Shown here: positions 1 through 64,000 of the stretch, in pieces
Layout of the letters: every line of letters starts with the position of its first letter
Position numbering within the stretch: the first letter of the stretch is position 1
Assembly (NCBI RefSeq): GCF_014333615.1
Contig: NZ_JACSCY010000001.1
Span: 1 to 64,000 of the forward strand
Direction: 5' to 3'
From: Hymenobacter citatus
GTDB taxonomy: Bacteria; Bacteroidota; Bacteroidia; Cytophagales; Hymenobacteraceae
Length of the DNA: 64,000 nucleotides
Translations under genes and position numbers: made by a program
Notes under the pieces: generated by a model
Databases searched by the model: none
Told to the model about the DNA's origin: nothing
The model's input: the letters and a program-made list of their open reading frames with translations, nothing else

Positions 1-18
1 GTAAATGGTGAAGTGGTG

Positions 19-178
19 AAATGGTGAAGTGGTGAATGCCAACGCGGCTGTCATCCTGAGCTTGCGAAGGACCTTCTCACGTCTGAACAAATCGTTGGTA
101 CACCATTCGTTCAGCTAACAGAAGGTCCTTCGCAAGCTCAGGATGACAGCCGCGTTGGCATTCACCACTTCACCATTT
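19..178. repeat. REPIN-like inverted repeat, family 1 (composite, 59-bp arms)
   Basis: Two perfect 59-bp arms (19-77 and 120-178) flank a 42-bp spacer. The inner part of each arm is the family-1 core: GTCA, then TCCT, a short loop, AGGA, then CCTTCT. The outer part is a TGGTGAA-rich minisatellite. It fills the gap left of the antiporter gene's stop codon. The same composite design recurs at 42447-42610. Confidence 0.85.
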
Positions 179-188
179 CACCATTTCC

Positions 189-1421
189 CTACTCACGTCC
201 GGCGCGACGGTCGAGCCAGGTCATGACGGGAGTAGCCAGGATGCCGTGCATGACGATGGAGGTGAGGACGGTGAAGCCTGTTATCACCCAAAGTTGCTCG
301 GAGTTGACGAACTCGCCTTTTTCCAGCGCAAAGGCCAGGTAGAAAAAGGAGCCGATGCCCCGGATGCCGAAAAAGGAAATAGCGGCCCGCTCTGGCAGCG
401 TGGCCCGCGAGCCGAGCAGCGTGAGCATACCACCCAGCGGACGAATTATGAATAATAGCAGCAAACCTAGTGTAGCCTGCGTCCAGGTAAGGGTAGCGAG
501 CAGCCCGTTGGCCAACGCTCCGCCAAACAGCACCAGAATCACCACAATGAATAAGCGCTCCAGTTGGTCGGTGAAAGCGTGCATTTGCTGGTGATATTCG
601 TGGGCTTTCTCGTTACCGCGCAGCGTAACAGCCGCTACAAACACGGCCAAGAAGCCGTAGCCGTGCGCCAATTCCGTGAGGCCGTATGTAGTGAACGTAA
701 CGGCCAGTACGATAAACCCATAGGCCGAGCCTTTTATCTCGATGTGCTTGGGCAACCGGAAAATCAGCTTGCCCATGGCTTGCCCAATTACCCAGCCCAT
801 GGCTACACCTACCGCAATACGGTAGAGTACATCGTACCAAGCCCACTCCAACAAACGGTCTTGCAGAGAGGTAGCGGCCGGAATGAGAGCCAGCGCCAGG
901 TAAACAAAAGGGAAAGCGAGGCCGTCGTTCATGCCAGCCTCGGCCGTGAGGGCAAAGCGCACGGTGTCTTCCTGGCCTTCGCCGGGGTCGCCTACCTGCA
1001 CATCGCCGGCCAGCACGGGGTCGGTGGGGGCCAGGGTGGCGGCCAGCAACACGGCCGGCGCCGGCGCAATGGCCAGCAGCCACCAGGCAGCCAGGGCAAA
1101 GCTGGCAATGGTCAGCAGCATCAGCACCAATACTAGGAGTAGCGGCATGCGCCACTTGCGCAGGGAAAAAGAGCGGTCAATCTTGAGACCGGTGCCAGTA
1201 AGGGCCACAATCACGCATAGCTCAAACAAGTGGGTGGCTAACTCATTGTTGTGCAGTGGAATAGGATCGGGTAGGCCCAAGGGCAGCGAATAGGCCGCAA
1301 GCCCCAGCCCAATAAAAACGATGGGGTAGGAAAGAGGGTATTTATCCATCACCGGTGGCAGCCAGGCCACTCCCATAATAGAAATGCCCAGCAGCACCAG
1401 CACGATATTATACAACGACAT
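189..1421 (-). CDS. CPA1/NhaP-type cation:proton antiporter
   Basis: A 410-residue inner-membrane protein predicted to exchange Na+ or K+ for H+. It is made almost wholly of hydrophobic helices (about 11-12 segments). Residues 133-136 read TDPV and residues 161-166 read EAGMND; the Asn-Asp pair (165-166) matches the ion-binding ND motif of the CPA1 family. It lacks a long cytosolic C-terminal domain, so it is the short NhaP form. It is a single gene, read leftwards, between an inverted repeat and a 225-bp gap. Ion specificity cannot be read from the sequence. Confidence 0.88.
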   Translation of the reverse strand: MSLYNIVLVLLGISIMGVAWLPPVMDKYPLSYPIVFIGLGLAAYSLPLGLPDPIPLHNNELATHLFELCVIVALTGTGLKIDRSFSLRKWRMPLLLVLVLMLLTIASFALAAWWLLAIAPAPAVLLAATLAPTDPVLAGDVQVGDPGEGQEDTVRFALTAEAGMNDGLAFPFVYLALALIPAATSLQDRLLEWAWYDVLYRIAVGVAMGWVIGQAMGKLIFRLPKHIEIKGSAYGFIVLAVTFTTYGLTELAHGYGFLAVFVAAVTLRGNEKAHEYHQQMHAFTDQLERLFIVVILVLFGGALANGLLATLTWTQATLGLLLLFIIRPLGGMLTLLGSRATLPERAAISFFGIRGIGSFFYLAFALEKGEFVNSEQLWVITGFTVLTSIVMHGILATPVMTWLDRRAGRE

Positions 1422-1646
1422 GAGGAGGGGAAAACGTAAAATAGCTCTTACGTGAAATTCAGCTCAACCGCTATAGCAAAGAAGCACTACGGTAGAAGTG
1501 TATTTTTCACGCAGAAACAAGGCCCGAAAGGCGAATTGTTTTTTGGTAGGATTGCCACCCCCAACCTGCACAAGGGTAGTTGTGGGAGGTGTAGGCAGGC
1601 CTGGGAAGCTGTTTTTAGAAGTTAGAATAACAGCATCATACAGCGT
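1422..1646. other. Gene-free gap between antiporter and menE
   Basis: Gap of 225 bp between two leftward genes. It has several GGGTAG/CCTACC hexamers but no hairpin followed by a T-run, no inverted repeat and no convincing small gene. It presumably carries the antiporter promoter, which I could not place. Confidence 0.4.
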
Positions 1647-2765
1647 TTATTCCTTTTCCGACGCCTCGCGCAGCGTACGACGTCGGTCGAGCTTGCCAGA
1701 CGCGGTAGTTTGAAATTGCGCTAAGAACAACAAGTGGCGGGGTCGCTCGTATTTGTCAAGCCGCTCGGCTAGTAAGTGCAGGAGCTGCTCTTGTTGCGCC
1801 GAGGGTAGGGGTTCCCCTTCCAGCACGGCCGTTACTTGCTCGCCCAGTCGCTCATCAGGTAGGCCGGCCACAAAGGCGCGGCGCGACAAATTCAATTCGG
1901 CCAAGGCCACTTCCAGCACCAATTCCACCTTTTCGGCTTGCACCTTCACGCCGCCGCTATTGATTACAAAATCGGCCCGGCCCAGCCACTCAAAGGTATG
2001 TTGACCGAGCAAGCGCACCTGGTCGTTGGTGATGATGAGCTGGTCGTTGGTGACATCGGCCCGGATGGCCAGGCAGCCCCGCGCATCCTGCTCGATGTGG
2101 ATGCCCGGCAGCACGCGGTAATGGGCAGAGGCCTCGGGGCCGTTGAGGCGGCGCAGGGCAATATGCGAGGCCGTTTCCGTCATGCCGTACGTGAGGTAGA
2201 CGGGCACTGAGAGTTGCTCAATCTGCCGCGTAAGACTCGCATCGGGCGGGGCGCCGCCCACCAGAATCACCTGCATCTGATTGAGTTGATCGGCCCGGCC
2301 GGCCGCCAGCAGCGCACGTAGCTGCAGGGGTACAAAGGAGGCGAAGGCTATGGCGGTGTCGGCTGGCAGTAAGGCCAGCGGGTCGGCCTGAGGCTCTACA
2401 ATGGTGATGGGCATGTGGCGCTCAAAGCCGCGCACCAACATCATCAGCCCGCCCACAAACTCGCAATTCAGGCAGGCCAGCAGAGGCATATCGGGGCCCA
2501 GGTCGAAGTAGTCGCCAGTACGGGCGGCACTGGCGGCCAGCTGGCGCCGCGTCATGTGCACGGTCTGCGGCTGGCCGGTAGAGCCGGAGGTTTGCAGCTC
2601 AAACTCCAGGGCACCGTTCAGCCACTGCCAGCAAAAGTCCAGCACGCGGGCCTCGTAGCCATTTAGCTCGGTAGGCGAGTTGGCGGGGTACTGCTGGATA
2701 TCGGCGTAGCGAAACGTGCGGCCATTGAGTGAAAGCGAGTCGGGGAGGAGCGAGTGGGCAGACAT
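1647..2765 (-). CDS. menE: o-Succinylbenzoate-CoA ligase (MenE-like AMP-binding enzyme)
   Basis: A 372-residue ANL-superfamily adenylate-forming enzyme. It has the P-loop TSGSTGQPQ (residues 59-67), the LVGGAPPD motif, the YGMTETASH motif and a C-terminal lysine region (TASGKLDRR). It is short, as MenE proteins are compared with acyl-CoA ligases. MenE activates o-succinylbenzoate with CoA before ring closure by MenB in menaquinone synthesis. The nearby menB, menD and menF support this role, although three other genes lie between. A longer reading frame upstream (to 2819) exists, but the ATG at 2765 gives the expected start. menC and menA are not in the window. Confidence 0.85.
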   Translation of the reverse strand: MSAHSLLPDSLSLNGRTFRYADIQQYPANSPTELNGYEARVLDFCWQWLNGALEFELQTSGSTGQPQTVHMTRRQLAASAARTGDYFDLGPDMPLLACLNCEFVGGLMMLVRGFERHMPITIVEPQADPLALLPADTAIAFASFVPLQLRALLAAGRADQLNQMQVILVGGAPPDASLTRQIEQLSVPVYLTYGMTETASHIALRRLNGPEASAHYRVLPGIHIEQDARGCLAIRADVTNDQLIITNDQVRLLGQHTFEWLGRADFVINSGGVKVQAEKVELVLEVALAELNLSRRAFVAGLPDERLGEQVTAVLEGEPLPSAQQEQLLHLLAERLDKYERPRHLLFLAQFQTTASGKLDRRRTLREASEKE

Positions 2766-2874
2766 AAGCAGGGTAGGGCGCAAATAACAGATGGTCGAAC
2801 TATACAACCAGTACCGCATACGAAGCTCCTGCTCAAAAGGCAGAAAATTGCTTTTCGGACTTAAGGAAAGTCCC

Positions 2875-3300
2875 TTATCCTGTTAGCAGCCAACGGCGAA
2901 ATTTGCGCTCGGTTGGCAACGTCAGCACGCACAGCGCCACTAGCAGTATCCCAAAAAACAGCAGATTTACCCACTCGCTGGTAAGGTGATAGAGTAACAA
3001 AGGCGGCAAACTCACCAGCGCCAGAAAGCTATTACGTAGCAATATCACGCTTTGGTAAATGCGCAGGTTTTCGGCTTCGGGACGGCGTAGGTTGGGCCGC
3101 ATGCGCTGGAATATCAGATAGATACCGCCCATCACCAGCACCAATAATATAAATAGCAACACTACAACCAGGGTAGTGTTTTGCCTGGTGCTGGTTGTGG
3201 GCAGCCGGTGGTGGGTCAGCACTACCAACGCCAGCATCAGCCCGCCCAGCACCAGGTACTGCAGGATGTGCATACGGCGGATACGACGGATGGCAAGCAT
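2875..3300 (-). CDS. Small integral membrane protein, unknown function
   Basis: A 141-residue protein with a basic N-terminus and about four transmembrane segments: two before a charged linker (QRMRPNLRRPEAENLR) and two after it. I do not recognise the family. ATG starts exist at 3300 and 3273; the first is used here, and a TTG lies further upstream. It sits between menE and a DUF305-type gene on the same strand, so it may be co-transcribed with them, but nothing links it to quinone synthesis. Confidence 0.6.
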   Translation of the reverse strand: MLAIRRIRRMHILQYLVLGGLMLALVVLTHHRLPTTSTRQNTTLVVVLLFILLVLVMGGIYLIFQRMRPNLRRPEAENLRIYQSVILLRNSFLALVSLPPLLLYHLTSEWVNLLFFGILLVALCVLTLPTERKFRRWLLTG

Positions 3301-3385
3301 AGAAGTAGTACGACACAAAACAGGGTAGGCTGCTTATTGCTGCTACGTGGCACTAAGGTGTGCTGTGCCGCTATAGCCAGATCAG

Positions 3386-3853
3386 CTACCGTGCTTTCTC
3401 CTGCTGCAGCCGCTGCAACATCTGTTGCATCTCACCAATTTCACGCTTTTGCGTTTCGATGATGTTATCGGCTAGCTTGCGCACCTCGGGGTCTTGTAGG
3501 TTGGCCCGCTCGCTGGTCAGAATAGCGATGGAGTGGTGTGGAATCATAGCCTTCATCCAGCGCGAATCATCCACGAAGGTCTGGGAGCGCACCATCGTAA
3601 GGGCCGCCGCAAATACCACTAGGCTACCTACTACAATCAGCAGATTGCGCTGCTTATTCTGGTACATATGGCGCATAAAAACCAGCATGATCAGAGCCAT
3701 GGGCGTCACCATCAAGATGGTCATGTAGAAGCGCGTGAGACTGAAATAGACGTGGTCTAACGTATAAACGTTCAGATACATCACTACATACATGACCACA
3801 AACGATATGGCCAGCATCAGGAAGAAACGGGGGTAGGGGTTTTCGTTTTTCAT
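3386..3853 (-). CDS. DUF305-type membrane protein
   Basis: A 155-residue protein with about three N-terminal transmembrane helices and a helical C-terminal part. That part contains WMKAMIPHHSIAILTSERA, which matches the MIPHH...A signature of DUF305 proteins, a four-helix ferritin-like fold often met with metal or copper handling. In this membrane-anchored form the DUF305 part probably faces the periplasm. The start is the ATG at 3853 (MKNENPY); upstream in-frame sequence is non-conserved leader. Function is inferred from family only. Confidence 0.75.
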   Translation of the reverse strand: MKNENPYPRFFLMLAISFVVMYVVMYLNVYTLDHVYFSLTRFYMTILMVTPMALIMLVFMRHMYQNKQRNLLIVVGSLVVFAAALTMVRSQTFVDDSRWMKAMIPHHSIAILTSERANLQDPEVRKLADNIIETQKREIGEMQQMLQRLQQEKAR

Positions 3854-3972
3854 GGTTTGGAGAGAAGAGAAAGGGGTGTGCTCCTCATACGCGTCACCAC
3901 TACTCTCACGCCAAAACCATCCAGTATTTTGCACTCCCTTTGCCCGAATTCTGCACAGGCTAACAAAGCCTG

Positions 3973-4788
3973 CTACTCTAAGTTGCCCACGTGGGTGCGT
4001 TGCTTGGTTCGATGGCCGAAGGGATTTTTCCAGATAACATCCAGGGCAATATAGTGCACATAGGAGGGCGAGGTAGTACCCAGCCGATTGGCCATGTAGC
4101 CCACATCAAAAATGAAAGGCAACGACTTGGGCGCCAAGGAATAGTATCCCACAAAGCGGCTTTCATGGTAGGCAAGGCTCGTCCACCGGCTGGGAGCAGA
4201 CAACTTACTGGCCGAAAATAGCTGCTCGGAACTGACGATCAGGCGGTGTACTTTATTCGCGTCCAGATTGAGGGTCAGTTGCAGCCGCACACGGGAGCGG
4301 AACTGAAAAGACTCGACTTCTTTCGTGAAGGTAGGCGTATAGAATTTTCGGAATTCCTGCCGGAACGTGGGCACGAACTTCAGGCGGGCGTTTTCCAGCA
4401 CGTACGAAATCCGGCTGTAAGCTCTGAACTCCTGTTCAAAGGGTGGGTCCTCGTGCTCGTAAGGGTAGCGTTCGGTGTACGCATCCTGGCGGCGGTAGCT
4501 CAAGGCAAAGGAGCTTTGCCAGTGCTTGTGGAAGCGATAGTAAAACTCCTGGTTCAGCACCAGGATAGACGACTTATCCAGCGGATTGTAATCGGTCGGG
4601 TTGCTCTTGCGGCCTACCCCGATGTAAGACATGGACTGCCACTTCTTGAGCGAGTCCAGGTCTTGCCGAATGCCTACCGCCAACCACTCGGCAGTGTGGG
4701 CCTGCCCCAGGCCCGGCGGACTAATCTGTGCGACAACGGATTGACTTACAATGCAAAGGCAGAAAAAAAGAACTTTCGTAAACTTCAT
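3973..4788 (-). CDS. Secreted outer-membrane beta-barrel-like protein (DUF2490 type)
   Basis: A 271-residue protein with a clear signal peptide (MKFTKVLFFCLCIVSQSVVA, cleaved before QIS). The body alternates aromatic and charged residues in short amphipathic strands and ends in a long hydrophobic-polar strand, as DUF2490 proteins of Bacteroidota do. These are predicted small beta-barrels of unknown function. The ATG at 4788 is chosen because it gives the signal peptide directly. The upstream 4789-5056 segment is the AT-richer promoter-side DNA. Confidence 0.65.
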   Translation of the reverse strand: MKFTKVLFFCLCIVSQSVVAQISPPGLGQAHTAEWLAVGIRQDLDSLKKWQSMSYIGVGRKSNPTDYNPLDKSSILVLNQEFYYRFHKHWQSSFALSYRRQDAYTERYPYEHEDPPFEQEFRAYSRISYVLENARLKFVPTFRQEFRKFYTPTFTKEVESFQFRSRVRLQLTLNLDANKVHRLIVSSEQLFSASKLSAPSRWTSLAYHESRFVGYYSLAPKSLPFIFDVGYMANRLGTTSPSYVHYIALDVIWKNPFGHRTKQRTHVGNLE

Positions 4789-4860
4789 TATCCTGGGGTA
4801 GCGTACAGCTGCGCAGAGTGGCAGCATCTGGTTACGACGCTGGCATCTCAGGTAAACCAC

Positions 4861-5056
4861 AGGTATTTTTAAAGTGAAGTATATTGATTAACAAGCAATT
4901 ATGTGATTAATCTGTTGCTCACTTATCCGGCTTACCAGCTAGCGCATAGAATGCAAACTGACATATAGTTTCCTGAAGACTGCATGAAGAAGGCGCCACC
5001 GATGGCCCTCAACCCTATCTAGGGGTGGTAAGCCACTATCAGACTGAACAAAAAAA
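4861..5056. other. AT-richer gap upstream of the DUF2490 gene
   Basis: Non-coding stretch with tracts such as TATTGATTAACAAGCAATTA near 4880-4900, markedly poorer in GC than its surroundings. It probably holds the promoter of the leftward DUF2490 gene. No RNA gene or repeat recognised. Confidence 0.35.
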
Positions 5057-5090
5057 TGAGCCCCTACACTCTGAAAAGGGTAGGGGCTCA
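5057..5090 (-). terminator. Intrinsic terminator of menB
   Basis: Perfect 11-bp stem (TGAGCCCCTAC at 5057-5067 with 5080-5090) and a 12-nt loop. On the minus strand it is followed by a T-run (plus-strand A-run 5050-5056). It lies 27 bp beyond the menB stop. Confidence 0.85.
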
Positions 5091-5117
5091 CTTGTGCATC
5101 ACGCTCGTACCGTCGTG

Positions 5118-5930
5118 TTACGGGAACTTGGGGTACTTCGAGAAGTCGGGCTGGCGCTTTTCCAGGAAGGCGTTCTTGCCTTCTTTGGCTTCCTCTGAGA
5201 GGTAGTACAGAAGCGTGGCGTTGCCGGCCAGCTCCTGAATACCAGCCTGCCCGTCCAGCTCAGCATTAAATGACGACTTGAGCATACGCAGGGCCAAGGG
5301 ACTCTTTTGTAGAATCTTACGGCACCATGCTACGGTGGTTTCTTCCAGCTTATCCAGCGGCACTACCTTGTTCACGAGGCCCATGTCGAGGGCTTCCTGA
5401 GCGTCGTACTGGTCGCAGAGGTACCAGATTTCGCGGGCCTTCTTCTGTCCTACAATACGCGCCAGGTAGGATGCTCCAAAGCCTCCATCAAACGAACCTA
5501 CTTTGGGGCCAGTCTGCCCGAAGCGGGCGTTGTCGGCGGCAATAGTCAGGTCGCACACCACGTGCAGCACGTGCCCGCCCCCAATGGCCCAGCCGGCCAC
5601 CATGGCAATAACGGGCTTCGGGATAGAGCGAATCTGCTTTTGCAAATCCAGCACGTTCAGGCGGGGCACGGTATCGTCGCCCACGTAGCCGCCGTGGCCG
5701 CGCACGCTCTGGTCGCCGCCCGAGCAAAAGGCCTTGCCGCCCTCACCGGTGAGGATAATTACGCCCAGGTCGGTGCGGTTGCGGCAGATGTCCATCGCCT
5801 CAATCATCTCCTGCACCGTGAGCGGCGTGAAGGCATTGTGCACCTGCGGGCGGTTGATGGAGATTTTGGCGATGCCCTCGGCCTCCGTAAATAAGATTTC
5901 CTGAAATTCTTTGATGGGTTTCCAGTTCAT
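5118..5930 (-). CDS. menB: 1,4-Dihydroxy-2-naphthoyl-CoA synthase
   Basis: A 270-residue crotonase-fold enzyme that closes the naphthoquinone ring of o-succinylbenzoyl-CoA. Diagnostic segments are [14 protein letters not shown], the oxyanion-hole region [19 protein letters not shown], and [17 protein letters not shown], which is typical of MenB rather than other enoyl-CoA hydratases. The start is the ATG at 5930 (MNWKPIKEF). The open frame continues upstream to 6320, but that part only reads through an inverted repeat and the end of menD. Last gene of a menF-menD-menB run; terminator directly after it. Confidence 0.95.
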
Positions 5931-5944
5931 AAAAAGGTCGTTTG

Positions 5945-6047
5945 TCACTGCGCCTTCAGCGAATCTTCTGCGTCCTCTGCGGGCTAAAGTCGTTGGTACG
6001 GTTTGAGCCCGCAGAGGACGCGGAGGAAAACGCAGAAGACGCAGTGA
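5945..6047. repeat. Imperfect inverted repeat between menD and menB
   Basis: Arms at 5945-5985 (TCACTGCGCCTTCAGCGAAT...) and 6006-6047 pair with a few mismatches around a 20-bp spacer. The core word is CTTCTGCGTCCTCTGCGGGC. The sequence differs from family 1 but has the same two-arm layout, and it fills the whole menD-menB gap. Confidence 0.75.
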
Positions 6048-6051
6048 TGTT

Positions 6052-7890
6052 CTAGAATGAAGTGCGTACTGCGGCGCGGTACTGTTCAAAAAAAGCGGCG
6101 TTGGTAGCAGAGTCGGTGGTGATTTCCAGCAGGGCCGCGCCGCCTTCCGCTGCAAAGAAAACGGGTAAAGCCGATTCGAGTTCGGCGAAAGACGAAACCG
6201 CGAAATAGCGCAATCCAAAATCCCGCGCCGTATTCTCGGCCCGCAGTGGCTGGCGTGTCTCAAAAAACTCCTCCAGCTCCGGTTGCTGACGGGGCCCGTC
6301 GATGAGCCGGAAGATGCCACCGGCGTGGTTGTTCAATAATACCACGCGCAGGTTGGGGGTAGGGTAGTTGTGCCAAAAGGCATTGCGGTCGTAGAAAAAC
6401 GCCACGTCGCCAGTGAGCAGCACCACCGGGCGCCCCGGCTGGGCCAGCGCCGCGCCTACCGCCGTGCTCGTGCAGCCATCAATGCCGCTGGTGCCACGGT
6501 TGGCAAACACCTCAATCTGGCGTCCAGCAGGCAAGCCGATGATGTTGGCGTAGCGCACGGCCATGCTATTGGCAAGGTGTAGGGCAGTGTAGTCGGGTAG
6601 GAGGTGTAGGGCTTTTTGGATGGCCGTAAATTCATTGAACGGCTGGTCGGGCTGCTTGAAGAAGGCAGTTAGGAAGCTATTTGCTTGCTTCTCCGCTTGT
6701 TGCCAGGCAGTATTATAAGAAACGGATGCCGAGTTCGTTTCGTTGGTGGCAAAGACAGATGGCGGGGTAGAATGAGCTACGCGAGTGGCATCAGCGGGAA
6801 ACGGTGGGTGCATAGTAGTCGCGCCAGGAGTCGAACCTAGATCGGAAGCTTCAAGGACTCCTATACTATCCGCTGTATCAGTTGAAACCATAACAGCGAA
6901 AAAGTCGGCTGGCTCCAAGCGAATTATTTGGGTGAGAGCACGATAGGTGTCAGCCACTTCGCCTGCTGCCTGTATGTGCCAGTGTTCGGTAGTTGGCGTA
7001 TTACGCAGGTATAATTTCAATGCTTTTGAAATCAACGACTGGCCGAAAGTAAGCAGCAGGGTAGGACGTAGAGATTCTTTGAGCGCTGTATACTGTGCAG
7101 CCAGAAAGACATCTTGTCGGCCTATGGCTGAAGGTAAGTTGGCAATCGTGTCGCCTACTATGGGCGCGCTGAACGTCGTAGTAAATTGTTGCAGCGCTTG
7201 CTGCAACGCCGGATGCCACTGGTGCTGCCCAGCTACTACCACTACACGTTCGGCGTTGCGTATAGTGTCGCGTAAAGCATCCAATTGGCTCGGCGGCAGC
7301 ACTGGTGCGCTCCTATCCTCCCGAATCACCTTCACCGGCCCAAACGTTAGCTCTTCGCCCGCTTTGGGGTAGAACGGTTCCCGCAGCGGCACATTCACCT
7401 GCACCGGTCCGGCGGGCGCCCGTTGCGCCAAATTGATGGCCTCGTTCACGATGCGCGCTGCGTGCCACTCGGCATCGGGGTGCGACGTGTCGACGGGTAG
7501 GGTAAAGGAGCCCTTAGCGTGGGCACCGTACAAATCCGTCTGCCGGATGGTCTGGCCGTCGAGCTGGTCGATCCACTCTGGCGGGCGGTCGGCGGTGAAG
7601 ACTACCAGCGGAATCTGCTGAAAATAGGCTTCGGCTAGGGCTGGCGCGTAGTTCAGCCCCGCCGTACCTGAGGTGCACACCAGCGCTACCGCCCGCCGCT
7701 GCGCCTGCGCAATACCCAGCCCGATAAATGCGGCTGCCCGTTCATCGGGCACTGTGCGCACCCGAACGTCGGGGTGGCGCGCAAAGGCAATGGTCAGCGG
7801 CGCGCACCGCGAGCCTGGCGATAGCACCGCATCAGTAATGCCCAGTTGCGCGCAGATTTCGGGGATGTTGTGGATGGCTTGGAGGGACAT
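6052..7890 (-). CDS. menD: SEPHCHC synthase (ThDP-dependent)
   Basis: A 612-residue thiamine-diphosphate enzyme that joins isochorismate and 2-oxoglutarate in menaquinone synthesis. Seen: [10 protein letters not shown] near the N-terminus, the ThDP-activating Glu in PDERAAAF (residue 51), CTSGTA, and the cofactor-binding RGTSGIDG (466-473) followed by GDVAFFYD. It is longer than the roughly 560-580 residues usual for MenD. The excess is a low-complexity insertion (about residues 334-392) rich in Ser, Thr and Ala; its DNA contains a tRNA-like stretch at 6817-6880. Between menF and menB, same strand. Confidence 0.95.
6817..6880 (-). other. tRNA-like segment inside the menD insertion
   Basis: Read on the minus strand this segment folds as a tRNA body. 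T8-G9 are followed by a D-arm with 4-bp stem ATAC/GTAT and loop AGCGGATA (A14, GG, A21). Next come a 5-bp anticodon stem with two G-U pairs, loop CCTTGAA (anticodon position TTG), a 4-nt variable region, and a T-arm CTAGG-TTCGACT-CCTGG. The 5' side of the acceptor does not pair with CGCGACT on the 3' side, and position 33 is C, not T. It is therefore at best a relic, and chance resemblance is possible. Confidence 0.3.
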
Positions 7891-7928
7891 GAATAGCGGA
7901 TACGTGATTGAGTTGAAACAAAACCTTC

Positions 7929-8027
7929 TGTCATCCTGAACTTGCGAAGGACCTTCTCACGGCAGAACGATTGACGTAACAACAACTCGTTCTGCAAGCA
8001 TAAAGTCCTTCGCAAGCTCAGGATGAC
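7929..8027. repeat. REPIN-like inverted repeat, family 1 (TCCT/AGGA type)
   Basis: Left arm TGTCATCCTGAACTTGCGAA... (7929-7955) pairs with 8002-8027 around a 46-bp spacer, with two mismatches. Each arm has the TCCT...AGGA mini-stem. It occupies the gap between menF and menD. Confidence 0.85.
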
Positions 8028-8047
8028 AAAGAAAATTTGAATTCCAT

Positions 8048-9259
8048 CTACTCCAAAACCGCCCCAATCGTCTGGAGTTTTAGCTCGGTTTCTTGCCACT
8101 CGCGGGCGGGGTCGGAGTCGGCGGTAAGGCCGGTGCCGGCGTAGAGGATGGCTTCCTGGGGGCGCAGTTGGAGGCACCGTAGGTTCACGAACAGGCGCGA
8201 GGAGCCGGTTTCGGGTAGGTTTACGGGGCCTAGGAAGCCGGCATAATAGGCGCGGTCGTAGCTCTCGTGGCGGCGTAAGAACTCCAAGGCGGGCTGCTTG
8301 GGCATACCGGCCACGGCGGGGGTAGGGTGGAGTAGGCGCAGCATATCGGTACCCAGGTTGGGGAAGGGTACTTGGTTGAGCTGCACGGCAAAGTCGGTGC
8401 GCAAGTGCAATAGATTGCCGGCTGCGGCCACGCGTGGGCCGCGCTCATCGTACTCGCGCAGGCGCAACTGCTTGAAACAGTTAACGATATAGCGCGCTAC
8501 CATGGCATGTTCTTCCATCTCCTTCGCCGTCCACAACGAAGCTGCGGGCGCTACTCCCGGTTGGGCCAGCTGCGTGCCAGCCAGCGCCATCGTCCGGAAC
8601 ACGGAGTCTTCGGTAATTTCGGCCAGCACTTCGGGCGTGGCGCCTAGCCAGGTGCCTACCCCCGGCGCACTCACCAACGACACAAAGGCATTGGGGTAGC
8701 GCTGCTGCAAGTCTTTAAATGCTACCAGTGCATCAAACCCAGCAGGCAATGGCCGCCGCACCGCCCGGCTCGATACTACCTTTTGCACCGTGCCTTGCTC
8801 AATAGCCGCCACCCCAGCCGCTACAAACGATTCGTACTCAGTTTGTGTGGCCGCTTTGGGAGCAGGTTGCGGACTCATGTGCCACGGCAGCGGGGCTGTA
8901 GGGGGTAGGGCGGCAAAGCGCTGCCGCAATTCCGGCAACCGAACTGCCGCCGCCGCACTCACCTGAATTTTGTCGGGGGTTGCCAGATCGAAAAACAGAT
9001 CGGCGGGCAGGAACAGCGGCGGGTTGTGGTCAGAATCCCAGAACGGAAAGAAGGCGAAGCCCGCGGGCGCGTTGGGCTCCAGCACGGGCGGCAGGCCCGT
9101 AAGGGCCGTATCGGCCTTTAGGGTAAGGCACAACCGGGCATGGGCAGCACCGGGCAAACGCCACAGCGCCACCGGCCTACCCGAGGTGAGGGCCAGGGCT
9201 ACCAACTGCCGCAGCCGCATGGCTGTCGGCAGCTCCGGATTCCAGGCAAGTTGCTGCAT
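8048..9259 (-). CDS. menF: Isochorismate synthase
   Basis: A 403-residue chorismate-binding enzyme that converts chorismate to isochorismate. C-terminal motifs are complete: QKVVSSRA (the Lys at about 160 activates water), GTWLGATPEVLAE, WTAKEMEEH with metal-binding Glu, LLHPTPAVAG, YAGFLGPV and GTGLTADSDPAREWQETE. The position upstream of menD on the same strand favours a menaquinone role over a siderophore one; no siderophore genes are near. First large gene of the leftward men run, separated from menD by an inverted repeat. Confidence 0.93.
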   Translation of the reverse strand: MQQLAWNPELPTAMRLRQLVALALTSGRPVALWRLPGAAHARLCLTLKADTALTGLPPVLEPNAPAGFAFFPFWDSDHNPPLFLPADLFFDLATPDKIQVSAAAAVRLPELRQRFAALPPTAPLPWHMSPQPAPKAATQTEYESFVAAGVAAIEQGTVQKVVSSRAVRRPLPAGFDALVAFKDLQQRYPNAFVSLVSAPGVGTWLGATPEVLAEITEDSVFRTMALAGTQLAQPGVAPAASLWTAKEMEEHAMVARYIVNCFKQLRLREYDERGPRVAAAGNLLHLRTDFAVQLNQVPFPNLGTDMLRLLHPTPAVAGMPKQPALEFLRRHESYDRAYYAGFLGPVNLPETGSSRLFVNLRCLQLRPQEAILYAGTGLTADSDPAREWQETELKLQTIGAVLE

Positions 9260-9302
9260 GGTTTTTAATTATGAATTGCGATAAAGAGAAGCAACACAGA
9301 AC

Positions 9303-9402
9303 GTCATGCTGAGCTTGTCGAAGCATCTCGCGTGCAGTAGTAATCCTGATCGTTGGAAAATTACCGGGAGCACGCGAGATGCTTCGACAAGCTCAGCATG
9401 AC
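9303..9402. repeat. REPIN-like inverted repeat, family 1 (TGCT/AGCA type)
   Basis: Perfect 33-bp arms at 9303-9335 and 9370-9402. Each arm reads GTCA-TGCT-loop-AGCA-TCTCGCGTGC. Lies between the thioesterase gene and menF. Confidence 0.9.
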
Positions 9403-9417
9403 AGACAACCATTATCC

Positions 9418-9846
9418 TTACTTCTTCGGCAAATCAATCACCGCCATCGTAATACGACTAATGCACACCAGTGTGCCGGTTTCTTCATGCGTGATGCGGA
9501 TTTCCCACACTTGCGTGGTGCGGCCCACGTGCAGGGCGGTGGCGCGGCCTACCACGTAGCCGTCGCGCACGCCTTTGATGTGATTGGCGTTGATTTCCAA
9601 GCCCACGCACGCTTGCTTGGTACGGTCTACCTGCAACACGGCGCCGATGCTACCCAGCGTTTCGGCCAGGGCCACGGAGGCGCCGCCGTGCAGCAGGCCC
9701 ATGGGCTGGTGCGTGCGGCGGTCTACGGGCATGCGGCCTACCAGCAGCCGGTCGCCTACCTCAGTCAACTCAATACCAAGATGTTCGCCGAGCGTATTGC
9801 GGCTCCAGGCGTTCAGCTCAGCCAGATCAACAGGAGAATTCGTCAT
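9418..9846 (-). CDS. Hotdog-fold thioesterase, probable DHNA-CoA thioesterase (MenI type)
   Basis: A 142-residue single-hotdog protein of the PaaI/YbgC-like class. The signature MGLLHGGASVALAETLGSIG contains the HGG motif and the conserved Glu/Ala region of acyl-CoA thioesterases acting on aromatic acyl groups. Its place immediately upstream of menF in the same direction suggests hydrolysis of 1,4-dihydroxy-2-naphthoyl-CoA, the step after MenB. The ATG at 9846 is chosen over an upstream TTG. The family assignment is firm, the substrate an inference from context. Confidence 0.85.
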   Translation of the reverse strand: MTNSPVDLAELNAWSRNTLGEHLGIELTEVGDRLLVGRMPVDRRTHQPMGLLHGGASVALAETLGSIGAVLQVDRTKQACVGLEINANHIKGVRDGYVVGRATALHVGRTTQVWEIRITHEETGTLVCISRITMAVIDLPKK

Positions 9847-9923
9847 AGATTGATAACAGCGCAACGCGGATTTCGGCCCTGAAATCCGTACTTTCGGGAG
9901 AATTCAGCAAAGCTAGCGGGAAA

Positions 9924-10538
9924 GTGAGCGTCAAAAAAATCTACCTGATCCGGCACGGCCAGACCGATTTGAACGTGCGCGGCATTGTGCAGGGCAGCGG
10001 CGTCGACTCCAGCCTGAACGAGGTAGGGCGGCGGCAGGCAGCGCAGTTTTTCGCGGCCTACGGCCACGTGCCGTTCGACAAAGTATACACCTCCACCTTA
10101 CAGCGTACCCACCAGTCGGTGCAGGCGTTTCTGGAGCTGGGCCTACCCCACGAGCAGTACCCGGGCCTCAACGAAATCAGCTGGGGCGCCCGCGAAGGCA
10201 CCCGCATCACGGCCGAGGAAGACGAGGAATACCACCACGTATTGCAGCAGTGGCGCTTCGGCAACACCAGCATCCCCATGATTGGCGGTGAAAGCCCCGA
10301 CGACGTAGCTGCCCGCCAGCGCCCGGTTATCGACCTGATCTTGTCGCGCCCCGAGGAAGAAACCGTGCTGGTGTGCATGCACGGCCGCGCCATGCGCGTG
10401 CTGCTCTGCCAGTTGCTGGGCTACCCCCTGAGCTGCATGGATGCCTTTGAACATCACAACCTGTGCCTGTACCTGCTGGATTACACCGGCTCTATGTTCA
10501 CGGCCCGCAACTTCATGGATATTGCGCACTTGGCGTAA
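9924..10538 (+). CDS. Histidine phosphatase family protein
   Basis: A 204-residue branch-1 histidine phosphatase (phosphoglycerate-mutase-like). The phosphorylated His is in LIRHGQTDLN at the N-terminus; STLQRTHQSV carries the second Arg; LNEISWGAREG the acidic residue; and VCMHGRAMRVL the second catalytic His. Such enzymes remove phosphate from small metabolites; the substrate cannot be told. The start is GTG at 9924 (GTG AGC GTC AAA), the only start in front of the catalytic motif. Divergent from the men cluster and followed by a degenerate inverted repeat. Confidence 0.85.
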   Translation: MSVKKIYLIRHGQTDLNVRGIVQGSGVDSSLNEVGRRQAAQFFAAYGHVPFDKVYTSTLQRTHQSVQAFLELGLPHEQYPGLNEISWGAREGTRITAEEDEEYHHVLQQWRFGNTSIPMIGGESPDDVAARQRPVIDLILSRPEEETVLVCMHGRAMRVLLCQLLGYPLSCMDAFEHHNLCLYLLDYTGSMFTARNFMDIAHLA

Positions 10539-10553
10539 GCAGTATCACAGAAC

Positions 10554-10641
10554 GTCATGCTGAGCGCAGCGCAGCGGAGTCGAAGCATGACACTACTATC
10601 TTTCATCAGCACGTGAGATTTCTCCCGCTGGTCAAAATGAC
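10554..10641. repeat. Degenerate, mixed-type REPIN-like element (family 1)
   Basis: The left end reads GTCATGCTGAGC...GAAGCATGAC (TGCT/AGCA type). The right end, read in reverse complement, begins GTCATTTTGACCAGC and continues GAAATCTCACGTGC (TTTT/GAAA type). The two arms thus come from different subtypes and pair poorly. Lies between the phosphatase and E2 genes. Confidence 0.6.
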
Positions 10642-10696
10642 ATACCAATAGCGCAGACGTAATCCTTAGATTGCATCTCGCATCTTAATCTATTAC

Positions 10697-10726
10697 TTGC
10701 CTGCCCGGAAATTCGGGCTAAATTTG
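10697..10726 (+). promoter_or_regulatory. Bacteroidota-type promoter for the E2 gene
   Basis: TTG at 10697-10699, a 19-bp spacer, then TAAATTTG at 10719-10726. This matches TTG-N17-23-TAnnTTTG, the housekeeping promoter known from Flavobacterium. Transcription would begin near 10731, about 23 bp before the ATG. Confidence 0.65.
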
Positions 10727-10753
10727 GCGTTCCAACCCAAGCACAAAAAGCAG

Positions 10754-12484
10754 ATGGCTGAAATCATCAAAATGCCTAAAATGAGCGACACCATGACGGA
10801 AGGCGTCATTGCCGCGTGGCTCAAGAAGGTAGGCGATACAGTGAAGTCCGGCGACGTACTGGCCGAAGTCGAAACCGATAAGGCCACGATGGAGCTGGAA
10901 AACTACGACGACGGTACTCTCCTCTATATAGGTCCGAAAGAAGGCGAAAGCGTACCAGTTGACGGTGTGCTGGCCATTATCGGCAAAGAAGGCGAAGATA
11001 TTTCGGGTCTGCTGAATGGCAATACGGGCGGCAGCGCCCCGGCTGCCGAAGCTGCTCCAGCCCCCGCCGCCGAAGTTCCGAAAGAAGAACCCAAACCCGC
11101 TCCGGCTCCCGAAGCCGCTAAGCCTGCTGCCCCAGCAGCCCCTGCTGGCAACGGCAAAAAGGCAACCGTGATTCGGATGCCGAAGATGAGCGACACCATG
11201 ACCGAAGGAACCATTGCCGCCTGGCTGAAAAAGGTAGGCGACAAGGTAAAATCGGGCGACGTGCTGGCCGAAGTGGAGACCGACAAGGCCACCATGGAGC
11301 TGGATAACTACGAAGACGGCACCCTGCTGTACATCGGTCCGAAGGAAGGCGAAGCCATTCCGGTGGACGGCGTACTAGCCGTAATTGGAGAGGAAGGTGC
11401 TGACGTAGAAGCTCTCATCAGTGGCAAGTCGGGTGGAGAGGCCGAGCAGGCTCAGCCCACCGCCGAAGTGAAAGACCAAGGCCCCGCCGACGCCAACGCT
11501 GCGCCTACCCCCGAGGTACCGCAAACTGCCAACGCTAACGGCGGCCGCATCTTTGCCTCGCCGCTCGCCAAGAGCATTGCCAAAGACAAAGGCATCGACC
11601 TGAGCCAGGTAAAGGGTAGTGGCGACAACGGCCGCATCATCCAGCGCGACGTGGAGAACTTCCAGCCCGGTGCCGCCGCGCAACCGGCCGCCGCACCAGC
11701 TGCCCAACCCGCCGCTGCGCCACAAGCTGCCCCAGCCGCTGCTCCCGCTGCTGAAGCACCCAGAGCCGCGCCGGCTCCCGCACCAGCGCCAGCCGCTGCC
11801 GAAGGCACCTACACCGACACGCCGGTATCGCAGATGCGCAAGGTCATTGCCCGCCGTCTGTCGGAGAGCCTGTTTACGGCTCCGCATTTCTATCTCACGA
11901 TGGAAATTCTGATGGACAAGGCCATGGAAACCCGCGTAAAGCTCAACGAGTTGTCGCCGGTGAAACTGTCCTTCAACGACATGGTAATCAAAGCTTGCGC
12001 CGTGGCGCTCAAGCAGCACCCAGTTATCAACTCTTCGTGGCTGGGCGACAAAATCCGCCAGAACAAGGTGGTGAACATCGGTGTGGCTGTGGCTGTGGAC
12101 GAAGGTCTGCTGGTGCCCGTGGTACGCAACGCCGACGGCAAAGGCATGTCGCAGATTGCTACCGAGGTGAAAGAGTTGGCTGGCAAAGCCAAAAACAAGA
12201 AGCTGCAACCCGCCGAGTGGGAGGGTAGCACCTTCACCATCAGCAATCTGGGTATGTTCGGCATCGACGAGTTCACGGCCATCATCAACCCACCGGATGC
12301 TTGCATCCTGGCCGTGGGTGGCATCAAGCAAACCGCCGTAGTGAAGGATGGCGAGCTGGTGATTGGCAACGTGATGAAAGTGACGCTGAGCTGCGACCAT
12401 CGTGTGGTAGACGGCGCTGCCGGTGCGGCCTTCCTGCAAACGGTGAAGAGCCTGCTGGAAGACCCCCTGCGGATGCTGATTTAA
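10754..12484 (+). CDS. pdhC: Pyruvate dehydrogenase E2 (dihydrolipoyl acetyltransferase), two lipoyl domains
   Basis: A 576-residue core subunit that passes acetyl groups from E1 to CoA. Order: lipoyl domain 1 (lipoyl Lys43 in VETDKATME), Ala/Pro linker, lipoyl domain 2 (Lys178 in the same motif), linker, E3/E1-binding domain (about 264-300, ASPLAKSIAKDKGIDL), a long Ala/Pro linker, then the catalytic domain ending in SCDHRVVDGAAGAAF with active-site His and Asp. Two near-identical lipoyl domains suit the pyruvate complex. The ATG at 10754 follows a good promoter; E1 and E3 genes are not adjacent. Other 2-oxoacid dehydrogenases are less likely. Confidence 0.92.
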   Translation: MAEIIKMPKMSDTMTEGVIAAWLKKVGDTVKSGDVLAEVETDKATMELENYDDGTLLYIGPKEGESVPVDGVLAIIGKEGEDISGLLNGNTGGSAPAAEAAPAPAAEVPKEEPKPAPAPEAAKPAAPAAPAGNGKKATVIRMPKMSDTMTEGTIAAWLKKVGDKVKSGDVLAEVETDKATMELDNYEDGTLLYIGPKEGEAIPVDGVLAVIGEEGADVEALISGKSGGEAEQAQPTAEVKDQGPADANAAPTPEVPQTANANGGRIFASPLAKSIAKDKGIDLSQVKGSGDNGRIIQRDVENFQPGAAAQPAAAPAAQPAAAPQAAPAAAPAAEAPRAAPAPAPAPAAAEGTYTDTPVSQMRKVIARRLSESLFTAPHFYLTMEILMDKAMETRVKLNELSPVKLSFNDMVIKACAVALKQHPVINSSWLGDKIRQNKVVNIGVAVAVDEGLLVPVVRNADGKGMSQIATEVKELAGKAKNKKLQPAEWEGSTFTISNLGMFGIDEFTAIINPPDACILAVGGIKQTAVVKDGELVIGNVMKVTLSCDHRVVDGAAGAAFLQTVKSLLEDPLRMLI

Positions 12485-12499
12485 GTGTAATTACCCCGT

Positions 12500-12601
12500 T
12501 GTCATCCTGAGCGGAGCGAAGGACCTTATCACGCGAGAACAACTGATGTAACAACGTCTTGTTCTCGCGTGATAAGGTCCTTCGCTCCGCTCAGGATGAC
12601 A
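12500..12601. repeat. REPIN-like inverted repeat, family 1, perfect 43-bp arms
   Basis: Arms 12500-12542 and 12559-12601 are exact inverted copies with a 16-bp spacer. The core is GTCA-TCCT-GAGCGGAGCGA-AGGA-CCTTATCACG. It is the best-conserved copy in the window and lies between the E2 gene and hslV, where it could also stop or slow transcription. Confidence 0.92.
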
Positions 12602-12621
12602 GTTTTTTAACTAGTTCCTAA

Positions 12622-13161
12622 ATGACTAAGATAAGATCCACCACCGTCCTTGGGGTGCGCCACAATGGGCAGATTGCCATCGGCGCCGACGGCCAGGCTA
12701 CCATGGACAAGCACGTAGCCAAAAACAACGTGCGCAAAATTCGTAAGCTCCAAGGCGGCAAAATCGTGACGGGCTTTGCCGGCTCCACGGCCGATGCCTT
12801 CAGCCTGCTCGATAAATTTGAAGAGAAGCTGGAAAGCTACGGCGGCAACCTAAAGCGTGCCGCCATTGAGCTGGCCAAGGACTGGCGTAAAGACCAATAC
12901 CTGCGCAAGCTGGAAGCCATGATGATTGTGGTCGACAAAGACGAGTTGCTGATCATTGCCGGCTCCGGCGACGTGCTGGAACCCGACAACGATGTGGCTG
13001 CCATCGGCTCCGGTTCCATGTTTGCCCAGGCAGCCGCACTGGCCCTCAAGAAGCACGCGCCCCACCTCACGGCCCGCCAGATGGTAGAAGAAGCTCTGCA
13101 CATCGCCGCTGACATTTGCATCTACACCAACCACAACCTCATTATCGAGGAACCGGTATAG
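12622..13161 (+). CDS. hslV: ATP-dependent protease peptidase subunit HslV
   Basis: A 179-residue proteasome-beta-like Ntn hydrolase. After removal of MTKIRS the mature enzyme would begin at Thr7 (TTVLGVRHNGQIAIGADGQAT), the nucleophile. GFAGSTADAFSLLDKFE and the GSGSMFAQAAALAL segment are typical of HslV. It forms a double hexamer that is opened by the AAA+ ATPase HslU; no hslU lies next to it here, unlike in many Proteobacteria. Length matches the family. Confidence 0.95.
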   Translation: MTKIRSTTVLGVRHNGQIAIGADGQATMDKHVAKNNVRKIRKLQGGKIVTGFAGSTADAFSLLDKFEEKLESYGGNLKRAAIELAKDWRKDQYLRKLEAMMIVVDKDELLIIAGSGDVLEPDNDVAAIGSGSMFAQAAALALKKHAPHLTARQMVEEALHIAADICIYTNHNLIIEEPV

Positions 13162-13165
13162 TAGT

Positions 13166-13322
13166 AGAAGTTAGCTCCCTTCCTTTTTTAAGGAGGGGGT
13201 AGGGGGTGGAAAGGGTGTTGTTTACTGAGAACGAGTTTCCAACTATAGCAACTCAGCAACAACGCCCCAACCACCCCAGTTGCGACCAAAGTCGCAATGT
13301 CCCCTCTTCAGGAGGGGAGTTT
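13166..13322. repeat. Inverted repeat of a second family (CTCCCYTCCT type)
   Basis: The left end has ACTCCC-like CTCCCTTCCTTTTTTAAGGA followed by GGGGGTAGGGGGTGG. The right end in reverse complement reads ACTCCCCTCCTGAAGAGGGG and later GGGGTGGTTGGGGCGTTG. Each end forms its own small hairpin (TCCT/AGGA; CCCTC/GAGGGG-like), and the two ends face each other. Same two-armed logic as family 1 with unrelated sequence. Confidence 0.6.
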
Positions 13323-13348
13323 CGTTCCTACTCTCAATTACTCTTACG

Positions 13349-14320
13349 ATGAACGTAACTAATTTCCTTAAGCACCACTACCGCCACTTCAACGCCGCCG
13401 CCCTGATTGACGCAGCAGAAGGCTACAACAAACACTTGGCCGAAGGTGGCAAAATGATGATAACGCTGGCCGGCGCCATGAGCACCGCCGAAATGGGCAT
13501 CCAGCTAGCCGAGCTGATTCGGCAGGATAAAGTGCAGATTATCAGCTGCACCGGCGCCAACCTGGAAGAGGACATCTTCAACCTGGTAGCCCACGACTTC
13601 TACGAGCGGGTGCCCCACTACCGCGACCTGACGCCTGCCGACGAGCAAGCTTTGTTGGAGCGCCACATGAACCGCGTAACCGACACCTGCATTCCCGAGG
13701 AAGAGGCCATGCGCCGCCTCGAGCACTCAGTATTGAAGTTCTGGGAAAAGGCCGACAAAGCCGGTGAGCGGTACTTCCCCCACGAGTTTTTCTACCAGAT
13801 TCTGAAGTCGGGCGAGCTAGAGCAGTACTACCAGATTGACCCCAAAGACTCCTGGATGCTGGCTGCCGCCGAGAAAAACCTACCCATCATCTGCCCCGGC
13901 TGGGAAGACTCTACTCTGGGCAACATCTTCGCCGGCCACGTGATTTCCGGCGACATCAAGAACGTGCACACCGTGCGCACGGGCATCGAGTACATGATCT
14001 ACCTGGCCGACTGGTACACCCAGCAGGCTACCGATGAAAGCAAGGTAGGCTTCTTCCAGATTGGCGGCGGCATTGCCGGCGACTTCCCCATCTGTGTGGT
14101 GCCCATGCTGCACCAGGACTTGCAGCGCACCTCGGTACCGCTGTGGGGCTACTTCTGCCAGATTTCGGATTCGACGACTTCGTACGGTTCCTACTCTGGT
14201 GCTGTGCCGAACGAGAAAATCACCTGGGGCAAGCTGGGACAGGATACGCCCAAGTTCATCATCGAATCGGACGCGACGATTGTAGCGCCGCTGGTATTTG
14301 CGATGGTGCTGGGGCAGTAG
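13349..14320 (+). CDS. Deoxyhypusine-synthase-like protein
   Basis: A 323-residue NAD-binding protein of the deoxyhypusine synthase family. Seen: MITLAGAMSTAEMG near the N-terminus, SCTGANLEEDIF, PIICPGWEDSTLGN, FFQIGGGIAGDFPICVVPM, and the active-site lysine region PNEKITWGKL. In eukaryotes and archaea the enzyme transfers aminobutyl from spermidine to eIF5A/aIF5A. Bacteria have no such factor, so the bacterial relatives probably act on free polyamines (for example homospermidine formation) or an unknown protein. The ATG at 13349 is chosen; the open frame upstream reads through the repeat. A strong terminator follows. Confidence 0.88.
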   Translation: MNVTNFLKHHYRHFNAAALIDAAEGYNKHLAEGGKMMITLAGAMSTAEMGIQLAELIRQDKVQIISCTGANLEEDIFNLVAHDFYERVPHYRDLTPADEQALLERHMNRVTDTCIPEEEAMRRLEHSVLKFWEKADKAGERYFPHEFFYQILKSGELEQYYQIDPKDSWMLAAAEKNLPIICPGWEDSTLGNIFAGHVISGDIKNVHTVRTGIEYMIYLADWYTQQATDESKVGFFQIGGGIAGDFPICVVPMLHQDLQRTSVPLWGYFCQISDSTTSYGSYSGAVPNEKITWGKLGQDTPKFIIESDATIVAPLVFAMVLGQ

Positions 14321-14345
14321 TTGCTGACTGAATTTACATGGAAAG

Positions 14346-14373
14346 GCGCGCCGCTGAATCTTCAGCGGCGCGC
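14346..14373 (+). terminator. Terminator after the deoxyhypusine-synthase-like gene
   Basis: 13-bp perfect stem (GCGCGCCGCTGAA, 14346-14358, with 14361-14373), a 2-nt gap at the apex, then GTTTCTGTATA. Very GC-rich stem with a short, imperfect T-tract. Confidence 0.75.
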
Positions 14374-14405
14374 GTTTCTGTATACTTCCAGTTCTAGTTA
14401 TTATT

Positions 14406-14577
14406 GAAGCTGTTTAGAAAGTGCTGAAAGCCGTCATGCTGAGCTTGTCGAAGCATCTCTACCGCTTCGTCAGATAGTAAAATGACTCTGTAGGACAACC
14501 TGAACGACCCCAACGAAGCGGTAGAGATACTTCGACAAGCTCAGCATGACGTTCTAGATGACTTTCTAGACAGCTTC
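14406..14577. repeat. REPIN-like inverted repeat, family 1, extended arms
   Basis: Central arms GTCATGCTGAGCTTGTCGAA... and its reverse (TGCT/AGCA type) are extended outward by GAAGCTGTTTAGAAAGT / ACTTTCTAGACAGCTTC, giving arms of about 65 bp with scattered mismatches. Located between convergent genes. Confidence 0.85.
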
Positions 14578-14579
14578 AT

Positions 14580-15098
14580 CTAGAGCAACTTAATCGAAGC
14601 TAGAATTTGCCTTACATTCAATTCTTCTGGCAGTACTTTTTGCGTGCTGTAAAACGTGATAAGGAAGCACTTGCGGTTTAGTACTGTGAAGAAATCGTGT
14701 GTATACCACCTTTTTGCATTTGTCTTGCCATCCCAAAGTGGCACCTGCCGGATGCCTTCCGTCCAGGTTTGTCGGCCTAGCGTTAAGGTTCTGGAACCTA
14801 TGAAGGTAGGATTGCCTGCATCGTCGGGGTAGCCTGCTTTAAGCTGCTGAATGAAATCGGCTCCTGATGCAAACGGATAATCGGCAATAACTCCAGAAGT
14901 GAACTCGCCTACCTTGGCTTTGCGACTGTTGCGAAGTAGGCCATCTTCGAAAGACCAGGAAACAGGTAACTCAAACGATATTTTCTGGCCTGTATCGTCT
15001 ATGGTAGTATATTTTTTAACAAGACTCAGAAGAGGTTGCTGGGCGTTCAGACTCCTTACACCCAGGAAAATGAATAAGACAATCCGCAACAGTTTCAT
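14580..15098 (-). CDS. Secreted hypothetical protein
   Basis: A 172-residue protein with a signal peptide (MKLLRIVLFIFLGVRSLNA, then QQP). The mature part resembles small Bacteroidota proteins predicted to read Ca2+/stress or lipid ligands, such as the PsbP/DUF1795-like fold: alternating strands, with FELPVSWSFEDGLLRN near its start and ending FLITFYSTQKVLPEELN. I cannot assign a function. The ATG at 15098 is chosen for the signal peptide. Stand-alone leftward gene. Confidence 0.65.
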   Translation of the reverse strand: MKLLRIVLFIFLGVRSLNAQQPLLSLVKKYTTIDDTGQKISFELPVSWSFEDGLLRNSRKAKVGEFTSGVIADYPFASGADFIQQLKAGYPDDAGNPTFIGSRTLTLGRQTWTEGIRQVPLWDGKTNAKRWYTHDFFTVLNRKCFLITFYSTQKVLPEELNVRQILASIKLL

Positions 15099-15187
15099 GC
15101 AGTAAACAAAAACGATATGAATAAGATATAGCTGGCTTATTCGCAAAAAACAGTCCGGTTAGATAATATTCCTACCTTTCTGCCGCT

Positions 15188-15517
15188 ATGCCAATCGACC
15201 TCACCAGTTTCCTGCAACACACGCCCGAGGGCGAGAAAACGTCCGTCTTCATTCATGTAGACGAGGAAACAATAGAGACGTATGATGCGCTGCTGATTGC
15301 CCAAACCCGGTACCGCAAGCTCTTTATCACGCTGGAACCGAAGCGCCGCTACCTGGTGCACACGCAAGTGGTAGACGCGGAGGAAATAGAAATCGACTTT
15401 TTGCAGGACTACGAAGAGGTGGAAGCCCTACTGGAAGATGCCGGCCTCGATGGCATCCACGATGGCGAGCAGGGTATTCTATACCACAATCTGCTCTTTC
15501 TGTTAATGAATCCGTAA
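15188..15517 (+). CDS. Small acidic hypothetical protein
   Basis: A 109-residue cytoplasmic protein, rich in Glu and Asp (EEIEIDFLQDYEEVEALLED), without signal peptide or membrane helix. A Bacteroidota-like -7 sequence (TACCTTTC, near 15171) lies just in front of the ATG at 15188. Good codon usage for this genome supports that it is real. Family not recognised. Confidence 0.6.
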   Translation: MPIDLTSFLQHTPEGEKTSVFIHVDEETIETYDALLIAQTRYRKLFITLEPKRRYLVHTQVVDAEEIEIDFLQDYEEVEALLEDAGLDGIHDGEQGILYHNLLFLLMNP

Positions 15518-15549
15518 TTGAGTTACCCGTTACCACGTGAACTCACAAC

Positions 15550-16644
15550 TCATTTTCGCTTATAATCTGCTATCAACCCATCACAAATCCAGTTAGCCAG
15601 GGCCTGGCGGTTGTCGTCAACTAAAAAGCGACGTTGGTCTTTGGCGTTGCGGATATTGCCTAGCTCCATAAACACGGCAGGAGCGTGGCTGGTACGCACC
15701 TCATAAAGCGAACTGCGGATGGACACGTTGCCGGAGTAGGTGGCCCGATTGGGCTGGGCACGTTTGTAGCGCGCCGTGAATACTTTATGAATGTTCTTGG
15801 CAAGGCTCAGGCCTGCTTTGCTGTTGGCGTGGTGGTAGAAAAATACGTCGATATTTTGGCCGGCGCTGCGGCTATCCACGTGCAGGCACAACAGGCGCTG
15901 GTAGGCCCCCTTGTGGCGGGCGTGGAGCTTGTTGACCTGCGTGATGCGCTGGCGCAGCCGAGCCAGCTGGTTCAGCGGAATCACTTGGTTGGGGTAGGTC
16001 ACTTCGTCGTTGTCCATTGCCAGCACGCTTTCGTCGCGGATGCCGTCGTTGGGGTCCTGCACCATCATATACACGGTAGCATCGTGGGCCATCAGCACGC
16101 GGGCCAGGCGCAGCGTAATGTCGTAGGCGTATTCATCCTCGGCTAGCTTGTTTGAGCCGTATGTGCCAATGGCGCCGGGGTCGGGGCCGCCGTGGCCAGG
16201 CGAGAGGTAGTACACGGCACCGTGCAGGAGATGGTCGCGCACGGGTGCCGGACCGTATCTGGGGCCAAACAAGGCGCGTGGCGAAATGGCGGCGCGGCTG
16301 GCAGTAGTGGCTGGTGCAGTGGCAGCCTCCTGGGCCTTGCTGGCTGCCCTAGTAGGGGTAGCCGTCTTGCGGGGTAGAAGATAGGTACGGCCCACAATCA
16401 GGCCGTTGCGGCTCGTCAAATTCTTTTTGTTCAGCTCCCGAAACTGCCGGCCGTGTTGGCTGGGGGTGAGGCCGTAGCGGTAGAGCAGCGTGTGCACCCC
16501 ATCGCCGGGTTTGGCTACTGCGCGGCGATAAGTGCTTTGGCAGAAGGCACTTATGGAGACAAAAAAAGACAGGAAAAGAAAGGTAGCTACGCGCAAAAGA
16601 ACAAAAAGAATGGAGGACGAATCAGGTGAAACAGAAAGCCGCAA
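15550..16644 (-). CDS. N-acetylmuramoyl-L-alanine amidase (Amidase_3)
   Basis: A secreted, roughly 350-residue zinc amidase that cuts the peptide stem from muramic acid. It has an N-terminal signal sequence (FLFLSFFVSISAFCQ), a LysM-like segment (KPGDGVHTLLYRYGLTPSQ), an Ala/Thr linker, then the catalytic domain: YYLSPGHGGPDPGAIG (zinc His), DEYAYDITLRLA (zinc Glu), CLHVDSRSAGQNIDVFFYH (zinc His), and VFMELGNIRN with the catalytic Glu. No ATG precedes the signal peptide: the start is TTG at 16644 or a second TTG at 16596, which would give a shorter, more usual signal peptide. Confidence 0.88.
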   Translation of the reverse strand: MRLSVSPDSSSILFVLLRVATFLFLSFFVSISAFCQSTYRRAVAKPGDGVHTLLYRYGLTPSQHGRQFRELNKKNLTSRNGLIVGRTYLLPRKTATPTRAASKAQEAATAPATTASRAAISPRALFGPRYGPAPVRDHLLHGAVYYLSPGHGGPDPGAIGTYGSNKLAEDEYAYDITLRLARVLMAHDATVYMMVQDPNDGIRDESVLAMDNDEVTYPNQVIPLNQLARLRQRITQVNKLHARHKGAYQRLLCLHVDSRSAGQNIDVFFYHHANSKAGLSLAKNIHKVFTARYKRAQPNRATYSGNVSIRSSLYEVRTSHAPAVFMELGNIRNAKDQRRFLVDDNRQALANWICDGLIADYKRK

Positions 16645-16700
16645 AAACCGGGCAGATGTAAGTAGAATAACTGATTTGACCTATATTGGTTGTCTACCAC

Positions 16701-16732
16701 AAAAAAAGGCCCGCAGATAACCGCGGGCCTTT
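16701..16732 (-). terminator. Terminator of the first SDR gene
   Basis: 10-bp stem AAAGGCCCGC (16705-16714) with 16723-16732, 8-nt loop. The plus-strand A-run 16701-16707 gives the T-tract in the leftward direction. Confidence 0.85.
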
Positions 16733-16765
16733 GGGCTTAGAGTAGCCTGCTATTCCAACGTTTTG

Positions 16766-17626
16766 CTAGGCCTCAACTGAGAGATTAGTAGCCGCCGCCA
16801 GGTGTTTCCACTGCTGCATCTGCTGTTGCACCGCTGCTATTTTGTAGTCAGCCATTTGATAAGCGTCTTCGCCTAGGAAAACGTGCACGGGCTGCTCAGG
16901 CGCCTCGCTCAGCTCGCGTAGTACGGCAGCGGCTTTTTCCGGGTCGCCGGGCTGGTTGCCGTTGATTTGCTGCTCGTGCTGCTGCTGGGAGTCGCGCACA
17001 GCTTGGTAGGCGGCTAGTGGCTGCCGGGGCGTGCCCAACGAGCCGGCGGTTAGAAAATCGGTGCGGAAATAGCCGGGGTAGACCACGCTGGCCTGCACGC
17101 CAAACTCCCGTACCTCCGCCGCGTACGACTCGGTGAGACCCGCTACGGCAAACTTGGTGGCGCAGTAGATGCCCCAACCGGGAAAGTCACCCATAAAGCC
17201 GCCTACTGAGGAAATGTTGAACACGCGCCCCGCGCCCTGCTGGCGAAGATGGGGGGTAGCGTGCCGCAGCACATGCAGCAGCCCAAACACGTTCACATCG
17301 AAATTGCGGTGGGCTTCTTCGTCCGAGAGTTCTTCCAGCGCGCCTACTTGGCCGTAGCCAGCATTGTTCACGACCACATCTAGGCGGCCAAACGTCTTTA
17401 CAGTCTGCTCGATGGCCTCGCGCACGCTGGCCTCGTTGCCCAGATCCATGTGCAGGGGTAGGAACCGCCCTTCGCTAGGCGGCACGTTCTGTTGGAGTTC
17501 GGTCAGATTGCGGGAGGTGGCTGCCACCGCATAGCCGCGGGCCAGCAGGTGCTGCACCAAGGTCAGGCCCAGGCCCTTCGAGGCGCCGGTCACAAACCAA
17601 ATGTTTTTGTTTTGCTGAGAAGTCAT
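16766..17626 (-). CDS. Short-chain dehydrogenase/reductase (SDR)
   Basis: A 286-residue classical SDR. It has the dinucleotide-binding TGASKGLGL, NNAGYGQVGA, the catalytic Ser in ISSVGG and the YCATK active-site Tyr/Lys pair; VYPGYFRTDF follows. It probably oxidises or reduces a small carbonyl or alcohol with NAD(P). It is paralogous to the next gene upstream (both carry WFVTGAS and similar C-terminal EDAYQ/QDAFR segments), pointing to a tandem duplication. Both lie downstream of an AraC regulator on the same strand. The ATG at 17626 precedes the Rossmann motif by about 12 residues. Confidence 0.9.
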   Translation of the reverse strand: MTSQQNKNIWFVTGASKGLGLTLVQHLLARGYAVAATSRNLTELQQNVPPSEGRFLPLHMDLGNEASVREAIEQTVKTFGRLDVVVNNAGYGQVGALEELSDEEAHRNFDVNVFGLLHVLRHATPHLRQQGAGRVFNISSVGGFMGDFPGWGIYCATKFAVAGLTESYAAEVREFGVQASVVYPGYFRTDFLTAGSLGTPRQPLAAYQAVRDSQQQHEQQINGNQPGDPEKAAAVLRELSEAPEQPVHVFLGEDAYQMADYKIAAVQQQMQQWKHLAAATNLSVEA

Positions 17627-17813
17627 GTGTATGAAGCGTTTCGTTGTAAGACAATGAGTCACTAAGGGCTAGACTTCCGAATAGATAAAGCATGCAAGCA
17701 GTAGGTGAGGGGTGAGGGAGGGTAGGCCAGCGGGCTACTCTGATAAAGACGCACCAAGCAGCAGTTTACCGTATCGGAAACCAGAAAACCATGTTTTTTT
17801 AACCTGGGGCTGG

Positions 17814-18653
17814 CTACTGTGCGAAGTCAGTGGAGACGGTTACGGTTTTCCAGGTCTCTGTTTCCTGCAAGCGGCCTTGCAGCTGCTGGGTGGCGCGGCG
17901 GAAAGCATCCTGCCCTAATAGCAGGTGCACGGGCGGGGTAGGCTCGGCAGCTAGTTGCTCGATGGCTACCGCGGCCTTTGCTGGGTCGCCGGCCTGGCTG
18001 CCGTTCAGAGCTAGGTAGCGGGCGTGCGTATCGCGCACGGTTTGGTAAGCTGCAAGGGGCTGTGCGGCAAAAACCAGCGACTCGGGCGTGAGAAAATTGG
18101 TGCGAAAACCACCGGGCTCAACGGCCGTCACCCGAATGCCGAACGAAGCTACGTCTTGGGCCAACCCTTCCGACATAGCACTCACGGCCGCTTTGGTAGC
18201 CGAATACACCGACCAGCCCGCAGTGCCGGCCAGCGCCGCAATCGACGAAATGTTGATGATGTGCCCGGCGTGAGCGGCGCGCATGTGCGGCAGCGCGTGC
18301 CGAATAACGCGCAACACCCCGAACACATTTACCTCAAACGACTGGCGGGTTTCGGCGTCGGTGAGTTCTTCCACGCTGCCTCCAATCCCGTAGCCAGCAT
18401 TATTTACTACCACATCCAAGCGGCCAAACGTATTGATTGTCTGTTCGATGGCCTCCTGTACGCTGACCTCGCTGCTGAGGTCCATGTGCAAGGGTAGGAA
18501 AGCTTTGGAAGCAGGGCCAAGAAGCTCAACAAGGGCAGCAGGGTGGCGTGAGGTAGCCGCTACGCGGTGGCCCGCTTGCAGCAGATGCTGCACCAGCGCC
18601 AGCCCCAGGCCCTGCGAGGCACCCGTAACAAACCAGATTTTAGAGTTGCTCAT
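17814..18653 (-). CDS. Short-chain dehydrogenase/reductase (SDR), paralogue of its neighbour
   Basis: A 279-residue classical SDR. It starts MSNSKIWFVTGASQGLGLAL, then NNAGYGIGGS, ISSIAALAG and YSATK as active site, and VEPGGFRTNF. It shares gene order and sequence pattern with the SDR at 16766-17626. A TACTTTTG box lies just upstream, so it may begin its own transcript. Substrate unknown. Confidence 0.9.
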   Translation of the reverse strand: MSNSKIWFVTGASQGLGLALVQHLLQAGHRVAATSRHPAALVELLGPASKAFLPLHMDLSSEVSVQEAIEQTINTFGRLDVVVNNAGYGIGGSVEELTDAETRQSFEVNVFGVLRVIRHALPHMRAAHAGHIINISSIAALAGTAGWSVYSATKAAVSAMSEGLAQDVASFGIRVTAVEPGGFRTNFLTPESLVFAAQPLAAYQTVRDTHARYLALNGSQAGDPAKAAVAIEQLAAEPTPPVHLLLGQDAFRRATQQLQGRLQETETWKTVTVSTDFAQ

Positions 18654-18674
18654 AGTTGCGTGTTTGGTACACTG

Positions 18675-18682
18675 CAAAAGTA
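18675..18682 (-). promoter_or_regulatory. Candidate -7 box for the second SDR gene
   Basis: Minus-strand TACTTTTG fits TAnnTTTG, 22 bp upstream of the ATG. No TTG at the usual distance further upstream, so this is a partial match. Confidence 0.35.
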
Positions 18683-18734
18683 GAGCGAGGTAGGGGCGGG
18701 GGGCTTACCCGGTTCAAACCAATGCTTGCGAAAA

Positions 18735-19637
18735 TCAAACAACGCGCACGGCGGTAGGCGTGGTGCCGGCTCGCTTGCGGAAGAAGTTGTTGAAATGAGC
18801 CGGTTCTTCAAAGCCCAGGCAGTAGCTGATTTCGGCCACGTTCCAAGCCGTGTGCCGGAGCAGGGCGTGGGCTTCTTGCAGGAGGCGGTCGGCAATGAGC
18901 TGGGTGGTGGTCTTGCCGGTTACTTCCTTCAGAGCGCGGTTGAGGTGGTTAACGTGCACCGCCAGCTGCCCGGCAAAGGCGTGGGCATTGCGCAGGCGCA
19001 CCTGCTGGCCCGGCGTTTCGATAGGGAACTGCCGCTCCAGCAGCTCTGTGAACAGCGAAGCAATGCGCATAGCCGCGTTGCTCTCCTTATAGAGAGTAGT
19101 AGCGGGCTGCAACTTAAGGGCACTGTGCACCAGCTCAAACACGTAGTTGCGCAACAGGTCGTATTTAAAGGCGTAGTCAGAATCCAACTCTGCTGCCATC
19201 TTCTTGAATAGCTGCGTGACGCCAGGTAGCTGCTCATCGGTGAGTGAGTACAACGGCTGCCCGCCGGGCTTGAACATGGGCAGCTCCAACGCTCCCGCTA
19301 CCAGATAGCGCTGCAAAAAGGCCTCCGTGAAAATGCAGAAGAACCCGGATTGCTGGTCGTCCAGGGGCTCCCAGTCGTAGGGTACCAGCGGGTTGGCAAA
19401 CAGCAGCGCGTTGCCTCTGATTTCGATGGTCTTGTCGGCGAAGTGGTAGTTGCTGCGGCCCGTGACGAGCGTAATCTTATAGAAATCCTTGCGGCTATAG
19501 GGCAAGTGGCAGGCGTTGGGCCCCACAAAATCATCGAGCCGAAACACGTTGAAGTGACCAATATCTTGCTTCAGGTTATCGGGCAGCCAGTGTATTTTCT
19601 GCTGGTAGAAATCTTCGAGGCTTAGAGGCTTTTGCAT
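18735..19637 (-). CDS. AraC-family transcriptional regulator
   Basis: A 300-residue regulator. The N-terminal cupin-like sensor part (about residues 20-170) contains KITLVTGRSNYHFADKTIEI and SGFFCIFTEAFLQRY, seen in Bacteroidota AraC regulators. The C-terminal double helix-turn-helix has FAGQLAVHVNHLNRALKEVT and VAEISYCLGFEEPAHFNNFF. It lies upstream of two SDR genes on the same strand and probably controls them, as AraC-SDR pairs are common; this is inferred from position. The ATG at 19637 is chosen over an earlier in-frame start. Confidence 0.88.
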   Translation of the reverse strand: MQKPLSLEDFYQQKIHWLPDNLKQDIGHFNVFRLDDFVGPNACHLPYSRKDFYKITLVTGRSNYHFADKTIEIRGNALLFANPLVPYDWEPLDDQQSGFFCIFTEAFLQRYLVAGALELPMFKPGGQPLYSLTDEQLPGVTQLFKKMAAELDSDYAFKYDLLRNYVFELVHSALKLQPATTLYKESNAAMRIASLFTELLERQFPIETPGQQVRLRNAHAFAGQLAVHVNHLNRALKEVTGKTTTQLIADRLLQEAHALLRHTAWNVAEISYCLGFEEPAHFNNFFRKRAGTTPTAVRVV

Positions 19638-19755
19638 AGACAAACCTACGTAAATCAAACAGAGAGGTCTAAAGTACGCGGACTCTGTGTGCATAGCTCA
19701 GCCATAACGCAGCGCCAGGTAGCGCGTAGGGTAGGGAAGTATGTACCCCCACCTT

Positions 19756-20517
19756 ATGAAAGCAAATCGAGTCTGCTACCCCGGCTACGCCTTGTTGCTG
19801 AGTGTATGCATATCTGCCTGCGGCGACCAGAACACCCGCTCGCCGGTGCAGGCGCCCGGCGCCAAAAAATCAACCAAAACCGAGGTGCTGGAAGCCGGCG
19901 CCGACGTATTGCAGGGCAAAGAGCCACTGCGCAATATGAACATCTACCTCGATGGGTTTCACTTCTACAGTGGGGCTATGCAGGCGCAAATGGAGGCGCA
20001 TCACTTCTGCACCAAGCTGAACGAAGACGTGATTCAGGCTGTGATTTTTGATGGGAATGCTGCCGATGCCAAGATTATGGGCGTGGAATACATTATATCG
20101 CGGCGCTTGTTTGAAAAGCTGCCCACCGAGGAAAAAAAGCTTTGGCACAGCCACCGCTACGAGGTGAAATCGGGGACGCTGGTGGCGCCGGGCCTACCCA
20201 ATGTGGCCGAGCACGAGCTGATGGAGCAGGTGGTGAGCACCTACGGCAAAACCATCCACACCTGGCACACCGACCGCGACAAGGAGCTGCCATTGGGTGG
20301 GCCACTACTGATGATGGGCTTCACGCAGGACGGGCAGATTGACACGGCCATGGTAGGCCAGCGCGACCGGCGCATGCAAATTTCGACGGCCGAAAAGCGC
20401 CGCCAGCGGGCCGACATTGCCGCGCCCGACGTGCTATCCGGTGCCGATGCCTGGCAGCAAGGCCAAGTACGACAGTTTGAGGTGACGCAACGGGCCAACG
20501 CGGCGCACCAACATTAA
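19756..20517 (+). CDS. OBAP/DUF1264-family lipoprotein
   Basis: A 253-residue protein with a lipoprotein signal (YALLLSVCISACGD; the Cys after ISA is the lipidation site). The mature part matches the oil-body-associated protein family (DUF1264): LDGFHFYSGAMQAQMEAHHFC, a KIMGVEYIISRRLFEKLP segment, LWHSHRYEVKSGTLVAPG and YGKTIHTWHTDRD. In plants these proteins sit on oil bodies; the bacterial role is not known. Another ATG lies 15 bp upstream. It is placed between the two AraC-SDR modules, divergent from the first. Confidence 0.85.
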   Translation: MKANRVCYPGYALLLSVCISACGDQNTRSPVQAPGAKKSTKTEVLEAGADVLQGKEPLRNMNIYLDGFHFYSGAMQAQMEAHHFCTKLNEDVIQAVIFDGNAADAKIMGVEYIISRRLFEKLPTEEKKLWHSHRYEVKSGTLVAPGLPNVAEHELMEQVVSTYGKTIHTWHTDRDKELPLGGPLLMMGFTQDGQIDTAMVGQRDRRMQISTAEKRRQRADIAAPDVLSGADAWQQGQVRQFEVTQRANAAHQH

Positions 20518-20577
20518 GTGGCTGCTGCAGGTTGGGTGAATCTAGCTGCACCGCTAAGAAGCGGTTTCAGGTCTCAA

Positions 20578-20673
20578 GCACGGTGTAGAGACGCATACTT
20601 GCGTCTCGTCGTAGGGCGATTTGGGCGGCGAACGTTCAACGATAAGACGCAAGTATGCGTCTCTACACCGTGC
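20578..20673. repeat. Inverted repeat with GTAG-headed hairpins (third family)
   Basis: Perfect 29-bp arms (20578-20606, 20645-20673). Each arm contains GTAG directly followed by an 8-bp mini-hairpin (GAGACGCA-TACT-TGCGTCTC). GTAG before a small hairpin is the hallmark of REP sequences recognised by RAYT transposases in Proteobacteria. Confidence 0.85.
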
Positions 20674-20711
20674 AGTAGTTAACCCAAAAAGCTTCTTCCT
20701 ATCTGACTGCT

Positions 20712-21128
20712 ATGCCTACCCCTATCCCAAAGAAAATTCTGGCCCGCCAGCACGAAATAACCGCCGACTTCACCCGTCTCGTGCACGCCCACGTCGAGGA
20801 TTTGGCGGCAGGCAGGGCTACGGAAGCGCTTGAAATCCGGGATTTTGCCGGGCAGCTGTGCATTCACCCCACCCACCTCAGCAACACGCTCAAGCACACC
20901 ACTGGCGAGGCACCCTGCGCTATTTATGAGCGCAAGCTGGTAGCAGTGTCCAAGGAATTGCTGGCCGATGCGGGCCGGTCGGTGGCCGATGTGGCGGCCC
21001 AGCTCACCTACGACCCATCCAACTTCACCAAGTTTTTCAAGCGCTTTGTGGGCTGCACACCCCGGCAGTACCGCGAGGAGTTGTGGGCAAAGGAGCGGGT
21101 AGGAGATTCGGAAACGGTTACCAGTTAA
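20712..21128 (+). CDS. Stand-alone AraC-type DNA-binding protein
   Basis: A 138-residue protein that is only the AraC C-terminal DNA-binding domain. First helix-turn-helix: IRDFAGQLCIHPTHLSNTLK. Second: SVADVAAQLTYDPSNFTKFF, followed by the family ending VGCTPRQYRE. There is no sensor domain, so it may bind constitutively or respond through a partner. It is followed at 76 bp by an SDR gene on the same strand, echoing the AraC-SDR pair on the other side of the lipoprotein gene. Confidence 0.85.
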   Translation: MPTPIPKKILARQHEITADFTRLVHAHVEDLAAGRATEALEIRDFAGQLCIHPTHLSNTLKHTTGEAPCAIYERKLVAVSKELLADAGRSVADVAAQLTYDPSNFTKFFKRFVGCTPRQYREELWAKERVGDSETVTS

Positions 21129-21204
21129 TCTGAACTACTCACCAGAGCAGAGCGCCGGCCTACCCCGACTTTTGCAGTGTCATTCACCTAACGCACTATT
21201 TTCT

Positions 21205-21966
21205 ATGAGCACCCCCAACATAGCCCTCGTAACGGGCGGCAGCCGCGGTCTGGGCAAAGACATGGCCCTAAACCTGGCCCAGAAAGGCCTGGACGTACTG
21301 TTGACCTACCACAGCAAACGCGAAGAAGCCGAAGCCGTGGTAGCCGAAATTAAAAGTCAGGGCCGCAAAGCTGCTGCTCTGCAACTCGACGCTTCTGCGG
21401 TGGGCAGCTTCGATGGTTTTTTCGAGCAGGTGAAAAGCGCGCTGAGCAGCACCTTTGGTGCCGAGCGGTTCGATTTCCTGATCAACAACGCCGGCACGGG
21501 CCTCTATCAGCCCTACCCAGAGGTGACGGAGCAGCAGTTTGATGACATGCTGAACATCCACTTTAAAGGCCCGTTCTTTCTCACGCAGAAGGCTTTGCCA
21601 CTGATGAACGATGGGGGCGGTATCATTAATATCTCCTCGGGCCTAACGCGCATCATCTACCCCAACTCCGCTACCTACGCCAGCATGAAGGCAGCCACCG
21701 AAACCCTCACCAAATACCAGGCAAAGGAGCTGGCCAGTCGCCGCATCCGCGCCAACGTGGTGGCCCCCGGTGCTATCGAAACTGACTTTGGCGGCGGCCG
21801 CACCCGCGATAACAAAGAAGTTAACGCCCACATTGCCAGCCTTACGGCCATGGGCCGCGTGGGTCTACCCACCGATATTGGGCCGGTAGTGGCTTTCTTG
21901 TGCACCCCCGAAGCCGCCTGGATTGACGCCCAGCGCATTGAGGTAAGCGGCGGCCAGGCCATCTAG
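21205..21966 (+). CDS. Short-chain dehydrogenase/reductase (FabG-like SDR)
   Basis: A 253-residue classical SDR: ALVTGGSRGLGKD at the N-terminus, LLINNAGTG-type motif (FLINNAGTGLYQ), INISSG, and the active-site segment YASMKAATETLTKYQAKELA. It ends with the family's cofactor and dimer segment APGAIETDF and a C-terminal SGGQAI. It resembles 3-oxoacyl-ACP reductase relatives more than the two SDRs at 16.8-18.7 kb. Likely controlled by the small AraC gene before it. Substrate unknown. Confidence 0.88.
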   Translation: MSTPNIALVTGGSRGLGKDMALNLAQKGLDVLLTYHSKREEAEAVVAEIKSQGRKAAALQLDASAVGSFDGFFEQVKSALSSTFGAERFDFLINNAGTGLYQPYPEVTEQQFDDMLNIHFKGPFFLTQKALPLMNDGGGIINISSGLTRIIYPNSATYASMKAATETLTKYQAKELASRRIRANVVAPGAIETDFGGGRTRDNKEVNAHIASLTAMGRVGLPTDIGPVVAFLCTPEAAWIDAQRIEVSGGQAI

Positions 21967-21967
21967 A

Positions 21968-22161
21968 ACCACGGATTTTTGCGGATTCTGCGGATTAGTC
22001 GGATTTTGTGGACGATTGTCGTTTGCACTATGCTTCGTCCGAACACGAAAAAGGCTTGCCAGTTGGCAAGCCTTTTTGCTTTACAGCGGGATTATACACG
22101 ATGCAGACGACAATCGTCCACAAAATTCGACTAATCCGAAAAATCCGCAGAAATCCGTGAT
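21968..22161. repeat. Long imperfect inverted repeat enclosing a terminator
   Basis: Outer arms (about 21968-22021 and 22107-22161) share CGGATTTTTGCGGATT-like words and ACGACAATCGTCCACAAAAT. At the centre sits a perfect bidirectional terminator (22048-22077). It lies between two convergent genes. Confidence 0.75.
22048..22077. terminator. Bidirectional terminator
   Basis: Perfect 14-bp stem AAAAAGGCTTGCCA (22048-22061) with 22064-22077 and a 2-nt apex. A-run on one side and T-run on the other, so it can end both the rightward SDR gene and the leftward membrane-protein gene. Confidence 0.85.
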
Positions 22162-22631
22162 TAGGGGCGAATCAGAGGGCGGGCGGGGTTCCAGATCCCC
22201 CACGGAATCATGATGAGGACTAGCACCAGCGAGATGGTGAACCAGATAAACGCGGTTTTGTGCTTGAGCACGGCGTCGTTGATTTTTTTGGATTTGCTGC
22301 GGCCAATCTGCGCGAAAGCCCAGGCCAGAATCATGGCTGTGATGTGCTCTACCCCCCAGAAGCGGGCTTGTGGGTCTTTCATGGCCGCGCCTCCCATCGC
22401 CTTCATCATCGACAGGCCCACGGGGCTCAGCACAAAGTACAGCAACAGGCCCAGCAACAATTGCAGGTGCATAGAGCCCACAAAGGCGGCGTCCATGCCG
22501 TTGTCGGCGCTGGTGAAGGGCTTGCGGCCCTGCCAGCCGCCAAAGGCGCGGAAGATGGCAATGAGTCCGAAAATAAGGACGAGCCAGCGCGTCCAGTTGT
22601 GCAGCAGTAGTACGACGGAGTAGAGTGTCAT
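22161..22631 (-). CDS. Four-helix membrane protein, possibly cytochrome b-like
   Basis: A 156-residue protein with four transmembrane helices and several conserved-looking His residues: LLHNWTRWLVL in helix 1, GSMHLQLLLGLLLYF in helix 2, and WGVEHITAMILAWAF in helix 3. This spacing resembles small Bacteroidota membrane proteins often labelled cytochrome b-like, where His pairs might hold haem. I cannot confirm haem binding. The ATG at 22631 precedes the first helix. Ends at the shared terminator. Confidence 0.6.
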   Translation of the reverse strand: MTLYSVVLLLHNWTRWLVLIFGLIAIFRAFGGWQGRKPFTSADNGMDAAFVGSMHLQLLLGLLLYFVLSPVGLSMMKAMGGAAMKDPQARFWGVEHITAMILAWAFAQIGRSKSKKINDAVLKHKTAFIWFTISLVLVLIMIPWGIWNPARPLIRP

Positions 22632-22706
22632 CAGGTAGTGGGAGTGGTTGAGCGGCAAAGGTCGGGCGCGAGGCGCAAAATGCCGCGCCCTACCCTCAGA
22701 AATTTA

Positions 22707-23291
22707 CTAACGCGGCACGGGCGCCTCAAACACAGGAGAAGGTTCATCGAGCTTATGCCCTTCAAACTTGAATACGTTTTCGCGTACAAACTGCTCGCCC
22801 TCCTGCCGCAGAATGGCCAGGTTGTTTATGCTGATTTTCAGATTGAACGTTTGTTCGTTGAGGTATTGTAGCACGGGGCCCAGCAGCTCGGGAGTGGTAT
22901 CGTGCAGCGCCAGCGAAATGTGTGGTAGCCAGCAGTCGGGGGCGCTGTATTTATCGGTTTGCAGGCACAGGGGCGCGGTGGCCCGCAGAATGCGCTTGTG
23001 CAGGGCATTCAACTCATCGGAACGCAGCACCGGAATATAAATCACCGGGTTGGGGCCCGGAAACACGCCCAGGCCCGTGGTGAAGGCTGGAAATGAATGC
23101 GTGGTACGGGCTACGTCCTGCAACACTTCCTTCAGGGCCGACAGCTGGCGCACACCGGCCAGCTGGTAGGTGATATGCGGGTCGGGGGTTGCCTGCACAT
23201 CATCAAGGCCAAACTTTTCCTCCAGGCTTTTGATAATCTTGTTGATATGCGCCGCGTATTTGGGGCTGAGCAGCGAAGTAATGGCAAGCAT
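22707..23291 (-). CDS. 2H phosphoesterase (2'-5' RNA ligase-like)
   Basis: A 194-residue protein of the 2H phosphoesterase superfamily, marked by two H-x-T/S motifs: DPHITYQL (His39, Thr41) and WLPHISLAL (His124, Ser126). Relatives hydrolyse cyclic phosphates or join RNA ends with 2'-5' bonds; the substrate here is unknown. The start is the ATG at 23291 (MLAITSLLSPKY); in-frame sequence upstream is hydrophobic leader without support. Divergent from the AsmA-like gene. Confidence 0.82.
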   Translation of the reverse strand: MLAITSLLSPKYAAHINKIIKSLEEKFGLDDVQATPDPHITYQLAGVRQLSALKEVLQDVARTTHSFPAFTTGLGVFPGPNPVIYIPVLRSDELNALHKRILRATAPLCLQTDKYSAPDCWLPHISLALHDTTPELLGPVLQYLNEQTFNLKISINNLAILRQEGEQFVRENVFKFEGHKLDEPSPVFEAPVPR

Positions 23292-23473
23292 GCACGAATG
23301 ATATAGAAGGCGAAAAAGGTAGGCTACGACCAGCAAGATAGGGCCAGAAGCAAAACCGGACAATTGTCTGAGAGTACGTATGCGCCGTAGAAGCAGCTAA
23401 AAAAACGAAAGGCCCGACAACCGTCACGGCTTAGTTATACGTTACAAAGGCATTCTTTATTTTTCATTATTTC

Positions 23474-25657
23474 GTGTTGTCAGCTTCTTCCGCACCGGTT
23501 GTTACTCCTCCTGCATCGCCTACCCGGCGGTGGTGGCATTGGGTGATGCTGGGGCTGGTAGCGTTGAGCGGTGTCATGCTGCTGGCTTTGCTGGCCCTCG
23601 ACCCCTGGCTGCGGCAATACCTGGAAAAGCAGGTGGCTGAAAGCTCGCACGGCCGCTACCAGTTGCACGTTGGGCAGCTGCAGACCAGCCTGTGGCACCA
23701 GAGCGTGCACGTGCGCGGTGTACGGCTGCGCACAGTAGGCCCAGCCACCGACACCGCTGCGCTACCTCCCGTGCAGCTCGAGCTGGGCCACGCCCGCCTC
23801 ACGGGGGTAGGGCTGTGGCAGCTAGTGCAACGCGGCCCCGTGCCTATTGATAGCCTGGTGCTTGACTCGTTGCATATTCGTTTGCTGGGGAAATTACCCA
23901 CGGCGAAGCAGCCACAGCCACTCTACCAGCGCCTACCCCTGCACCTGCAAGGAATACGCCTGAAGTACCTAGCGCTTCGCCACGTGCAGGCCGCCTACCA
24001 GCCTGCGCCACAAGCGCGTGTAGCCTGGAAGCAAGCAAGCTTTTCGGCGCAGGATATACTACTCAGCGCCGCCGGTGCCGCCGACTCGCAACGGATAGGC
24101 TACGCTGCCGCCATGACTGCACAGATACAACACGTGGCTGCCGCGGCCGCGCAGCACCGCCTGGCACTGCGTAGCGTGCGGTTTGTATCCCGGCCGGGTA
24201 CGTTAGTGGTCGATTCGGTGGCAGTGCGGCCGCAGCAGCCGTTGAGTGAGGTGCGCAGCCGCAATGCTCGCATTTCGCTGCACCTGCCGCGGCTGCTGCT
24301 CACGGGCTTGCGCACGGCAGCACTGGCACGCCACCAGTTTTGGGCCGATACGCTGTTAGTGCTGGCCTGCGACCTGGACATGACGGCTCCGCGGGTGCCG
24401 CCGCCGCCCATCCACCGGCTGCTGGCGCCGTGGCTCAGCCGGGTGCAGCTGGAGCATCTGTTGCTGGCCAATGCCTCGGCGCGCATTCGGGGGCTGGAGC
24501 AGCAGCCCCGGTCGCAACGTATTGCGGTGCAGGGCAGCCAATTGCGAATCGATTCGGTGGGGGCACAGGACCAGCGGCGGGTACTGTATGCCCAGCAGTG
24601 GGACGTGCGCACCGGTGTAGTTATGGCCCGCCTCGACCCACCGTTTTACCAGCTGGCTTGCCAAAGTGCACATCTAGCCACACGCGGCGGGCTATTGGAA
24701 ATCAATAATATCCGGCTTCGGCCTTTAGTGTCGGTGGCGGAGCTTTCGCGCAGGAAGCACCACCAGGCGCCCCACGTCACGCTGCTCATCCGGCAGCTGC
24801 GCGCTACGGCTATTCAGTACGCAGCCCTCGTGCACCAGCACCGTCTGGCCATGCAGACGCTGGCCCTGCGGCAGCCCCGCTTGCAAACCCGCAGCGACGG
24901 TCGGTTTGCTTTAAATCCTGAGTACTCCGTAGCCACGCCCGAGGCGCTGCGCCACTTAGGCTTCATACTGGATGTGCGGCGCATCAGCGTGCAAAATGGC
25001 ACGCTGTACACCATCTATCGGGCACCGCAAAACCCCAAACCCGGTGAGCTAACCATCAACCGCGTGTCGGGCACCATCGAAAACTTCTCCAACGACCCGC
25101 ACCAGATGTCGGCGGCGCACCCGGCCGTAGTGCACGCCACGGCGTGGCTGCAAAACCGCTGCCGGCTGCAAGCCACGCTCAGGGCCAATCTGCTCGACCC
25201 CCAGGGGCGCCATACCATTGCGGGTACGTTCAGCGAAGGGCAGCTGTCGATGCTGAATCCGATGACGGTGCCTACCAAGCAGCTGCTTTTTCGCAGTGGG
25301 CTGGTGCATCATATCCGCTTCCGCATGCAGGCCAATCGTCAGCGGGTAACGGGACCTATGTGGGCCAGCTACTCCGCCCTCAAGCTGACCCTGCTCAGCC
25401 AAAAAGGCGGTGCCGACCACAAAACGCTCGGCTCCCGCCTAAAAACAACCCTTGTCAACGGCCTGTTTTTGCGCGACGACAACCCACGCAAAGGCAAGCT
25501 CCAGGTGGGCCGCATGACCTCCGCCCGCGACTTGCGCGTGTCGGTATTTACCCTATGGCGCCAGGGTATTGTCAGCGGTATGCTGAACAGCGCCGGCGTA
25601 CCTGCCCCCCTCAGCAAAAAGCTCAGCGAGCAACAGGATAAACCGGTATTCAAGTAA
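23474..25657 (+). CDS. AsmA-like envelope protein
   Basis: A 727-residue protein with a short N-terminal cytoplasmic tail, one transmembrane helix (about 25-47, WVMLGLVALSGVMLLALLAL) and a long periplasmic part built of repeated beta-strand segments, as in AsmA/DUF748 proteins. Those span the periplasm and may shuttle lipids to the outer membrane. The start is GTG at 23474; no ATG lies before the membrane helix. It is a smaller relative in design of the 1074-residue protein at 46907-50131. Function is inferred from architecture only. Confidence 0.65.
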   Translation: MLSASSAPVVTPPASPTRRWWHWVMLGLVALSGVMLLALLALDPWLRQYLEKQVAESSHGRYQLHVGQLQTSLWHQSVHVRGVRLRTVGPATDTAALPPVQLELGHARLTGVGLWQLVQRGPVPIDSLVLDSLHIRLLGKLPTAKQPQPLYQRLPLHLQGIRLKYLALRHVQAAYQPAPQARVAWKQASFSAQDILLSAAGAADSQRIGYAAAMTAQIQHVAAAAAQHRLALRSVRFVSRPGTLVVDSVAVRPQQPLSEVRSRNARISLHLPRLLLTGLRTAALARHQFWADTLLVLACDLDMTAPRVPPPPIHRLLAPWLSRVQLEHLLLANASARIRGLEQQPRSQRIAVQGSQLRIDSVGAQDQRRVLYAQQWDVRTGVVMARLDPPFYQLACQSAHLATRGGLLEINNIRLRPLVSVAELSRRKHHQAPHVTLLIRQLRATAIQYAALVHQHRLAMQTLALRQPRLQTRSDGRFALNPEYSVATPEALRHLGFILDVRRISVQNGTLYTIYRAPQNPKPGELTINRVSGTIENFSNDPHQMSAAHPAVVHATAWLQNRCRLQATLRANLLDPQGRHTIAGTFSEGQLSMLNPMTVPTKQLLFRSGLVHHIRFRMQANRQRVTGPMWASYSALKLTLLSQKGGADHKTLGSRLKTTLVNGLFLRDDNPRKGKLQVGRMTSARDLRVSVFTLWRQGIVSGMLNSAGVPAPLSKKLSEQQDKPVFK

Positions 25658-25818
25658 GCAAGGATCAATGACTTAGGGTTGCCGATTAACTCCGGCAACA
25701 GAATGGATTTTCCTACTGCTGGGTAATAGTCTTTTAGTAGAACAATGCTTACTATTATAGCAGCAAGCGTGTATTGCTACGTTCGGTCTCTTTTTTAACT
25801 CCACAACCATTTCCTATC

Positions 25819-26187
25819 ATGTCTGCATCTGCTCGCAACATCATTGCCTGGGTTCTACAAGGTTTGTTAGCCTTAGCTTTTATTGCTTCTGGAGCAAGAA
25901 AACTTATGGATTTACCTGGTACAGTTGGCATGTTTGGTGGTCTGGGCTTACCGGGTGCGTTGGCGTATGTTGTTGCCGCCGCCGAAGTACTGGGGGGCAT
26001 AGGGTTGCTGGTGCCACGCTTTGTCCGACCCGCCGCGTTGGGGTTGAGTGTTATCATGATTGGCGCCGTTATTATGCACGCTACCAAAATTCCTGGCGGT
26101 CTGGCGGGCGGCGTGCCGGCCATTGTACTGCTGCTGTTACTACTAGTGGTACTGTGGCTGCGGCGGCCAATAACTGCCACGGTATAA
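25819..26187 (+). CDS. DoxX-family membrane protein
   Basis: A 122-residue protein with four transmembrane helices. The N-terminal WVLQGLLALAFIASGARKLM and the AAAEVLGGIGLLVPRF segment are typical of DoxX/DoxX-like proteins. Function of this subgroup is unsettled (quinone-linked or membrane stress roles have been suggested for others). The ATG at 25819 is used; a TTG lies upstream. A weak GTTGCCG/CGGCAAC hairpin (25678-25699) separates it from the AsmA-like gene. Confidence 0.8.
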   Translation: MSASARNIIAWVLQGLLALAFIASGARKLMDLPGTVGMFGGLGLPGALAYVVAAAEVLGGIGLLVPRFVRPAALGLSVIMIGAVIMHATKIPGGLAGGVPAIVLLLLLLVVLWLRRPITATV

Positions 26188-26289
26188 ATAGGCTGTTACT
26201 CGAAGCGGTCTGCCAGCAAATTTCTTTTATTAGCAGACCGCCACAAGTAAAACCGGAGTTATGTTGTTAAACCAAGGGTAGGATAGATA

Positions 26290-27294
26290 TCAGAAATCCA
26301 CTTCCTGGATCGTGAATTCGGATACGGGTGGCTGTTGGTTCGCTTGCAGCGCGTTCAGGTGGGAGTAGAGCACGTAGGTGTCGGAGCCGCGGCGGGCCAA
26401 GGTGGTAGGGTACACGGCAGGGGTAGTGAAGGTGCCGGTAGAGGTAGTGGAAACCCAGTTGTCGGACGAGGTGAGGCGGTACACGGTGCTCTGGTTGTTG
26501 GCGACGGCCTGCAAGGTGGTGTTATTGTAGAGCAGTAGGCCATCGGCCCCTTTTAGATTCACACTGGTCGTTACTTTGGTGAAAGACGTCGGGTTGTTCA
26601 GCGGCACCTTAAACAGCGCGCCTTCATCCGATTTGGCCACTAACAGGTAGCCATCCGGGTGATACACAATACCGTTGAGGCCGAACGAGCCGGGAGGGGC
26701 ACTCAGCTGGGCGTTTTCGAGAAACACGGTAGGCGTACCCTGCGCATCGATTTTATAGATAATGGGCGCGAAGCTGTCCGTCACGTAGGCATTGCCCTGG
26801 CCGTCTATGGCAATATCGTTGGCGAAGTGGCCGGGGGCGTTGGGACGCAGAGCGCCCAGGTTCACGTAGGCAATACGCTGGCCGTTGTCGCGGTTGAAAA
26901 TGGCCACAGCGGCCAATTTGCGTCGGGTAGCGTCGGTGGAGCGGGCCGTGTTGTAGCCGGGGTCTGATACGGCCACCAGCACGCGGTTGCGGGCGTCGTC
27001 TACGTGCATACCGATGGTAGAAACCAGCTGGGCATCCTCCGCAAAAGCGCTGTACGTGCCGTCGTCCTTCACCTGGCCCACAGTGCCGCGCGTTTGGGAG
27101 CTGACCAGAAAGCGGTTGTTGGCGGCATCGTATTGCACACCTTCGGGGTAGAGCGCCGACTGCGTGAAGGTGATGGTATCAGGCGCGTCAGGGTCGGAGT
27201 CGGAATCGTCGTTGCAGCTGGTAGCTAGCAGGCCCAGCAGCGCCAGCGAGAACAGGGGTAGGGTAGGGCGCCGGAAAGTGGTGAGAGCAGACAT
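26290..27294 (-). CDS. Beta-propeller lipoprotein (SMP-30/gluconolactonase-like)
   Basis: A 334-residue protein with a lipoprotein signal ending LLATSC, then an Asp/Ser-rich spacer (NDDSDSDPDAPD). The rest reads as repeated beta-propeller blades: YPEGVQYDAANNRFLVSS, GMHVDDARNRVLVAVSD, FANDIAIDGQGNAYVTDS and LNGIVYHPDGYLLVAKSD. This pattern is that of SMP-30/gluconolactonase-like sugar-lactonase folds. No catalytic assignment is possible. Stand-alone gene reading leftwards. Confidence 0.75.
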   Translation of the reverse strand: MSALTTFRRPTLPLFSLALLGLLATSCNDDSDSDPDAPDTITFTQSALYPEGVQYDAANNRFLVSSQTRGTVGQVKDDGTYSAFAEDAQLVSTIGMHVDDARNRVLVAVSDPGYNTARSTDATRRKLAAVAIFNRDNGQRIAYVNLGALRPNAPGHFANDIAIDGQGNAYVTDSFAPIIYKIDAQGTPTVFLENAQLSAPPGSFGLNGIVYHPDGYLLVAKSDEGALFKVPLNNPTSFTKVTTSVNLKGADGLLLYNNTTLQAVANNQSTVYRLTSSDNWVSTTSTGTFTTPAVYPTTLARRGSDTYVLYSHLNALQANQQPPVSEFTIQEVDF

Positions 27295-27424
27295 AGTTGG
27301 TGAGGATGAAGTGGTTGTATCCAGGCACTACGGATGAGCTACTGGGTAGGGTTATGAGCCGCGCACCTTTCGGCTGCCCAAGCCGTTTGAAGATGTGCCT
27401 ACCCGTTCACTTGCTACCTTGCCC

Positions 27425-27607
27425 ATGCCTCCTGCCAGCAACCTGCCCGCCAAACTCACCAAAGGCAACCTGCCTACCAAAATCTGTCTGACCTGCGGGC
27501 GACCCTTCGAGTACCGCAAGAAATGGCGCAACAGCTGGGATGAAGTGAAGTACTGCGGCGAGAAATGCCAGCGCAACCGCCTCAAAGCGGCCCCAGCAGT
27601 AGGGTAG
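27425..27607 (+). CDS. DUF2256 protein (small Cys4 zinc-ribbon-like)
   Basis: A 60-residue protein. Core: KGNLPTKICLTCGRPFEYRK then WDEVKYCGEKCQRNR, with paired CxxC motifs that could hold a zinc ion. This matches DUF2256, a short conserved bacterial family of unknown role. The ATG at 27425 is preferred to an in-frame GTG at 27395. Ends 44 bp before the amidase start. Confidence 0.85.
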   Translation: MPPASNLPAKLTKGNLPTKICLTCGRPFEYRKKWRNSWDEVKYCGEKCQRNRLKAAPAVG

Positions 27608-27651
27608 AAAAGCCCGATGCGGCCCGTATCTTACGCAGAAAATACCAGCCG

Positions 27652-29277
27652 ATGAATCGACGACTATTCCTGCGCAACGGCGGCCTGACCGGGTTGGCCC
27701 TTTCCACTTTTTCCCTACCCGCCTGCGACTCCAAGCCGCCGGCCACAAAAGATGCCGCAGCGTCTACCGCCACACCCGATGCCTTTGCACTGCACGAAGC
27801 TACCCTAAGTGACCTGCAACAGCAGCTGCAAAGCGGCCAGCGCACTGCCCGTAGCCTCGTAGAACTGTACCAGCAGCGCATCAAAGCCATCGACCAAAGC
27901 GGCCCTACCCTGCGCAGCGTGATTGAACTGAACCCCGACGCCTTGCGCCTAGCCGACCAGCTGGACCAAGAGCGCAAGGCTGGTAAGATACGCGGCCCGC
28001 TGCACGGCGTGCCGGTGCTCATCAAAGACAATATCGACACGGGCGACCAGATGCAGACCACCGCCGGCTCGCTGGCGCTGAGTGGGCACAAAGCTGCGCA
28101 AGACGCTTTTATTGTGAAGAAGCTGCGTGAGGCCGGAGCAGTGCTGCTTGGCAAAACCAACCTGAGCGAGTGGGCCAACTTTCGCTCTTCGCGCAGCACC
28201 AGCGGCTGGAGCAGCCGCGGCGGCCAGACCAAAAATCCGCACGTGCTGGATCGCACGCCCAGCGGCTCATCGTCGGGGTCGGGCGCAGCGGTATCGGCCA
28301 ACTTGTGTGCCCTGGCCATTGGCACCGAAACGGATGGGTCCATCGTGTCGCCGTCGTCGTGCAGCGGGGTAGTGGGCATCAAGCCCACGGTAGGGATGTG
28401 GAGCCGCGCAGGCATCATTCCCATCTCGGCCACCCAGGATACGGCCGGCCCCATGGCCCGCACCGTGCGCGATGCCGCTATGCTGCTGGGCGCCCTGGCT
28501 GGCCCCGATGCCCAAGACGCCGCTACCCAGGCCAGCGCCGGCAAACTACACGCCGATTACACCAAGTTTCTGGACGCTAACGGCTTGCAAGGCAAGCGCC
28601 TGGGGGTAGAAAAAGCGCATCTCACCGGCAACAACGACGCCGTGCCGCTTTTTCGGCAGGCGGTGGGGCTATTGAAGGCGCAGGGTGCCACGGTAGTGGA
28701 AATCGACTTGCTAAAGGAAGTGGAACCGCTTGGTGGCGCTGAGTTCGACGTGCTGCTCTACGAGTTCAAAGACGGCGTGAACAAGTACTTGGCCACAGCC
28801 AACGCCCCGGTGAAAACGCTGGCGGACGTTATGGCCTACAACACCCAGCACGCCGATAAGGCCATGCCGTTTTTCCAGCAGGAAATCCTGGAGCAAGCCG
28901 AGAAAACCGACGGCCTCGGCAGCGCCAAGTACCAGGCCGCCCTGCGCAAGTCGCACGAGGGTGCCCGCCGTGCCCTCGATACTGCCCTACAAACCCATAA
29001 GCTCGACGCCATTGTAGGCATCACCAACGCCCCCGCGCCCTGCATCGACCTCGTAAATGGTGACTACTGGCCCGGTCCTGGCTTCTCGTCGCCGGCCGCC
29101 ATGGCCGGCTACCCCCACATTACGGTGCCCATGGGCCAGGCGCATGGGTTGCCGGTGGGCCTGTCGTTTGTGGCCGGGGCGTGGCAGGAGGCGGCGCTGT
29201 TGCCGCTAGCCTATGCCTACGAGCAAGCCAGCAGGCAGCGTAAGGCGCCGCAGTTTCGGGGGGCGCTGGCAGGGTAG
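27652..29277 (+). CDS. Exported amidase-signature hydrolase (lipoprotein with twin-arginine-like signal)
   Basis: A 541-residue amidase-signature enzyme. The N-terminus MNRRLFLRNGGLTG has a twin-arginine pattern and runs into a lipobox-like FSLPAC, so it may be exported folded and lipidated. Catalytic triad: Lys125 in VLIKDNIDTGD, the cis-Ser in TPSGSSSGSG (about 207-208), and the nucleophile Ser231 in TETDGSIVSPSS. Family members cleave amides from peptides, aryl amides or amino acids; no hint of substrate. The ATG at 27652 is chosen for the signal. Confidence 0.88.
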   Translation: MNRRLFLRNGGLTGLALSTFSLPACDSKPPATKDAAASTATPDAFALHEATLSDLQQQLQSGQRTARSLVELYQQRIKAIDQSGPTLRSVIELNPDALRLADQLDQERKAGKIRGPLHGVPVLIKDNIDTGDQMQTTAGSLALSGHKAAQDAFIVKKLREAGAVLLGKTNLSEWANFRSSRSTSGWSSRGGQTKNPHVLDRTPSGSSSGSGAAVSANLCALAIGTETDGSIVSPSSCSGVVGIKPTVGMWSRAGIIPISATQDTAGPMARTVRDAAMLLGALAGPDAQDAATQASAGKLHADYTKFLDANGLQGKRLGVEKAHLTGNNDAVPLFRQAVGLLKAQGATVVEIDLLKEVEPLGGAEFDVLLYEFKDGVNKYLATANAPVKTLADVMAYNTQHADKAMPFFQQEILEQAEKTDGLGSAKYQAALRKSHEGARRALDTALQTHKLDAIVGITNAPAPCIDLVNGDYWPGPGFSSPAAMAGYPHITVPMGQAHGLPVGLSFVAGAWQEAALLPLAYAYEQASRQRKAPQFRGALAG

Positions 29278-29429
29278 GAAGACAAGCTGGTGACGAGTTG
29301 GGCCGGTGTTTGCACGTATTCTGGCAAGCCTATGTTATAGTTAAGTGAATATGTGGCTCTTACACTTACTTTTTGAGCTTAACCCGGTTCCTGTTAGAAC
29401 CTATGCTTCACTCCAACCGACTTTTCATC

Positions 29430-29762
29430 ATGACATCTATAGCAACTTTCCCAACCCACGCGGCCCCGGCTACTCACCAAACGCACGAGCTGAAAATCTG
29501 GCCTTCCTGCTTCTCGGCTGTAGAAGCCCACACCAAACCCTTCGACGTCCGCCAGAACGACCGAAACTTTGAGGTAGGCGATGCGGTGCTGCTGCGCGAG
29601 TTTGAGCCCGAAAGCGAGCAGTACACTGGCCGCGTCCTCACCCGCTGGATCAGCTATGTGCTGCACGGCGGTGCCTTTGGGGTAGAAGCCGGCTGGTGCG
29701 TGCTGGGCTTTGCCGAGCATCCGCCCCTGCCACCCGGCATCACCAATACCAGCTTGTGGTAA
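29430..29762 (+). CDS. DUF3850/ASCH-like domain protein
   Basis: A 110-residue protein with HELKIWPSCFSAVEAHTKPF, FDVRQNDRNFEVGDAVLLRE and a C-terminal ISYVLHGGAFG segment. This is the pattern of DUF3850 proteins, which share the ASCH (PUA-like) fold and are thought to bind RNA or nucleotides. ATG at 29430 is used; a second in-frame ATG at 29403 is possible. A terminator follows. Confidence 0.82.
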   Translation: MTSIATFPTHAAPATHQTHELKIWPSCFSAVEAHTKPFDVRQNDRNFEVGDAVLLREFEPESEQYTGRVLTRWISYVLHGGAFGVEAGWCVLGFAEHPPLPPGITNTSLW

Positions 29763-29774
29763 TATTTCATTGCA

Positions 29775-29820
29775 CTTACAAAAATGGCCCTGGCGAATTG
29801 TTAGGGCCATTTTTTGTAAG
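29775..29820 (+). terminator. Terminator after the DUF3850 gene
   Basis: Stem CTTACAAAAATGGCCCT (29775-29791) with 29803-29820 (one bulged base), 11-nt loop, T-run inside the right arm (CCATTTTTTG). May act in both directions, as the GNAT gene converges on it. Confidence 0.8.
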
Positions 29821-29845
29821 CGCGCTGTTCAAATATGCCAAAGCG

Positions 29846-30370
29846 TCACGCAAGCTGCTTCTCCAGCACTAACAGTATCAATGGCTTGCGCGGCACCCCA
29901 AAGCGGGTATCTGTAGGGAAATGCTCAGTGGCTCCTGTGCGCCGGTAGCCGTGACGCTCGTACCAAGCCAGCAGCTCGGTTCGGTCGCTGATGACGGTAA
30001 TTTTCACTTGGTGGCAGCCGTGTTGGCGGGCGTGTTGCTCGGCGGCTTGCAACAGTTGCCTCCCTACCCCCTGCGCCTGCAATGTGGGCTGTACCGAGAG
30101 CATGCCCAGGTACAGGCGTGGCATCTGTATTTGTAGGTAGGCGCACGCTATCAACACACCAGTTGCGTCGCGGGCCGTGAGAATAGTAGCGCCGGGTGTT
30201 GCCAGCAGTTGGCGCAGCTCGGCCGCGTCGATGCGGGTGCCGTCGAGCAGGTCGGCCTCCGTGGTCCAGCCCTGGCGCGAGGCGTCGCCGCGATAGGCTT
30301 GATTCACGAGGTGTTCTAACTCGGGAATATCGGTAGGGGTAGCGGGAACGAAAGAAAGGGTAGGGGCCAT
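29846..30370 (-). CDS. GNAT-family N-acetyltransferase
   Basis: A 174-residue GNAT protein. The acetyl-CoA-binding motif A is LYLGMLSVQPTLQAQGVGRQ followed by LLQAAEQHARQHG; motif B-like WYERHGYRRTG is near the C-terminus. Substrate not predictable. Start at the ATG 30370; divergent from the ABC-F gene across a 233-bp gap that contains a degenerate inverted repeat. Confidence 0.85.
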   Translation of the reverse strand: MAPTLSFVPATPTDIPELEHLVNQAYRGDASRQGWTTEADLLDGTRIDAAELRQLLATPGATILTARDATGVLIACAYLQIQMPRLYLGMLSVQPTLQAQGVGRQLLQAAEQHARQHGCHQVKITVISDRTELLAWYERHGYRRTGATEHFPTDTRFGVPRKPLILLVLEKQLA

Positions 30371-30461
30371 GGCAGCGAAAATACGGTGCTGGACGCTAAG
30401 GATAGTCTAGCAGTCAGTGGCTATGGGGTGTTTGAAGAAGTGTAATTGAAAGGTTGGTTAA

Positions 30462-30531
30462 GTCATGTTAAGCGGAGCGAGGTTGAAGCATCTCTACCGC
30501 TTCAATTCCACTCCGTTGCGCCCGGTATGAC
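30462..30531. repeat. Degenerate family-1 inverted repeat
   Basis: GTCATG...AGCGGAGCGA...AGCATCTCTACCGC on the left and a decayed mirror ending GGTATGAC on the right. Mismatched arms; recognised by the shared words GAAGCATCTCTACCGC and GTCAT. Lies between divergent promoters. Confidence 0.55.
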
Positions 30532-30574
30532 AGAGGTACTGTCAGCAGCTTATACACTAGCACGCAGAGTTCCT

Positions 30575-30582
30575 TACCTTTG
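30575..30582 (+). promoter_or_regulatory. Candidate -7 box of the ABC-F gene
   Basis: TACCTTTG matches TAnnTTTG and lies 21 bp before the ATG. No TTG at the normal -33 distance. Confidence 0.5.
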
Positions 30583-30603
30583 CAGCTTACAGCAAAGTAG
30601 GAA

Positions 30604-32514
30604 ATGATTTCCATCAACGACTTAGACTTTCACTTCGGCTCGCGCACGCTCTACGACGGGGCCAACCTCCACATTAAGCCCAAAGACAAAATCGGCCTGA
30701 TTGGGCTGAACGGGCAGGGTAAATCGACGCTGCTGCGCATCCTGGTAGGCGAGTATAAGCCCGACGGCGGCAGCATTAGCATGGGTAAGGATGTGACGCT
30801 GGGCTTCCTGAACCAGGATTTGCTAAGCTACGACTCGCACGAGCCTATCCTCATCGTGGCCATGCAGGCCTTTGGCGAGGCGCTGGACCTGCAGAAGCAA
30901 ATCGACGAGACGCTACTGGAGTTCGAAACCAACTACACCGACGACCTGGTAGACAAGCTGGCCGATTTGCAGGAGCGCTTCGAGGCGCTGGGCGGCTACA
31001 CCATGCAGGCCCGCACCGAAGAGATTTTGGAAGGCCTGGGCTTCACGACCGAGGAGCTGCAAAAGCCCTTGAAGCTGTTTTCGGGGGGCTGGCGCATGCG
31101 TGTGATGCTGGCGAAAATCCTGCTGCAACAACCCTCCCTGCTGCTGCTCGACGAACCCACCAACCACTTGGACCTACCCTCTATTAAGTGGATTGAGAAC
31201 TACCTGGCTGGCTACGAAGGCGCCGTGATTATCGTGAGTCACGACCGCGAGTTTTTGGACCGCACCACCAACACCACTGTGGAGGTGACGGGCGGGAAGC
31301 TGGTGCCCTACGCTGGCAACTACTCCTACTACATGGTAGAAAAGGAGGAGCGCAACGAGATTCAGAAGGGGGCGTTTGAAAACCAGCAGGCCGCCATCCG
31401 GCAGGCCGAGCGCTTTATCGAGCGCTTCAAAGCCAAAGCCAGCAAGGCTAAGCAGGCCCAAAGCCGCCAAAAAGCCTTGGACAAGATGGACCGCATCGAG
31501 GACGTAGCGCCCGAGGCGGCCAAGGTGAACTTCTCGTTCCGGTTTTCGGTGCAGCCTGGCCGCCACATCCTGCGCATGGAGCACGTGACCAAAAAGTACG
31601 ACCAGAAAACCATCTTCCGCGACACCAACGTGCACATCGAGCGCGGCGACAAAATTGCGCTGATTGGCGCCAACGGTAAGGGCAAGTCTACCCTGATGCG
31701 CCTGGTGGCCGGCACCGAGGCCCCCACGGCTGGCAACCACCAGCTGGGCCACAACGTGATTATGGCCTTCTACGCCCAGCACCAACTGGAAAGCCTGCGC
31801 ATTGAAAACGAGATTTTGCAGGAGATGATTGAGGCCGGCTCCAAGCGCAACGAAATGGAATTGCGCACCGTGCTGGGCTCCTTCCTGTTCACCGGCGACC
31901 AGGTGTTCAAGAAAATCAAGGTGCTGAGTGGTGGCGAGAAAAGTCGCGTGGCCCTAGCCAAAACCCTGATTTCGGAAGCCAACTTCCTGCTGCTCGACGA
32001 ACCGACCAACCACCTGGACATGCAGTCGGTGAACATCCTAATTCAGGCCCTGGACCAGTTTGAGGGTACGTTCATCGTCATCAGCCACGACCGTTTCTTT
32101 GTGGAGAACGTGGCGACCAAAATCTGGTACATCGAGGATTACCAGCTGAAAGAGTACCCCGGCACCTACGCCGAGTACGAGCAGTGGCAGGAAGACCGCG
32201 AGAAGGAAGCCAAGAAAAACGGCCTACCCTCGCCCTCGGCCCCCAAGCCCCTACCCAAAGAGGAGAAGAAGGCCGACGCTTCCCCCGCCAAAACCCCCTC
32301 CCCCGACCAGAAAAAAGCTCTAAAAGAGTTGGCTGAGGTAGAGAAGAAGATTGATGAGCGGGAAAAGGAACTGGCCCAATACGAAGCCCAACTCGCCGAC
32401 CCGCAGATTTACCAAAACGCGGCCCAACTGAAAGACGCTACTCTCAAATTTGAGCAGGTGAAAAAAGAGCTGGCCCAGCTGAATGACCGTTGGGAAATGC
32501 TAGCGGAAATGTAG
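30604..32514 (+). CDS. ABC-F family ATPase (Uup/YheS-like)
   Basis: A 636-residue cytoplasmic protein with two ABC ATPase domains and no membrane segment. Domain 1: GLNGQGKSTLL, FSGGWRMRVMLAKILL, LLLLDEPTNHLD. Domain 2: GANGKGKSTLM, LSGGEKSRVALAKTLI, LLLDEPTNHLD. Between them is the ABC-F linker (residues about 240-310, Lys/Arg-rich helices). The C-terminal 90 residues form a charged coiled coil (KKALKELAEVEKKIDEREKE). ABC-F proteins act on ribosomes. A decayed copy of the C-terminal tail lies 2.4 kb downstream at 34910-35075. Confidence 0.92.
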   Translation: MISINDLDFHFGSRTLYDGANLHIKPKDKIGLIGLNGQGKSTLLRILVGEYKPDGGSISMGKDVTLGFLNQDLLSYDSHEPILIVAMQAFGEALDLQKQIDETLLEFETNYTDDLVDKLADLQERFEALGGYTMQARTEEILEGLGFTTEELQKPLKLFSGGWRMRVMLAKILLQQPSLLLLDEPTNHLDLPSIKWIENYLAGYEGAVIIVSHDREFLDRTTNTTVEVTGGKLVPYAGNYSYYMVEKEERNEIQKGAFENQQAAIRQAERFIERFKAKASKAKQAQSRQKALDKMDRIEDVAPEAAKVNFSFRFSVQPGRHILRMEHVTKKYDQKTIFRDTNVHIERGDKIALIGANGKGKSTLMRLVAGTEAPTAGNHQLGHNVIMAFYAQHQLESLRIENEILQEMIEAGSKRNEMELRTVLGSFLFTGDQVFKKIKVLSGGEKSRVALAKTLISEANFLLLDEPTNHLDMQSVNILIQALDQFEGTFIVISHDRFFVENVATKIWYIEDYQLKEYPGTYAEYEQWQEDREKEAKKNGLPSPSAPKPLPKEEKKADASPAKTPSPDQKKALKELAEVEKKIDEREKELAQYEAQLADPQIYQNAAQLKDATLKFEQVKKELAQLNDRWEMLAEM

Positions 32515-32531
32515 TGTAGTTACTGGCATGC

Positions 32532-32574
32532 AAAAAGCCCCGCCGGAAGCTCTGTGCTTCGGGCGGGGCTTTTT
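32532..32574 (+). terminator. Terminator of the ABC-F gene
   Basis: 19-bp stem with one mismatch: AAAAAGCCCCGCCGGAAGC (32532-32550) and 32556-32574; 5-nt loop, then T-run. Confidence 0.88.
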
Positions 32575-32765
32575 GGTTTTATAAATGTTGATTTGACACG
32601 GGTACGCACACTCCCGAAGCGCCTACGTAGCCGCTGTTCCCGGTCGGATACTATTCTGCACTGCACTTGCCGAGGTGCTACTTCAAGTGGCACAAGTTCT
32701 CTCAGTATCTTGAGGCGGTACATAGAAGCAAACACCCTATGCCGTTTCCTACCACAACGTATCTG

Positions 32766-34799
32766 ATGAGTACGAAATCCTACCTAGCCGTCCTGTTTGT
32801 TTTAGCTATTGGCAGTATCACCCAAAGTCAAGCGCAAGACTTCAAAAACCAAAAGGAGCTATTCTGGCGCCCGAATGCAGACAATAGCATCACTTGGGAC
32901 CTGACCCGTGAAACCAGGCTTCCTCATAACGACAATATCGAACTGTCGGGCACGCAGGTTTCCGGCATCATTCGCTACGAGGTAGATAAGGCGAAGCAGG
33001 TGCACATTACCCGCGACATTCTCTTTCCGCAGCTGCGCAAATACACCAAATCGAACGAGTCGCTGTACCGCGCCTACCTACGCGATACCTACTCCGATGA
33101 CCTGTTGCCCGTCCTCACACTGGCAGACAAAAAGTACGAAACCGGCGTATTAGACTCCATTAGGATCAACGGCAAAATCAGCTTTTATTTCAAGGAGCGA
33201 GACGGCCTTACCGTGGTTCGTTCGTTTTTTCCTTCGATGCAAGACCGCTGCCTGGTGGAGAAGTGGACCTTGCTCAACACTGGCAAGACGCCCCGTACGG
33301 TAGGGATTGGAGCCACCGAACTCAAGCAGGAAGAGGCAGGCTGGCACGGCACGTACCACCGCCGGGTCTTTACCGATGCCCAGCGCAACGTCACCCTACA
33401 ACCCGGCAAACAGTATGACTTTGGTGTTTACTTTCTCGCAACGCTAAACGAGGAAGCGGAACCCGCCGTTTCCGTAGCCGCAATCGAACGAAGCCGCGAC
33501 ACGTTCCTGGATAGTATCGCTACCAATCTGCGCCTGCACTCGCCAGACCAGATTATCAATACTTTATTCTATTTCTCTAAAATTCGGGCCGCGGAAAGTA
33601 TTTTCCGCTCCCGCTACGGCCTGGTCCATTCGCCGGGCGGCGGCAACTATTACGTTGGGATCTGGGCCAATGACCAGGCCGAGTACAGCGGTCCGTTCTT
33701 TCCGTATCTGGGGTATCAAACCGGCGTAGAGGCCGCCATGAACGCTTACCGGATCTTCCAGCGCAACCTGCCCAAAGACGGGGGCAAAATCTGGGCTTCG
33801 TTTGAAATGGACGTCACCTTTCCCTTTGGGGAGCGTGACCGTGGCGACGCGGCCATGATTGCCTTCGGCGCTACGCACTTTCTGCTAGCTTCCGGGGATA
33901 GGAAAAAAGCCGAGGAGCTATGGCCCCTAATCACGTGGTGCTTGGACTACTGTCATAAACGAACCACGCCGGAGGGCATTGTAGCGTCGGAAAGTGATGA
34001 GCTGGAAGGGCGTTTTCCTTCTGGCTCGGCTAATCTTGCTACCTCGTCTTTGTACTACGGGGCGTTGATTCAGGCGGCCCGGCTAGTGAAGGCCATGCAG
34101 AAGCCGGCAGCCCTTAGTACTACCTATCAACAACGGGCGCAGCGGGTAGCAACGGCTATTGAAAAGTATTTTGGGGCAGAGATGGACGGCCTGCACACGT
34201 ACAAGTACTACAAAGAGAATACAACGCTACGAAGCTGGATTTGCCTACCCTTGGTGGTGGGCCTGAACCAACGCAAAGCCGGTACGTTGGATGCCTTGTT
34301 CGATAAATTGTGGTCGGCCAACGGCGTGCTGACCGAGCGCACACCAGATAACAATTCCCCGCAAGTGTTTTGGGACCGGGGAAGCCTGTATGCATTTCGA
34401 GGGGCCTTTAAAGCGGGCGCAGCGGATCGGGCCTTGGAGCGCCTGACTTCCTATTCCACCACGCGACTAACTGGTTTTCGAGTACCCTATGCCGTGGAAG
34501 CCTGGCCGGAGAATGGCATGGCGCACCTGTCGGCCGAAAGCGCTCTGTACTGCCGGATCTTCACCGAAGGCATACTCGGCCTCGAACCGACGGGGTTCAG
34601 TTCTTTCACCCTACGCCCAAACTTGCCAGCTGCGTGGGACCATCTGACTATCAGTCAGGTAAAAGCGTTTAACACGACTTTTGATGTTGACCTTCGCAGA
34701 GCAAAAGGTAAGCTTCAGGTAAAGGTTATTCAGCAGGGTAAGGTTATCCTACAGCGGGCGTTAAAGAATGATATGCTGGTGGAGGTTCGGCTAAAGTAG
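32766..34799 (+). CDS. Secreted six-hairpin glycosidase-like protein
   Basis: A 677-residue protein with a signal peptide (SYLAVLFVLAIGSITQSQAQ). After a beta-sandwich N-terminal part comes an (alpha/alpha)6-like catalytic region: YYVGIWANDQAEYSGPFFPY, FEMDVTFPFGERDRGDAAM, and VFWDRGSLYAFRGAFK with acidic residues placed as in alpha-L-rhamnosidase/glucosidase-type six-hairpin families. The exact GH family is not clear to me. Codon use is less GC-biased than in the neighbours, and the gene is bracketed by a full ABC-F tail and a decayed ABC-F tail, which suggests insertion at this spot. The ATG at 32766 is chosen for the signal peptide. Confidence 0.75.
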   Translation: MSTKSYLAVLFVLAIGSITQSQAQDFKNQKELFWRPNADNSITWDLTRETRLPHNDNIELSGTQVSGIIRYEVDKAKQVHITRDILFPQLRKYTKSNESLYRAYLRDTYSDDLLPVLTLADKKYETGVLDSIRINGKISFYFKERDGLTVVRSFFPSMQDRCLVEKWTLLNTGKTPRTVGIGATELKQEEAGWHGTYHRRVFTDAQRNVTLQPGKQYDFGVYFLATLNEEAEPAVSVAAIERSRDTFLDSIATNLRLHSPDQIINTLFYFSKIRAAESIFRSRYGLVHSPGGGNYYVGIWANDQAEYSGPFFPYLGYQTGVEAAMNAYRIFQRNLPKDGGKIWASFEMDVTFPFGERDRGDAAMIAFGATHFLLASGDRKKAEELWPLITWCLDYCHKRTTPEGIVASESDELEGRFPSGSANLATSSLYYGALIQAARLVKAMQKPAALSTTYQQRAQRVATAIEKYFGAEMDGLHTYKYYKENTTLRSWICLPLVVGLNQRKAGTLDALFDKLWSANGVLTERTPDNNSPQVFWDRGSLYAFRGAFKAGAADRALERLTSYSTTRLTGFRVPYAVEAWPENGMAHLSAESALYCRIFTEGILGLEPTGFSSFTLRPNLPAAWDHLTISQVKAFNTTFDVDLRRAKGKLQVKVIQQGKVILQRALKNDMLVEVRLK

Positions 34800-34909
34800 C
34801 CCTGTGCTTTGTGAAAGCAGTGAATAGTGCTAGTGTGCTTTATCCTTAGTATTCAGCGCCGAGAGGCATGTTCTACGACCCCAACGTGCTTACGGACTTG
34901 GAAAGTGGG

Positions 34910-35075
34910 GTGGCTACATACGAAAAATAGCTCGCTAACCCCTATCATTGACAGCAATGCCGCTCAACTCAAAGAGGCAATCATGAAGTTTGAGCAAGTG
35001 AAGAAGGGCCTAGACAAAACGAGCAGGTGCTGGGAGCAAGTAGTAAAGCGCGTGGAAGAGTTGGAAAGGTTGTAG
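34910..35075 (+). pseudogene. Decayed copy of an ABC-F C-terminal tail
   Basis: Conceptual translation VATYEK-stop-LANP, then after a one-base shift near 34943, IIDSNAAQLKEAIMKFEQVK KG. This lines up with the end of the intact ABC-F protein: AQYEAQLADPQIYQNAAQLK followed by DATLKFEQVKKEL. A stop codon (34928-34930) and the +1 shift show it is not a gene. It marks a former second ABC-F copy or partial duplication, now separated from the intact gene by the glycosidase gene. Confidence 0.75.
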
Positions 35076-35121
35076 AACCATTGTTGCGTTGCTCTTTAAC
35101 GCAGCTGCAATAGCTGAAAAA

Positions 35122-35170
35122 GCCGCTGGGCAATGGGGGAGAAACGTTTTTTATTCCCTCGCCCAGCGGC
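35122..35170 (+). terminator. Hairpin downstream of the ABC-F remnant
   Basis: 10-bp perfect stem GCCGCTGGGC (35122-35131) with 35161-35170, extended by A/T pairs; 29-nt loop, then TCTTTCGCC. Probably the terminator of the lost gene. Confidence 0.6.
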
Positions 35171-35195
35171 TCTTTCGCCTTCAGATGCTCCTATT

Positions 35196-35374
35196 AAACA
35201 GGATAATTGTATAACTATAGTATGACATAATAGAATTCAATTGAAAAAATATTTTATAAAATATATGAATAGTATAATAATGTATCCTACATTTGAAGCA
35301 GTTACTGCTGCCGTTGACGTCCGGGAGCAGCAACATCTTCTCAACCATTTCATTATTCACTAACCGTTCTTCAC
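35196..35374 (+). promoter_or_regulatory. AT-rich leader of the exosortase locus
   Basis: 35196-35285 is strikingly AT-rich for this genome (for example AAAATATTTTATAAAATATA near 35247-35266). TACATTTG at 35288-35295 fits the Bacteroidota -7 box TAnnTTTG, so transcription could begin near 35300, leaving an untranslated leader of about 75 nt before the ATG at 35375. No TTG at the standard -33 distance. Confidence 0.5.
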
Positions 35375-35584
35375 ATGAAGATTGTTACCAACGCATTGCG
35401 CTTTGCCATCACAGCCTTTCTGCTGACCCGCGCTGCCGCTCCTGCTCAAGCCAGCGATATCTTACTACCCGTACCAGTACAGGATTGCCCGCCGCCCACG
35501 CATGCTCCCATCGACGGTGGTGCTTCGGTACTGCTCGCTGGCGGCGCGGCCTACATGGTGCGTCGCATCCGGAAAAACAAATAA
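35375..35584 (+). CDS. Mini PID-CTERM protein, predicted exosortase substrate
   Basis: A 69-residue protein. Layout: signal peptide (about 1-26, ending APAQA), a mature stretch of only about 20 residues (ILLPVPVQDCPPPTHA, with one Cys), then a C-terminal tripartite sorting signal: the PIDGG motif, a hydrophobic segment (ASVLLAGGAAYMV) and a basic tail (RRIRKNK). This is the design of PEP-CTERM-like signals, here the PID variant associated with exosortase X. It is directly followed by a terminator and then the exosortase gene, which supports a substrate role. The mature product would be tiny. Confidence 0.85.
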   Translation: MKIVTNALRFAITAFLLTRAAAPAQASDILLPVPVQDCPPPTHAPIDGGASVLLAGGAAYMVRRIRKNK

Positions 35585-35592
35585 TGTGCAGG

Positions 35593-35646
35593 AGTAGCTT
35601 TCCGTTGTGCCTCTACCATACAGAAGAGGCACAACGGAAAGCTGCT
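35593..35646 (+). terminator. Strong terminator between substrate and exosortase genes
   Basis: 22-bp stem with one G-T pair (35593-35614 with 35625-35646; core TTTCCGTTGTGCCTCT), 10-nt loop, then TTTATTTTTTT. It would end most transcripts after the small substrate gene, letting only read-through reach the exosortase. Confidence 0.88.
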
Positions 35647-35680
35647 TTTATTTTTTTGCTTACTCTATAATAGTTGCTTT

Positions 35681-36229
35681 ATGCCCCGGCTACATCCGTT
35701 GTTGCGTGTAGGTATCATTGCCGTTAGCCTGTATCTGCTCTGGTTTTTTGGGTATGAGCAGTGGCTGGCACCAGATGGACGCTTAGACGCCGTGCTCATG
35801 CACAACCTAGCGGCCGCCGGCGCGGCTGTGCTGCGTATGGCAAACTACCAGGCTATGGTGCCCGATGCGCAATCCAACGTGCTGTTTCTCAATGGGGTGC
35901 CCGCCGTAGTAGTAAGTGCCCCCTGCGATGGATTGGTGTTGTATGCATTATTTACTGGCTTCGTGCTTGCCTTCCCAGGCCCAATACGCCATAAGCTGTG
36001 GTTTATTCCGCTCGGCAACTTACTGATCTACGGAATCAACGTGCTGCGTATTGCCGCCTTAGGTATCAACCAGTACTACGCACACGAGTCGGTGGATTTC
36101 AACCACCACTACACGTTTACGTTCGTTGTGTACGCCTTCATTTTCTTGCTCTGGATGTGGTGGGCCACGCGTCTGGCTACCCGCAAGTCTGCGCCTACCC
36201 AACCAGACACTACCTACGCGTATGCCTGA
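35681..36229 (+). CDS. xrtX: Exosortase (XrtX-like)
   Basis: A 182-residue integral membrane cysteine transpeptidase with about five helices. The exosortase catalytic set is visible: Cys82 in VVVSAPCDGLVLY, Arg123 in LLIYGINVLRIAALG, and His142/143 in FNHHYTFTFVVYAF. The protein should cut PID-CTERM signals at the inner membrane and pass the substrate on to an acceptor, as exosortases/archaeosortases do. The length is close to that of compact Bacteroidota exosortases. Its stop overlaps the next ATG, indicating translational coupling. The X subtype is assigned from memory of the family and the PID-CTERM partner. Confidence 0.88.
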   Translation: MPRLHPLLRVGIIAVSLYLLWFFGYEQWLAPDGRLDAVLMHNLAAAGAAVLRMANYQAMVPDAQSNVLFLNGVPAVVVSAPCDGLVLYALFTGFVLAFPGPIRHKLWFIPLGNLLIYGINVLRIAALGINQYYAHESVDFNHHYTFTFVVYAFIFLLWMWWATRLATRKSAPTQPDTTYAYA

Positions 36230-36749
36230 GGCTGCTCCCTACCCAATGCCAACACCGATGAGCATCTCTGCACCGCGCACGCTGCTGCGTTGGGGTGGAG
36301 TGGTACTGCTAGTGCTCTTCCTGTTTTGCCTGACGTGGTACACGGAGGAGTTCTACGCCTCTTTGACACCCGCATGGGAGCGTCTATTGGCTGCCATCGG
36401 TATCGGCTCTGCCATGCAGCACGATGAGGCCGCGCTGCACCTCATGAACCGGACGCGCAGTGTACCCGTTGCCGGCCTGTACGCTGTGCTGTACTTGGCT
36501 GCCTGCTTGGCATTAGTGCGATTGCTCTTGGTGAGTGCACAGCAATGGCGCTTGGCGATGTTGTTTTATGCAGTGGCAGGTGGAAGTGGGATATTGCTTT
36601 TGCTAGTAGGAAAACTGCTGGCCCTACCTGCCGCCTATGCCCTCAGCAGCCAGATCATTCATTTCATTCTGTCGCCGGTAGCTGTAATAATGCTGGTGCC
36701 AGTGCTACGGTGGTACGCACCCATCGCGCCGGCTGAAAGCACGCAGTAG
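36222..36749 (+). CDS. Exosortase-associated membrane protein
   Basis: A 175-residue protein with four predicted transmembrane helices (about 22-38, 86-106, 112-130, 140-160) and an extracytoplasmic loop rich in charged and aromatic residues (WYTEEFYASLTPAWERL). Its ATG at 36222 lies inside the end of the exosortase gene (8-bp overlap), so the two are very likely made together. It matches my recollection of a conserved 'XrtX-associated membrane protein' of Bacteroidota. Its job is unknown; it may help the sorting enzyme or hold the acceptor. Confidence 0.78.
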   Translation: MPEAAPYPMPTPMSISAPRTLLRWGGVVLLVLFLFCLTWYTEEFYASLTPAWERLLAAIGIGSAMQHDEAALHLMNRTRSVPVAGLYAVLYLAACLALVRLLLVSAQQWRLAMLFYAVAGGSGILLLLVGKLLALPAAYALSSQIIHFILSPVAVIMLVPVLRWYAPIAPAESTQ

Positions 36750-36816
36750 GGTTCATCGGGTGTAAGGGTAAATGGGGTAGCAGGGTTGGAGTAAAAAGTT
36801 CCGACTATTTTAGCCG

Positions 36817-36860
36817 ATGGCTGATGCAGTAGCAAGGCATATTGCTCCCGCATCAGCCAT
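36817..36860 (+). terminator. Hairpin after the exosortase operon
   Basis: 11-bp stem ATGGCTGATGC (36817-36827) with 36850-36860, and a nested AGCAA/TTGCT stem in the loop, followed by TGTTATTTTG. Ends 21 bp before the next ATG, so it might also influence the plug gene. Confidence 0.6.
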
Positions 36861-36881
36861 TGTTATTTTGCTTCTCGTCTT

Positions 36882-38225
36882 ATGCGCCTTTCCCCCATCC
36901 TGCTTTTCCTGCTTCTGGCTGCCGCTTGCGTGCCGCTGGGCACGCCCATTACCAGCACCGATACCACCCGCCAGGCTGCGCCTACCCCTGGCCAGCAAAC
37001 CACGCCGGCGTACTACGCCGACAAAACCCTGCGCTACCAGGATTATATCTATGACCCCAACGTGCGCTCGGTGCAGTGCTACGTGGGCACCAGCGGCAAC
37101 ACCGATATCTTCCAGCCGCCCATCGTGCCGCTGGCGCAGGGCTTACCCATCTTGCTGGAGTTTGATGTGCTGGGCACGCAGAGCCAGCGCCTCACGGCCA
37201 AGCTCATCCACTGCGACGTGGATTGGAAACCGTCCATCCTGACCGATATTCAGTTTCTGGACCAAATCAACGAGCAGCTAATTACGGACTACCGTACATC
37301 GGTAGGTACCAAGGTGCCTTACGTCCATTACAAAATGCAAGTGCCACGCGTGAAGCTCAGCGGCAACTACCTGCTGCTGGTGCAGGGACCCGGCAACACG
37401 CCGCTACTCTCGCGTCGCTTGCTGGTGTATGACACCAACGTGCAGCTGTTTTTGCAGCCCGGCCCTATTGCGGCCGGGGCCGAGCGTTATACGCTGCAAC
37501 AGCTCAACTTCGGCATCAGCTACGCGGGCTACCCCATCATCAATCCCTCGCAGGAGCTGAAAGTGATTCTGCGTCAGAACTTTCGGTGGGACAATGCCAA
37601 GTACAACCTGCGCCCTACCTTCGTGCGCGACGCGGAACAGCGGTTGGAGTATCAGTACTTCAACTTCGAGAATGCCTTTCCGGGCCTCAGCGAGTTTCGG
37701 CCGTTTGACCTGCGCTCCTTGCAAGTGATGGGGGTAGGCATGCTGAAGCTCGACCAGCAAGCCGTACCGAAAGCGGTACTGCTCAACCCCGACGCTAGCC
37801 GGGCCGGGGAGCCCTACACCCAGTATCCCGATATCAACGGGCAGCGTCTATTTGAGAGCCGCGAGTACGGCAACGGCGACACCAACGCCGACTACGCCAA
37901 CGTCACGTTTCAACTGCACGCCGAGCAGGCCGCGCCTGGCCCCGTGTACGTAATAGGCCAACTCACCGATTGGCAACTGCGCGAAGAATTCCGCCTCAGC
38001 TATGACGCCACCACGCAGTTTTATACGACCACGGTGCTGCTCAAGCAGGGCTACTACAACTACATCTACGCCACCCAAACTCCCCAGGGGGCAAATAGCG
38101 TGATGTGGGAAGGCTCGCACCAGGAAACCGAAAACCAATACGACCTCTTGGTATACTACCGCCCACCCGGCACCCGCGCCGACCTGCTCATTGGGTATCA
38201 GTCGGTGGATGTGAATAAGCGGTAG
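36882..38225 (+). CDS. Type IX secretion system plug protein (DUF5103)
   Basis: A 447-residue protein of the DUF5103 family. N-terminal signal with lipobox-like FLLLAAACVP; then the beta-sandwich N-domain (RYQDYIYDPNVRSVQCYV, LLEFDVLGTQSQRLTAKLIH, CDVDWKPS) and the C-terminal domain (EYGNGDTNADYANVTFQLHA, VYVIGQLTDW, KQGYYNYIYAT). In the Flavobacterium T9SS translocon this protein closes the periplasmic side of the SprA channel. The organism therefore probably uses T9SS. Stand-alone rightward gene between the exosortase locus and dnaN. Confidence 0.9.
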   Translation: MRLSPILLFLLLAAACVPLGTPITSTDTTRQAAPTPGQQTTPAYYADKTLRYQDYIYDPNVRSVQCYVGTSGNTDIFQPPIVPLAQGLPILLEFDVLGTQSQRLTAKLIHCDVDWKPSILTDIQFLDQINEQLITDYRTSVGTKVPYVHYKMQVPRVKLSGNYLLLVQGPGNTPLLSRRLLVYDTNVQLFLQPGPIAAGAERYTLQQLNFGISYAGYPIINPSQELKVILRQNFRWDNAKYNLRPTFVRDAEQRLEYQYFNFENAFPGLSEFRPFDLRSLQVMGVGMLKLDQQAVPKAVLLNPDASRAGEPYTQYPDINGQRLFESREYGNGDTNADYANVTFQLHAEQAAPGPVYVIGQLTDWQLREEFRLSYDATTQFYTTTVLLKQGYYNYIYATQTPQGANSVMWEGSHQETENQYDLLVYYRPPGTRADLLIGYQSVDVNKR

Positions 38226-38249
38226 GGTAGAGGGCAAGGGTAGGATAAT

Positions 38250-38347
38250 AGAACGTCATTCCGAGCTTGTCGAGGAATCTCGCTTGATAGTGATTTCTAT
38301 CCGGCGTCAGCACGCGAGATTCCTCGACAAGCTCGGAATGACGTTCT
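38250..38347. repeat. REPIN-like inverted repeat, family 1 (TTCC/GGAA type)
   Basis: Perfect 34-bp arms (38250-38283, 38314-38347). Core: GTCA-TTCC-GAGCTTGTCGA-GGAA-TCTCG. A further GAATGACGT word follows at 38352. Lies between the plug gene and dnaN. Confidence 0.9.
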
Positions 38348-38411
38348 TCTTAGAATGACGTGCCACATGAAATGACGTTCCAGCAAGTAGAAAACTCCGG
38401 TAGCGGTTTCC

Positions 38412-38419
38412 TATCTTTG
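38412..38419 (+). promoter_or_regulatory. Candidate -7 box of dnaN
   Basis: TATCTTTG matches TAnnTTTG exactly, 35 bp before the dnaN ATG. No clear TTG at -33. Confidence 0.5.
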
Positions 38420-38454
38420 CTTTCTACTTACTAAAGCTCAAACACCCCGCCGAT

Positions 38455-39579
38455 ATGAAATTTATCGTCTCGTCTTCCGCCTTGCTCAAGCAGCTCCAGA
38501 GCATCAATGGCGTAGTCACGAACAACCCCGTGGTGCCTATTTTGGAGAACTTTCTCTTCGAAATTGAGGACGGCAAGCTGACGATTACGGCCTCTGACCT
38601 GGAAACGTCGATGATGACGGAGCTGCCCGTGGAGGCCCGCGAAAGCGGCCGCATTGCGGCTCCGGCCCGCATTCTGCTCGATACGCTCAAGAACCTACCC
38701 GACCAGCCCGTGACGTTTACGCTGGATGAGGAAACCTATACCATCGAAATTGCCAGCTCCAACGGCCGCTACAAGCTGGCGGGCGAGAATGCCACCGATT
38801 TTCCCCGCGTGCCGGTGGTGAAAGGCTCGGCGCCGGTAGAGATTCCGTCGTCGTCGCTGGCGCGGGCCATCAACAAGACCATCTTCGCGGTGAGCACCGA
38901 CGAGCTGCGCCCCGCCATGACGGGCATCCTGGTGCAGTTGGCTGATAATCAGGTGACCTTCGTGGCCACCGATGGCCACCGTCTGCTGCGCTACCGCCGC
39001 TCCGACGTGGGCGCGGGCCAGACGGCCAACATCATCATTCCGCGCAAGGCGTTCAACCTGTTGAAAGGCGCCCTACCCTCGGAGGCTACGCCCGTGACGG
39101 TGGAGTTCAACACCTCCAACGCCTTCTTCAGCTTCAACCAGATGCGCTTAGTATGCCGCCTGATTGACGAGCGCTACCCCGATTATGAGAACGTAATCCC
39201 CGTGAGCAACCCTAACCGCCTCATCATTGGCCGGCAGGAAATTCTGAACACGGTGAAGCGTATCAGCATCTACTCCAACAAAACCACTCACCAGGTGCGC
39301 CTGCGCCTGGCTGGCTCCGAGCTAACGGTTTCGGCCGAGGATCTGGACTTCTCCAACGAAGCCAAAGAGGTGCTGGCCTGCCAGTACGACGGCGAGGACA
39401 TGGAAATCGGCTTCAATGCCCGTTTCCTGCAAGAGATGCTGTCGAATATTGACTCTGAGGAAATTACGCTGGAGCTGAGCACGCCCAACCGCGCTGGCCT
39501 GCTGATGCCTACCACGCCGGATGACAACGAGAACATCCTGATGCTGGTGATGCCCGTGATGCTGAACAACTATGTATAA
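38455..39579 (+). CDS. dnaN: DNA polymerase III beta subunit (sliding clamp)
   Basis: A 374-residue protein with the three repeated clamp domains of about 125 residues each. Recognisable parts: MKFIVSSSALLKQLQSINGV, FEIEDGKLTITASDLE, VTFVATDGHRLLRYRRS, and the C-terminal LVMPVMLNNYV that contributes to the protein-binding cleft. It forms a dimeric ring that tethers polymerase to DNA. It is not next to dnaA or recF here, which is common in Bacteroidota. gldC follows in the same direction. Confidence 0.97.
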   Translation: MKFIVSSSALLKQLQSINGVVTNNPVVPILENFLFEIEDGKLTITASDLETSMMTELPVEARESGRIAAPARILLDTLKNLPDQPVTFTLDEETYTIEIASSNGRYKLAGENATDFPRVPVVKGSAPVEIPSSSLARAINKTIFAVSTDELRPAMTGILVQLADNQVTFVATDGHRLLRYRRSDVGAGQTANIIIPRKAFNLLKGALPSEATPVTVEFNTSNAFFSFNQMRLVCRLIDERYPDYENVIPVSNPNRLIIGRQEILNTVKRISIYSNKTTHQVRLRLAGSELTVSAEDLDFSNEAKEVLACQYDGEDMEIGFNARFLQEMLSNIDSEEITLELSTPNRAGLLMPTTPDDNENILMLVMPVMLNNYV

Positions 39580-39712
39580 GGGCTGAATAGTTTGATTGTT
39601 AAATGGTTGGTCGTACATACGGCTGACCATTTTTCGTATTAAACCATCCTGCTTTTTCTTTTGAATGCCGAATAGAAAACTATTTGGTCATTCAACCATT
39701 TACTCATTCACT

Positions 39713-40051
39713 ATGAAGAAGTCTGAAATTCACTTTAGCATCGCCCTCGACGACCAAAAGGTACCCGAGGCCATCAGCTGGCAGGCCACCGATGCGGGGC
39801 CAAACATTCACTTTGCCAAGGCCATCAACATTGCCCTGTGGGACCGGGACGAGCGCGGCACCATGAAGATTGACCTGTGGACCAAGGACATGCCCGTAGA
39901 CGACATGAAGCGTTTCTACGTGGATACGATGGGCGCTATGGCCGAGAGCCTGCAAACCGCCACCAGCGACGATAAAATGGCCCGCCGCATCCGCGAAGTA
40001 TGCCGTGAGCTGATGGACCATATCGAAGAGGAAGAGCGCAAAGCCAAATAA
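39713..40051 (+). CDS. gldC: Gliding motility protein GldC
   Basis: A 112-residue cytoplasmic protein: MKKSEIHFSIALDDQKVPEA, then ISWQATDA, AKAINIALWDRDERGTMKID, LWTKDMPVDDMKRFYVDTM. This matches GldC, required for full gliding motility in Flavobacterium johnsoniae and conserved also in non-gliding Bacteroidota. gldB is not adjacent. The ATG at 39713 gives the standard length; the upstream frame is leader. A strong terminator follows. Confidence 0.9.
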   Translation: MKKSEIHFSIALDDQKVPEAISWQATDAGPNIHFAKAINIALWDRDERGTMKIDLWTKDMPVDDMKRFYVDTMGAMAESLQTATSDDKMARRIREVCRELMDHIEEEERKAK

Positions 40052-40071
40052 GCCCTGTGCCCGTAATACAC

Positions 40072-40109
40072 ATAAAAGGCCCCGCCAAGTATTTGGCGGG
40101 GCCTTTTAT
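40072..40109 (+). terminator. Terminator of gldC
   Basis: Perfect 17-bp stem (ATAAAAGGCCCCGCCAA, 40072-40088, with 40093-40109), GTAT loop, T-rich 3' side. Can act in both directions, as the next gene converges. Confidence 0.9.
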
Positions 40110-40126
40110 ATAAAAAGAAGTGGATC

Positions 40127-40681
40127 TTAGCGGCTGCCGTCGGCCTTTGCAGCGCCGCGGGCGCGGGTAGCAGCTGGGCGTGGGTCTGTCGTGTTTTTTG
40201 CTGGACCAATGGTAGCACCGTTGGTGCTAACGGGTGCAGGGTCGCGCACTGATTTCACAAACTGGGCATCGGCATTTTGCATCGCAAAGTCTTTTGCGAC
40301 TTTGTTGTACGCAGCGCGCTGGCCGTAATAGTCGGTATACTGATCGTTACTCAAAACGCCTCGCAAAGCAGCGTCGCGTTGTCGGCACACCTCATCGCAC
40401 TGCTGGTCGATGGCCTTTTGATTACCTGCATTTTGCTGCGCAATAGCAGCCATTTTTTGTGCCTGCGCAGCATTGATGGCCTCTACCCGGCTGGACTGGT
40501 ACCCATTCAGGCGAAGGTCGCGGGCCATTTGGGCAGAGAGACGGTCCGCCTTGATTTCCTGGGCGTTCAGGCGAGGCGTACTCTGCGTTTTATCGCGGGG
40601 AATAACCGTAGAAACCTGCTGCGCCTGTGCGCCGAGAGCGGCTACAAGGACTAGCGCAACGGTAGCAATTTGCTTTTTCAT
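40127..40681 (-). CDS. Secreted hypothetical protein, Ala/Gln-rich
   Basis: A 184-residue protein with a signal peptide (MKKQIATVALVLVAALGAQA, then QQV). The mature part is helical and rich in Ala, Gln, Arg and Asp (LNGYQSSRVEAINAAQAQKM), reminiscent of Spy/DUF4890-like periplasmic helical proteins, with one CDEVC pair. The C-terminus is a low-complexity Pro/Ala/Arg tail. I cannot name a function. The ATG at 40681 is chosen for the signal peptide. Confidence 0.65.
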   Translation of the reverse strand: MKKQIATVALVLVAALGAQAQQVSTVIPRDKTQSTPRLNAQEIKADRLSAQMARDLRLNGYQSSRVEAINAAQAQKMAAIAQQNAGNQKAIDQQCDEVCRQRDAALRGVLSNDQYTDYYGQRAAYNKVAKDFAMQNADAQFVKSVRDPAPVSTNGATIGPAKNTTDPRPAATRARGAAKADGSR

Positions 40682-40794
40682 GAGTATACAGTAGGAGCAG
40701 TTCAACATCACATGCCAAGCGGTATAGCTAAGGCACTACCCGCCAGCGTGTTCTTTTTAACGCATACGGGCGCGAAGTAGTTTAGCTGAGGCAG

Positions 40795-40855
40795 AAACCA
40801 GAACGTCATTTCAACCAGCAGAGAAAGCCCGCTGGTTAAAATGACGTTCTGGTTT
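40795..40855. repeat. Short family-1-related inverted repeat
   Basis: 25-bp arms (40795-40819, 40831-40855) with one mismatch and an 11-bp spacer. Starts AAACCAGAACGTCATTTCAA; the TTTC...GAAA mini-stem is present on the left. Sits just after the dcd stop codon, where it may also act as a terminator. Confidence 0.75.
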
Positions 40856-40867
40856 ATAGCTGTTGAG

Positions 40868-41404
40868 TTAAAAACTGTTCTTCCACATCATCGACTCCAC
40901 TGGCTTATCGGTGCGGTCGTTGTACTTGGCGTTGGCTTTGCGATTGTAGAACGTCTGCACGTCGCCTTGCACAGCGAAGTAAATCAGTTGGCCCACCGGC
41001 ATGCCGTGGTACACACGTACGGGCATTGACACGCTGATTTCCAGCGTCCAGGTGTTGCAGAAGCCAATGTCGCCCTTGCCGGCCGTGGCGTGAATATCAA
41101 TGCCGAGGCGACCTACGCTGCTCTTGCCTTCCAGGAAGGGTACGTGCGCGTGGCTCTCGGTGTACTCTTCCGTCACGCCCAGGTATAAAACGCCGGGCTC
41201 CAGCACAAAACCTTCTTCTGTAATCTCGAATGTGCTGATTTCGTTGTGTTTACGAGCATCCAGTACGCTGTCTTTGTAGGTGGCCAGGTAGCGGCCCAGA
41301 TGCACATCGTAGGAGTTGGTGCCAAGGCAGCCTCGCTCAAACGGCTCAATGACAATATTGCCCCGCTCTATTTCGGCGAGAATCTGCTGATCGGTAAGAA
41401 TCAT
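40868..41404 (-). CDS. dcd: dCTP deaminase
   Basis: A 178-residue trimeric enzyme that makes dUTP from dCTP for thymidylate synthesis. Seen: MILTDQQILAEIERGNIVIE, GCLGTNSYDVHLGRYLATY, LEGKSSVGRLGIDIHATAG and GDIGFCNTWTLEISVSMPVR with the catalytic Glu and Arg/Ser substrate contacts. It could also be the bifunctional dUTP-forming type, which cannot be excluded by sequence alone. The ATG at 41404 is preferred over one three codons upstream. Confidence 0.93.
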   Translation of the reverse strand: MILTDQQILAEIERGNIVIEPFERGCLGTNSYDVHLGRYLATYKDSVLDARKHNEISTFEITEEGFVLEPGVLYLGVTEEYTESHAHVPFLEGKSSVGRLGIDIHATAGKGDIGFCNTWTLEISVSMPVRVYHGMPVGQLIYFAVQGDVQTFYNRKANAKYNDRTDKPVESMMWKNSF

Positions 41405-41427
41405 GAATTTCAATTAAAAATTAATTT

Positions 41428-41532
41428 GCTGCCCGTCATTTCGAACGCAGTGAGAAATCTCGCGTGCTGATGGCAGATACTAGCTTTCGTCAGCACGCGA
41501 GATTCCGCGACAAGCTCGGAATGACGGGCAGC
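41428..41532. repeat. REPIN-like inverted repeat, family 1 (mixed TTTC/GAAA and TTCC arms)
   Basis: 43-bp arms (41428-41470, 41490-41532) with several mismatches. Left arm: GTCA-TTTC-GAACGCAGTGA-GAAA-TCTCGCGTGCTGA. The right arm read in reverse has TTCC with a partly decayed partner. Lies between dcd and the next leftward gene. Confidence 0.85.
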
Positions 41533-41571
41533 GAACGGGTTGCAATCCTTCATTTTACTTCCTACTTAAAA

Positions 41572-42390
41572 TCACTCGTCCTCGTATCGGTCAGAGGGAA
41601 GTTGGTCAGAGGAGCGGGTGGCGTGGGTAGGGTCTAGCTCGTTGAGGCGGGCGCGCATCTCGGGCAGCACGCTGGTGAGCACATAGAGCAAGCCCAGAGA
41701 GCTACTCAGGGCCAGTAGCAGCGTGAGGTAATCGAACCAGTCGTGGGTGCTGGGAACGTCGGCGGAGCGAATGATGGGGCCGCCAGAGCTAGGTGCTACC
41801 ACCTCGGGCTGGGGCGCAACGTCTTCTAGCTCAGAGGCATCGCCGGAGGGCAGGGTAGTGGCATCGGCCGGCGGCACGGTAGCGGCATCGGTGGCCAGCT
41901 CGTCGGGCGTGGGGTCCTGGGAGGCGTTGAACTGGGCCGTGGCCTGCTTGATGATACGCTGTTCGGCGCGGATAAGGGCAATACGCTCGTCGCGCGGGAT
42001 GACGCTGATGAAGAATTCGAAATTCTTATCGATGAGCAAGCCATTGAGCTGGCGCTCAAACTCAGCCAGATCGGTGCGGCCTTTACCAAAGCGGTTTTTG
42101 AAGCGCTCCGACAGGTCGTTATAGTTCAAGAATAGCTTTTTCAGTTCCGCGTTGCCATTAAAGTCGTCGAACTGCTTGCGCTGCTGTTGCGTGCGCAGCG
42201 ACACTGGGAACTTGCGCCGCGTAAAGGTCTTGTCGTAGACCGTCTCCATGGTGCGGAAATTCAGCTCGTCCACGGTGCGGTCAAACAGCCGCTTGTTGGC
42301 CACGGCGGGTGCTTCGGCTTGCGCCCATGCTACTGCCGGCGCCAACCACGTCAGCAATACAACCAAAAATAAACAACGGACTTGAAGCAT
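41572..42390 (-). CDS. Exported membrane-anchored hypothetical protein
   Basis: A 272-residue protein with a signal peptide (MLQVRCLFLVVLLTWLAPAV), a soluble helical part (KTFTRRKFPVSLRTQQQRKQ, ELKKLFLNYNDLSERFKNRF), a Pro/Ala/Asp linker, a second transmembrane helix (about 222-242, YLTLLLALSSSLGLLYVLTS) and a short acidic tail ending SDRYEDE. Not recognised. The acidic tail probably faces the cytoplasm. A -7 box lies just upstream. Confidence 0.62.
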   Translation of the reverse strand: MLQVRCLFLVVLLTWLAPAVAWAQAEAPAVANKRLFDRTVDELNFRTMETVYDKTFTRRKFPVSLRTQQQRKQFDDFNGNAELKKLFLNYNDLSERFKNRFGKGRTDLAEFERQLNGLLIDKNFEFFISVIPRDERIALIRAEQRIIKQATAQFNASQDPTPDELATDAATVPPADATTLPSGDASELEDVAPQPEVVAPSSGGPIIRSADVPSTHDWFDYLTLLLALSSSLGLLYVLTSVLPEMRARLNELDPTHATRSSDQLPSDRYEDE

Positions 42391-42408
42391 AGCGGCGCAG
42401 ATTTGCCG

Positions 42409-42416
42409 CAAAGGTA
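42409..42416 (-). promoter_or_regulatory. Candidate -7 box of the anchored hypothetical
   Basis: Minus-strand TACCTTTG matches TAnnTTTG, 19 bp upstream of the ATG at 42390. Confidence 0.45.
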
Positions 42417-42446
42417 GGCAATGCAGAGAGGTGAAATGGTGAAATT

Positions 42447-42610
42447 GTGAGTTTGTGAAATGGTGAGTGGAAAGCGCCTGTCATCCTGAGCTTGCGAAGG
42501 ACCTTCTCACGCAAGAACGACAAGCGTACCAACGACTCGTTCAACTGTTATAAGGTCCTTCGCAAGCTCAGGATGACAGGCGCTTTCCACTCACCATTTC
42601 ACAAACTCAC
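42447..42610. repeat. REPIN-like inverted repeat, family 1 (composite, 59-bp arms)
   Basis: Perfect 59-bp arms (42447-42505, 42552-42610). Inner part is the TCCT/AGGA core; outer part is GTGAGTTTGTGAAATGGTGA minisatellite. Same composite design and arm length as at 19-178 but a different outer sequence. Confidence 0.9.
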
Positions 42611-42615
42611 CACTT

Positions 42616-43944
42616 CTACATCCCGTGTGCTTCGCGCAGAGACTCGCGGCAAGCGGTGAGGTACTGCTCCACTAGCTCATCGGTGATAGAGGTAGATACA
42701 AACAGCGCTTCAAACTGCGAGGGAGCTAGGTAGATACCCCGGTTGAGCATGGCGCGGAAATAACGCCCGAACGCTTCCAAATTGGCCTGCTTGGCGGTTT
42801 CGAGGTCCGTAACGGGCTGGTCGGTGAAGAACAGGCTGAACATGGAGCCTACCTGGTTCACGGTGTAGTTCAGGCCCAACTCGGCGGCAATCTGGCGGGT
42901 GCCATCGGCGAGGCGGGTAGTGGTACGCTCCAGTTGCTCGTATACCTCGGGGTGGCTTTGCAGGTAGCGCAGTTGCGCTAGGCCGGCGGCCGTGGCAATG
43001 GGGTTGCCGGAGAGCGTGCCCGCCTGATACACTTTGCCAGCAGGCGCTACCTGGTCCATAATGTCTTGGCGGCCACCGTAGGCACCCACAGGCATGCCGC
43101 CGCCGATGATTTTGCCCAAGGTCGTCATGTCCGGCACAATGCCGTAGCGCTGCTGCGCGCCGCCGGGCGCGAGGCGGAAACCGGTCATCACCTCATCAAA
43201 AATGAGCACGATGCCGTGCTGAGTGCACAAATCGCGCAGGCCTTGCAGGTAGCCGTCGGCGGGGGCTACCAGGCCCATGTTGCCGACCACCGGCTCTAGG
43301 ATGAGGGCCGCAATCTGCTCGGGGTTGGCTTCTATGGCCTGACGGGCAGCGTCGAGGTCGTTGTAGGGTACGGTGAGGGTATCCTGGGCCACGCCACTGG
43401 TGACGCCAGGCGAGTCGGGCGTGCCGAGGGTGAGGGCGCCCGAGCCAGCCGCAATCAGGAAGGAGTCGCCGTGACCGTGATAGCAGCCCTCAAACTTCAG
43501 AATCTTGGGGCGGCCAGTGTAGCCCCGCGCCACCCGAATGGCCGACATGGTGGCCTCGGTGCCGGAATTTACCAATCGCACTTTCTCGATGCTGGGCACC
43601 ATTTCTTTAATCAGCTCGGCCATTTCCACCTCGCGGCGGGTAGGCGCCCCAAACGACAGCGAGTGGGGTAGGGCCTGCTGCACGGCCGTGAGCACCACCT
43701 CCGGGGCGTGACCCAAAATCATAGGCCCCCAGGAGTTGATAAAGTCCATGTAGCGGTTGCCGTCCACGTCCGTCAGCCACGCGCCCTGCGCCGACTGCAT
43801 AAACACCGGATGGCCGCCCACCGCCCGAAACGCCCGCACCGGCGAGTTGACCCCGCCGGGAATGTGCTGCTTGGCCTGCTCAAAGAGGGCTGCGCTTTGG
43901 GTGTGCGTCAGGGTAGGGGCAATCGTTGAATCGGAAGAAAGCAT
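42616..43944 (-). CDS. hemL: Glutamate-1-semialdehyde 2,1-aminomutase
   Basis: A 442-residue PLP enzyme that forms 5-aminolevulinate in tetrapyrrole synthesis. Seen: IPGGVNSPVRAFRAVGG, NSGTEATMSAIRVARGYTGR, KFEGCYHGHGDSFL, IFDEVMTGFRLAPGGAQQ, and TTLGKIIGGGMPVGAYGG with PLP Lys278. All family hallmarks are present. The ATG at 43944 starts MLSSDSTIAPTL; a longer frame exists upstream but reads through a repeat-adjacent region. No other hem gene is in the window. Confidence 0.96.
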   Translation of the reverse strand: MLSSDSTIAPTLTHTQSAALFEQAKQHIPGGVNSPVRAFRAVGGHPVFMQSAQGAWLTDVDGNRYMDFINSWGPMILGHAPEVVLTAVQQALPHSLSFGAPTRREVEMAELIKEMVPSIEKVRLVNSGTEATMSAIRVARGYTGRPKILKFEGCYHGHGDSFLIAAGSGALTLGTPDSPGVTSGVAQDTLTVPYNDLDAARQAIEANPEQIAALILEPVVGNMGLVAPADGYLQGLRDLCTQHGIVLIFDEVMTGFRLAPGGAQQRYGIVPDMTTLGKIIGGGMPVGAYGGRQDIMDQVAPAGKVYQAGTLSGNPIATAAGLAQLRYLQSHPEVYEQLERTTTRLADGTRQIAAELGLNYTVNQVGSMFSLFFTDQPVTDLETAKQANLEAFGRYFRAMLNRGIYLAPSQFEALFVSTSITDELVEQYLTACRESLREAHGM

Positions 43945-44041
43945 AGGGTAGAAAAGAGCCGAAGCCCGTGTAGTGACAAAGAAGTAGAACAGCCAGAAGG
44001 CCGGAAAGATGCGGGTAGGAAGGGAATACTTATGAATATAT

Positions 44042-44146
44042 TCTGTCATCCTGAGCTTGCGAAGGACCTTCTCACGTTGTTACGAGTCGTTGTTACGAGC
44101 ATCCTTCTGCCGTGATAAGGTCCTTCGCTGCGCTCAGGATGACAGA
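44042..44146. repeat. REPIN-like inverted repeat, family 1 (TCCT/AGGA type)
   Basis: Left arm TCTGTCATCCTGAGCTTGCG... (44042-44070), right arm 44117-44146 carrying the GCGCAGCGA loop variant instead of GCTTGCGA. Arms differ only in the mini-hairpin loop, while the stem words TCCT/AGGA are intact. Confidence 0.85.
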
Positions 44147-44174
44147 TGATGGTAGAACGACGCGCTGAAAATTA

Positions 44175-45905
44175 CTACTCCCCCACGGGGTTCTGCACTT
44201 CCACGTTCATGCGTTCCAGCTTCGTGATGGGTACATATTGATTATCGTGGGCGCCGCCGGGGTAGCCAATGCCTTGGAACAACGCGCCCGAAACCGGACC
44301 GGAATCAGACAATTGCTGCTGAAAAGCCGGGCCGGCATCGTGCAGGCGCTGGGCAAAGTAGTAGAGCATCTCGAAGCCCATATTAGCAAAAACCGACGGC
44401 GGCAGATTGTACTGCTGCGCGTAGAGCTGCCGGAAGCGGCGCACACCCAGCGCACCGGGGTCGAGGTAGTGAGGGTAGAGCATATACACGTCGCGGGCGT
44501 CGAGCTGGCTGAGACTAATACTAGGATTGTCCAGCCAGGCCGCGTAGGTGATGATGGGCATCGTTACTTTCTGAGCCTGCAAGCGCTTGAAGGTGTACGG
44601 CCCGGCCCGCCGGCCCGTGGAGGCCACCACCAAGTGCCCCACCGACTTCAGATCGAAACCTACGAACCCCTGCGCAAACACCGAATCGGTGCTGGTACCC
44701 ACGGCGCGGCGCATGAGCTTCACTTTGCCACCCTGGGCCTCGTATGCCGCTTTGTAGGCTTGGGCAAAGGCCGCGTCGTCGCTGGTGTTGTCGTAGAGAA
44801 TAGCGGCGGTGCGGTTGGTGAAGGTGTTGAGAGCAAAGCGAGCTGCCTGCTGGCCCTGGGTAGCGGAGCTGGGCTCATAGAGGTAGTGCCAGGCGTTGTT
44901 CTGCACCAGCTCCCCGTCCTGCGACAACGGATTGACTGTAATAATCTGCTTCTGCTGCGCGTAACGGGCCAGAATCTTGCTGCCTGATTTATACACTGGC
45001 CCGATAATCAAATCCATAGAAGCAAGCTCAGGTAAGGCCAGCACCCGCTTGAGCTGCAAAGTGTCGGCGCCGGTATCGTAGGCAAATACCTGCACCGGGC
45101 GGCCCTCGCGCTGCAAGGAGTCCTGCGCCAGGCGCATACCAGCGTACAAGTCCGTCACAAACTGCGTGCGGCGGGCTTGGGCGGCGTCGGTAAATTCAAA
45201 TGGCAGCAGCACCGCAATGTTGTAGCTGTTTTTCTTGGCAGCGCCTACCTGGCGGGGCGAATAGCGGGTAGGGTCCAGCTTGAACTGCTCCACCAGCCGC
45301 GTGAGGGTCACCTTGTCGGCGGGCGTGTACCAGCCGCCTAGCAGCTTATCGGCGTAGACGCGGCCCAGAGTAGCGTTTTGCGGATAGCGTTGCAACAGCG
45401 TCTGAAACAGGGCGCGGTCGTTGAGGCGCGACAAGTAGTTGACTTCCATGGCCTCGCGCTCGGCTGTTAGCTTGCCGGCGGGTAGCTGCTGCAAGGTGCG
45501 CAGGGCGTTGTCGGGCTCGCCCTGCTCAAACGAAACCTGCCCTTGCAGGTACAGGGCATCAGGCACCAGCGCGGAGGTAGGGTACTCCGTGCGCAGCAGA
45601 TTGAGCATCTGCTCGGCCTCCGGCCACTTTTTGAGGCGGGTGGCGGCCACGGCGTAGAGGTAGGCAGCTTCGGGGGCGCGCTCAAAGCGGGCAGCAGGCG
45701 GCGTGAGCGGTTCCAGCTCCTTCATCGCTAGCAAGTAGCTGCCTTGGTCCAAAAGGAGCTTGCCGTTCTGGTAGCGGGTGTTCTGCTCGGGGGTTGCAGG
45801 GGTAGGCATTTGCAAGGGCGCTTCCCAGGCCGCGTGGGCTACGTTGGGAAGTGCCAAGGCGCTACCCAGCACGCAAAGCAGTCGAATAAAAGAAAAAGGC
45901 CGCAT
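44175..45905 (-). CDS. TPR plus type-1 periplasmic-binding-fold protein (LpoA-like)
   Basis: A 576-residue exported protein. Signal peptide (FIRLLCVLGSALALPNVAHA), then tetratricopeptide-like helices (about 40-200, e.g. GKLLLDQGSYLLAMKELEPL, AYLYAVAATRLKKWPEAEQM), then a Venus-flytrap domain (about 228-560) starting YNIAVLLPFEF and containing MDLIIGPVYKSGSKILARYA and FANMGFEMLYYFAQRLHD. This combination is that of LpoA-like or ABC-transporter receptor proteins; in Bacteroidota such proteins may steer cell-wall synthases. Function inferred from architecture. Confidence 0.78.
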   Translation of the reverse strand: MRPFSFIRLLCVLGSALALPNVAHAAWEAPLQMPTPATPEQNTRYQNGKLLLDQGSYLLAMKELEPLTPPAARFERAPEAAYLYAVAATRLKKWPEAEQMLNLLRTEYPTSALVPDALYLQGQVSFEQGEPDNALRTLQQLPAGKLTAEREAMEVNYLSRLNDRALFQTLLQRYPQNATLGRVYADKLLGGWYTPADKVTLTRLVEQFKLDPTRYSPRQVGAAKKNSYNIAVLLPFEFTDAAQARRTQFVTDLYAGMRLAQDSLQREGRPVQVFAYDTGADTLQLKRVLALPELASMDLIIGPVYKSGSKILARYAQQKQIITVNPLSQDGELVQNNAWHYLYEPSSATQGQQAARFALNTFTNRTAAILYDNTSDDAAFAQAYKAAYEAQGGKVKLMRRAVGTSTDSVFAQGFVGFDLKSVGHLVVASTGRRAGPYTFKRLQAQKVTMPIITYAAWLDNPSISLSQLDARDVYMLYPHYLDPGALGVRRFRQLYAQQYNLPPSVFANMGFEMLYYFAQRLHDAGPAFQQQLSDSGPVSGALFQGIGYPGGAHDNQYVPITKLERMNVEVQNPVGE

Positions 45906-45969
45906 AGCGAAATGGCAGAAATCGGGAAAAAGAGAGAAGGCTTGCCGCAGTGTACGGCGGAAGCGGCCG

Positions 45970-45977
45970 CAAAGGTA
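45970..45977 (-). promoter_or_regulatory. Candidate -7 box of the LpoA-like gene
   Basis: Minus-strand TACCTTTG, 65 bp upstream of the ATG at 45905. Lies inside the 5' region of the divergent DUF1361 transcript. Confidence 0.4.
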
Positions 45978-46093
45978 TTACAGAAGTCGAGCCGGTGCTA
46001 CGCCGGGTTTTTGGGCGGGGCGTTGTATCTTCGGAGAAACAAGCCGGCAGGTTGCCGGCCGCGGCGCCATCGGCTCGGCGCCGCCTCTCGCGT

Positions 46094-46789
46094 ATGGCCA
46101 CAACTATTCTACATGCACCGGCGCCGTTTCTGCGTAGGCGTCTCGGGCTCATCTTACTGCTAGGCATCTCATTGGCCCTCAGCTTTCTGCTGATTGCCTG
46201 CCGCGTGGTGTATACCCGGGAGCTGACGTTCGTGTTTTTGCTCTGGAACCTGTTTCTGGCCTTCATTCCGTTTGGCCTGAGCACCTTGCTGGGCCTCACC
46301 GACCGCCCCCTGCGGGCGCGGGTGCTGCTGCCGGTAGGGGCGGTGTGGCTGCTATTCTTTCCCAACGCACCCTACATCCTCACCGACTTGTTTCACCTCA
46401 CGCCCCGTGCCGGCGTGCCCTACTGGTACGACCTAGCTCTACTGCTTTCCTGTGCCTGGAACGGCCTGATGCTGGCCTACGCCTCCCTGCTGGATATGCA
46501 AATGCTGGTGCAGCGCCGCCTGGGCGCGGCCGTGGGCTGGGGCTTTGCTACCGTAGCGCTGCTACTCAGTAGCTTCGGCGTGTATCTGGGCCGCTACCTG
46601 CGCTTCAACAGCTGGGATATTATCACCAATCCACTTATGCTATTCTACGATATCATGAGCCGCATCCTGCATCCCTTCGCTCACTTGGGCACCTGGGGCG
46701 TCACGCTGCTCTACGGGGTGTTTCTGCTGGTGGGCTACCTCACGGTGCGGCAGTTGGGGCAGCTTCGCAGCGGCGAGGAGGTAGGGTAG
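46094..46789 (+). CDS. DUF1361 integral membrane protein
   Basis: A 231-residue protein with about seven transmembrane helices. Family markers: WNLFLAFIPFGLSTLLG, FFPNAPYILTDLFHLTPR, WYDLALLLSCAWNGLMLAYA, FGVYLGRYLRFNSWDIITNP. These match DUF1361, membrane proteins of unknown function. ATG at 46094 is chosen; the open frame runs further upstream but with a non-conserved, Arg-rich leader. Confidence 0.85.
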   Translation: MATTILHAPAPFLRRRLGLILLLGISLALSFLLIACRVVYTRELTFVFLLWNLFLAFIPFGLSTLLGLTDRPLRARVLLPVGAVWLLFFPNAPYILTDLFHLTPRAGVPYWYDLALLLSCAWNGLMLAYASLLDMQMLVQRRLGAAVGWGFATVALLLSSFGVYLGRYLRFNSWDIITNPLMLFYDIMSRILHPFAHLGTWGVTLLYGVFLLVGYLTVRQLGQLRSGEEVG

Positions 46790-46906
46790 GAACGAGGTAG
46801 GGGCGGCTTGCAGCTGTCCGTTTTCGGTAGCAAGTACTGTTGCTCAACGTTGTCTGATTACTACCACGTTGAATTGACCGTAATGGTGGGCGCGTGCAAC
46901 GCGCCC

Positions 46907-49900
46907 CTACTGCAACAGCCGCATGGTAGTATCCAGGGGCTGCTGGCGCAGAAGGGTGCGATATTCCTGCTCAATCATAGTCTGTTGTGCTCGTTGCTCC
47001 TTCTTTTTGAACAGGCGCACTTTGAACGGACCGGGTTGCTCGCGCCGCAGGTTCACATACAGCAACTGCCGTACCGCCCGCACCCGCTTGCCGGCCTGAA
47101 TGCGCGCCACACGCTTCTGGTTGTTGCCGAAAAGCGCCTGAAACGGGTTCAACCCCACGTACAGGTTGGCCGGACCATTCAGCGAGTATGTGCCGCTCAC
47201 CGACATACTGGTAAGGTTGCTATGCAAGGGCAAATGAGGAATCAGAATGCGGCCCCGGTCTAGGAAAAACTCGGCCTTCACGGGCTCGAAGTACAAGTGC
47301 CCGGCCCGCTCCTTACTGATGAGCTTGAGCGCATCCTGCAGCACCACCACGTTCAGCAGCTCCAGGTTTTGAATGTCGGTTTTGAGGTAGCCCAGGGTTT
47401 GGCTGAGGTGGGGTAGGAACTCGGCGTCGAGGTCGGTGCGCAGGTCGGCTTCGCATTGCATGGTGCCGCGCACGTTGGCGCTGCTCAGGGCATTCAGATT
47501 CAGTACTTCGGCTACCTCGGCCAGGGCAGGCAGCTGCACGTCGCGCAAGCGGGTTTGCACGTGCAGGGGGTGGTGGCCCGCTTCGGCATTGGTGCGCAGG
47601 CGGCCGCGTAGGGCCACATCACCCCCAAATGCCTGGAGCGTACACTCCTCCACCCGCGCCGAGCCGGCCTCCAGGGTAGAGCGCAGCCGGAACTGGGTGC
47701 CCTGCAACACGGCGTAGCGCACCCGGTCGGCGCGCACGCGCACCTGGGCCGTGATGGTGCCATCAAACAGGGGCGATACGCCCCAAGTGGGCTCGGCGCG
47801 CCGGGCCGCCCGTGCGGCCGGGGTGCGCGGGGCAAATAAATCGTCGGGTGGGTTGAGGCCCGACAGCAGCCGTAGCAACCGCTGAATATTGAGCGTACCG
47901 TAGGTGAAATCCACATCGGCGTGGGCCGAGGTGAGGCGTAACCCTTCGATATCGGCGTGGGCCTGCGCCCGGCCCTTGCCCCCGTCACTGGTTTGGAACG
48001 TGAGGTAGGGCACACGCAGGCTGGGTCCCTGCTTATCGAAGCGCAGCCGCAGATTGCGCAGACTCTCGCCCGTGAGCAAGTCAACCCGAGCTATTTCACA
48101 CGTGAGCTGCCCACTCGATTCCAACAGCAGTTCGCGCAAGGAGGGGTCGGGGTCGGCACCGGCGGCCCGGCGGGCAGCGCGTTGCTGGCCAGGGGGGCGG
48201 CTCAGGCGTGTAAGCAACTTGCGGTAGTTGATAGTGCCGAAACGTAACGCCAGCTGCGCATCTACGGGCCTGATTTTGCCGGTAGTGTCGGTGGGCCAGC
48301 TTGCCTGCCCGCTGACTCGTCCACCCCACACCCGGCCCGCCAGGTTGGTGAGCCGAACACGCCGGCCATCGTGGCGTACTTGTACGGCCAGGTCGTGCAG
48401 GGTATCAGAGGGCAAAGTCAGCTGCTGGCAGCGCAGTTGCACATCCAGGTGTAGGCCCGTTGGGAAAAGATTTGCGTAGCGCGTCATGGCCTTGGCCGCG
48501 TTGCCCTGGCCCGCCGCCTTTATGCGCTTTTGTGTCGGCCGGGCCAGCAGGTAGCGCAGGCGCGGTACGTGCAGCTCATCCACCACAAACTGGCCTGATA
48601 CGGTAGTAGTCGGGTATTGATCGGTGAGATAATCCAGCAAATGCACCGTGCGGGCATTGGCCCGGAAGCGCATCCCCGCCAGCTGCCCCGATACGTTGCG
48701 CAGCATCCAGAGGCTGTCTTGCAGGCCCAGCTGCACGTTTAGGTTGGTGATGTGGGCGTGACGGGTAGGCACAACGAAATGGGCATTGTGCAGGCCCACG
48801 GTGCCGTGCATACGCATAGCGGGTAGGGCGCGGGCAGGATTGGGGCCCGTAGGTAGTGGCCCACGCAACCGCAGATCCAGGGTAGCAGTGCCTTGCTGGG
48901 CTTGCCACAGGCCCGGAGCCACAATGGTGGCTAGGCTGCGCAACTCGGTTTGGCCCCGCACCCGGCCTATCAGGTAAGGACGCACAAAATTGCGGAGCGT
49001 CAGCGCGGCATCCAACTCTCCGGCTGAGGAGTAGATGCGGCAACGGGGTAGAGAGAGGGTAGTGGTAGCCGGGGCATGGTCTGGGCCATTGTCGAGGCGC
49101 CCCAGCAGGTCCCAGCGCCGAATGGCTCTACCCGAGTCGGGCCATACCACGCGGGCGTTGCGCAACCGGAAGGTGAGCACGTTGTGGGGGCGGGTAGTGG
49201 GGCCGCTCAGGCCCTGAATGGTATAGCGGATATGCGCTTTACTGTGGCTGCGCGCATCGGCCAGGTAGGCATGCAGGTTGGGGGGTAGGGCAGTGCGCAA
49301 CACATCCAGCAGCGGCTGCTGGCCCACCATGCGTAGGTTGAGGCGCGAGCCGGTTTCGCGGTCGGTGGCGGCGGTGTGGGTGCCGCCCACGCGCACGGTG
49401 TCGCCGTTGAGGGTAGCGTACGTCTGCCAGAGCTTGCCCTGGCGCTGCCGAAAATCATACCGGTAACGGAGTTGCGCCCGCACCGGCTCGCCTGCAAATA
49501 GCGTGTTGCCCCGCGTGCGCAGGTAGAGCAGTTGCCCGGCCAGCGTTCCGCGCAAACGGGCCTGCTCATCGTACACCACCGCCGAAAGACGCGCTTGGTC
49601 CACCACGGCCGCAAAGGTGCTGTGCTTGTAGTCGTTGCGGGTGGAGAGGTGCAGATGCCGAAGCACCAGCGAGTCTAGTTTGAAACTGAGGGGCGGACCG
49701 GAGCCGGCCTCGTGGCGCCGTTTGCCGCGCAGGCCCCACTGTCGGCCCAGCGAATCAACCTGCTGATGAAAAAACACGTCGGTGAGTTGCAATCGGGTTA
49801 TGCGGACCTTGCCGCGCAGGATCTGACTTAGTTCCAGGCGAGCATCGGCGCGGCCTACTCGCAGCACGGGCACTAGTTGCTGGTGGGCTGTATCGGTCAG

Positions 49901-50131
49901 CCCGAAGTTGCGCACCGAGATAGTGAAGTGCGGAAAATCGCGCAGGGGGGAGAAGTCCACGTCGAACCGCGACACCACCAAATCCGTGTTTTCGCCTACC
50001 CGCTGGCGCAACAGCTTCTTGGCTTGCTCCCGCCCGTACGTAGACCCCAGCAGCCACACGCCCCCCAGCAGCAACAGCAAGAGCAGCACGAAGCCAGCAG
50101 CGAGCAGCCGCCAGAGGGTGGAGAATTTCAT
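46907..50131 (-). CDS. Large AsmA-like envelope protein
   Basis: A 1074-residue protein: N-terminal transmembrane helix (about 8-30, LLAAGFVLLLLLLLGGVWLL), then VVSRFDVDFSPLRDFPHFTI and ITRLQLTDVFF as in the AsmA N-terminal domain, a very long periplasmic beta-rich stretch, and a C-terminal AsmA_2-like end (LIPHLPLHSNLTSMSVSGTY, NLYVGLNPFQALFG). Such proteins probably form a groove-like bridge for lipid movement between membranes. Roughly the size seen in Bacteroidota AsmA-type proteins. Followed in the opposite direction by the DUF1361 gene. Confidence 0.82.
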   Translation of the reverse strand: MKFSTLWRLLAAGFVLLLLLLLGGVWLLGSTYGREQAKKLLRQRVGENTDLVVSRFDVDFSPLRDFPHFTISVRNFGLTDTAHQQLVPVLRVGRADARLELSQILRGKVRITRLQLTDVFFHQQVDSLGRQWGLRGKRRHEAGSGPPLSFKLDSLVLRHLHLSTRNDYKHSTFAAVVDQARLSAVVYDEQARLRGTLAGQLLYLRTRGNTLFAGEPVRAQLRYRYDFRQRQGKLWQTYATLNGDTVRVGGTHTAATDRETGSRLNLRMVGQQPLLDVLRTALPPNLHAYLADARSHSKAHIRYTIQGLSGPTTRPHNVLTFRLRNARVVWPDSGRAIRRWDLLGRLDNGPDHAPATTTLSLPRCRIYSSAGELDAALTLRNFVRPYLIGRVRGQTELRSLATIVAPGLWQAQQGTATLDLRLRGPLPTGPNPARALPAMRMHGTVGLHNAHFVVPTRHAHITNLNVQLGLQDSLWMLRNVSGQLAGMRFRANARTVHLLDYLTDQYPTTTVSGQFVVDELHVPRLRYLLARPTQKRIKAAGQGNAAKAMTRYANLFPTGLHLDVQLRCQQLTLPSDTLHDLAVQVRHDGRRVRLTNLAGRVWGGRVSGQASWPTDTTGKIRPVDAQLALRFGTINYRKLLTRLSRPPGQQRAARRAAGADPDPSLRELLLESSGQLTCEIARVDLLTGESLRNLRLRFDKQGPSLRVPYLTFQTSDGGKGRAQAHADIEGLRLTSAHADVDFTYGTLNIQRLLRLLSGLNPPDDLFAPRTPAARAARRAEPTWGVSPLFDGTITAQVRVRADRVRYAVLQGTQFRLRSTLEAGSARVEECTLQAFGGDVALRGRLRTNAEAGHHPLHVQTRLRDVQLPALAEVAEVLNLNALSSANVRGTMQCEADLRTDLDAEFLPHLSQTLGYLKTDIQNLELLNVVVLQDALKLISKERAGHLYFEPVKAEFFLDRGRILIPHLPLHSNLTSMSVSGTYSLNGPANLYVGLNPFQALFGNNQKRVARIQAGKRVRAVRQLLYVNLRREQPGPFKVRLFKKKEQRAQQTMIEQEYRTLLRQQPLDTTMRLLQ

Positions 50132-50286
50132 AAAAAGGAGCGGGCAGAAAGCGGCCTAAAAGAAGGTCAGCATTGTGCAACTGTACGCAAAAAAAGCAGG
50201 AATGGACGCTTAGCAAATATTGAGTTTGGAAAGGAATTCTTTTTATTTAGAAAAAATCTAAATAAATTTGATTGCTACGTTAGCCT

Positions 50287-50625
50287 ATGTCTTTCGACTT
50301 TTTTACTCCGCGTATGGCGCAGTTTTTTCATCACAATTCGTTTGGCTACTGCCTGCGGTGCCCGCGCACCCGGCACATGCATTTGTGCTTTGGCAATCTG
50401 GCGCTGGTAGCCACCACAGCAGAGTTTCAGGAGTTCCGGCGCTTTATTGAAGAGGAGCATGCGCGTAACCATTCCGCCTACCGCGACCCAGAAGCCCGCT
50501 GCATTGCCCTGCGTACCCCCACCGACCGTATGGCCCTGGTGCTCAGCTGGCAGGAGCTGGAGCAGCTGCACGAAATCCTGGAAAATACGGCCTTACTACT
50601 GGAGGTAGAAGCCTTGCTAGGGTAG
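50287..50625 (+). CDS. DUF6686-like small protein with Cys/His cluster
   Basis: A 112-residue cytoplasmic protein. The N-terminal half has FGYCLRCPRTRHMHLCFGN, a CxxC-x4-HxHxC arrangement that could bind a metal ion; the rest is helical (EFRRFIEEEHARNHSAYRDP, LSWQELEQLHEILENTALLL). It resembles the Bacteroidota family DUF6686, of unknown role. Divergent from the AsmA-like gene over an AT-richer 155-bp gap. Confidence 0.7.
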   Translation: MSFDFFTPRMAQFFHHNSFGYCLRCPRTRHMHLCFGNLALVATTAEFQEFRRFIEEEHARNHSAYRDPEARCIALRTPTDRMALVLSWQELEQLHEILENTALLLEVEALLG

Positions 50626-50695
50626 GGGCAGCACGGAGAGTGTCGGCAAAAGGCTGTATACTAGAGGGCTCTTTTCTCTAACCGCACCCTAATCT

Positions 50696-52357
50696 ATGCG
50701 ACTTTCTCTCTTGCTGCTGCTTGCGGCGCTGTTCTCTGTGCAGCTAAGCTGTGCCCAGTCGGCCCGCTACGCCATCATCCCCAAACCCACGCACCTGCGC
50801 GAGCAGTCCGGCACCTTTGCGCTGCCTGCCAATCTCACCATCACCGTGTCGGAAACCGATGAGCAGATGCATCAGGTGGCCGATCTGCTGGCCGCACAGC
50901 TCGGTACGGCTACCGGCCGTCGGCCCAGCATTGCCACCGCCAAGCGACCCGCCAAGCAGGGTATCTTCTTCGCTCTCAACAAGAAAAGCAAGCTGGGCGC
51001 CGAGGGCTACGAGCTGCGCGTGACGCCCAAACAAGTCACCATCACGGCCGCTGAGCCGCAGGGGCTGTTCTACGGCATGCAGTCGTTGTTGCAGCTGATG
51101 CCGGTGGAGGTGTTCAGCCCTACCCCGGTGGCGGGCGTAACCTGGGCCGTGCCCTGCTGCACTATCGAAGACCAGCCGCGCTTTGCCTACCGCGGCATGC
51201 ACCTCGATGTGAGCCGCCACTTCTTTTCGGTGGATTTCGTGAAGAAGTATATCGACTTGATAGCCCTGCACAAGCAAAATACCTTTCACTGGCACCTCAC
51301 CGACGACCAGGGCTGGCGCATCGAAATCAAGAAATACCCGCTGCTGACGCAAATCGGCTCCAAGCGCGACCATACGATGATTGGCCGCTACGCCGACAAC
51401 AAGTTCGACGATAAGCCCTACGGCGGCTTCTACACCCAGGACCAAATCCGCGACGTGGTGGCCTACGCTCAGAAGCGCTTCGTGACGGTAGTACCCGAAA
51501 TCGAGATGCCCGGCCACACCGTGTCGGTGCTGGCGGCCTACCCGGCCCTGGGCAGCAACCCCGATAAGATTATACTCGTGACCGGCAAATGGGGCGTGTT
51601 TGAGGACGTGCTGTTCCCGCGTGAGCAAACGTTTCAGTTTGAGGAAGATGTGCTGACCGAGGTGATGGACCTGTTCCCGAGCAAGTACATTCACATCGGC
51701 GGCGACGAGTGCCCCAAGGTGCAGTGGAAGGAAAGCCGCTTCTGCCAGGACCTGATGCGCAAGGAAGGCCTCAAGGACGAGCACGAGTTGCAGAGCTACT
51801 TCATCCGTCGCATCGATAAGTTCATCACCAGCAAAGGCCGTCGCATGATTGGCTGGGACGAAATCCTGGAAGGCGGCCTCTCGCCCAACGCCACCGTGAT
51901 GAGCTGGCGCGGCACCGAGGGCGGCCTCGCCGCCGCCCGCCAAAACCACGACGCCATTATGACGCCCGGTGAGTTCTGCTACCTCGACCATTACCAGGCT
52001 GACCCCAAAACCCAGCCCATCGCTATCGGCGGCTTTCTCACCACCGAAAAGTCGTATTCCTACGAGCCTACCCCTGATAGCCTCACGGCAGCCCAGGCCA
52101 AGCACATCATCGGCGTGCAGGGCAACGTCTGGACCGAGTATATGCTCACGCCCGAGTACGTGGAGTACATGGTATTCCCCCGCGCTACTGCCCTGGCTGA
52201 GGTAGGCTGGACGCCTAAAAAGGACAAGGACTACGCCGACTTCAACCGCCGCCTCGACGTGCACAAAAAGCGCCTGGACTTGCTGAATGTGAATTACTTC
52301 GGCGCGCCAATCAATGATAAGTTTACTTATCAATGGCCGGTAGAAGCCAAGAAGTAA
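50696..52357 (+). CDS. Secreted beta-N-acetylhexosaminidase (GH20)
   Basis: A 553-residue enzyme. Signal peptide (LLLLAALFSVQLSCAQ; the Cys at about 19 is possibly lipidated), GH20b N-terminal domain (about 25-155, ending near TIEDQPRF), then the TIM barrel: AYRGMHLDVSRHFFSVDFVK, FHWHLTDDQGWRIEIKKYP, PEIEMPGHTVSVLAAYP, catalytic Asp337-Glu338 in YIHIGGDECPK, and RMIGWDEILEGG. It removes terminal N-acetylhexosamines from chitin fragments, glycans or peptidoglycan pieces. No partner enzymes adjoin it. Followed by two strong inverted repeats. Confidence 0.94.
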   Translation: MRLSLLLLLAALFSVQLSCAQSARYAIIPKPTHLREQSGTFALPANLTITVSETDEQMHQVADLLAAQLGTATGRRPSIATAKRPAKQGIFFALNKKSKLGAEGYELRVTPKQVTITAAEPQGLFYGMQSLLQLMPVEVFSPTPVAGVTWAVPCCTIEDQPRFAYRGMHLDVSRHFFSVDFVKKYIDLIALHKQNTFHWHLTDDQGWRIEIKKYPLLTQIGSKRDHTMIGRYADNKFDDKPYGGFYTQDQIRDVVAYAQKRFVTVVPEIEMPGHTVSVLAAYPALGSNPDKIILVTGKWGVFEDVLFPREQTFQFEEDVLTEVMDLFPSKYIHIGGDECPKVQWKESRFCQDLMRKEGLKDEHELQSYFIRRIDKFITSKGRRMIGWDEILEGGLSPNATVMSWRGTEGGLAAARQNHDAIMTPGEFCYLDHYQADPKTQPIAIGGFLTTEKSYSYEPTPDSLTAAQAKHIIGVQGNVWTEYMLTPEYVEYMVFPRATALAEVGWTPKKDKDYADFNRRLDVHKKRLDLLNVNYFGAPINDKFTYQWPVEAKK

Positions 52358-52471
52358 ACCGTCTGTCATCCTGAACGCAGCGGAGCGCAGTGAAGGACCT
52401 TATCACATATACTGTTCTTGTGTGATAAGGTCCTTCACTGCGCTCCGCTGCGTTCAGTGACAAACAGGTTT
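52356..52471. repeat. REPIN-like inverted repeat, family 1 (long-loop TCCT/AGGA type)
   Basis: Left arm GTCATCCTGAACGCAGCGGA... with an 18-nt loop between TCCT and AGGA, right arm 52421-52471 as its mirror with a two-base loss. Shows that loop length varies while the mini-stem is kept. Confidence 0.85.
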
Positions 52472-52472
52472 A

Positions 52473-52527
52473 CGACCGAAGCCCCTTTGCACAACTGCCC
52501 GCAGGTTGTGCAAAGGGGCTTCGGTCG
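52473..52527. terminator. Perfect 23-bp hairpin after the GH20 gene
   Basis: Stem CGACCGAAGCCCCTTTGCAC... (52473-52495 with 52505-52527), 9-nt loop TGCCCGCAG. Strong hairpin but without a good T-run; likely stops GH20 transcription or protects the mRNA end. Confidence 0.7.
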
Positions 52528-52576
52528 TTGAAAGGGGGTAGGAAAACCAGCGGTTGCGCGGTAGCAACCGCTTATA

Positions 52577-54496
52577 TTGCATAGTCACTATTCTTATACC
52601 TACATCGTGAAGCTACCCTCCCTGCAACACCTTGCCGCCGAAGCAGCGCGGGTGGTGCGCCGCTTTCCGCTTACACTGCTTTGTGCATTTGTGCTCTGCG
52701 GGGTAGGCATCTATGTTATTCATCTTGATAACCAGAAGCAACAGGAACTGGACTGGCTTTTTTCGGCGCTTTCCACGGCTGGGTTAGGTCTTTCGAGTAC
52801 GCTGGCGGTTGCCTTGGCAACCGAGCGGTGGCGCTGGGGGCCGGCAAAGCGTTGGGTAGCACAGGCCGTTGTGGTAGCCTTGCTGGCACTTTGGTACGCA
52901 CTAGTGCCTGCGCAGCCCAACCTGGTGTGGGGCATCCGGTTGGCGCTATTGTTATTGGGAATGCACCTGGCCGTAGCCGCCGGCCCCTACCTGCCCGAGC
53001 TGCGCCGCACGGCCGATACGCCCGGCTTCTGGCGCTACAACGAAACGCTATTTCTGCGCATTCTGCTGGCCGGTATCTATTCCGGGGTGCTCTTTGTGGG
53101 GTGTGCACTGGCGCTGGTAGCCATCGATAATCTGTTTGATGTCAAGCTGGATGAGCACCTGTTCGGCTATCTGTTTGTGACGCTGGCCACGGTATTCAAC
53201 ACGTGGTTCTTCCTGGCCGGCGTGCCGCATAATTTTGCTGAGCTGGAGCAGGCGGCGCCCTACCCAAAGGCGCTGAAGCTGTTCACGCAGTTCGTGCTGC
53301 TGCCGTTGGTAGTGCTGTATCTGGTTATTCTGTACGCCTACCTGGGCCGCATCCTGGTGCAGTGGGAGCTGCCTAAGGGCTGGGTGTCCATCCTGATTCT
53401 GGCATTTTCGGTAGCAGGTATCTTCGCCTTGCTGCTAATTCACCCCATTCGCCACGCCGCCGAAAACACCTGGATTCGCACGTTTGCGCGCTGGTTCTAC
53501 CGGGCGTTGTTTCCGCTGTTGGGGCTGCTGGCCGTAGCCATCGGCACTCGCATCCGCGACTATGGTATCACCGAGGAGCGGTATTTCGTGTTGGTGCTGG
53601 CGGCGTGGCTATTCTGCATGGCCGTGTATTTTTTGGTGCGGCGCGGCCAAGGTATCATCTGGATTCCGGCCTCGCTGGCATTAGTAGCGTTTCTGTCGGC
53701 TGCGGGACCGTGGAGCGCGTTTGCCGTGGCCCGGCGCAGTCAGCTAAAGCAACTGCGCGAAATCAGTGCGGAATACGGGCTTTTGAAGGATGGGAAGCTA
53801 GACGGAGCCGGGCAGCGTGTACCGAAACTGTCGTTGAACGCTCGCAAGCGCATTACGTCCATTTTTAATTTTTTTGCCGAACGGGAGGCCGTGGCACAAT
53901 TGCAACCGCTATTCGCAGCAGAATTGCAGAATATGCCCGATTCACTACGTCTCAAATCAACCTGGATGCAGCAGAGTTGGCAAACAGACCGGCTCTTTAC
54001 GCTTAGCGGCATAGAACGGGCTAGCTGGTATCAAACAAAGGAACACGATGAACTGTCGGCTTCTTTCCAGGCTGACGAAAATGATTTTGTAGCTCTCGGA
54101 GCTGGTCGTTATTGGATAAGAGATGTTGGTCAGAATCAATACATGTATAGCAAGGGCAATTTGACAGCAGAAATGGCAGTGCAGGAAGGCACTTTCCGGT
54201 TGCGTGCCAGGCAACAGGGGCGTGAGGTGGCGCTGGAGCAGCTTCGGGCCGATGGTAGCTGGCAGCCACTAGTAGCGGTGCAACTTGGCGTAATGGCTGA
54301 TTCGCTGGCCCGCGTATACGGCCGCGACCTGCAATCTTCGGTTAAGCTGCCTGGTAAGAAGCTGCAGTTGCAAGCATCTACCGCAGGTGCCACGTTGCGT
54401 TTATTTCTGCAAAACCTCACGCGCAAACAGGTGCAGGATAGTGTATCCTATGATTTGGAAGCCCAGGCTCTACTAGAGCTTCACGAAAACAAGTAG
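52577..54496 (+). CDS. DUF4153 multi-pass membrane protein
   Basis: A 639-residue protein with about 11-12 transmembrane helices in the first 390 residues (PLTLLCAFVLCGVGIYVIHL, NLVWGIRLALLLLGMHLAVA, LFVTLATVFNTWFFLAGVPH) and a soluble C-terminal part (about 400-639) that reads as helices followed by beta-rich sequence. This matches DUF4153, of unknown function. The start codon assigned gives MHSHYSYTYIVKLPSLQH; a GTG start at VKLPSL is also possible. Confidence 0.8.
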   Translation: MHSHYSYTYIVKLPSLQHLAAEAARVVRRFPLTLLCAFVLCGVGIYVIHLDNQKQQELDWLFSALSTAGLGLSSTLAVALATERWRWGPAKRWVAQAVVVALLALWYALVPAQPNLVWGIRLALLLLGMHLAVAAGPYLPELRRTADTPGFWRYNETLFLRILLAGIYSGVLFVGCALALVAIDNLFDVKLDEHLFGYLFVTLATVFNTWFFLAGVPHNFAELEQAAPYPKALKLFTQFVLLPLVVLYLVILYAYLGRILVQWELPKGWVSILILAFSVAGIFALLLIHPIRHAAENTWIRTFARWFYRALFPLLGLLAVAIGTRIRDYGITEERYFVLVLAAWLFCMAVYFLVRRGQGIIWIPASLALVAFLSAAGPWSAFAVARRSQLKQLREISAEYGLLKDGKLDGAGQRVPKLSLNARKRITSIFNFFAEREAVAQLQPLFAAELQNMPDSLRLKSTWMQQSWQTDRLFTLSGIERASWYQTKEHDELSASFQADENDFVALGAGRYWIRDVGQNQYMYSKGNLTAEMAVQEGTFRLRARQQGREVALEQLRADGSWQPLVAVQLGVMADSLARVYGRDLQSSVKLPGKKLQLQASTAGATLRLFLQNLTRKQVQDSVSYDLEAQALLELHENK

Positions 54497-54521
54497 CTTT
54501 CGAGCCTTGGCTTTAGTCCAT

Positions 54522-54558
54522 AAGAAAGGCCGCTGGTATGCTACCAGCGGCCTTTCTT
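54522..54558 (+). terminator. Terminator after the DUF4153 gene
   Basis: Perfect 17-bp stem AAGAAAGGCCGCTGGTA (54522-54538) with 54542-54558, TGC loop, ending CTTTCTTGT. Could act in both directions. Confidence 0.85.
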
Positions 54559-54567
54559 GTATGATGG

Positions 54568-54609
54568 TTCAACACTCACAATTTCACCATCTCACAACTT
54601 CACCATTTA
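54568..54609. repeat. Solo minisatellite arm (TCACCAT/TCACAA)
   Basis: ACACTCACAATTTCACCATC, TCACAACTTCACCATTT. It is the outer minisatellite of the composite inverted repeats at 19-178 and 42447-42610, here without a family-1 core. Abuts the guaA stop codon. Confidence 0.6.
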
Positions 54610-56139
54610 TTCCCACTCAATGGTAGCCGGTGGCTTAGAGCTGATATCATACACCACGCGGTTGATGCCGCGCACTTGGTTGATGATTTTGTTGCTGACC
54701 TCGGCCAGAAACTCGTAGGGGAGGTGGGCCCAGTCGGCCGTCATGCCGTCTACGCTGGTCACGGCGCGCAGGGCTACTACCTGCTCATAGGTGCGCTCGT
54801 CGCCCATCACGCCCACGCTCTGCACGGGGAGGAGCATCACGCCGGCCTGCCATACTTGCTCGTAGAGGCCGTGTGCTTTCAGGCCATCAATGAAAATGGC
54901 GTCGGCGCGTTGCAGGATGGCTACTTTTTCCGGGGTGATGTCGCCCAGAATGCGGATGCCCAGGCCGGGGCCGGGGAAGGGGTGGCGGTGCAGGATGTTA
55001 TGGGGTAGGCCCAGCGCGTCGCCTACCTCGCGCACCTCGTCCTTGAACAAGGCCCGCAGCGGCTCCACAATCTTCAGGTTCATCTTCTCGGGCAGGCCAC
55101 CCACGTTGTGGTGGCTCTTGATGGTCACGGCCGGTCCCTTCACCGACACCGACTCAATCACGTCGGGGTAGATGGTGCCTTGCGCCAGCCACCGGGCGCC
55201 TTCCACCTTCTGCGCCTCGCGGTCGAACACCTCAATAAACGTGCGGCCGATGGCCTTGCGCTTTTGCTCAGGGTCGGTGAGGCCGGCCAGGGCGGCATAG
55301 AACTCCTGCGAGGCATCTACGCCGCGCACGTTCAAGCCCAGTACTTTGTAAGCTTCCAACACGCCTTCGTACTCATCTTTGCGCAGCAGGCCGTTGTCCA
55401 CGAAGATACCGTGCAGGCGTGGCCCAATGGCGCGGTGCAGCAGCAGCGCCGCCACCGAAGAGTCTACCCCACCGGAGAGGCCCAGAATCACCTGATCGGT
55501 TTCGCCGATGGTGTCTTGGAGGGCCGTCACCATCGCGTCTACGAAGTGCTCGGGTGTCCAGTCTTGCGCGCAGCCGCAGATGTCCACCACAAAGTTCTTC
55601 ATCAGCTGCTTGCCGTCGGTAGAGTGCGTCACCTCGGGGTGAAACTGAATGCCATAGGTCGACTGGCCTTCCAGTTCATAAGCGGCCACCTGCACATCGG
55701 GGGTGCCGGCAATGGCCAGGAAGCCATCGGGCAGAGTTTTGATGGTGTCGCCGTGCGACATCCACACCTGCGAGCCGGGCTCTAAGCCGTTCAGCAACGG
55801 GTGGTGCTGGTTGATGTGCGTGAGGCGGGCGCGGCCATACTCGCGGATGGTAGCGGGCAGCACCTCGCCGCCGTTCTGGTGAGCCAGCAGCTGCGCGCCA
55901 TAGCATACGCCCAGCACCGGCACCTGGCCTAGGTAGGCGCTCAGGTCGGGGTTGGGGGCGTCGGCCTCGCGCACGGAGCAGGGCGAGCCAGAAAGCACAA
56001 CGCCCCGGATATCCTCGGTGAGGAGCGGGGCGTGGGTGTAGGGATGAATCTCGCAGTAAACATTCAGCTCGCGAATGCGTCGCGCGATGAGCTGTGTGTA
56101 CTGAGAGCCAAAATCGAGGATCAGAATCTGTTCGGGCAT
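54607..56139 (-). CDS. guaA: GMP synthase (glutamine-hydrolysing)
   Basis: A 510-residue enzyme that aminates XMP to GMP. Glutaminase domain: [20 protein letters not shown], nucleophile Cys79 in [14 protein letters not shown], and [12 protein letters not shown]. Synthetase domain: the ATP-pyrophosphatase P-loop [18 protein letters not shown], then the C-terminal dimerisation domain with [31 protein letters not shown] and PPATIEWE at the end. The ATG at 56139 is used. A -7 box lies only about 4 bp upstream of it, so the mRNA may be leaderless. Confidence 0.96.
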
Positions 56140-56142
56140 GGG

Positions 56143-56150
56143 CAAAGGTA
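56143..56150 (-). promoter_or_regulatory. -7 box overlapping the guaA start region
   Basis: Minus-strand TACCTTTG (TAnnTTTG) ends 3 bp before the guaA ATG. With initiation 4-6 bp beyond the box, the transcript would begin at or next to the A of the ATG. Confidence 0.5.
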
Positions 56151-56303
56151 CTGTGCAGAATGGAACGATTGCATAGCTGGCGCAGAATTTGGTAACTAAT
56201 CAGAAAATAATTGATCTGAACATAAACAGGTGCGTATTCTTTCTAAAGTATGAATAATGCACTTATCTTCAGCTTATTGTGCTACCTGCCAACTTCACTT
56301 TGC

Positions 56304-56735
56304 ATGCGCTCTTCTTCTGATTTAATTTCCCGCCCAGCTTACCTCTTCTTTTTTTTGCTGCTCCTACTGGGCTGCCTCGGCGTTGTGCCAGCGCAGGCGC
56401 AGGCCAGCCAAACCGCCCCGCTACCCCGTACCCTCACGGGCAAGGTAACCACCATTGCTGGCGCGCCACTGGCCGGGGCTACCGTATTGGTGCGTGGCGA
56501 CCAGCGCGACAATACAGCCATAACCAACAAAGAAGGTATGTTTTTGCTGACCACCCGGCAGGTCCAGCCCGTGCTGGTGGTGAATTGCGCCGGCTATGAG
56601 GAAAATCAAGCCGACGTACCCCAAGACGGGGAAGCCGTCGTTTCGCTGGCCCCCATCGACAAATACAAGAAGCAATTGCGCAAACAAGGCAAGAAGGCGT
56701 ACAAGGACTGGAACGGCAAAGGCAAGCGCAACTAG
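56304..56735 (+). CDS. Exported carboxypeptidase-regulatory-like domain protein
   Basis: A 143-residue protein with a signal peptide (FFLLLLLGCLGVVPAQAQA) and one CarboxypepD_reg-like beta-sandwich: LTGKVTTIAGAPLAGATVLV, AITNKEGMFLLTTRQ, LVVNCAGYEENQADV. The same domain is found at the N-terminus of SusC-like proteins, but here it stands alone. The C-terminal 25 residues are a very basic tail (KKQLRKQGKKAYKDWNGKGK). Likely periplasmic or outer-membrane-facing. Start at 56304 gives the signal; an upstream ATG at 56250 is less likely. Confidence 0.75.
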   Translation: MRSSSDLISRPAYLFFFLLLLLGCLGVVPAQAQASQTAPLPRTLTGKVTTIAGAPLAGATVLVRGDQRDNTAITNKEGMFLLTTRQVQPVLVVNCAGYEENQADVPQDGEAVVSLAPIDKYKKQLRKQGKKAYKDWNGKGKRN

Positions 56736-56771
56736 CCATAACTAGCATTTTTTCAGCGTGACAATCAGGCT

Positions 56772-56826
56772 ACTGCGCGCTAACAGGGCTTGTTTCGAAG
56801 AAAATATTGCCCTGTTGCGCAGCAAA
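56772..56826. other. Imperfect hairpin upstream of the SRP RNA
   Basis: CTGCGC..AACAGGGC pairs with GCCCTGTT.GCGCAG around a 20-nt loop, with a 4-base bulge. May be the terminator of the preceding gene; it reaches the -33 region of the ffs promoter. Confidence 0.4.
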
Positions 56827-56841
56827 ACCGGATAGCGTGCG

Positions 56842-56849
56842 TATCTTTG
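56842..56849 (+). promoter_or_regulatory. -7 box of the SRP RNA gene
   Basis: TATCTTTG fits TAnnTTTG exactly and ends about 5 bp before the predicted RNA 5' end. A TTG lies 24 bp upstream (56815-56817), slightly beyond the usual spacing. Confidence 0.6.
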
Positions 56850-56853
56850 CACC

Positions 56854-56946
56854 GGCGAGTCAGAACGACCAGCTCCTGCTGAACTCCCCCAGGACCGGAA
56901 GGTAGCAAGGGTAGGCGGTTGAGCGGTGCGATTTTGGCTCGCTTTT
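56854..56946 (+). ncRNA. ffs: Signal recognition particle RNA (small bacterial type)
   Basis: The conserved tip of SRP RNA helix 8 is present at about 56886-56910: CCCCCAGGACCGGAAGGTAG followed by CAAGGG. The CAGGACCGGAAGGTAGCA core holds the asymmetric loop bound by the M domain of Ffh and the GGAA tetraloop. The ends pair (GCGAG 56855-56859 with CTCGC 56938-56942) and a run of eight T follows, giving an RNA of about 90 nt. It targets nascent membrane proteins to FtsY/SecYEG together with Ffh. No ORF overlaps it convincingly. Exact ends are inferred from pairing and the promoter. Confidence 0.88.
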
Positions 56947-57101
56947 TTTTGTCCTTGCCCCAACGCCCCGTAGCGCCGTACCGCGCAAACCGGTAGCTTT
57001 GGGGCATTCCTGCTTTGCGGCGGGTAGGAACAAAACGAAGCCGCGAGAGTAAGCGTATCACGGCCAGAGCAGCCGTTGCGCTCATGCAGCCAGTCATCCG
57101 T

Positions 57102-57305
57102 ATGTATATTATCAAAGTAAAAGGCAAGGCGAAAATTCCGGATTACATCCAGCTACGGGACGAGCAGTTTGTGCTCATTGCCTATTTCCGCGCCGATCGT
57201 CCGCTCAAAGACCTGCACCGCTATGGCCTGGCTGGAAAGGAAGAGCCGTTGGCGGCCGTTATCGAAGGCCTTTCGTTCGGCAAGCTGCAAAAGCTGGAAG
57301 TGTAG
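57102..57305 (+). CDS. Small conserved-looking protein, unknown
   Basis: A 67-residue protein: MYIIKVKGKAKIPDYIQLRD, then FVLIAYFRADRPLKDLHRYG, ending FGKLQKLEV. It reads as a small alpha/beta protein without signal or membrane helix. Codon use fits the genome. I do not know the family. A second ATG at 57084 would add six residues. It lies just after the SRP RNA and 90 bp before ftsE, on the same strand. Confidence 0.6.
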   Translation: MYIIKVKGKAKIPDYIQLRDEQFVLIAYFRADRPLKDLHRYGLAGKEEPLAAVIEGLSFGKLQKLEV

Positions 57306-57395
57306 CTTACACAAGGCTGCCAACTGTTTCTTTAAACTCTCACGAAAGGTAGCGTTGGGTATCTCTGAGCGCTATCTTTTTAATTTTTGCTTTCT

Positions 57396-58103
57396 ATGTC
57401 CGCCGTTGTTGAGCTTCACGATGCCTATATCATGCAGGACGTTAATACCGTGTTGCAGCGCGTGACGTTTACACTGGGCAAAGGCGAGTTTGCCTACTTG
57501 GTAGGGCGTACTGGCTCGGGCAAAAGCTCCCTGTTGAAAACCTTGTATGCCGACCTGCCGCTAGGCGGCGGCATGGCCGCCGTGGTCGACTACCCGTTGC
57601 AGAAGTTGGCGGCCAGCAAAGTGCCCTACCTACGCCGTAAGCTGGGTATCATTTTTCAGGATTTTCAGTTACTGTTCGATCGGTCGGTGGCTGATAACCT
57701 GCTATTTGTATTGAACGCTACTGGCTGGAGAGGCAAAGCCCGCAAGAAGCAGCGTATTTCGGAGGTGCTGATGCGGGTAGGGCTGGCCAACGCGGCCAGC
57801 AAGATGCCCCACCAGCTTTCCGGAGGCGAGCAGCAGCGCGTCGTGATTGCCCGCGCCTTGCTCAACGAGCCCTTGCTGCTGCTTGCTGATGAGCCTACCG
57901 GCAACCTCGACCCCGACGTGGCCGACAGCATTATGCGTCTGTTCGTGGAAATCAACAATGCCGGCACAGCCGTGCTCATGGCCACGCACAACTACCAGAT
58001 TATCCAGCACTACCCGCGCCGCGTGCTGCGTTGCCAAGACGGCCAGCTGCTGGATTCTACGGCTGCTGATTTTAGGGGAGTAAGCGGAATGGAGAATTCT
58101 TAA
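57396..58103 (+). CDS. ftsE: Cell-division ATP-binding protein FtsE
   Basis: A 235-residue ABC ATPase: Walker [14 protein letters not shown]-loop [12 protein letters not shown], signature [17 protein letters not shown], Walker [16 protein letters not shown]-loop [10 protein letters not shown]. FtsE pairs with the membrane protein FtsX to activate cell-wall hydrolases at division. ftsX is not next to it, which is usual in Bacteroidota. It could also be a LolD-type ATPase, but the DEPTGNLDP and RTGSGKSS context suits FtsE best. Followed after 21 bp by a glycosyltransferase gene. Confidence 0.88.
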
Positions 58104-58124
58104 TTTTTAATTGCTAGTTACTAC

Positions 58125-59033
58125 TTGAAAACCGGCCTGTCTATCCTGATTCCGGTGTACAACAGGGTAGTAACGCTGCTAGTGCAGCAGCTGCACCAGC
58201 AGTTGCCGCACTGGAACGGCCCCGTGGAAATATGCCTGCTGGACGATGCGTCGCAAGCAAAGATTCAGGCCGAAAACCGCTTGCTGGCGCAGCTGCCCAA
58301 CGTGCGCTACGCCGAGCTACCGCGCAACGTGGGCCGCGCAGCTATTCGCAACCAGCTGGCCGCCGCCGCCCGCCACGAGTGGTTGCTGATGCTCGACAAC
58401 GATAGTTTGCTACCCGATGCGCAGTTTGTGGCCCGCTATGCCGCTGCCCAAGCATTGGCGCCAGTGGTGGTAGGTGGTATCATGTATGCCGGGGGCCTAC
58501 CTGCCGAGCCCGCTTTGCGCTTACGCTGGCACTACGCCCAGCAGCGGGAGGCGTTGCCTGCTGCCCGCCGCCGCTCGCTGCCTCCTTCGCAGCTTATGCT
58601 GAACAACCTGCTTATCCGAGCAGATATATTCCAGCGGTTTGGGTTTGACGAAGCGCTGATCCGCTACGGCCACGAGGACAGCAAGCTAGGCTGGCAATTG
58701 GCCCAGGCTGGCGTACCAATACATCACCTCGACAATCCAGTGATACACGACGGGCTAGACCCAGCGCCGGTGTTTCTGCGTAAGTCGCGGGCGGCGGTGC
58801 ACAACCTAGTGCTGCTCTACCACAAAGACGGGGTAGGGGCCGATAGCCGGTTGGTGCGTACAGCCCTGCGCCTGCAACAAGTGGGCCTGCGCCGACTGGC
58901 TGTCGGACTGCTTCTACACTTGCAGCCGCACCTACGTGCTAATCTATGCTCTGCCACGCCCCGCATGCTGTATTTCGACCTGCTAAAGCTGTATTGGATA
59001 CTGCGAGAATTTGCCAGGGTAGGAAAGGAATAG
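58125..59033 (+). CDS. Glycosyltransferase family 2
   Basis: A 302-residue GT-A fold glycosyltransferase: LSILIPVYNRVVTLL at the start, ICLLDDASQA, LPRNVGRAAIRNQLA, the metal-binding DND in LLMLDNDSLLPD, and YGHEDSKLGW as the acidic acceptor-side motif. Acceptor and sugar unknown. The start is TTG at 58125 (TTG AAA ACC GGC); no ATG fits. 21 bp after ftsE, so probably in one operon with it. Ends at a terminator. Confidence 0.85.
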   Translation: MKTGLSILIPVYNRVVTLLVQQLHQQLPHWNGPVEICLLDDASQAKIQAENRLLAQLPNVRYAELPRNVGRAAIRNQLAAAARHEWLLMLDNDSLLPDAQFVARYAAAQALAPVVVGGIMYAGGLPAEPALRLRWHYAQQREALPAARRRSLPPSQLMLNNLLIRADIFQRFGFDEALIRYGHEDSKLGWQLAQAGVPIHHLDNPVIHDGLDPAPVFLRKSRAAVHNLVLLYHKDGVGADSRLVRTALRLQQVGLRRLAVGLLLHLQPHLRANLCSATPRMLYFDLLKLYWILREFARVGKE

Positions 59034-59037
59034 ACAA

Positions 59038-59071
59038 AAAAAGGCCGACTGCATAAACAGCCGGCCTTTTT
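59038..59071. terminator. Bidirectional terminator after the GT2 gene
   Basis: 14-bp stem with one mismatch: AAAAAGGCCGACTG (59038-59051) and 59058-59071; A-run before and T-run after, between convergent genes. Confidence 0.85.
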
Positions 59072-59095
59072 AGTACTAGCGAAAAGCATACGAGC

Positions 59096-59980
59096 TTATT
59101 CGTTGTCTTTTCCTTTGAACACGCCTTTCACGGCACCGCCAACTGCCTTACCAGCTTTGGCTGCTCCATGGCCGATGTCCTTGCCCACTTCTTTGGCGCC
59201 GTGGCCAACATCTTTGCCCACTTCTTTGGCACCGTGTGCTACGTCCTCGGCGGTATTGGCTACCGCGTTGGCACCTTGCTCCGCCCGGATTTTAGTTTTA
59301 TCTACTGATTTGAAGGCTGCGTACTTGCCTTTTTCCTCGGCAATTTGCCGCTTGTCTTCACCGGAAATCTGGTCTTTGATCTGATCATAACGGGCATCCA
59401 TCGCACGCCAGTCGGCATTGATGTTGTTCCAGTCGTCGATATCATAGCTGGATTTGTTTTTATCCACCATGTTCACGAATGCGTTATACTTTGCCCGGGC
59501 GTTTTGCGGCGTCATCACGGCAATTTCCGACGTCATGGGTTTGTAGTATTTACCCATCTTAACACTTGTGCCGTCGGTGGGCATCGTAGCACTACCATCG
59601 GCAGCCACGGCGGGGCGACTAGTCCAGGTAGCCGTGCGGGCATCCGAAGCCGTGGTGTAGCGGCTGCGTAGCTGGTCGAGTTCCTGCTTACGCTGGTCAT
59701 CGTAGCTGTCGGCGTAGCGGTCTACGGCGGCTACTTTGGCGTCGTAATCAGCTTTCAGTTGCGCGGTTTCGCGCTCGTAATCGGCTTCAGTTTCGTTGGC
59801 AACGTTCTTCGCTTTCATCTCCGTTTCGTCAACGAAGCCCTTGAAGTCGTTATACGCCTGGTCGCTTTCCTGCGACACTTCTTTTTGCTGGTTTTCGGTA
59901 CAGCTCATCTGCGTGAACGTGAGGCCGCCCAATAATAGACTGGCGGCGAGAGCAGAGGCGGAGAAAGTTCTTTTTAGCAT
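59096..59980 (-). CDS. Lipoprotein with helical body and LEA-like C-terminal repeats
   Basis: A 294-residue lipoprotein (signal ending LTFTQMSC). The middle is long charged helix (FKGFVDETEMKAKNVANETE, QLKADYDAKVAAVDRYADSY). The C-terminus has two near-identical 11-residue repeats (VAHGAKEVGKD, VGHGAKEVGKD) and two decayed ones, giving an amphipathic helix as in LEA group 3 or apolipoprotein-like proteins. Possible roles are membrane or desiccation protection, inferred from sequence style only. Confidence 0.7.
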   Translation of the reverse strand: MLKRTFSASALAASLLLGGLTFTQMSCTENQQKEVSQESDQAYNDFKGFVDETEMKAKNVANETEADYERETAQLKADYDAKVAAVDRYADSYDDQRKQELDQLRSRYTTASDARTATWTSRPAVAADGSATMPTDGTSVKMGKYYKPMTSEIAVMTPQNARAKYNAFVNMVDKNKSSYDIDDWNNINADWRAMDARYDQIKDQISGEDKRQIAEEKGKYAAFKSVDKTKIRAEQGANAVANTAEDVAHGAKEVGKDVGHGAKEVGKDIGHGAAKAGKAVGGAVKGVFKGKDNE

Positions 59981-60127
59981 GGGAGTGAGAGTTGCGGCTC
60001 AACCGCCTAGTAGGGAGCTGAACCCGATGGGATTAGCTAATTTTAACGCTGATGAGCTAGCAAGGGTTGCGAATAGACAAGGCATAGCTGTGGTGGTGGC
60101 TGGCTGATCCTCACTAACTTGCCAGCT

Positions 60128-61276
60128 ATGTTACCGATTCAGTTCCTGGACCTCGCGGCCCAACACGCACCGTTGCAACCTGCCCTGCTCGCCGCGTGCC
60201 AGCGGGTGCTAACGGCAGGCGATTTCATCCAGGGAAATGAGGTAGCCACCTTCGCCAACGAGCTAAGCCAGCACTTGGATAGGGCCGCAGTAGTGCCCTG
60301 CGCCAACGGCACCGACGCCCTGCAACTGGCCCTCATGAGCCTACAGCTACCGCCGGGCGCAGAGGTGATTGTGCCAGCCTTTACCTACGTGGCCACGTTG
60401 GAAGCGGCCGCCGTGCTGGGCCTGCGTCCGGTGGTGGCCGATGTGCTGCCCGGCACGTTCAATCTGGACCCGGCAGCCGTGGCAGCGACCTTCACGCCCC
60501 GCACGGGCGCCATCGTGGCGGTGCATCTGTTTGGGCAGTGCGCCAACCTGGAAGCGCTGCGGGCACTAGCTGATCAACAGAGGGTAGCATTGGTCGAAGA
60601 CAACGCGCAGGCCCTGGGCGCTGTCTACACGCTCAGCAACGGACAGGTGCGGCTGGCCGGCACGGTAGGAGAGGTAGGGACCACGTCGTTTTTCCCCAGC
60701 AAAAACCTCGGCGGCTTCGGCGACGGAGGGGCTTTGTTCACCCACGATGCAGCGCGGGCTGAGTTGCTGCGCCAACTCGCTAACCACGGCCAGGTGCGCA
60801 AGTACCACCACCAGCACATCGGCCTCAACTCCCGCCTCGATACCCTGCAAGCGGCGCTGTTGCGCGTGAAGCTACCCTACCTCGCCGCCTGGACTGCTGC
60901 CCGCCAGCGCATAGCCGCCCGCTACGATGCGCTTTTTGCGAATATGCCGAGGGTAACCCCGCCCGCCCGCGACCCACAGAGCACGCACATCTTTCATCAA
61001 TACGTCATCACCCTACCCACTGCAACCCACCGCGACCAGCTACAGGCCTACCTGCATCAGCACGGCGTACCCACGGCGGTGTACTACCCATTGCCGGTGC
61101 ATCAGCAGCCGGCGTATGCCTACCTAGGCTACCGACCGGGGCAGTTTCCGGTGGCAGAGCAGCTGTGCCGCACGGTGCTGGCGCTGCCCGTGCACCCTAC
61201 CCTGACGGAGGAACAGGTAAGCTACATTGCCCGAACGGTTCGGGCTGGGTTACCTGAAGAACATACGCCGGATTAA
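60128..61276 (+). CDS. DegT/DnrJ/EryC1-type sugar aminotransferase
   Basis: A 382-residue PLP enzyme that aminates nucleotide-activated keto sugars. Family markers: FLDLAAQHAPLQPAL, CANGTDALQLALMSL, VIVPAFTYVATLEAA, VEDNAQALGA, PLP Lys192 in TTSFFPSKNLGGFGDGGAL, RLDTLQAALLRVKLPYL. It probably serves surface polysaccharide synthesis, together with the Gfo/Idh/MocA oxidoreductase 1.4 kb downstream, which is a frequent pairing. The ATG at 60128 is chosen. Only 8 bp separate it from the next ORF. Confidence 0.9.
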   Translation: MLPIQFLDLAAQHAPLQPALLAACQRVLTAGDFIQGNEVATFANELSQHLDRAAVVPCANGTDALQLALMSLQLPPGAEVIVPAFTYVATLEAAAVLGLRPVVADVLPGTFNLDPAAVAATFTPRTGAIVAVHLFGQCANLEALRALADQQRVALVEDNAQALGAVYTLSNGQVRLAGTVGEVGTTSFFPSKNLGGFGDGGALFTHDAARAELLRQLANHGQVRKYHHQHIGLNSRLDTLQAALLRVKLPYLAAWTAARQRIAARYDALFANMPRVTPPARDPQSTHIFHQYVITLPTATHRDQLQAYLHQHGVPTAVYYPLPVHQQPAYAYLGYRPGQFPVAEQLCRTVLALPVHPTLTEEQVSYIARTVRAGLPEEHTPD

Positions 61277-61284
61277 GCATAAAC

Positions 61285-61611
61285 ATGACCAGGCAACTAT
61301 GGTGGCGCTATCAGGAAGGTGTTTTCCTGATTGCAACGCTTGTGATTTCAAGCGCAATAGTGGGGTATTGCTGGTGGTTGTATCAGCGGACAATGCCTGC
61401 CCAGAGGACAGCGCCTTATTGTAGTATGAACGTGCTTCTACTACTTGTGATGCTACTGCTCGTGTTGTACGTGCTACCTTTTTTGAGCTGGCAGGTGTCG
61501 CTGGTACGTCGTCGGTTGGTCGGGAAGCCGCTAACGGCCTGGGGGGTAGTGGCTTTTTTTGGTAGCGTGCTGCCAATCATTTACTTGGGCTATAAAGCGC
61601 TGTTGATTTGA
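61285..61611 (+). CDS. Small membrane protein, unknown
   Basis: A 108-residue protein with three predicted transmembrane helices (EGVFLIATLVISSAIVGYCW, LLLVMLLLVLYVLPFLSW, AWGVVAFFGSVLPIIYLGY). It starts 8 bp after the aminotransferase gene and is likely co-transcribed. Family not recognised. Confidence 0.6.
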   Translation: MTRQLWWRYQEGVFLIATLVISSAIVGYCWWLYQRTMPAQRTAPYCSMNVLLLLVMLLLVLYVLPFLSWQVSLVRRRLVGKPLTAWGVVAFFGSVLPIIYLGYKALLI

Positions 61612-61724
61612 GAAGTGAGCTTAAATGAAGTAGGCTGTGAGAGAATCATTGCGAGCGGAGCTGGCACCATTTTTTCTTTGCTTCGTACTACTCACCTCTC
61701 TTTATTCCTCTTTTCTTTTTCGCA

Positions 61725-62531
61725 ATGCGCCGCTCTTTCTTTAAGCTCTGGTTGCCTCTATCTATTGTTTCGGCGGTAGCCGTAGCTGCCGTCAATCAGC
61801 CTAAGCAGGGTTTTATCCTGCTACCCGTGCAGCAGGACATTGCGCTGGGTGCCCAGGTAGCCCAGCAAACCGACTCCACCTACCGCGCCAAAGGCCAGTT
61901 GCTGGAGCGAAGCAAAAACAAGCGCGCCTATCAATTGCTGGATGGCGTCGTGAACCGCGTGCTCGATAACGGTAACCTCAAGTACCGCAAGCAGTTCCCG
62001 TGGGATGTGCAGCTCATCAAGGACGACGCCACACAGAATGCCTTTGCTACTCCCGGTGGCCACATCTATGTGTTCTCGGGTCTGATCAAGTTTCTGGACA
62101 ACGAAAACCAGCTGGCGGGCGTGCTGGGCCACGAAATCGCGCACGCCGACCGGCGCCACAGCATTCAGCAATTGCAGCAGCAATTTGGTATCAGCTTGCT
62201 TTCCAATATCCTGCTAGGTAAAAATCCTGGGCAGTTGGCGCAGATTGCCGCTGGCTTGGGGCAGCTGCGTTTCAGTCGGGGCTTTGAAACTGAGGCGGAT
62301 AAGTATTCTACCATTTACCTCAACGGCACACGGTATTATTCCTGCGATGGGGCGGCAGGCTTTTTCATCAAGGCCGAGAAGCAAGGTGGAAGCAGCACGC
62401 CCGAGTTTTTGAGCACGCACCCCAACCCTGGCTCACGCGTCACCAACATTCAGAAAAGCGCCCAACAACTTGGTTGCACGGGCAAAACGGTAAACAACAG
62501 CAACTTCCTGGAGTTGCAGAAGTTGCTGTAA
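61725..62531 (+). CDS. M48-family metalloprotease (exported)
   Basis: A 268-residue zinc protease. N-terminal signal or anchor (SFFKLWLPLSIVSAVAVAAV), then GFILLPVQQDIALGAQVAQQ, GGHIYVFSGLIKFLDNENQL, the zinc motif HEIAH (His136, Glu137, His140) in GVLGHEIAHADRRHS and the third ligand in FETEADKYS. It resembles the BepA/LoiP-like periplasmic M48 enzymes that tend outer-membrane protein assembly. Ends STHPNPGSR...LGCTGK. Confidence 0.9.
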   Translation: MRRSFFKLWLPLSIVSAVAVAAVNQPKQGFILLPVQQDIALGAQVAQQTDSTYRAKGQLLERSKNKRAYQLLDGVVNRVLDNGNLKYRKQFPWDVQLIKDDATQNAFATPGGHIYVFSGLIKFLDNENQLAGVLGHEIAHADRRHSIQQLQQQFGISLLSNILLGKNPGQLAQIAAGLGQLRFSRGFETEADKYSTIYLNGTRYYSCDGAAGFFIKAEKQGGSSTPEFLSTHPNPGSRVTNIQKSAQQLGCTGKTVNNSNFLELQKLL

Positions 62532-62638
62532 GTGGCTATTCAACTTGTGGTCGTGCATGTTGTTGCTGTTTGGGACCTGCCTATGGAGTAGCTGCAAAAA
62601 CGTAGGGTAGGGCCGCGCGTGCAAAACCTCCCGTTTTT

Positions 62639-63706
62639 TTGCAGCTTGCGGCTCTTTCGCTTCTTTCTCAAACCCCGTTGGCTGAATCTCCTGCCGCCGT
62701 CCGTTTCGTTGTTTGTGGAGTGGGACACATCGGCCGCCGCCACGCGGCGCTGGTTGCCCGCCAGGCCGGCGCGCAACTGGTTGCCCTCATCGACATCAAT
62801 CCGGCCTTGCCCGCCTCGGTGGCAACGGAGTTTCCCGACATACCGGTTTTTGCGTCGCTGGATGCCTACCTAGCGGCCGGTCCCGCTGCCGATGTGCTGA
62901 CCATTGCGACTCCCAACCATCTGCACGCGCCGCAGGCGCTGGTTGGCTTGCAACACGGCCTGCATGTGGTGGTAGAAAAGCCCCTGGCCCTGCGCACCGC
63001 CGATGCTCAGGCCGTGGTAGAGGCCGCCACCCAGGTAGGGCGGCTGGCGTTTGGGGTGATGCAGAACCGCTACTCGCCCCCTGCCCGCTGGCTGAAGCAA
63101 ATTTACGAAGAAGGTCGCCTTGGTCAGATATACCTCGTGCAAATCAACTGTTTCTGGAATCGCGACGCCCGGTATTACCAGCCGGGCAGCTGGCGCGGCA
63201 CGCAGGCGCAAGATGGCGGCACGCTGTTCACGCAGTTCAGCCATTTCATAGACCTGCTGTATTGGGTATTCGGCGACATCACCAACATTGCGGCCCGCTT
63301 CTACGATTTCAATCATCAGGGCCTCACAGAGTTCGAAGACTCAGGGCTGGTGACATTTGACTTGGCGCGCGGTGGCGCAGGTACCTTGCAGTACAGCACG
63401 GCCGTGTGGGATCAGAACCTGGAAAGCTCGCTGACCGTGGTGGCCGAGCACGGCAGTGTGCGTCTGGGCGGCCAGTATCTGGATCAGGTGGCTGCCTGTC
63501 ACCTGCGCAATTATGAGCTGCCCCCCTTGCCGCCTACCAATCCAGCCAATCACTATGGCACCTACCAGGGTAGCGCCGCCAACCACGTGCAGGTGATTGA
63601 CGACATCGTGCAGGCAGTAAAGCACCCCGCTGGTGTGATGACCAATGCCTCGGAGGGCGTGAAAGTGGTGGAGATAATAGAGCGTATCTACCAATTGCGA
63701 GGGTAG
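62639..63706 (+). CDS. Gfo/Idh/MocA-family oxidoreductase
   Basis: A protein of up to 355 residues with an N-terminal Rossmann fold (FVVCGVGHIGRRHAALVARQ), the HVVVEKPLALRTADAQAVV motif with the catalytic Lys region, and the typical C-terminal beta-sheet domain (QINCFWNRDARYYQPG, GGTLFTQFSHFIDLLYWVFG). It is likely a sugar or UDP-sugar dehydrogenase of WbpB type. No ATG precedes the Rossmann motif: TTG at 62639 or 62681 is the likely start. It may work with the sugar aminotransferase at 60128-61276. Confidence 0.86.
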   Translation: MQLAALSLLSQTPLAESPAAVRFVVCGVGHIGRRHAALVARQAGAQLVALIDINPALPASVATEFPDIPVFASLDAYLAAGPAADVLTIATPNHLHAPQALVGLQHGLHVVVEKPLALRTADAQAVVEAATQVGRLAFGVMQNRYSPPARWLKQIYEEGRLGQIYLVQINCFWNRDARYYQPGSWRGTQAQDGGTLFTQFSHFIDLLYWVFGDITNIAARFYDFNHQGLTEFEDSGLVTFDLARGGAGTLQYSTAVWDQNLESSLTVVAEHGSVRLGGQYLDQVAACHLRNYELPPLPPTNPANHYGTYQGSAANHVQVIDDIVQAVKHPAGVMTNASEGVKVVEIIERIYQLRG

Positions 63707-63767
63707 GGCGCCACGGTCCGGGTAGGTTTGCGCCCGTATATAGTCAGACACTCCAACGGATGGCTAT

Positions 63768-64000
63768 ATGACGACGACACCCTACGAACAGCAAGCCTAC
63801 GCCGAGCTGCAAGCGTGGCAAAAACGGATGCAACGGCCACCCTCCTGGCTGAACCGACTAACGCACCGTGTACAAACCCGACTGAATGGCCTGCTGCCCG
63901 AACGCGTGCACCAAGCTGTGACAGCCACCATCAAGCACATGGTGCGCGGCGTGCTGGCAGGCTCTACCTACATCACGCGTCGGCCCTTGCTAGTGGCCTC
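63768..64000 (+). CDS. EcsC-family protein (partial, runs off the window)
   Basis: The first 77 residues or so are visible: YEQQAYAELQAWQKRMQRPP, WLNRLTHRVQTRLNGLLPER, VHQAVTATIKHMVRGVLAGS, then TYITRRPLL. This closely follows the N-terminus of EcsC proteins (with QxWQKxM, VQTRLNxLxPE and a downstream hydrophobic stretch). The protein's role is unclear; in Bacillus ecsC accompanies an ABC transporter. The ATG at 63768 is the first start. The remainder lies beyond position 64000. Confidence 0.8.
   Translation, partial: MTTTPYEQQAYAELQAWQKRMQRPPSWLNRLTHRVQTRLNGLLPERVHQAVTATIKHMVRGVLAGSTYITRRPLLVA

What the first reader, a model, noticed from the sequence alone, without database searches (positions are those of the whole stretch)
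35288..36749. Self-contained exosortase locus with a 69-residue PID-CTERM substrate
Seen: a tiny protein with signal peptide, about 20 mature residues with one Cys, then PIDGG, hydrophobic segment and basic tail; next an exosortase with Cys82/Arg123/His142-143; then an overlapping small membrane protein. Known: exosortases cleave PEP-CTERM-like signals and process proteins for the surface. Inferred: a dedicated system for a very small surface peptide in a T9SS organism. The substrate is so short that it looks more like a peptide or anchor than an enzyme.
Basis: partly seen in the sequence, partly recalled or inferred. Interest (0 to 1): 0.78.

Follow-up and report, generated by a model that had tools for sequence, protein, structure and literature searches.

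The report
Tiny exosortase substrates behind T9SS giants
This three-gene locus of a Hymenobacter bacterium encodes a membrane protease, its partner and a 69-residue protein that the protease would likely trim to a peptide of about 20 residues; in relatives most such tiny genes examined lie directly behind genes for giant proteins tagged for another export route, so the two routes are predicted to work together.

Summary
NCBIfam already names all three genes: PID-CTERM mini-protein, exosortase X (XrtX) and XrtX-associated membrane protein. I found no paper on them in the library held. Cys82, Arg123 and His142 are kept at 77 of 79 XrtX loci; His143 is not. The locus is not self-contained: a second mini-protein is encoded elsewhere in the genome, and relatives hold up to eight matches. 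Tiny size is the family rule: 108 of 113 distinct frames gave a predicted cargo of 7-44 residues, median 18, under purifying selection. New here: of 97 mini-genes not next to xrtX, 87 lie just behind a gene ending in a T9SS type A sorting domain, and a terminator-like hairpin follows 72 of these 87. So the mini-protein looks like a co-expressed companion of T9SS giants. Best reading: XrtX trims it and the peptide serves as envelope partner or anchor of the giant; cleavage, acceptor and pairing are inferred. Against: neither copy in this genome sits behind a giant, the sibling's copy is frameshifted, and another close relative lacks the locus.

The parts
34802..36880 (.). Cassette absent from a close relative: genome G170 has the two flanks 163 bp apart
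34890..35068 (+). Segment 73% identical to the 3' end of the ABC-F-like gene (named by eye) in sibling G112, where it stands just before the cassette; sign that the cassette moved with a piece of its old neighbour
   Evidence: peptide similarity to the end of the ABC-F-like protein seen by eye
35288..35295 (+). TACATTTG, fits the Bacteroidetes -7 promoter motif TAnnTTTG (motif recalled); aligned unchanged in sibling G112
   Evidence: weak at family level, 20 of 107 against a shuffle mean of 10.1 and maximum of 19
35375..35584 (+). PID-CTERM mini-protein gene, 69 aa
35375..35446 (+). Predicted signal peptide, residues 1-24 (cut APA|Q)
   Evidence: simple rule
35447..35506 (+). Predicted cargo peptide, residues 25-44: QASDILLPVPVQDCPPPTHA
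35507..35581 (+). PID-CTERM tail, residues 45-69: PIDGG, hydrophobic helix, basic end
   Evidence: match to residues 45-68
35593..35646 (+). Long hairpin followed by a T-rich stretch to about 35657: terminator-like, between the mini-gene and xrtX
   Evidence: fold -43.2 kcal/mol, z -8.4; self-inverted match. The simple scan did not list it
35681..36229 (+). xrtX, exosortase X, 182 aa; Cys82, Arg123, His142
   Evidence: model mean pLDDT 89.2
36222..36749 (+). XrtX-associated membrane protein, 175 aa

Best explanation
The locus encodes an exosortase of the XrtX family, its membrane partner and a PID-CTERM mini-protein that XrtX likely cuts next to PIDGG, leaving a predicted peptide of about 20 residues that would be fixed to the cell envelope. 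Steps. (1) Sec export and signal peptidase I remove the leader; in most relatives this would expose Gln, expected to become pyroglutamate by the Bacteroidetes Q-rule (inferred from the rule). (2) The PIDGG-helix-basic tail holds the peptide in the inner membrane (inferred). (3) XrtX with its partner cleaves at the tail through Cys82/Arg123/His142 and passes the new C-terminus to an unknown acceptor (inferred by analogy with archaeosortase A and sortase). (4) In relatives most mini-genes away from xrtX stand right behind a T9SS type A giant and before a terminator-like hairpin (shown), so the peptide probably serves as the co-made envelope partner or anchor of that giant (inferred). The window's mini-gene has no T9SS giant before it; it is the copy that travels with xrtX, from which a hairpin separates it.
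For: All three NCBIfam cut-offs passed. XrtX and PID-CTERM occur together: in 150 family genomes both 70, XrtX only 1, PID only 2, neither 77 (Fisher p 3e-39, relatedness ignored). Catalytic residues kept at 77 of 79 loci. XrtX and partner are one open frame in three genomes. Cargo short in 108 of 113 distinct frames, first residue Gln in 94 of 108 by a rule that favours Gln; cargo dN/dS 0.121 (0.068-0.189) against 0.249 for the signal peptide and 0.089 for the tail, 14 independent pairs. The tail is found on a different body in two genomes: MSEP-CTERM proteins with a PID tail, as expected of a sorting tag. T9SS pairing: 87 of 97 mini-genes away from xrtX, plus two by eye; 23 of 55 xrtX-linked mini-genes against 3 of 55 on the downstream side. 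Terminator-like hairpin behind 72 of 87 such mini-genes, in 16 of 72 giant-mini gaps. In Flavobacterium johnsoniae, removing xrtF or its adjacent partner gene gives the same colonisation and biofilm loss (passages of PMC10936215); 9 of 81 XrtX partners match that partner family at E up to 0.1.
Against: No cleavage, acceptor or location was measured. In this genome neither mini-gene lies behind a T9SS giant: the window copy follows a gene without that tail, and the second copy precedes a secreted protein and then a T9SS giant. The window cargo lacks the GSGGP seen in many relatives. The sibling's copy is frameshifted, and G170 gave neither a mini-gene nor an active xrtX. 32 of 55 xrtX-linked mini-genes have no T9SS giant upstream. 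Adjacency may mean shared expression only.
Confidence: 0.5

Rival explanations
1. The mini-protein is processed by XrtX, but the pairing with T9SS giants reflects only shared regulation: both are surface products made at the same time, with no physical contact.
For: Diverse giants (11 N-terminal clusters among 20 read in full) go with one rather uniform peptide type; co-transcription would explain the order.
Against: A mini-gene behind each of 87 giants, with gaps of 100 nt or less in 84, is much repetition for mere co-expression; one mini-gene would do.
Confidence: 0.22
2. The mini-protein is an uncleaved small membrane protein with two helices, acting as adaptor or chaperone; the tail is not a sorting signal.
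For: The cargo can shrink to 7 residues (4 of 108); the tail has the lowest dN/dS, though its interval overlaps that of the cargo.
Against: Near-perfect co-occurrence with a protease that keeps its catalytic residues; the same tail ends MSEP-CTERM proteins of over 700 residues; 94 of 108 fit the Q-rule cut by a rule that favours Gln.
Confidence: 0.15
3. The processed peptide is released as a diffusible signal.
For: Short, Gly/Pro/Thr-rich, probably pyroglutamate-capped. One recurring neighbour cluster, in 6 of 94 loci, has a hybrid histidine kinase as its scanned member.
Against: Exosortase-type enzymes appear to leave substrates anchored (passage of PMC11980579); up to eight PID-CTERM matches per genome; of the recurring neighbour clusters that I had scanned, none was an exporter.
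Confidence: 0.1
4. In this species the locus is a degenerating or freshly moved copy without function.
For: Frameshift in the sibling's mini-gene, empty site in G170, changed position between species.
Against: XrtX dN/dS 0.06-0.10 against the sibling; in the mini-gene 21 synonymous and 3 other codon changes in 38 codons before the sibling's lesion, 12 and 1 in 27 after it; the window's frames are open.
Confidence: 0.1

Closest known systems
NCBIfam XrtX / PID-CTERM / XrtX-associated membrane protein (NF046081, NF046080, NF046082)
   Same: All three genes pass the curated cut-offs.
   Different: The calls give names and cut-offs only; the models' own notes were not readable here.
Exosortase F system of Flavobacterium johnsoniae (XrtF TIGR04128 and partner TIGR04127)
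   Same: Same two-protein layout; window XrtX scores 77.2 bits to XrtF (cut-off 90), and 9 of 81 XrtX partners match TIGR04127 at E up to 0.1, best 1.3e-7.
   Different: XrtF targets are not known (PMC12188702 passage). Among 30 XrtF-model loci I found PID-like tiny genes at 4 (L389, L391, L393, L394), which score 95.6-106.6 bits to the XrtF model, and at none of the other 26.
PEP-CTERM / EpsH (XrtA) system
   Same: Tripartite C-terminal signal plus Cys/Arg/His exosortase (recalled).
   Different: PID in place of PEP, and much smaller substrates than PEP-CTERM proteins as I recall them. Sugar transferase genes or fragments of one cluster (L118 scanned: WcaJ type) lie near xrtX at 10 of 94 loci, not at the window.
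T9SS type A cargo with PorU-dependent attachment to A-LPS (Porphyromonas gingivalis; recalled)
   Same: Giants beside mini-genes end in the T9SS type A domain (15 of 15 scanned pass a curated cut-off).
   Different: No mini-gene partner is recalled for P. gingivalis cargo. PMC7468200 (passages) speculates that genes related to the T9SS linking-sugar pathway serve exosortase systems, which would fit but was not tested.

Membership tests
Exosortase X (NF046081) | Curated cut-off of 170 bits | tested here: met
   238.3 bits
Exosortase X (NF046081) | Catalytic Cys, Arg, His of exosortases | tested here: met
   Cys82, Arg123, His142; kept at 77 of 79 loci
Exosortase X (NF046081) | Cleaves a C-terminal sorting signal | not testable with these tools
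   needs a mutant and mass spectrometry
PID-CTERM (NF046080) | Curated cut-off of 26 bits at the C-terminus | tested here: met
   45.6 bits, residues 45-68 of 69
PID-CTERM (NF046080) | N-terminal signal peptide | tested here: inconclusive
   simple rule finds APA|Q; no signal peptide predictor was used, and Arg19 lies within the hydrophobic stretch
XrtX-associated membrane protein (NF046082) | Curated cut-off of 75 bits and position next to xrtX | tested here: met
   135.9 bits; overlaps xrtX by 8 nt
   second PID-CTERM gene at G000:C31:50446-50511, 45.1 bits
T9SS giant plus PID mini-gene unit (described here) | Mini-gene directly behind a gene with a T9SS type A tail | tested here: not met
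   window: upstream gene has no such tail; own C31 copy: giant is downstream. Met in 87 of 97 unlinked mini-genes of relatives
PEP-CTERM/EpsH system | PEP motif | tested here: not met
   PIDGG

The most novel reading that the evidence does not exclude
PID mini-proteins are anchors in trans: XrtX fixes each roughly 20-residue peptide to an envelope acceptor, and the T9SS giant encoded just upstream docks on its own peptide once outside, so that an inner-membrane exosortase and the type IX secretion system jointly build one surface layer.
Probability: 0.22. Interest if true: 0.87.

Novelty: new variant of a known kind. Interest (0 to 1): 0.62.

Why it matters
Exosortase targets in Bacteroidetes are an open question: XrtF of F. 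johnsoniae is needed for biofilm, yet its targets are not known (passages). The XrtX family shows substrates with almost no cargo, and most of those examined away from xrtX are tied by gene order to giant proteins of a different secretion system. If the pairing is functional, two surface-attachment routes studied apart belong together, and a one-gene deletion behind a giant would test it.

Tried and rejected
The T9SS plug gene as a functional neighbour: found near the cassette only in this genome and sibling G112 among the loci searched; rejected. Partner protein as a degenerate exosortase: helix order looked alike, but profile comparison gave probability 0.6%; not supported. PDB fold matches for XrtX and partner: none with E up to 0.001; none by sequence up to E 10. 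Cys in the cargo as a lipid or metal site: only 9 of 108 cargos have one; dropped. A TAnnTTTG promoter as family hallmark: weak. A tiny substrate at high-scoring XrtF loci: none found, in stretches that reach 1.5 kb on each side at most. Large PID proteins: of the long open frames that I fetched, L122 and L123 are real large proteins; L125-L129 and L251-L253 resolve to starts of 64-76 aa; for L124 the scripts found no PID frame, so it was left out.

Dropped rows and limits. One search dropped 5 of 113 frames: L046 (broken copy), L182 and L204 (no motif found), L122 and L123 (large proteins); its cut-site rule gives a bonus to Gln. One search tested 69 of 75 loci (6 gaps under 30 nt). One search used 89 of 124 distinct XrtX loci; short stretches were left out. 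Further controls of the T9SS count: 19 of 256 other frames of at least 250 codons in these stretches carry the tail; the downstream gene carries it in 6 of 32 xrtX loci without a local mini-gene. One search reported 203 matches by its per-genome counts, but its listing was cut; the 97 are the tiny ones that I had in hand and that had no xrtX in the stretch. The tail profile was built from 14 neighbours of xrtX, so the 23 of 55 partly rests on its own seeds; the 97 unlinked loci do not. Related species are not independent, and p values ignore this. Rows counted by eye: L283, L342. Open exceptions: L289, L297, L325, L343. The 20 giants read in full were my choice among the 87. Neighbours L232 (no family) and L199 (hybrid histidine kinase) were scanned and not followed.

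Full report
What is there. The window holds a 69-aa ORF (35375-35584), an exosortase (35681-36229) and an overlapping 175-aa membrane protein (36222-36749), all on the + strand. NCBIfam names them PID-CTERM protein, exosortase X (XrtX) and XrtX-associated membrane protein, each above its curated cut-off; the next gene is a T9SS plug protein. The window's genome is taken as a Hymenobacter: contigs of same-genus handles have the lengths and positions of Hymenobacter records (for example 613,250 bases, H. telluris). So the kind was already named. In the library held I found no paper that uses XrtX or PID-CTERM in this sense, and none that holds both Hymenobacter and exosortase (searches 6, with 40 of 75 papers listed, 19 and 82).

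Active site. 79 XrtX loci were aligned (81 rows, two being repeats). 77 of 79 keep Cys82, Arg123 and His142. The second His is not needed: Lys at 13, Asn at 1, Arg at 1. The two exceptions are second copies, in this genome and sibling G112, with Tyr for Cys and for His (see passing notes).

Partner. xrtX and the partner gene are one open frame of 361-363 codons in three genomes, G137, G184 and G186; in G137 the frame scores 184.5 bits to XrtX and 70.8 to the partner family, whose cut-off is 75. Such fusions suggest that the two work together. 9 of 81 partners also match the partner family of exosortase F at E up to 0.1, best 1.3e-7. In Flavobacterium johnsoniae the xrtF and the partner deletions have the same phenotypes: less sand colonisation, much less biofilm, zorbs abolished (PMC10936215, passages).

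The substrate is tiny as a rule. From the loci in hand I collected 113 distinct PID-tailed frames; 108 could be scored. The stretch between the best signal-peptidase site and PIDGG is 7-44 residues, median 18; 94 of 108 start with Gln, by a rule that favours Gln; Gly, Pro and Thr make up 55%; Cys occurs in 9. The shortest, in four Bacteroidota MAGs, is seven residues. Gln after the leader fits the Bacteroidetes Q-rule (PMC5837995, start of abstract in the listing; PMC10653852, abstract). In 14 independent close pairs, chosen by XrtX identity, dN/dS was 0.249 (0.177-0.346) for the signal peptide, 0.121 (0.068-0.189) for the cargo and 0.089 (0.061-0.140) for the tail. The cargo is therefore kept by selection. 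Two genomes carry the same tail on MSEP-CTERM proteins of over 700 residues, which speaks for a transferable tag.

Not a closed pair. This genome has a second PID-CTERM gene on contig 31. Across 150 family genomes XrtX and PID-CTERM occur together in 70, XrtX alone in 1, PID alone in 2, neither in 77. Genomes with one XrtX hold up to eight PID-CTERM matches.

The new point: gene order. At 55 xrtX loci with a local mini-gene and enough flank, the nearest upstream gene on the same strand ends in a T9SS type A domain in 23; at 34 xrtX loci without a local mini-gene, in 0. On the downstream side it is 3 of 55 with and 6 of 32 without a local mini-gene (Fisher p 9e-6 for 23 of 55 against 3 of 55, relatedness ignored); among other frames of at least 250 codons in these stretches, 19 of 256. 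For mini-genes away from xrtX the rule is far stronger. Of 97 tiny ones, 87 lie behind such a gene on the same strand, with 84 of the 87 gaps at 100 nt or less. Two more are visible by eye (L283, L342), four stand beside a secreted protein with a common C-terminus (beta-helix by eye; no family found for the own copy), and four remain unexplained. The own genome has 54 T9SS type A tails, on the order of one gene in a hundred (gene number estimated from genome size). NCBIfam or Pfam confirmed the tail in 15 of 15 giants scanned, 7 of them xrtX-linked (14 by NCBIfam; L351 by Pfam alone). Twenty giants that I chose and read in full are frames of 864-1800 codons in 11 N-terminal clusters; the scanned ones show domains such as DUF4331, DUF4394, ice-binding, Ig-like, lectin-like and Receptor L. 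84 of 87 are linked to one another by alignments of at least 300 residues; for the six references checked, similarity reached about 480-630 residues from the C-terminus, as far as the stretches go.

Transcription layout. A strong hairpin with a T run stands between mini-gene and xrtX in 33 of 69 loci (shuffles 0.05; control stretches before the mini-gene 3 of 66), including the window (z -8.4); the sibling's hairpin differs in sequence but passes the same scan. Behind unlinked mini-genes it stands in 72 of 87, but between giant and mini-gene in 16 of 72. So giant plus mini-gene looks like one transcription unit that ends after the mini-gene, with xrtX set apart.

The window locus itself is not typical. 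Its upstream gene (weak glycosidase match below the Pfam cut-off) lacks a T9SS tail. Its cargo lacks the GSGGP seen in many relatives. Sibling G112 has the cassette on the other side of that gene and a one-base frameshift in the mini-gene, with mostly synonymous changes on both sides of it. In G170 the site is empty: the flanks are 163 bp apart, and no mini-gene and no exosortase other than the Tyr copy was found. The cassette is thus easily lost and moved.

Mechanism. Shown: families, conserved residues, size, selection on the cargo, gene order, fusions, hairpins. Inferred: export, leader removal, pyroglutamate, cleavage by XrtX, the acceptor, and the partnership with the giants. Exosortases and archaeosortases appear to leave substrates anchored, perhaps as transpeptidases (PMC11980579, passages), and the acceptor is unidentified (PMC7468200, passages). 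That paper speculates that genes related to the T9SS linking-sugar pathway serve exosortase systems; gene order here now ties one exosortase family to T9SS cargo. Searches for papers joining the two (115, 116) gave four and three papers; I read passages of PMC7468200 and PMC10936215 only, and they did not describe this pairing.

Judgement. The locus is a genuine but named member of a known kind. What deserves attention is the family rule found around it. The step from gene order to joint function is the weak point.

Noticed in passing
L041:5973-6512 (own genome, G000:C27:5973-6512, - strand): Second XrtX copy with Cys82 to Tyr and His142 to Tyr, Arg kept, above the XrtX cut-off (186.7 bits). 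Close copies in 3 of 120 genus genomes (G000, G112, G170); dN/dS 0.08 (NG86) or 0.19 (YN00) between G000 and G112. No PID gene was seen in its stretches, G000 and G112 have one partner gene each, elsewhere, and G170 keeps it with no active XrtX found: a maintained pseudo-exosortase of unknown role.
   Followed up: partly
L344: G000:C31:42110-50724 (- strand): The genome's second PID mini-gene precedes a secreted protein (beta-helix by eye) whose end (..VPTIYQ.NQ..SGN.LN....TRSNN) recurs beside mini-genes in three other loci (L064, L251, L253), then a 2267-codon frame with a T9SS tail.
   Followed up: partly
L122:1616-3781 and L123:1709-3862 (- strand): MSEP-CTERM/VIT-type proteins that end in a PID-CTERM tail: apparent swap of a sorting tag.
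   Followed up: partly
L111, L115-L120, L236, L182, L093: Sugar transferase genes or fragments of one cluster near xrtX at 10 of 94 loci; the scanned one (L118) is a WcaJ-type undecaprenyl-phosphate glucose phosphotransferase: a link to exopolysaccharide in part of the family.
   Followed up: partly
18 of 94 XrtX loci, for example L181:2162-3415 (- strand): A recurring neighbour upstream of xrtX, usually on the other strand; the scanned one is a MoxR-type AAA ATPase.
   Followed up: no
window 34890-35068: Displaced copy of an ABC-F-like gene's 3' end, sign of how the cassette moved across its neighbour.
   Followed up: partly
L046 (G112): One-base frameshift in the sibling's only PID match; real lesion or assembly error not decided.
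   Followed up: partly
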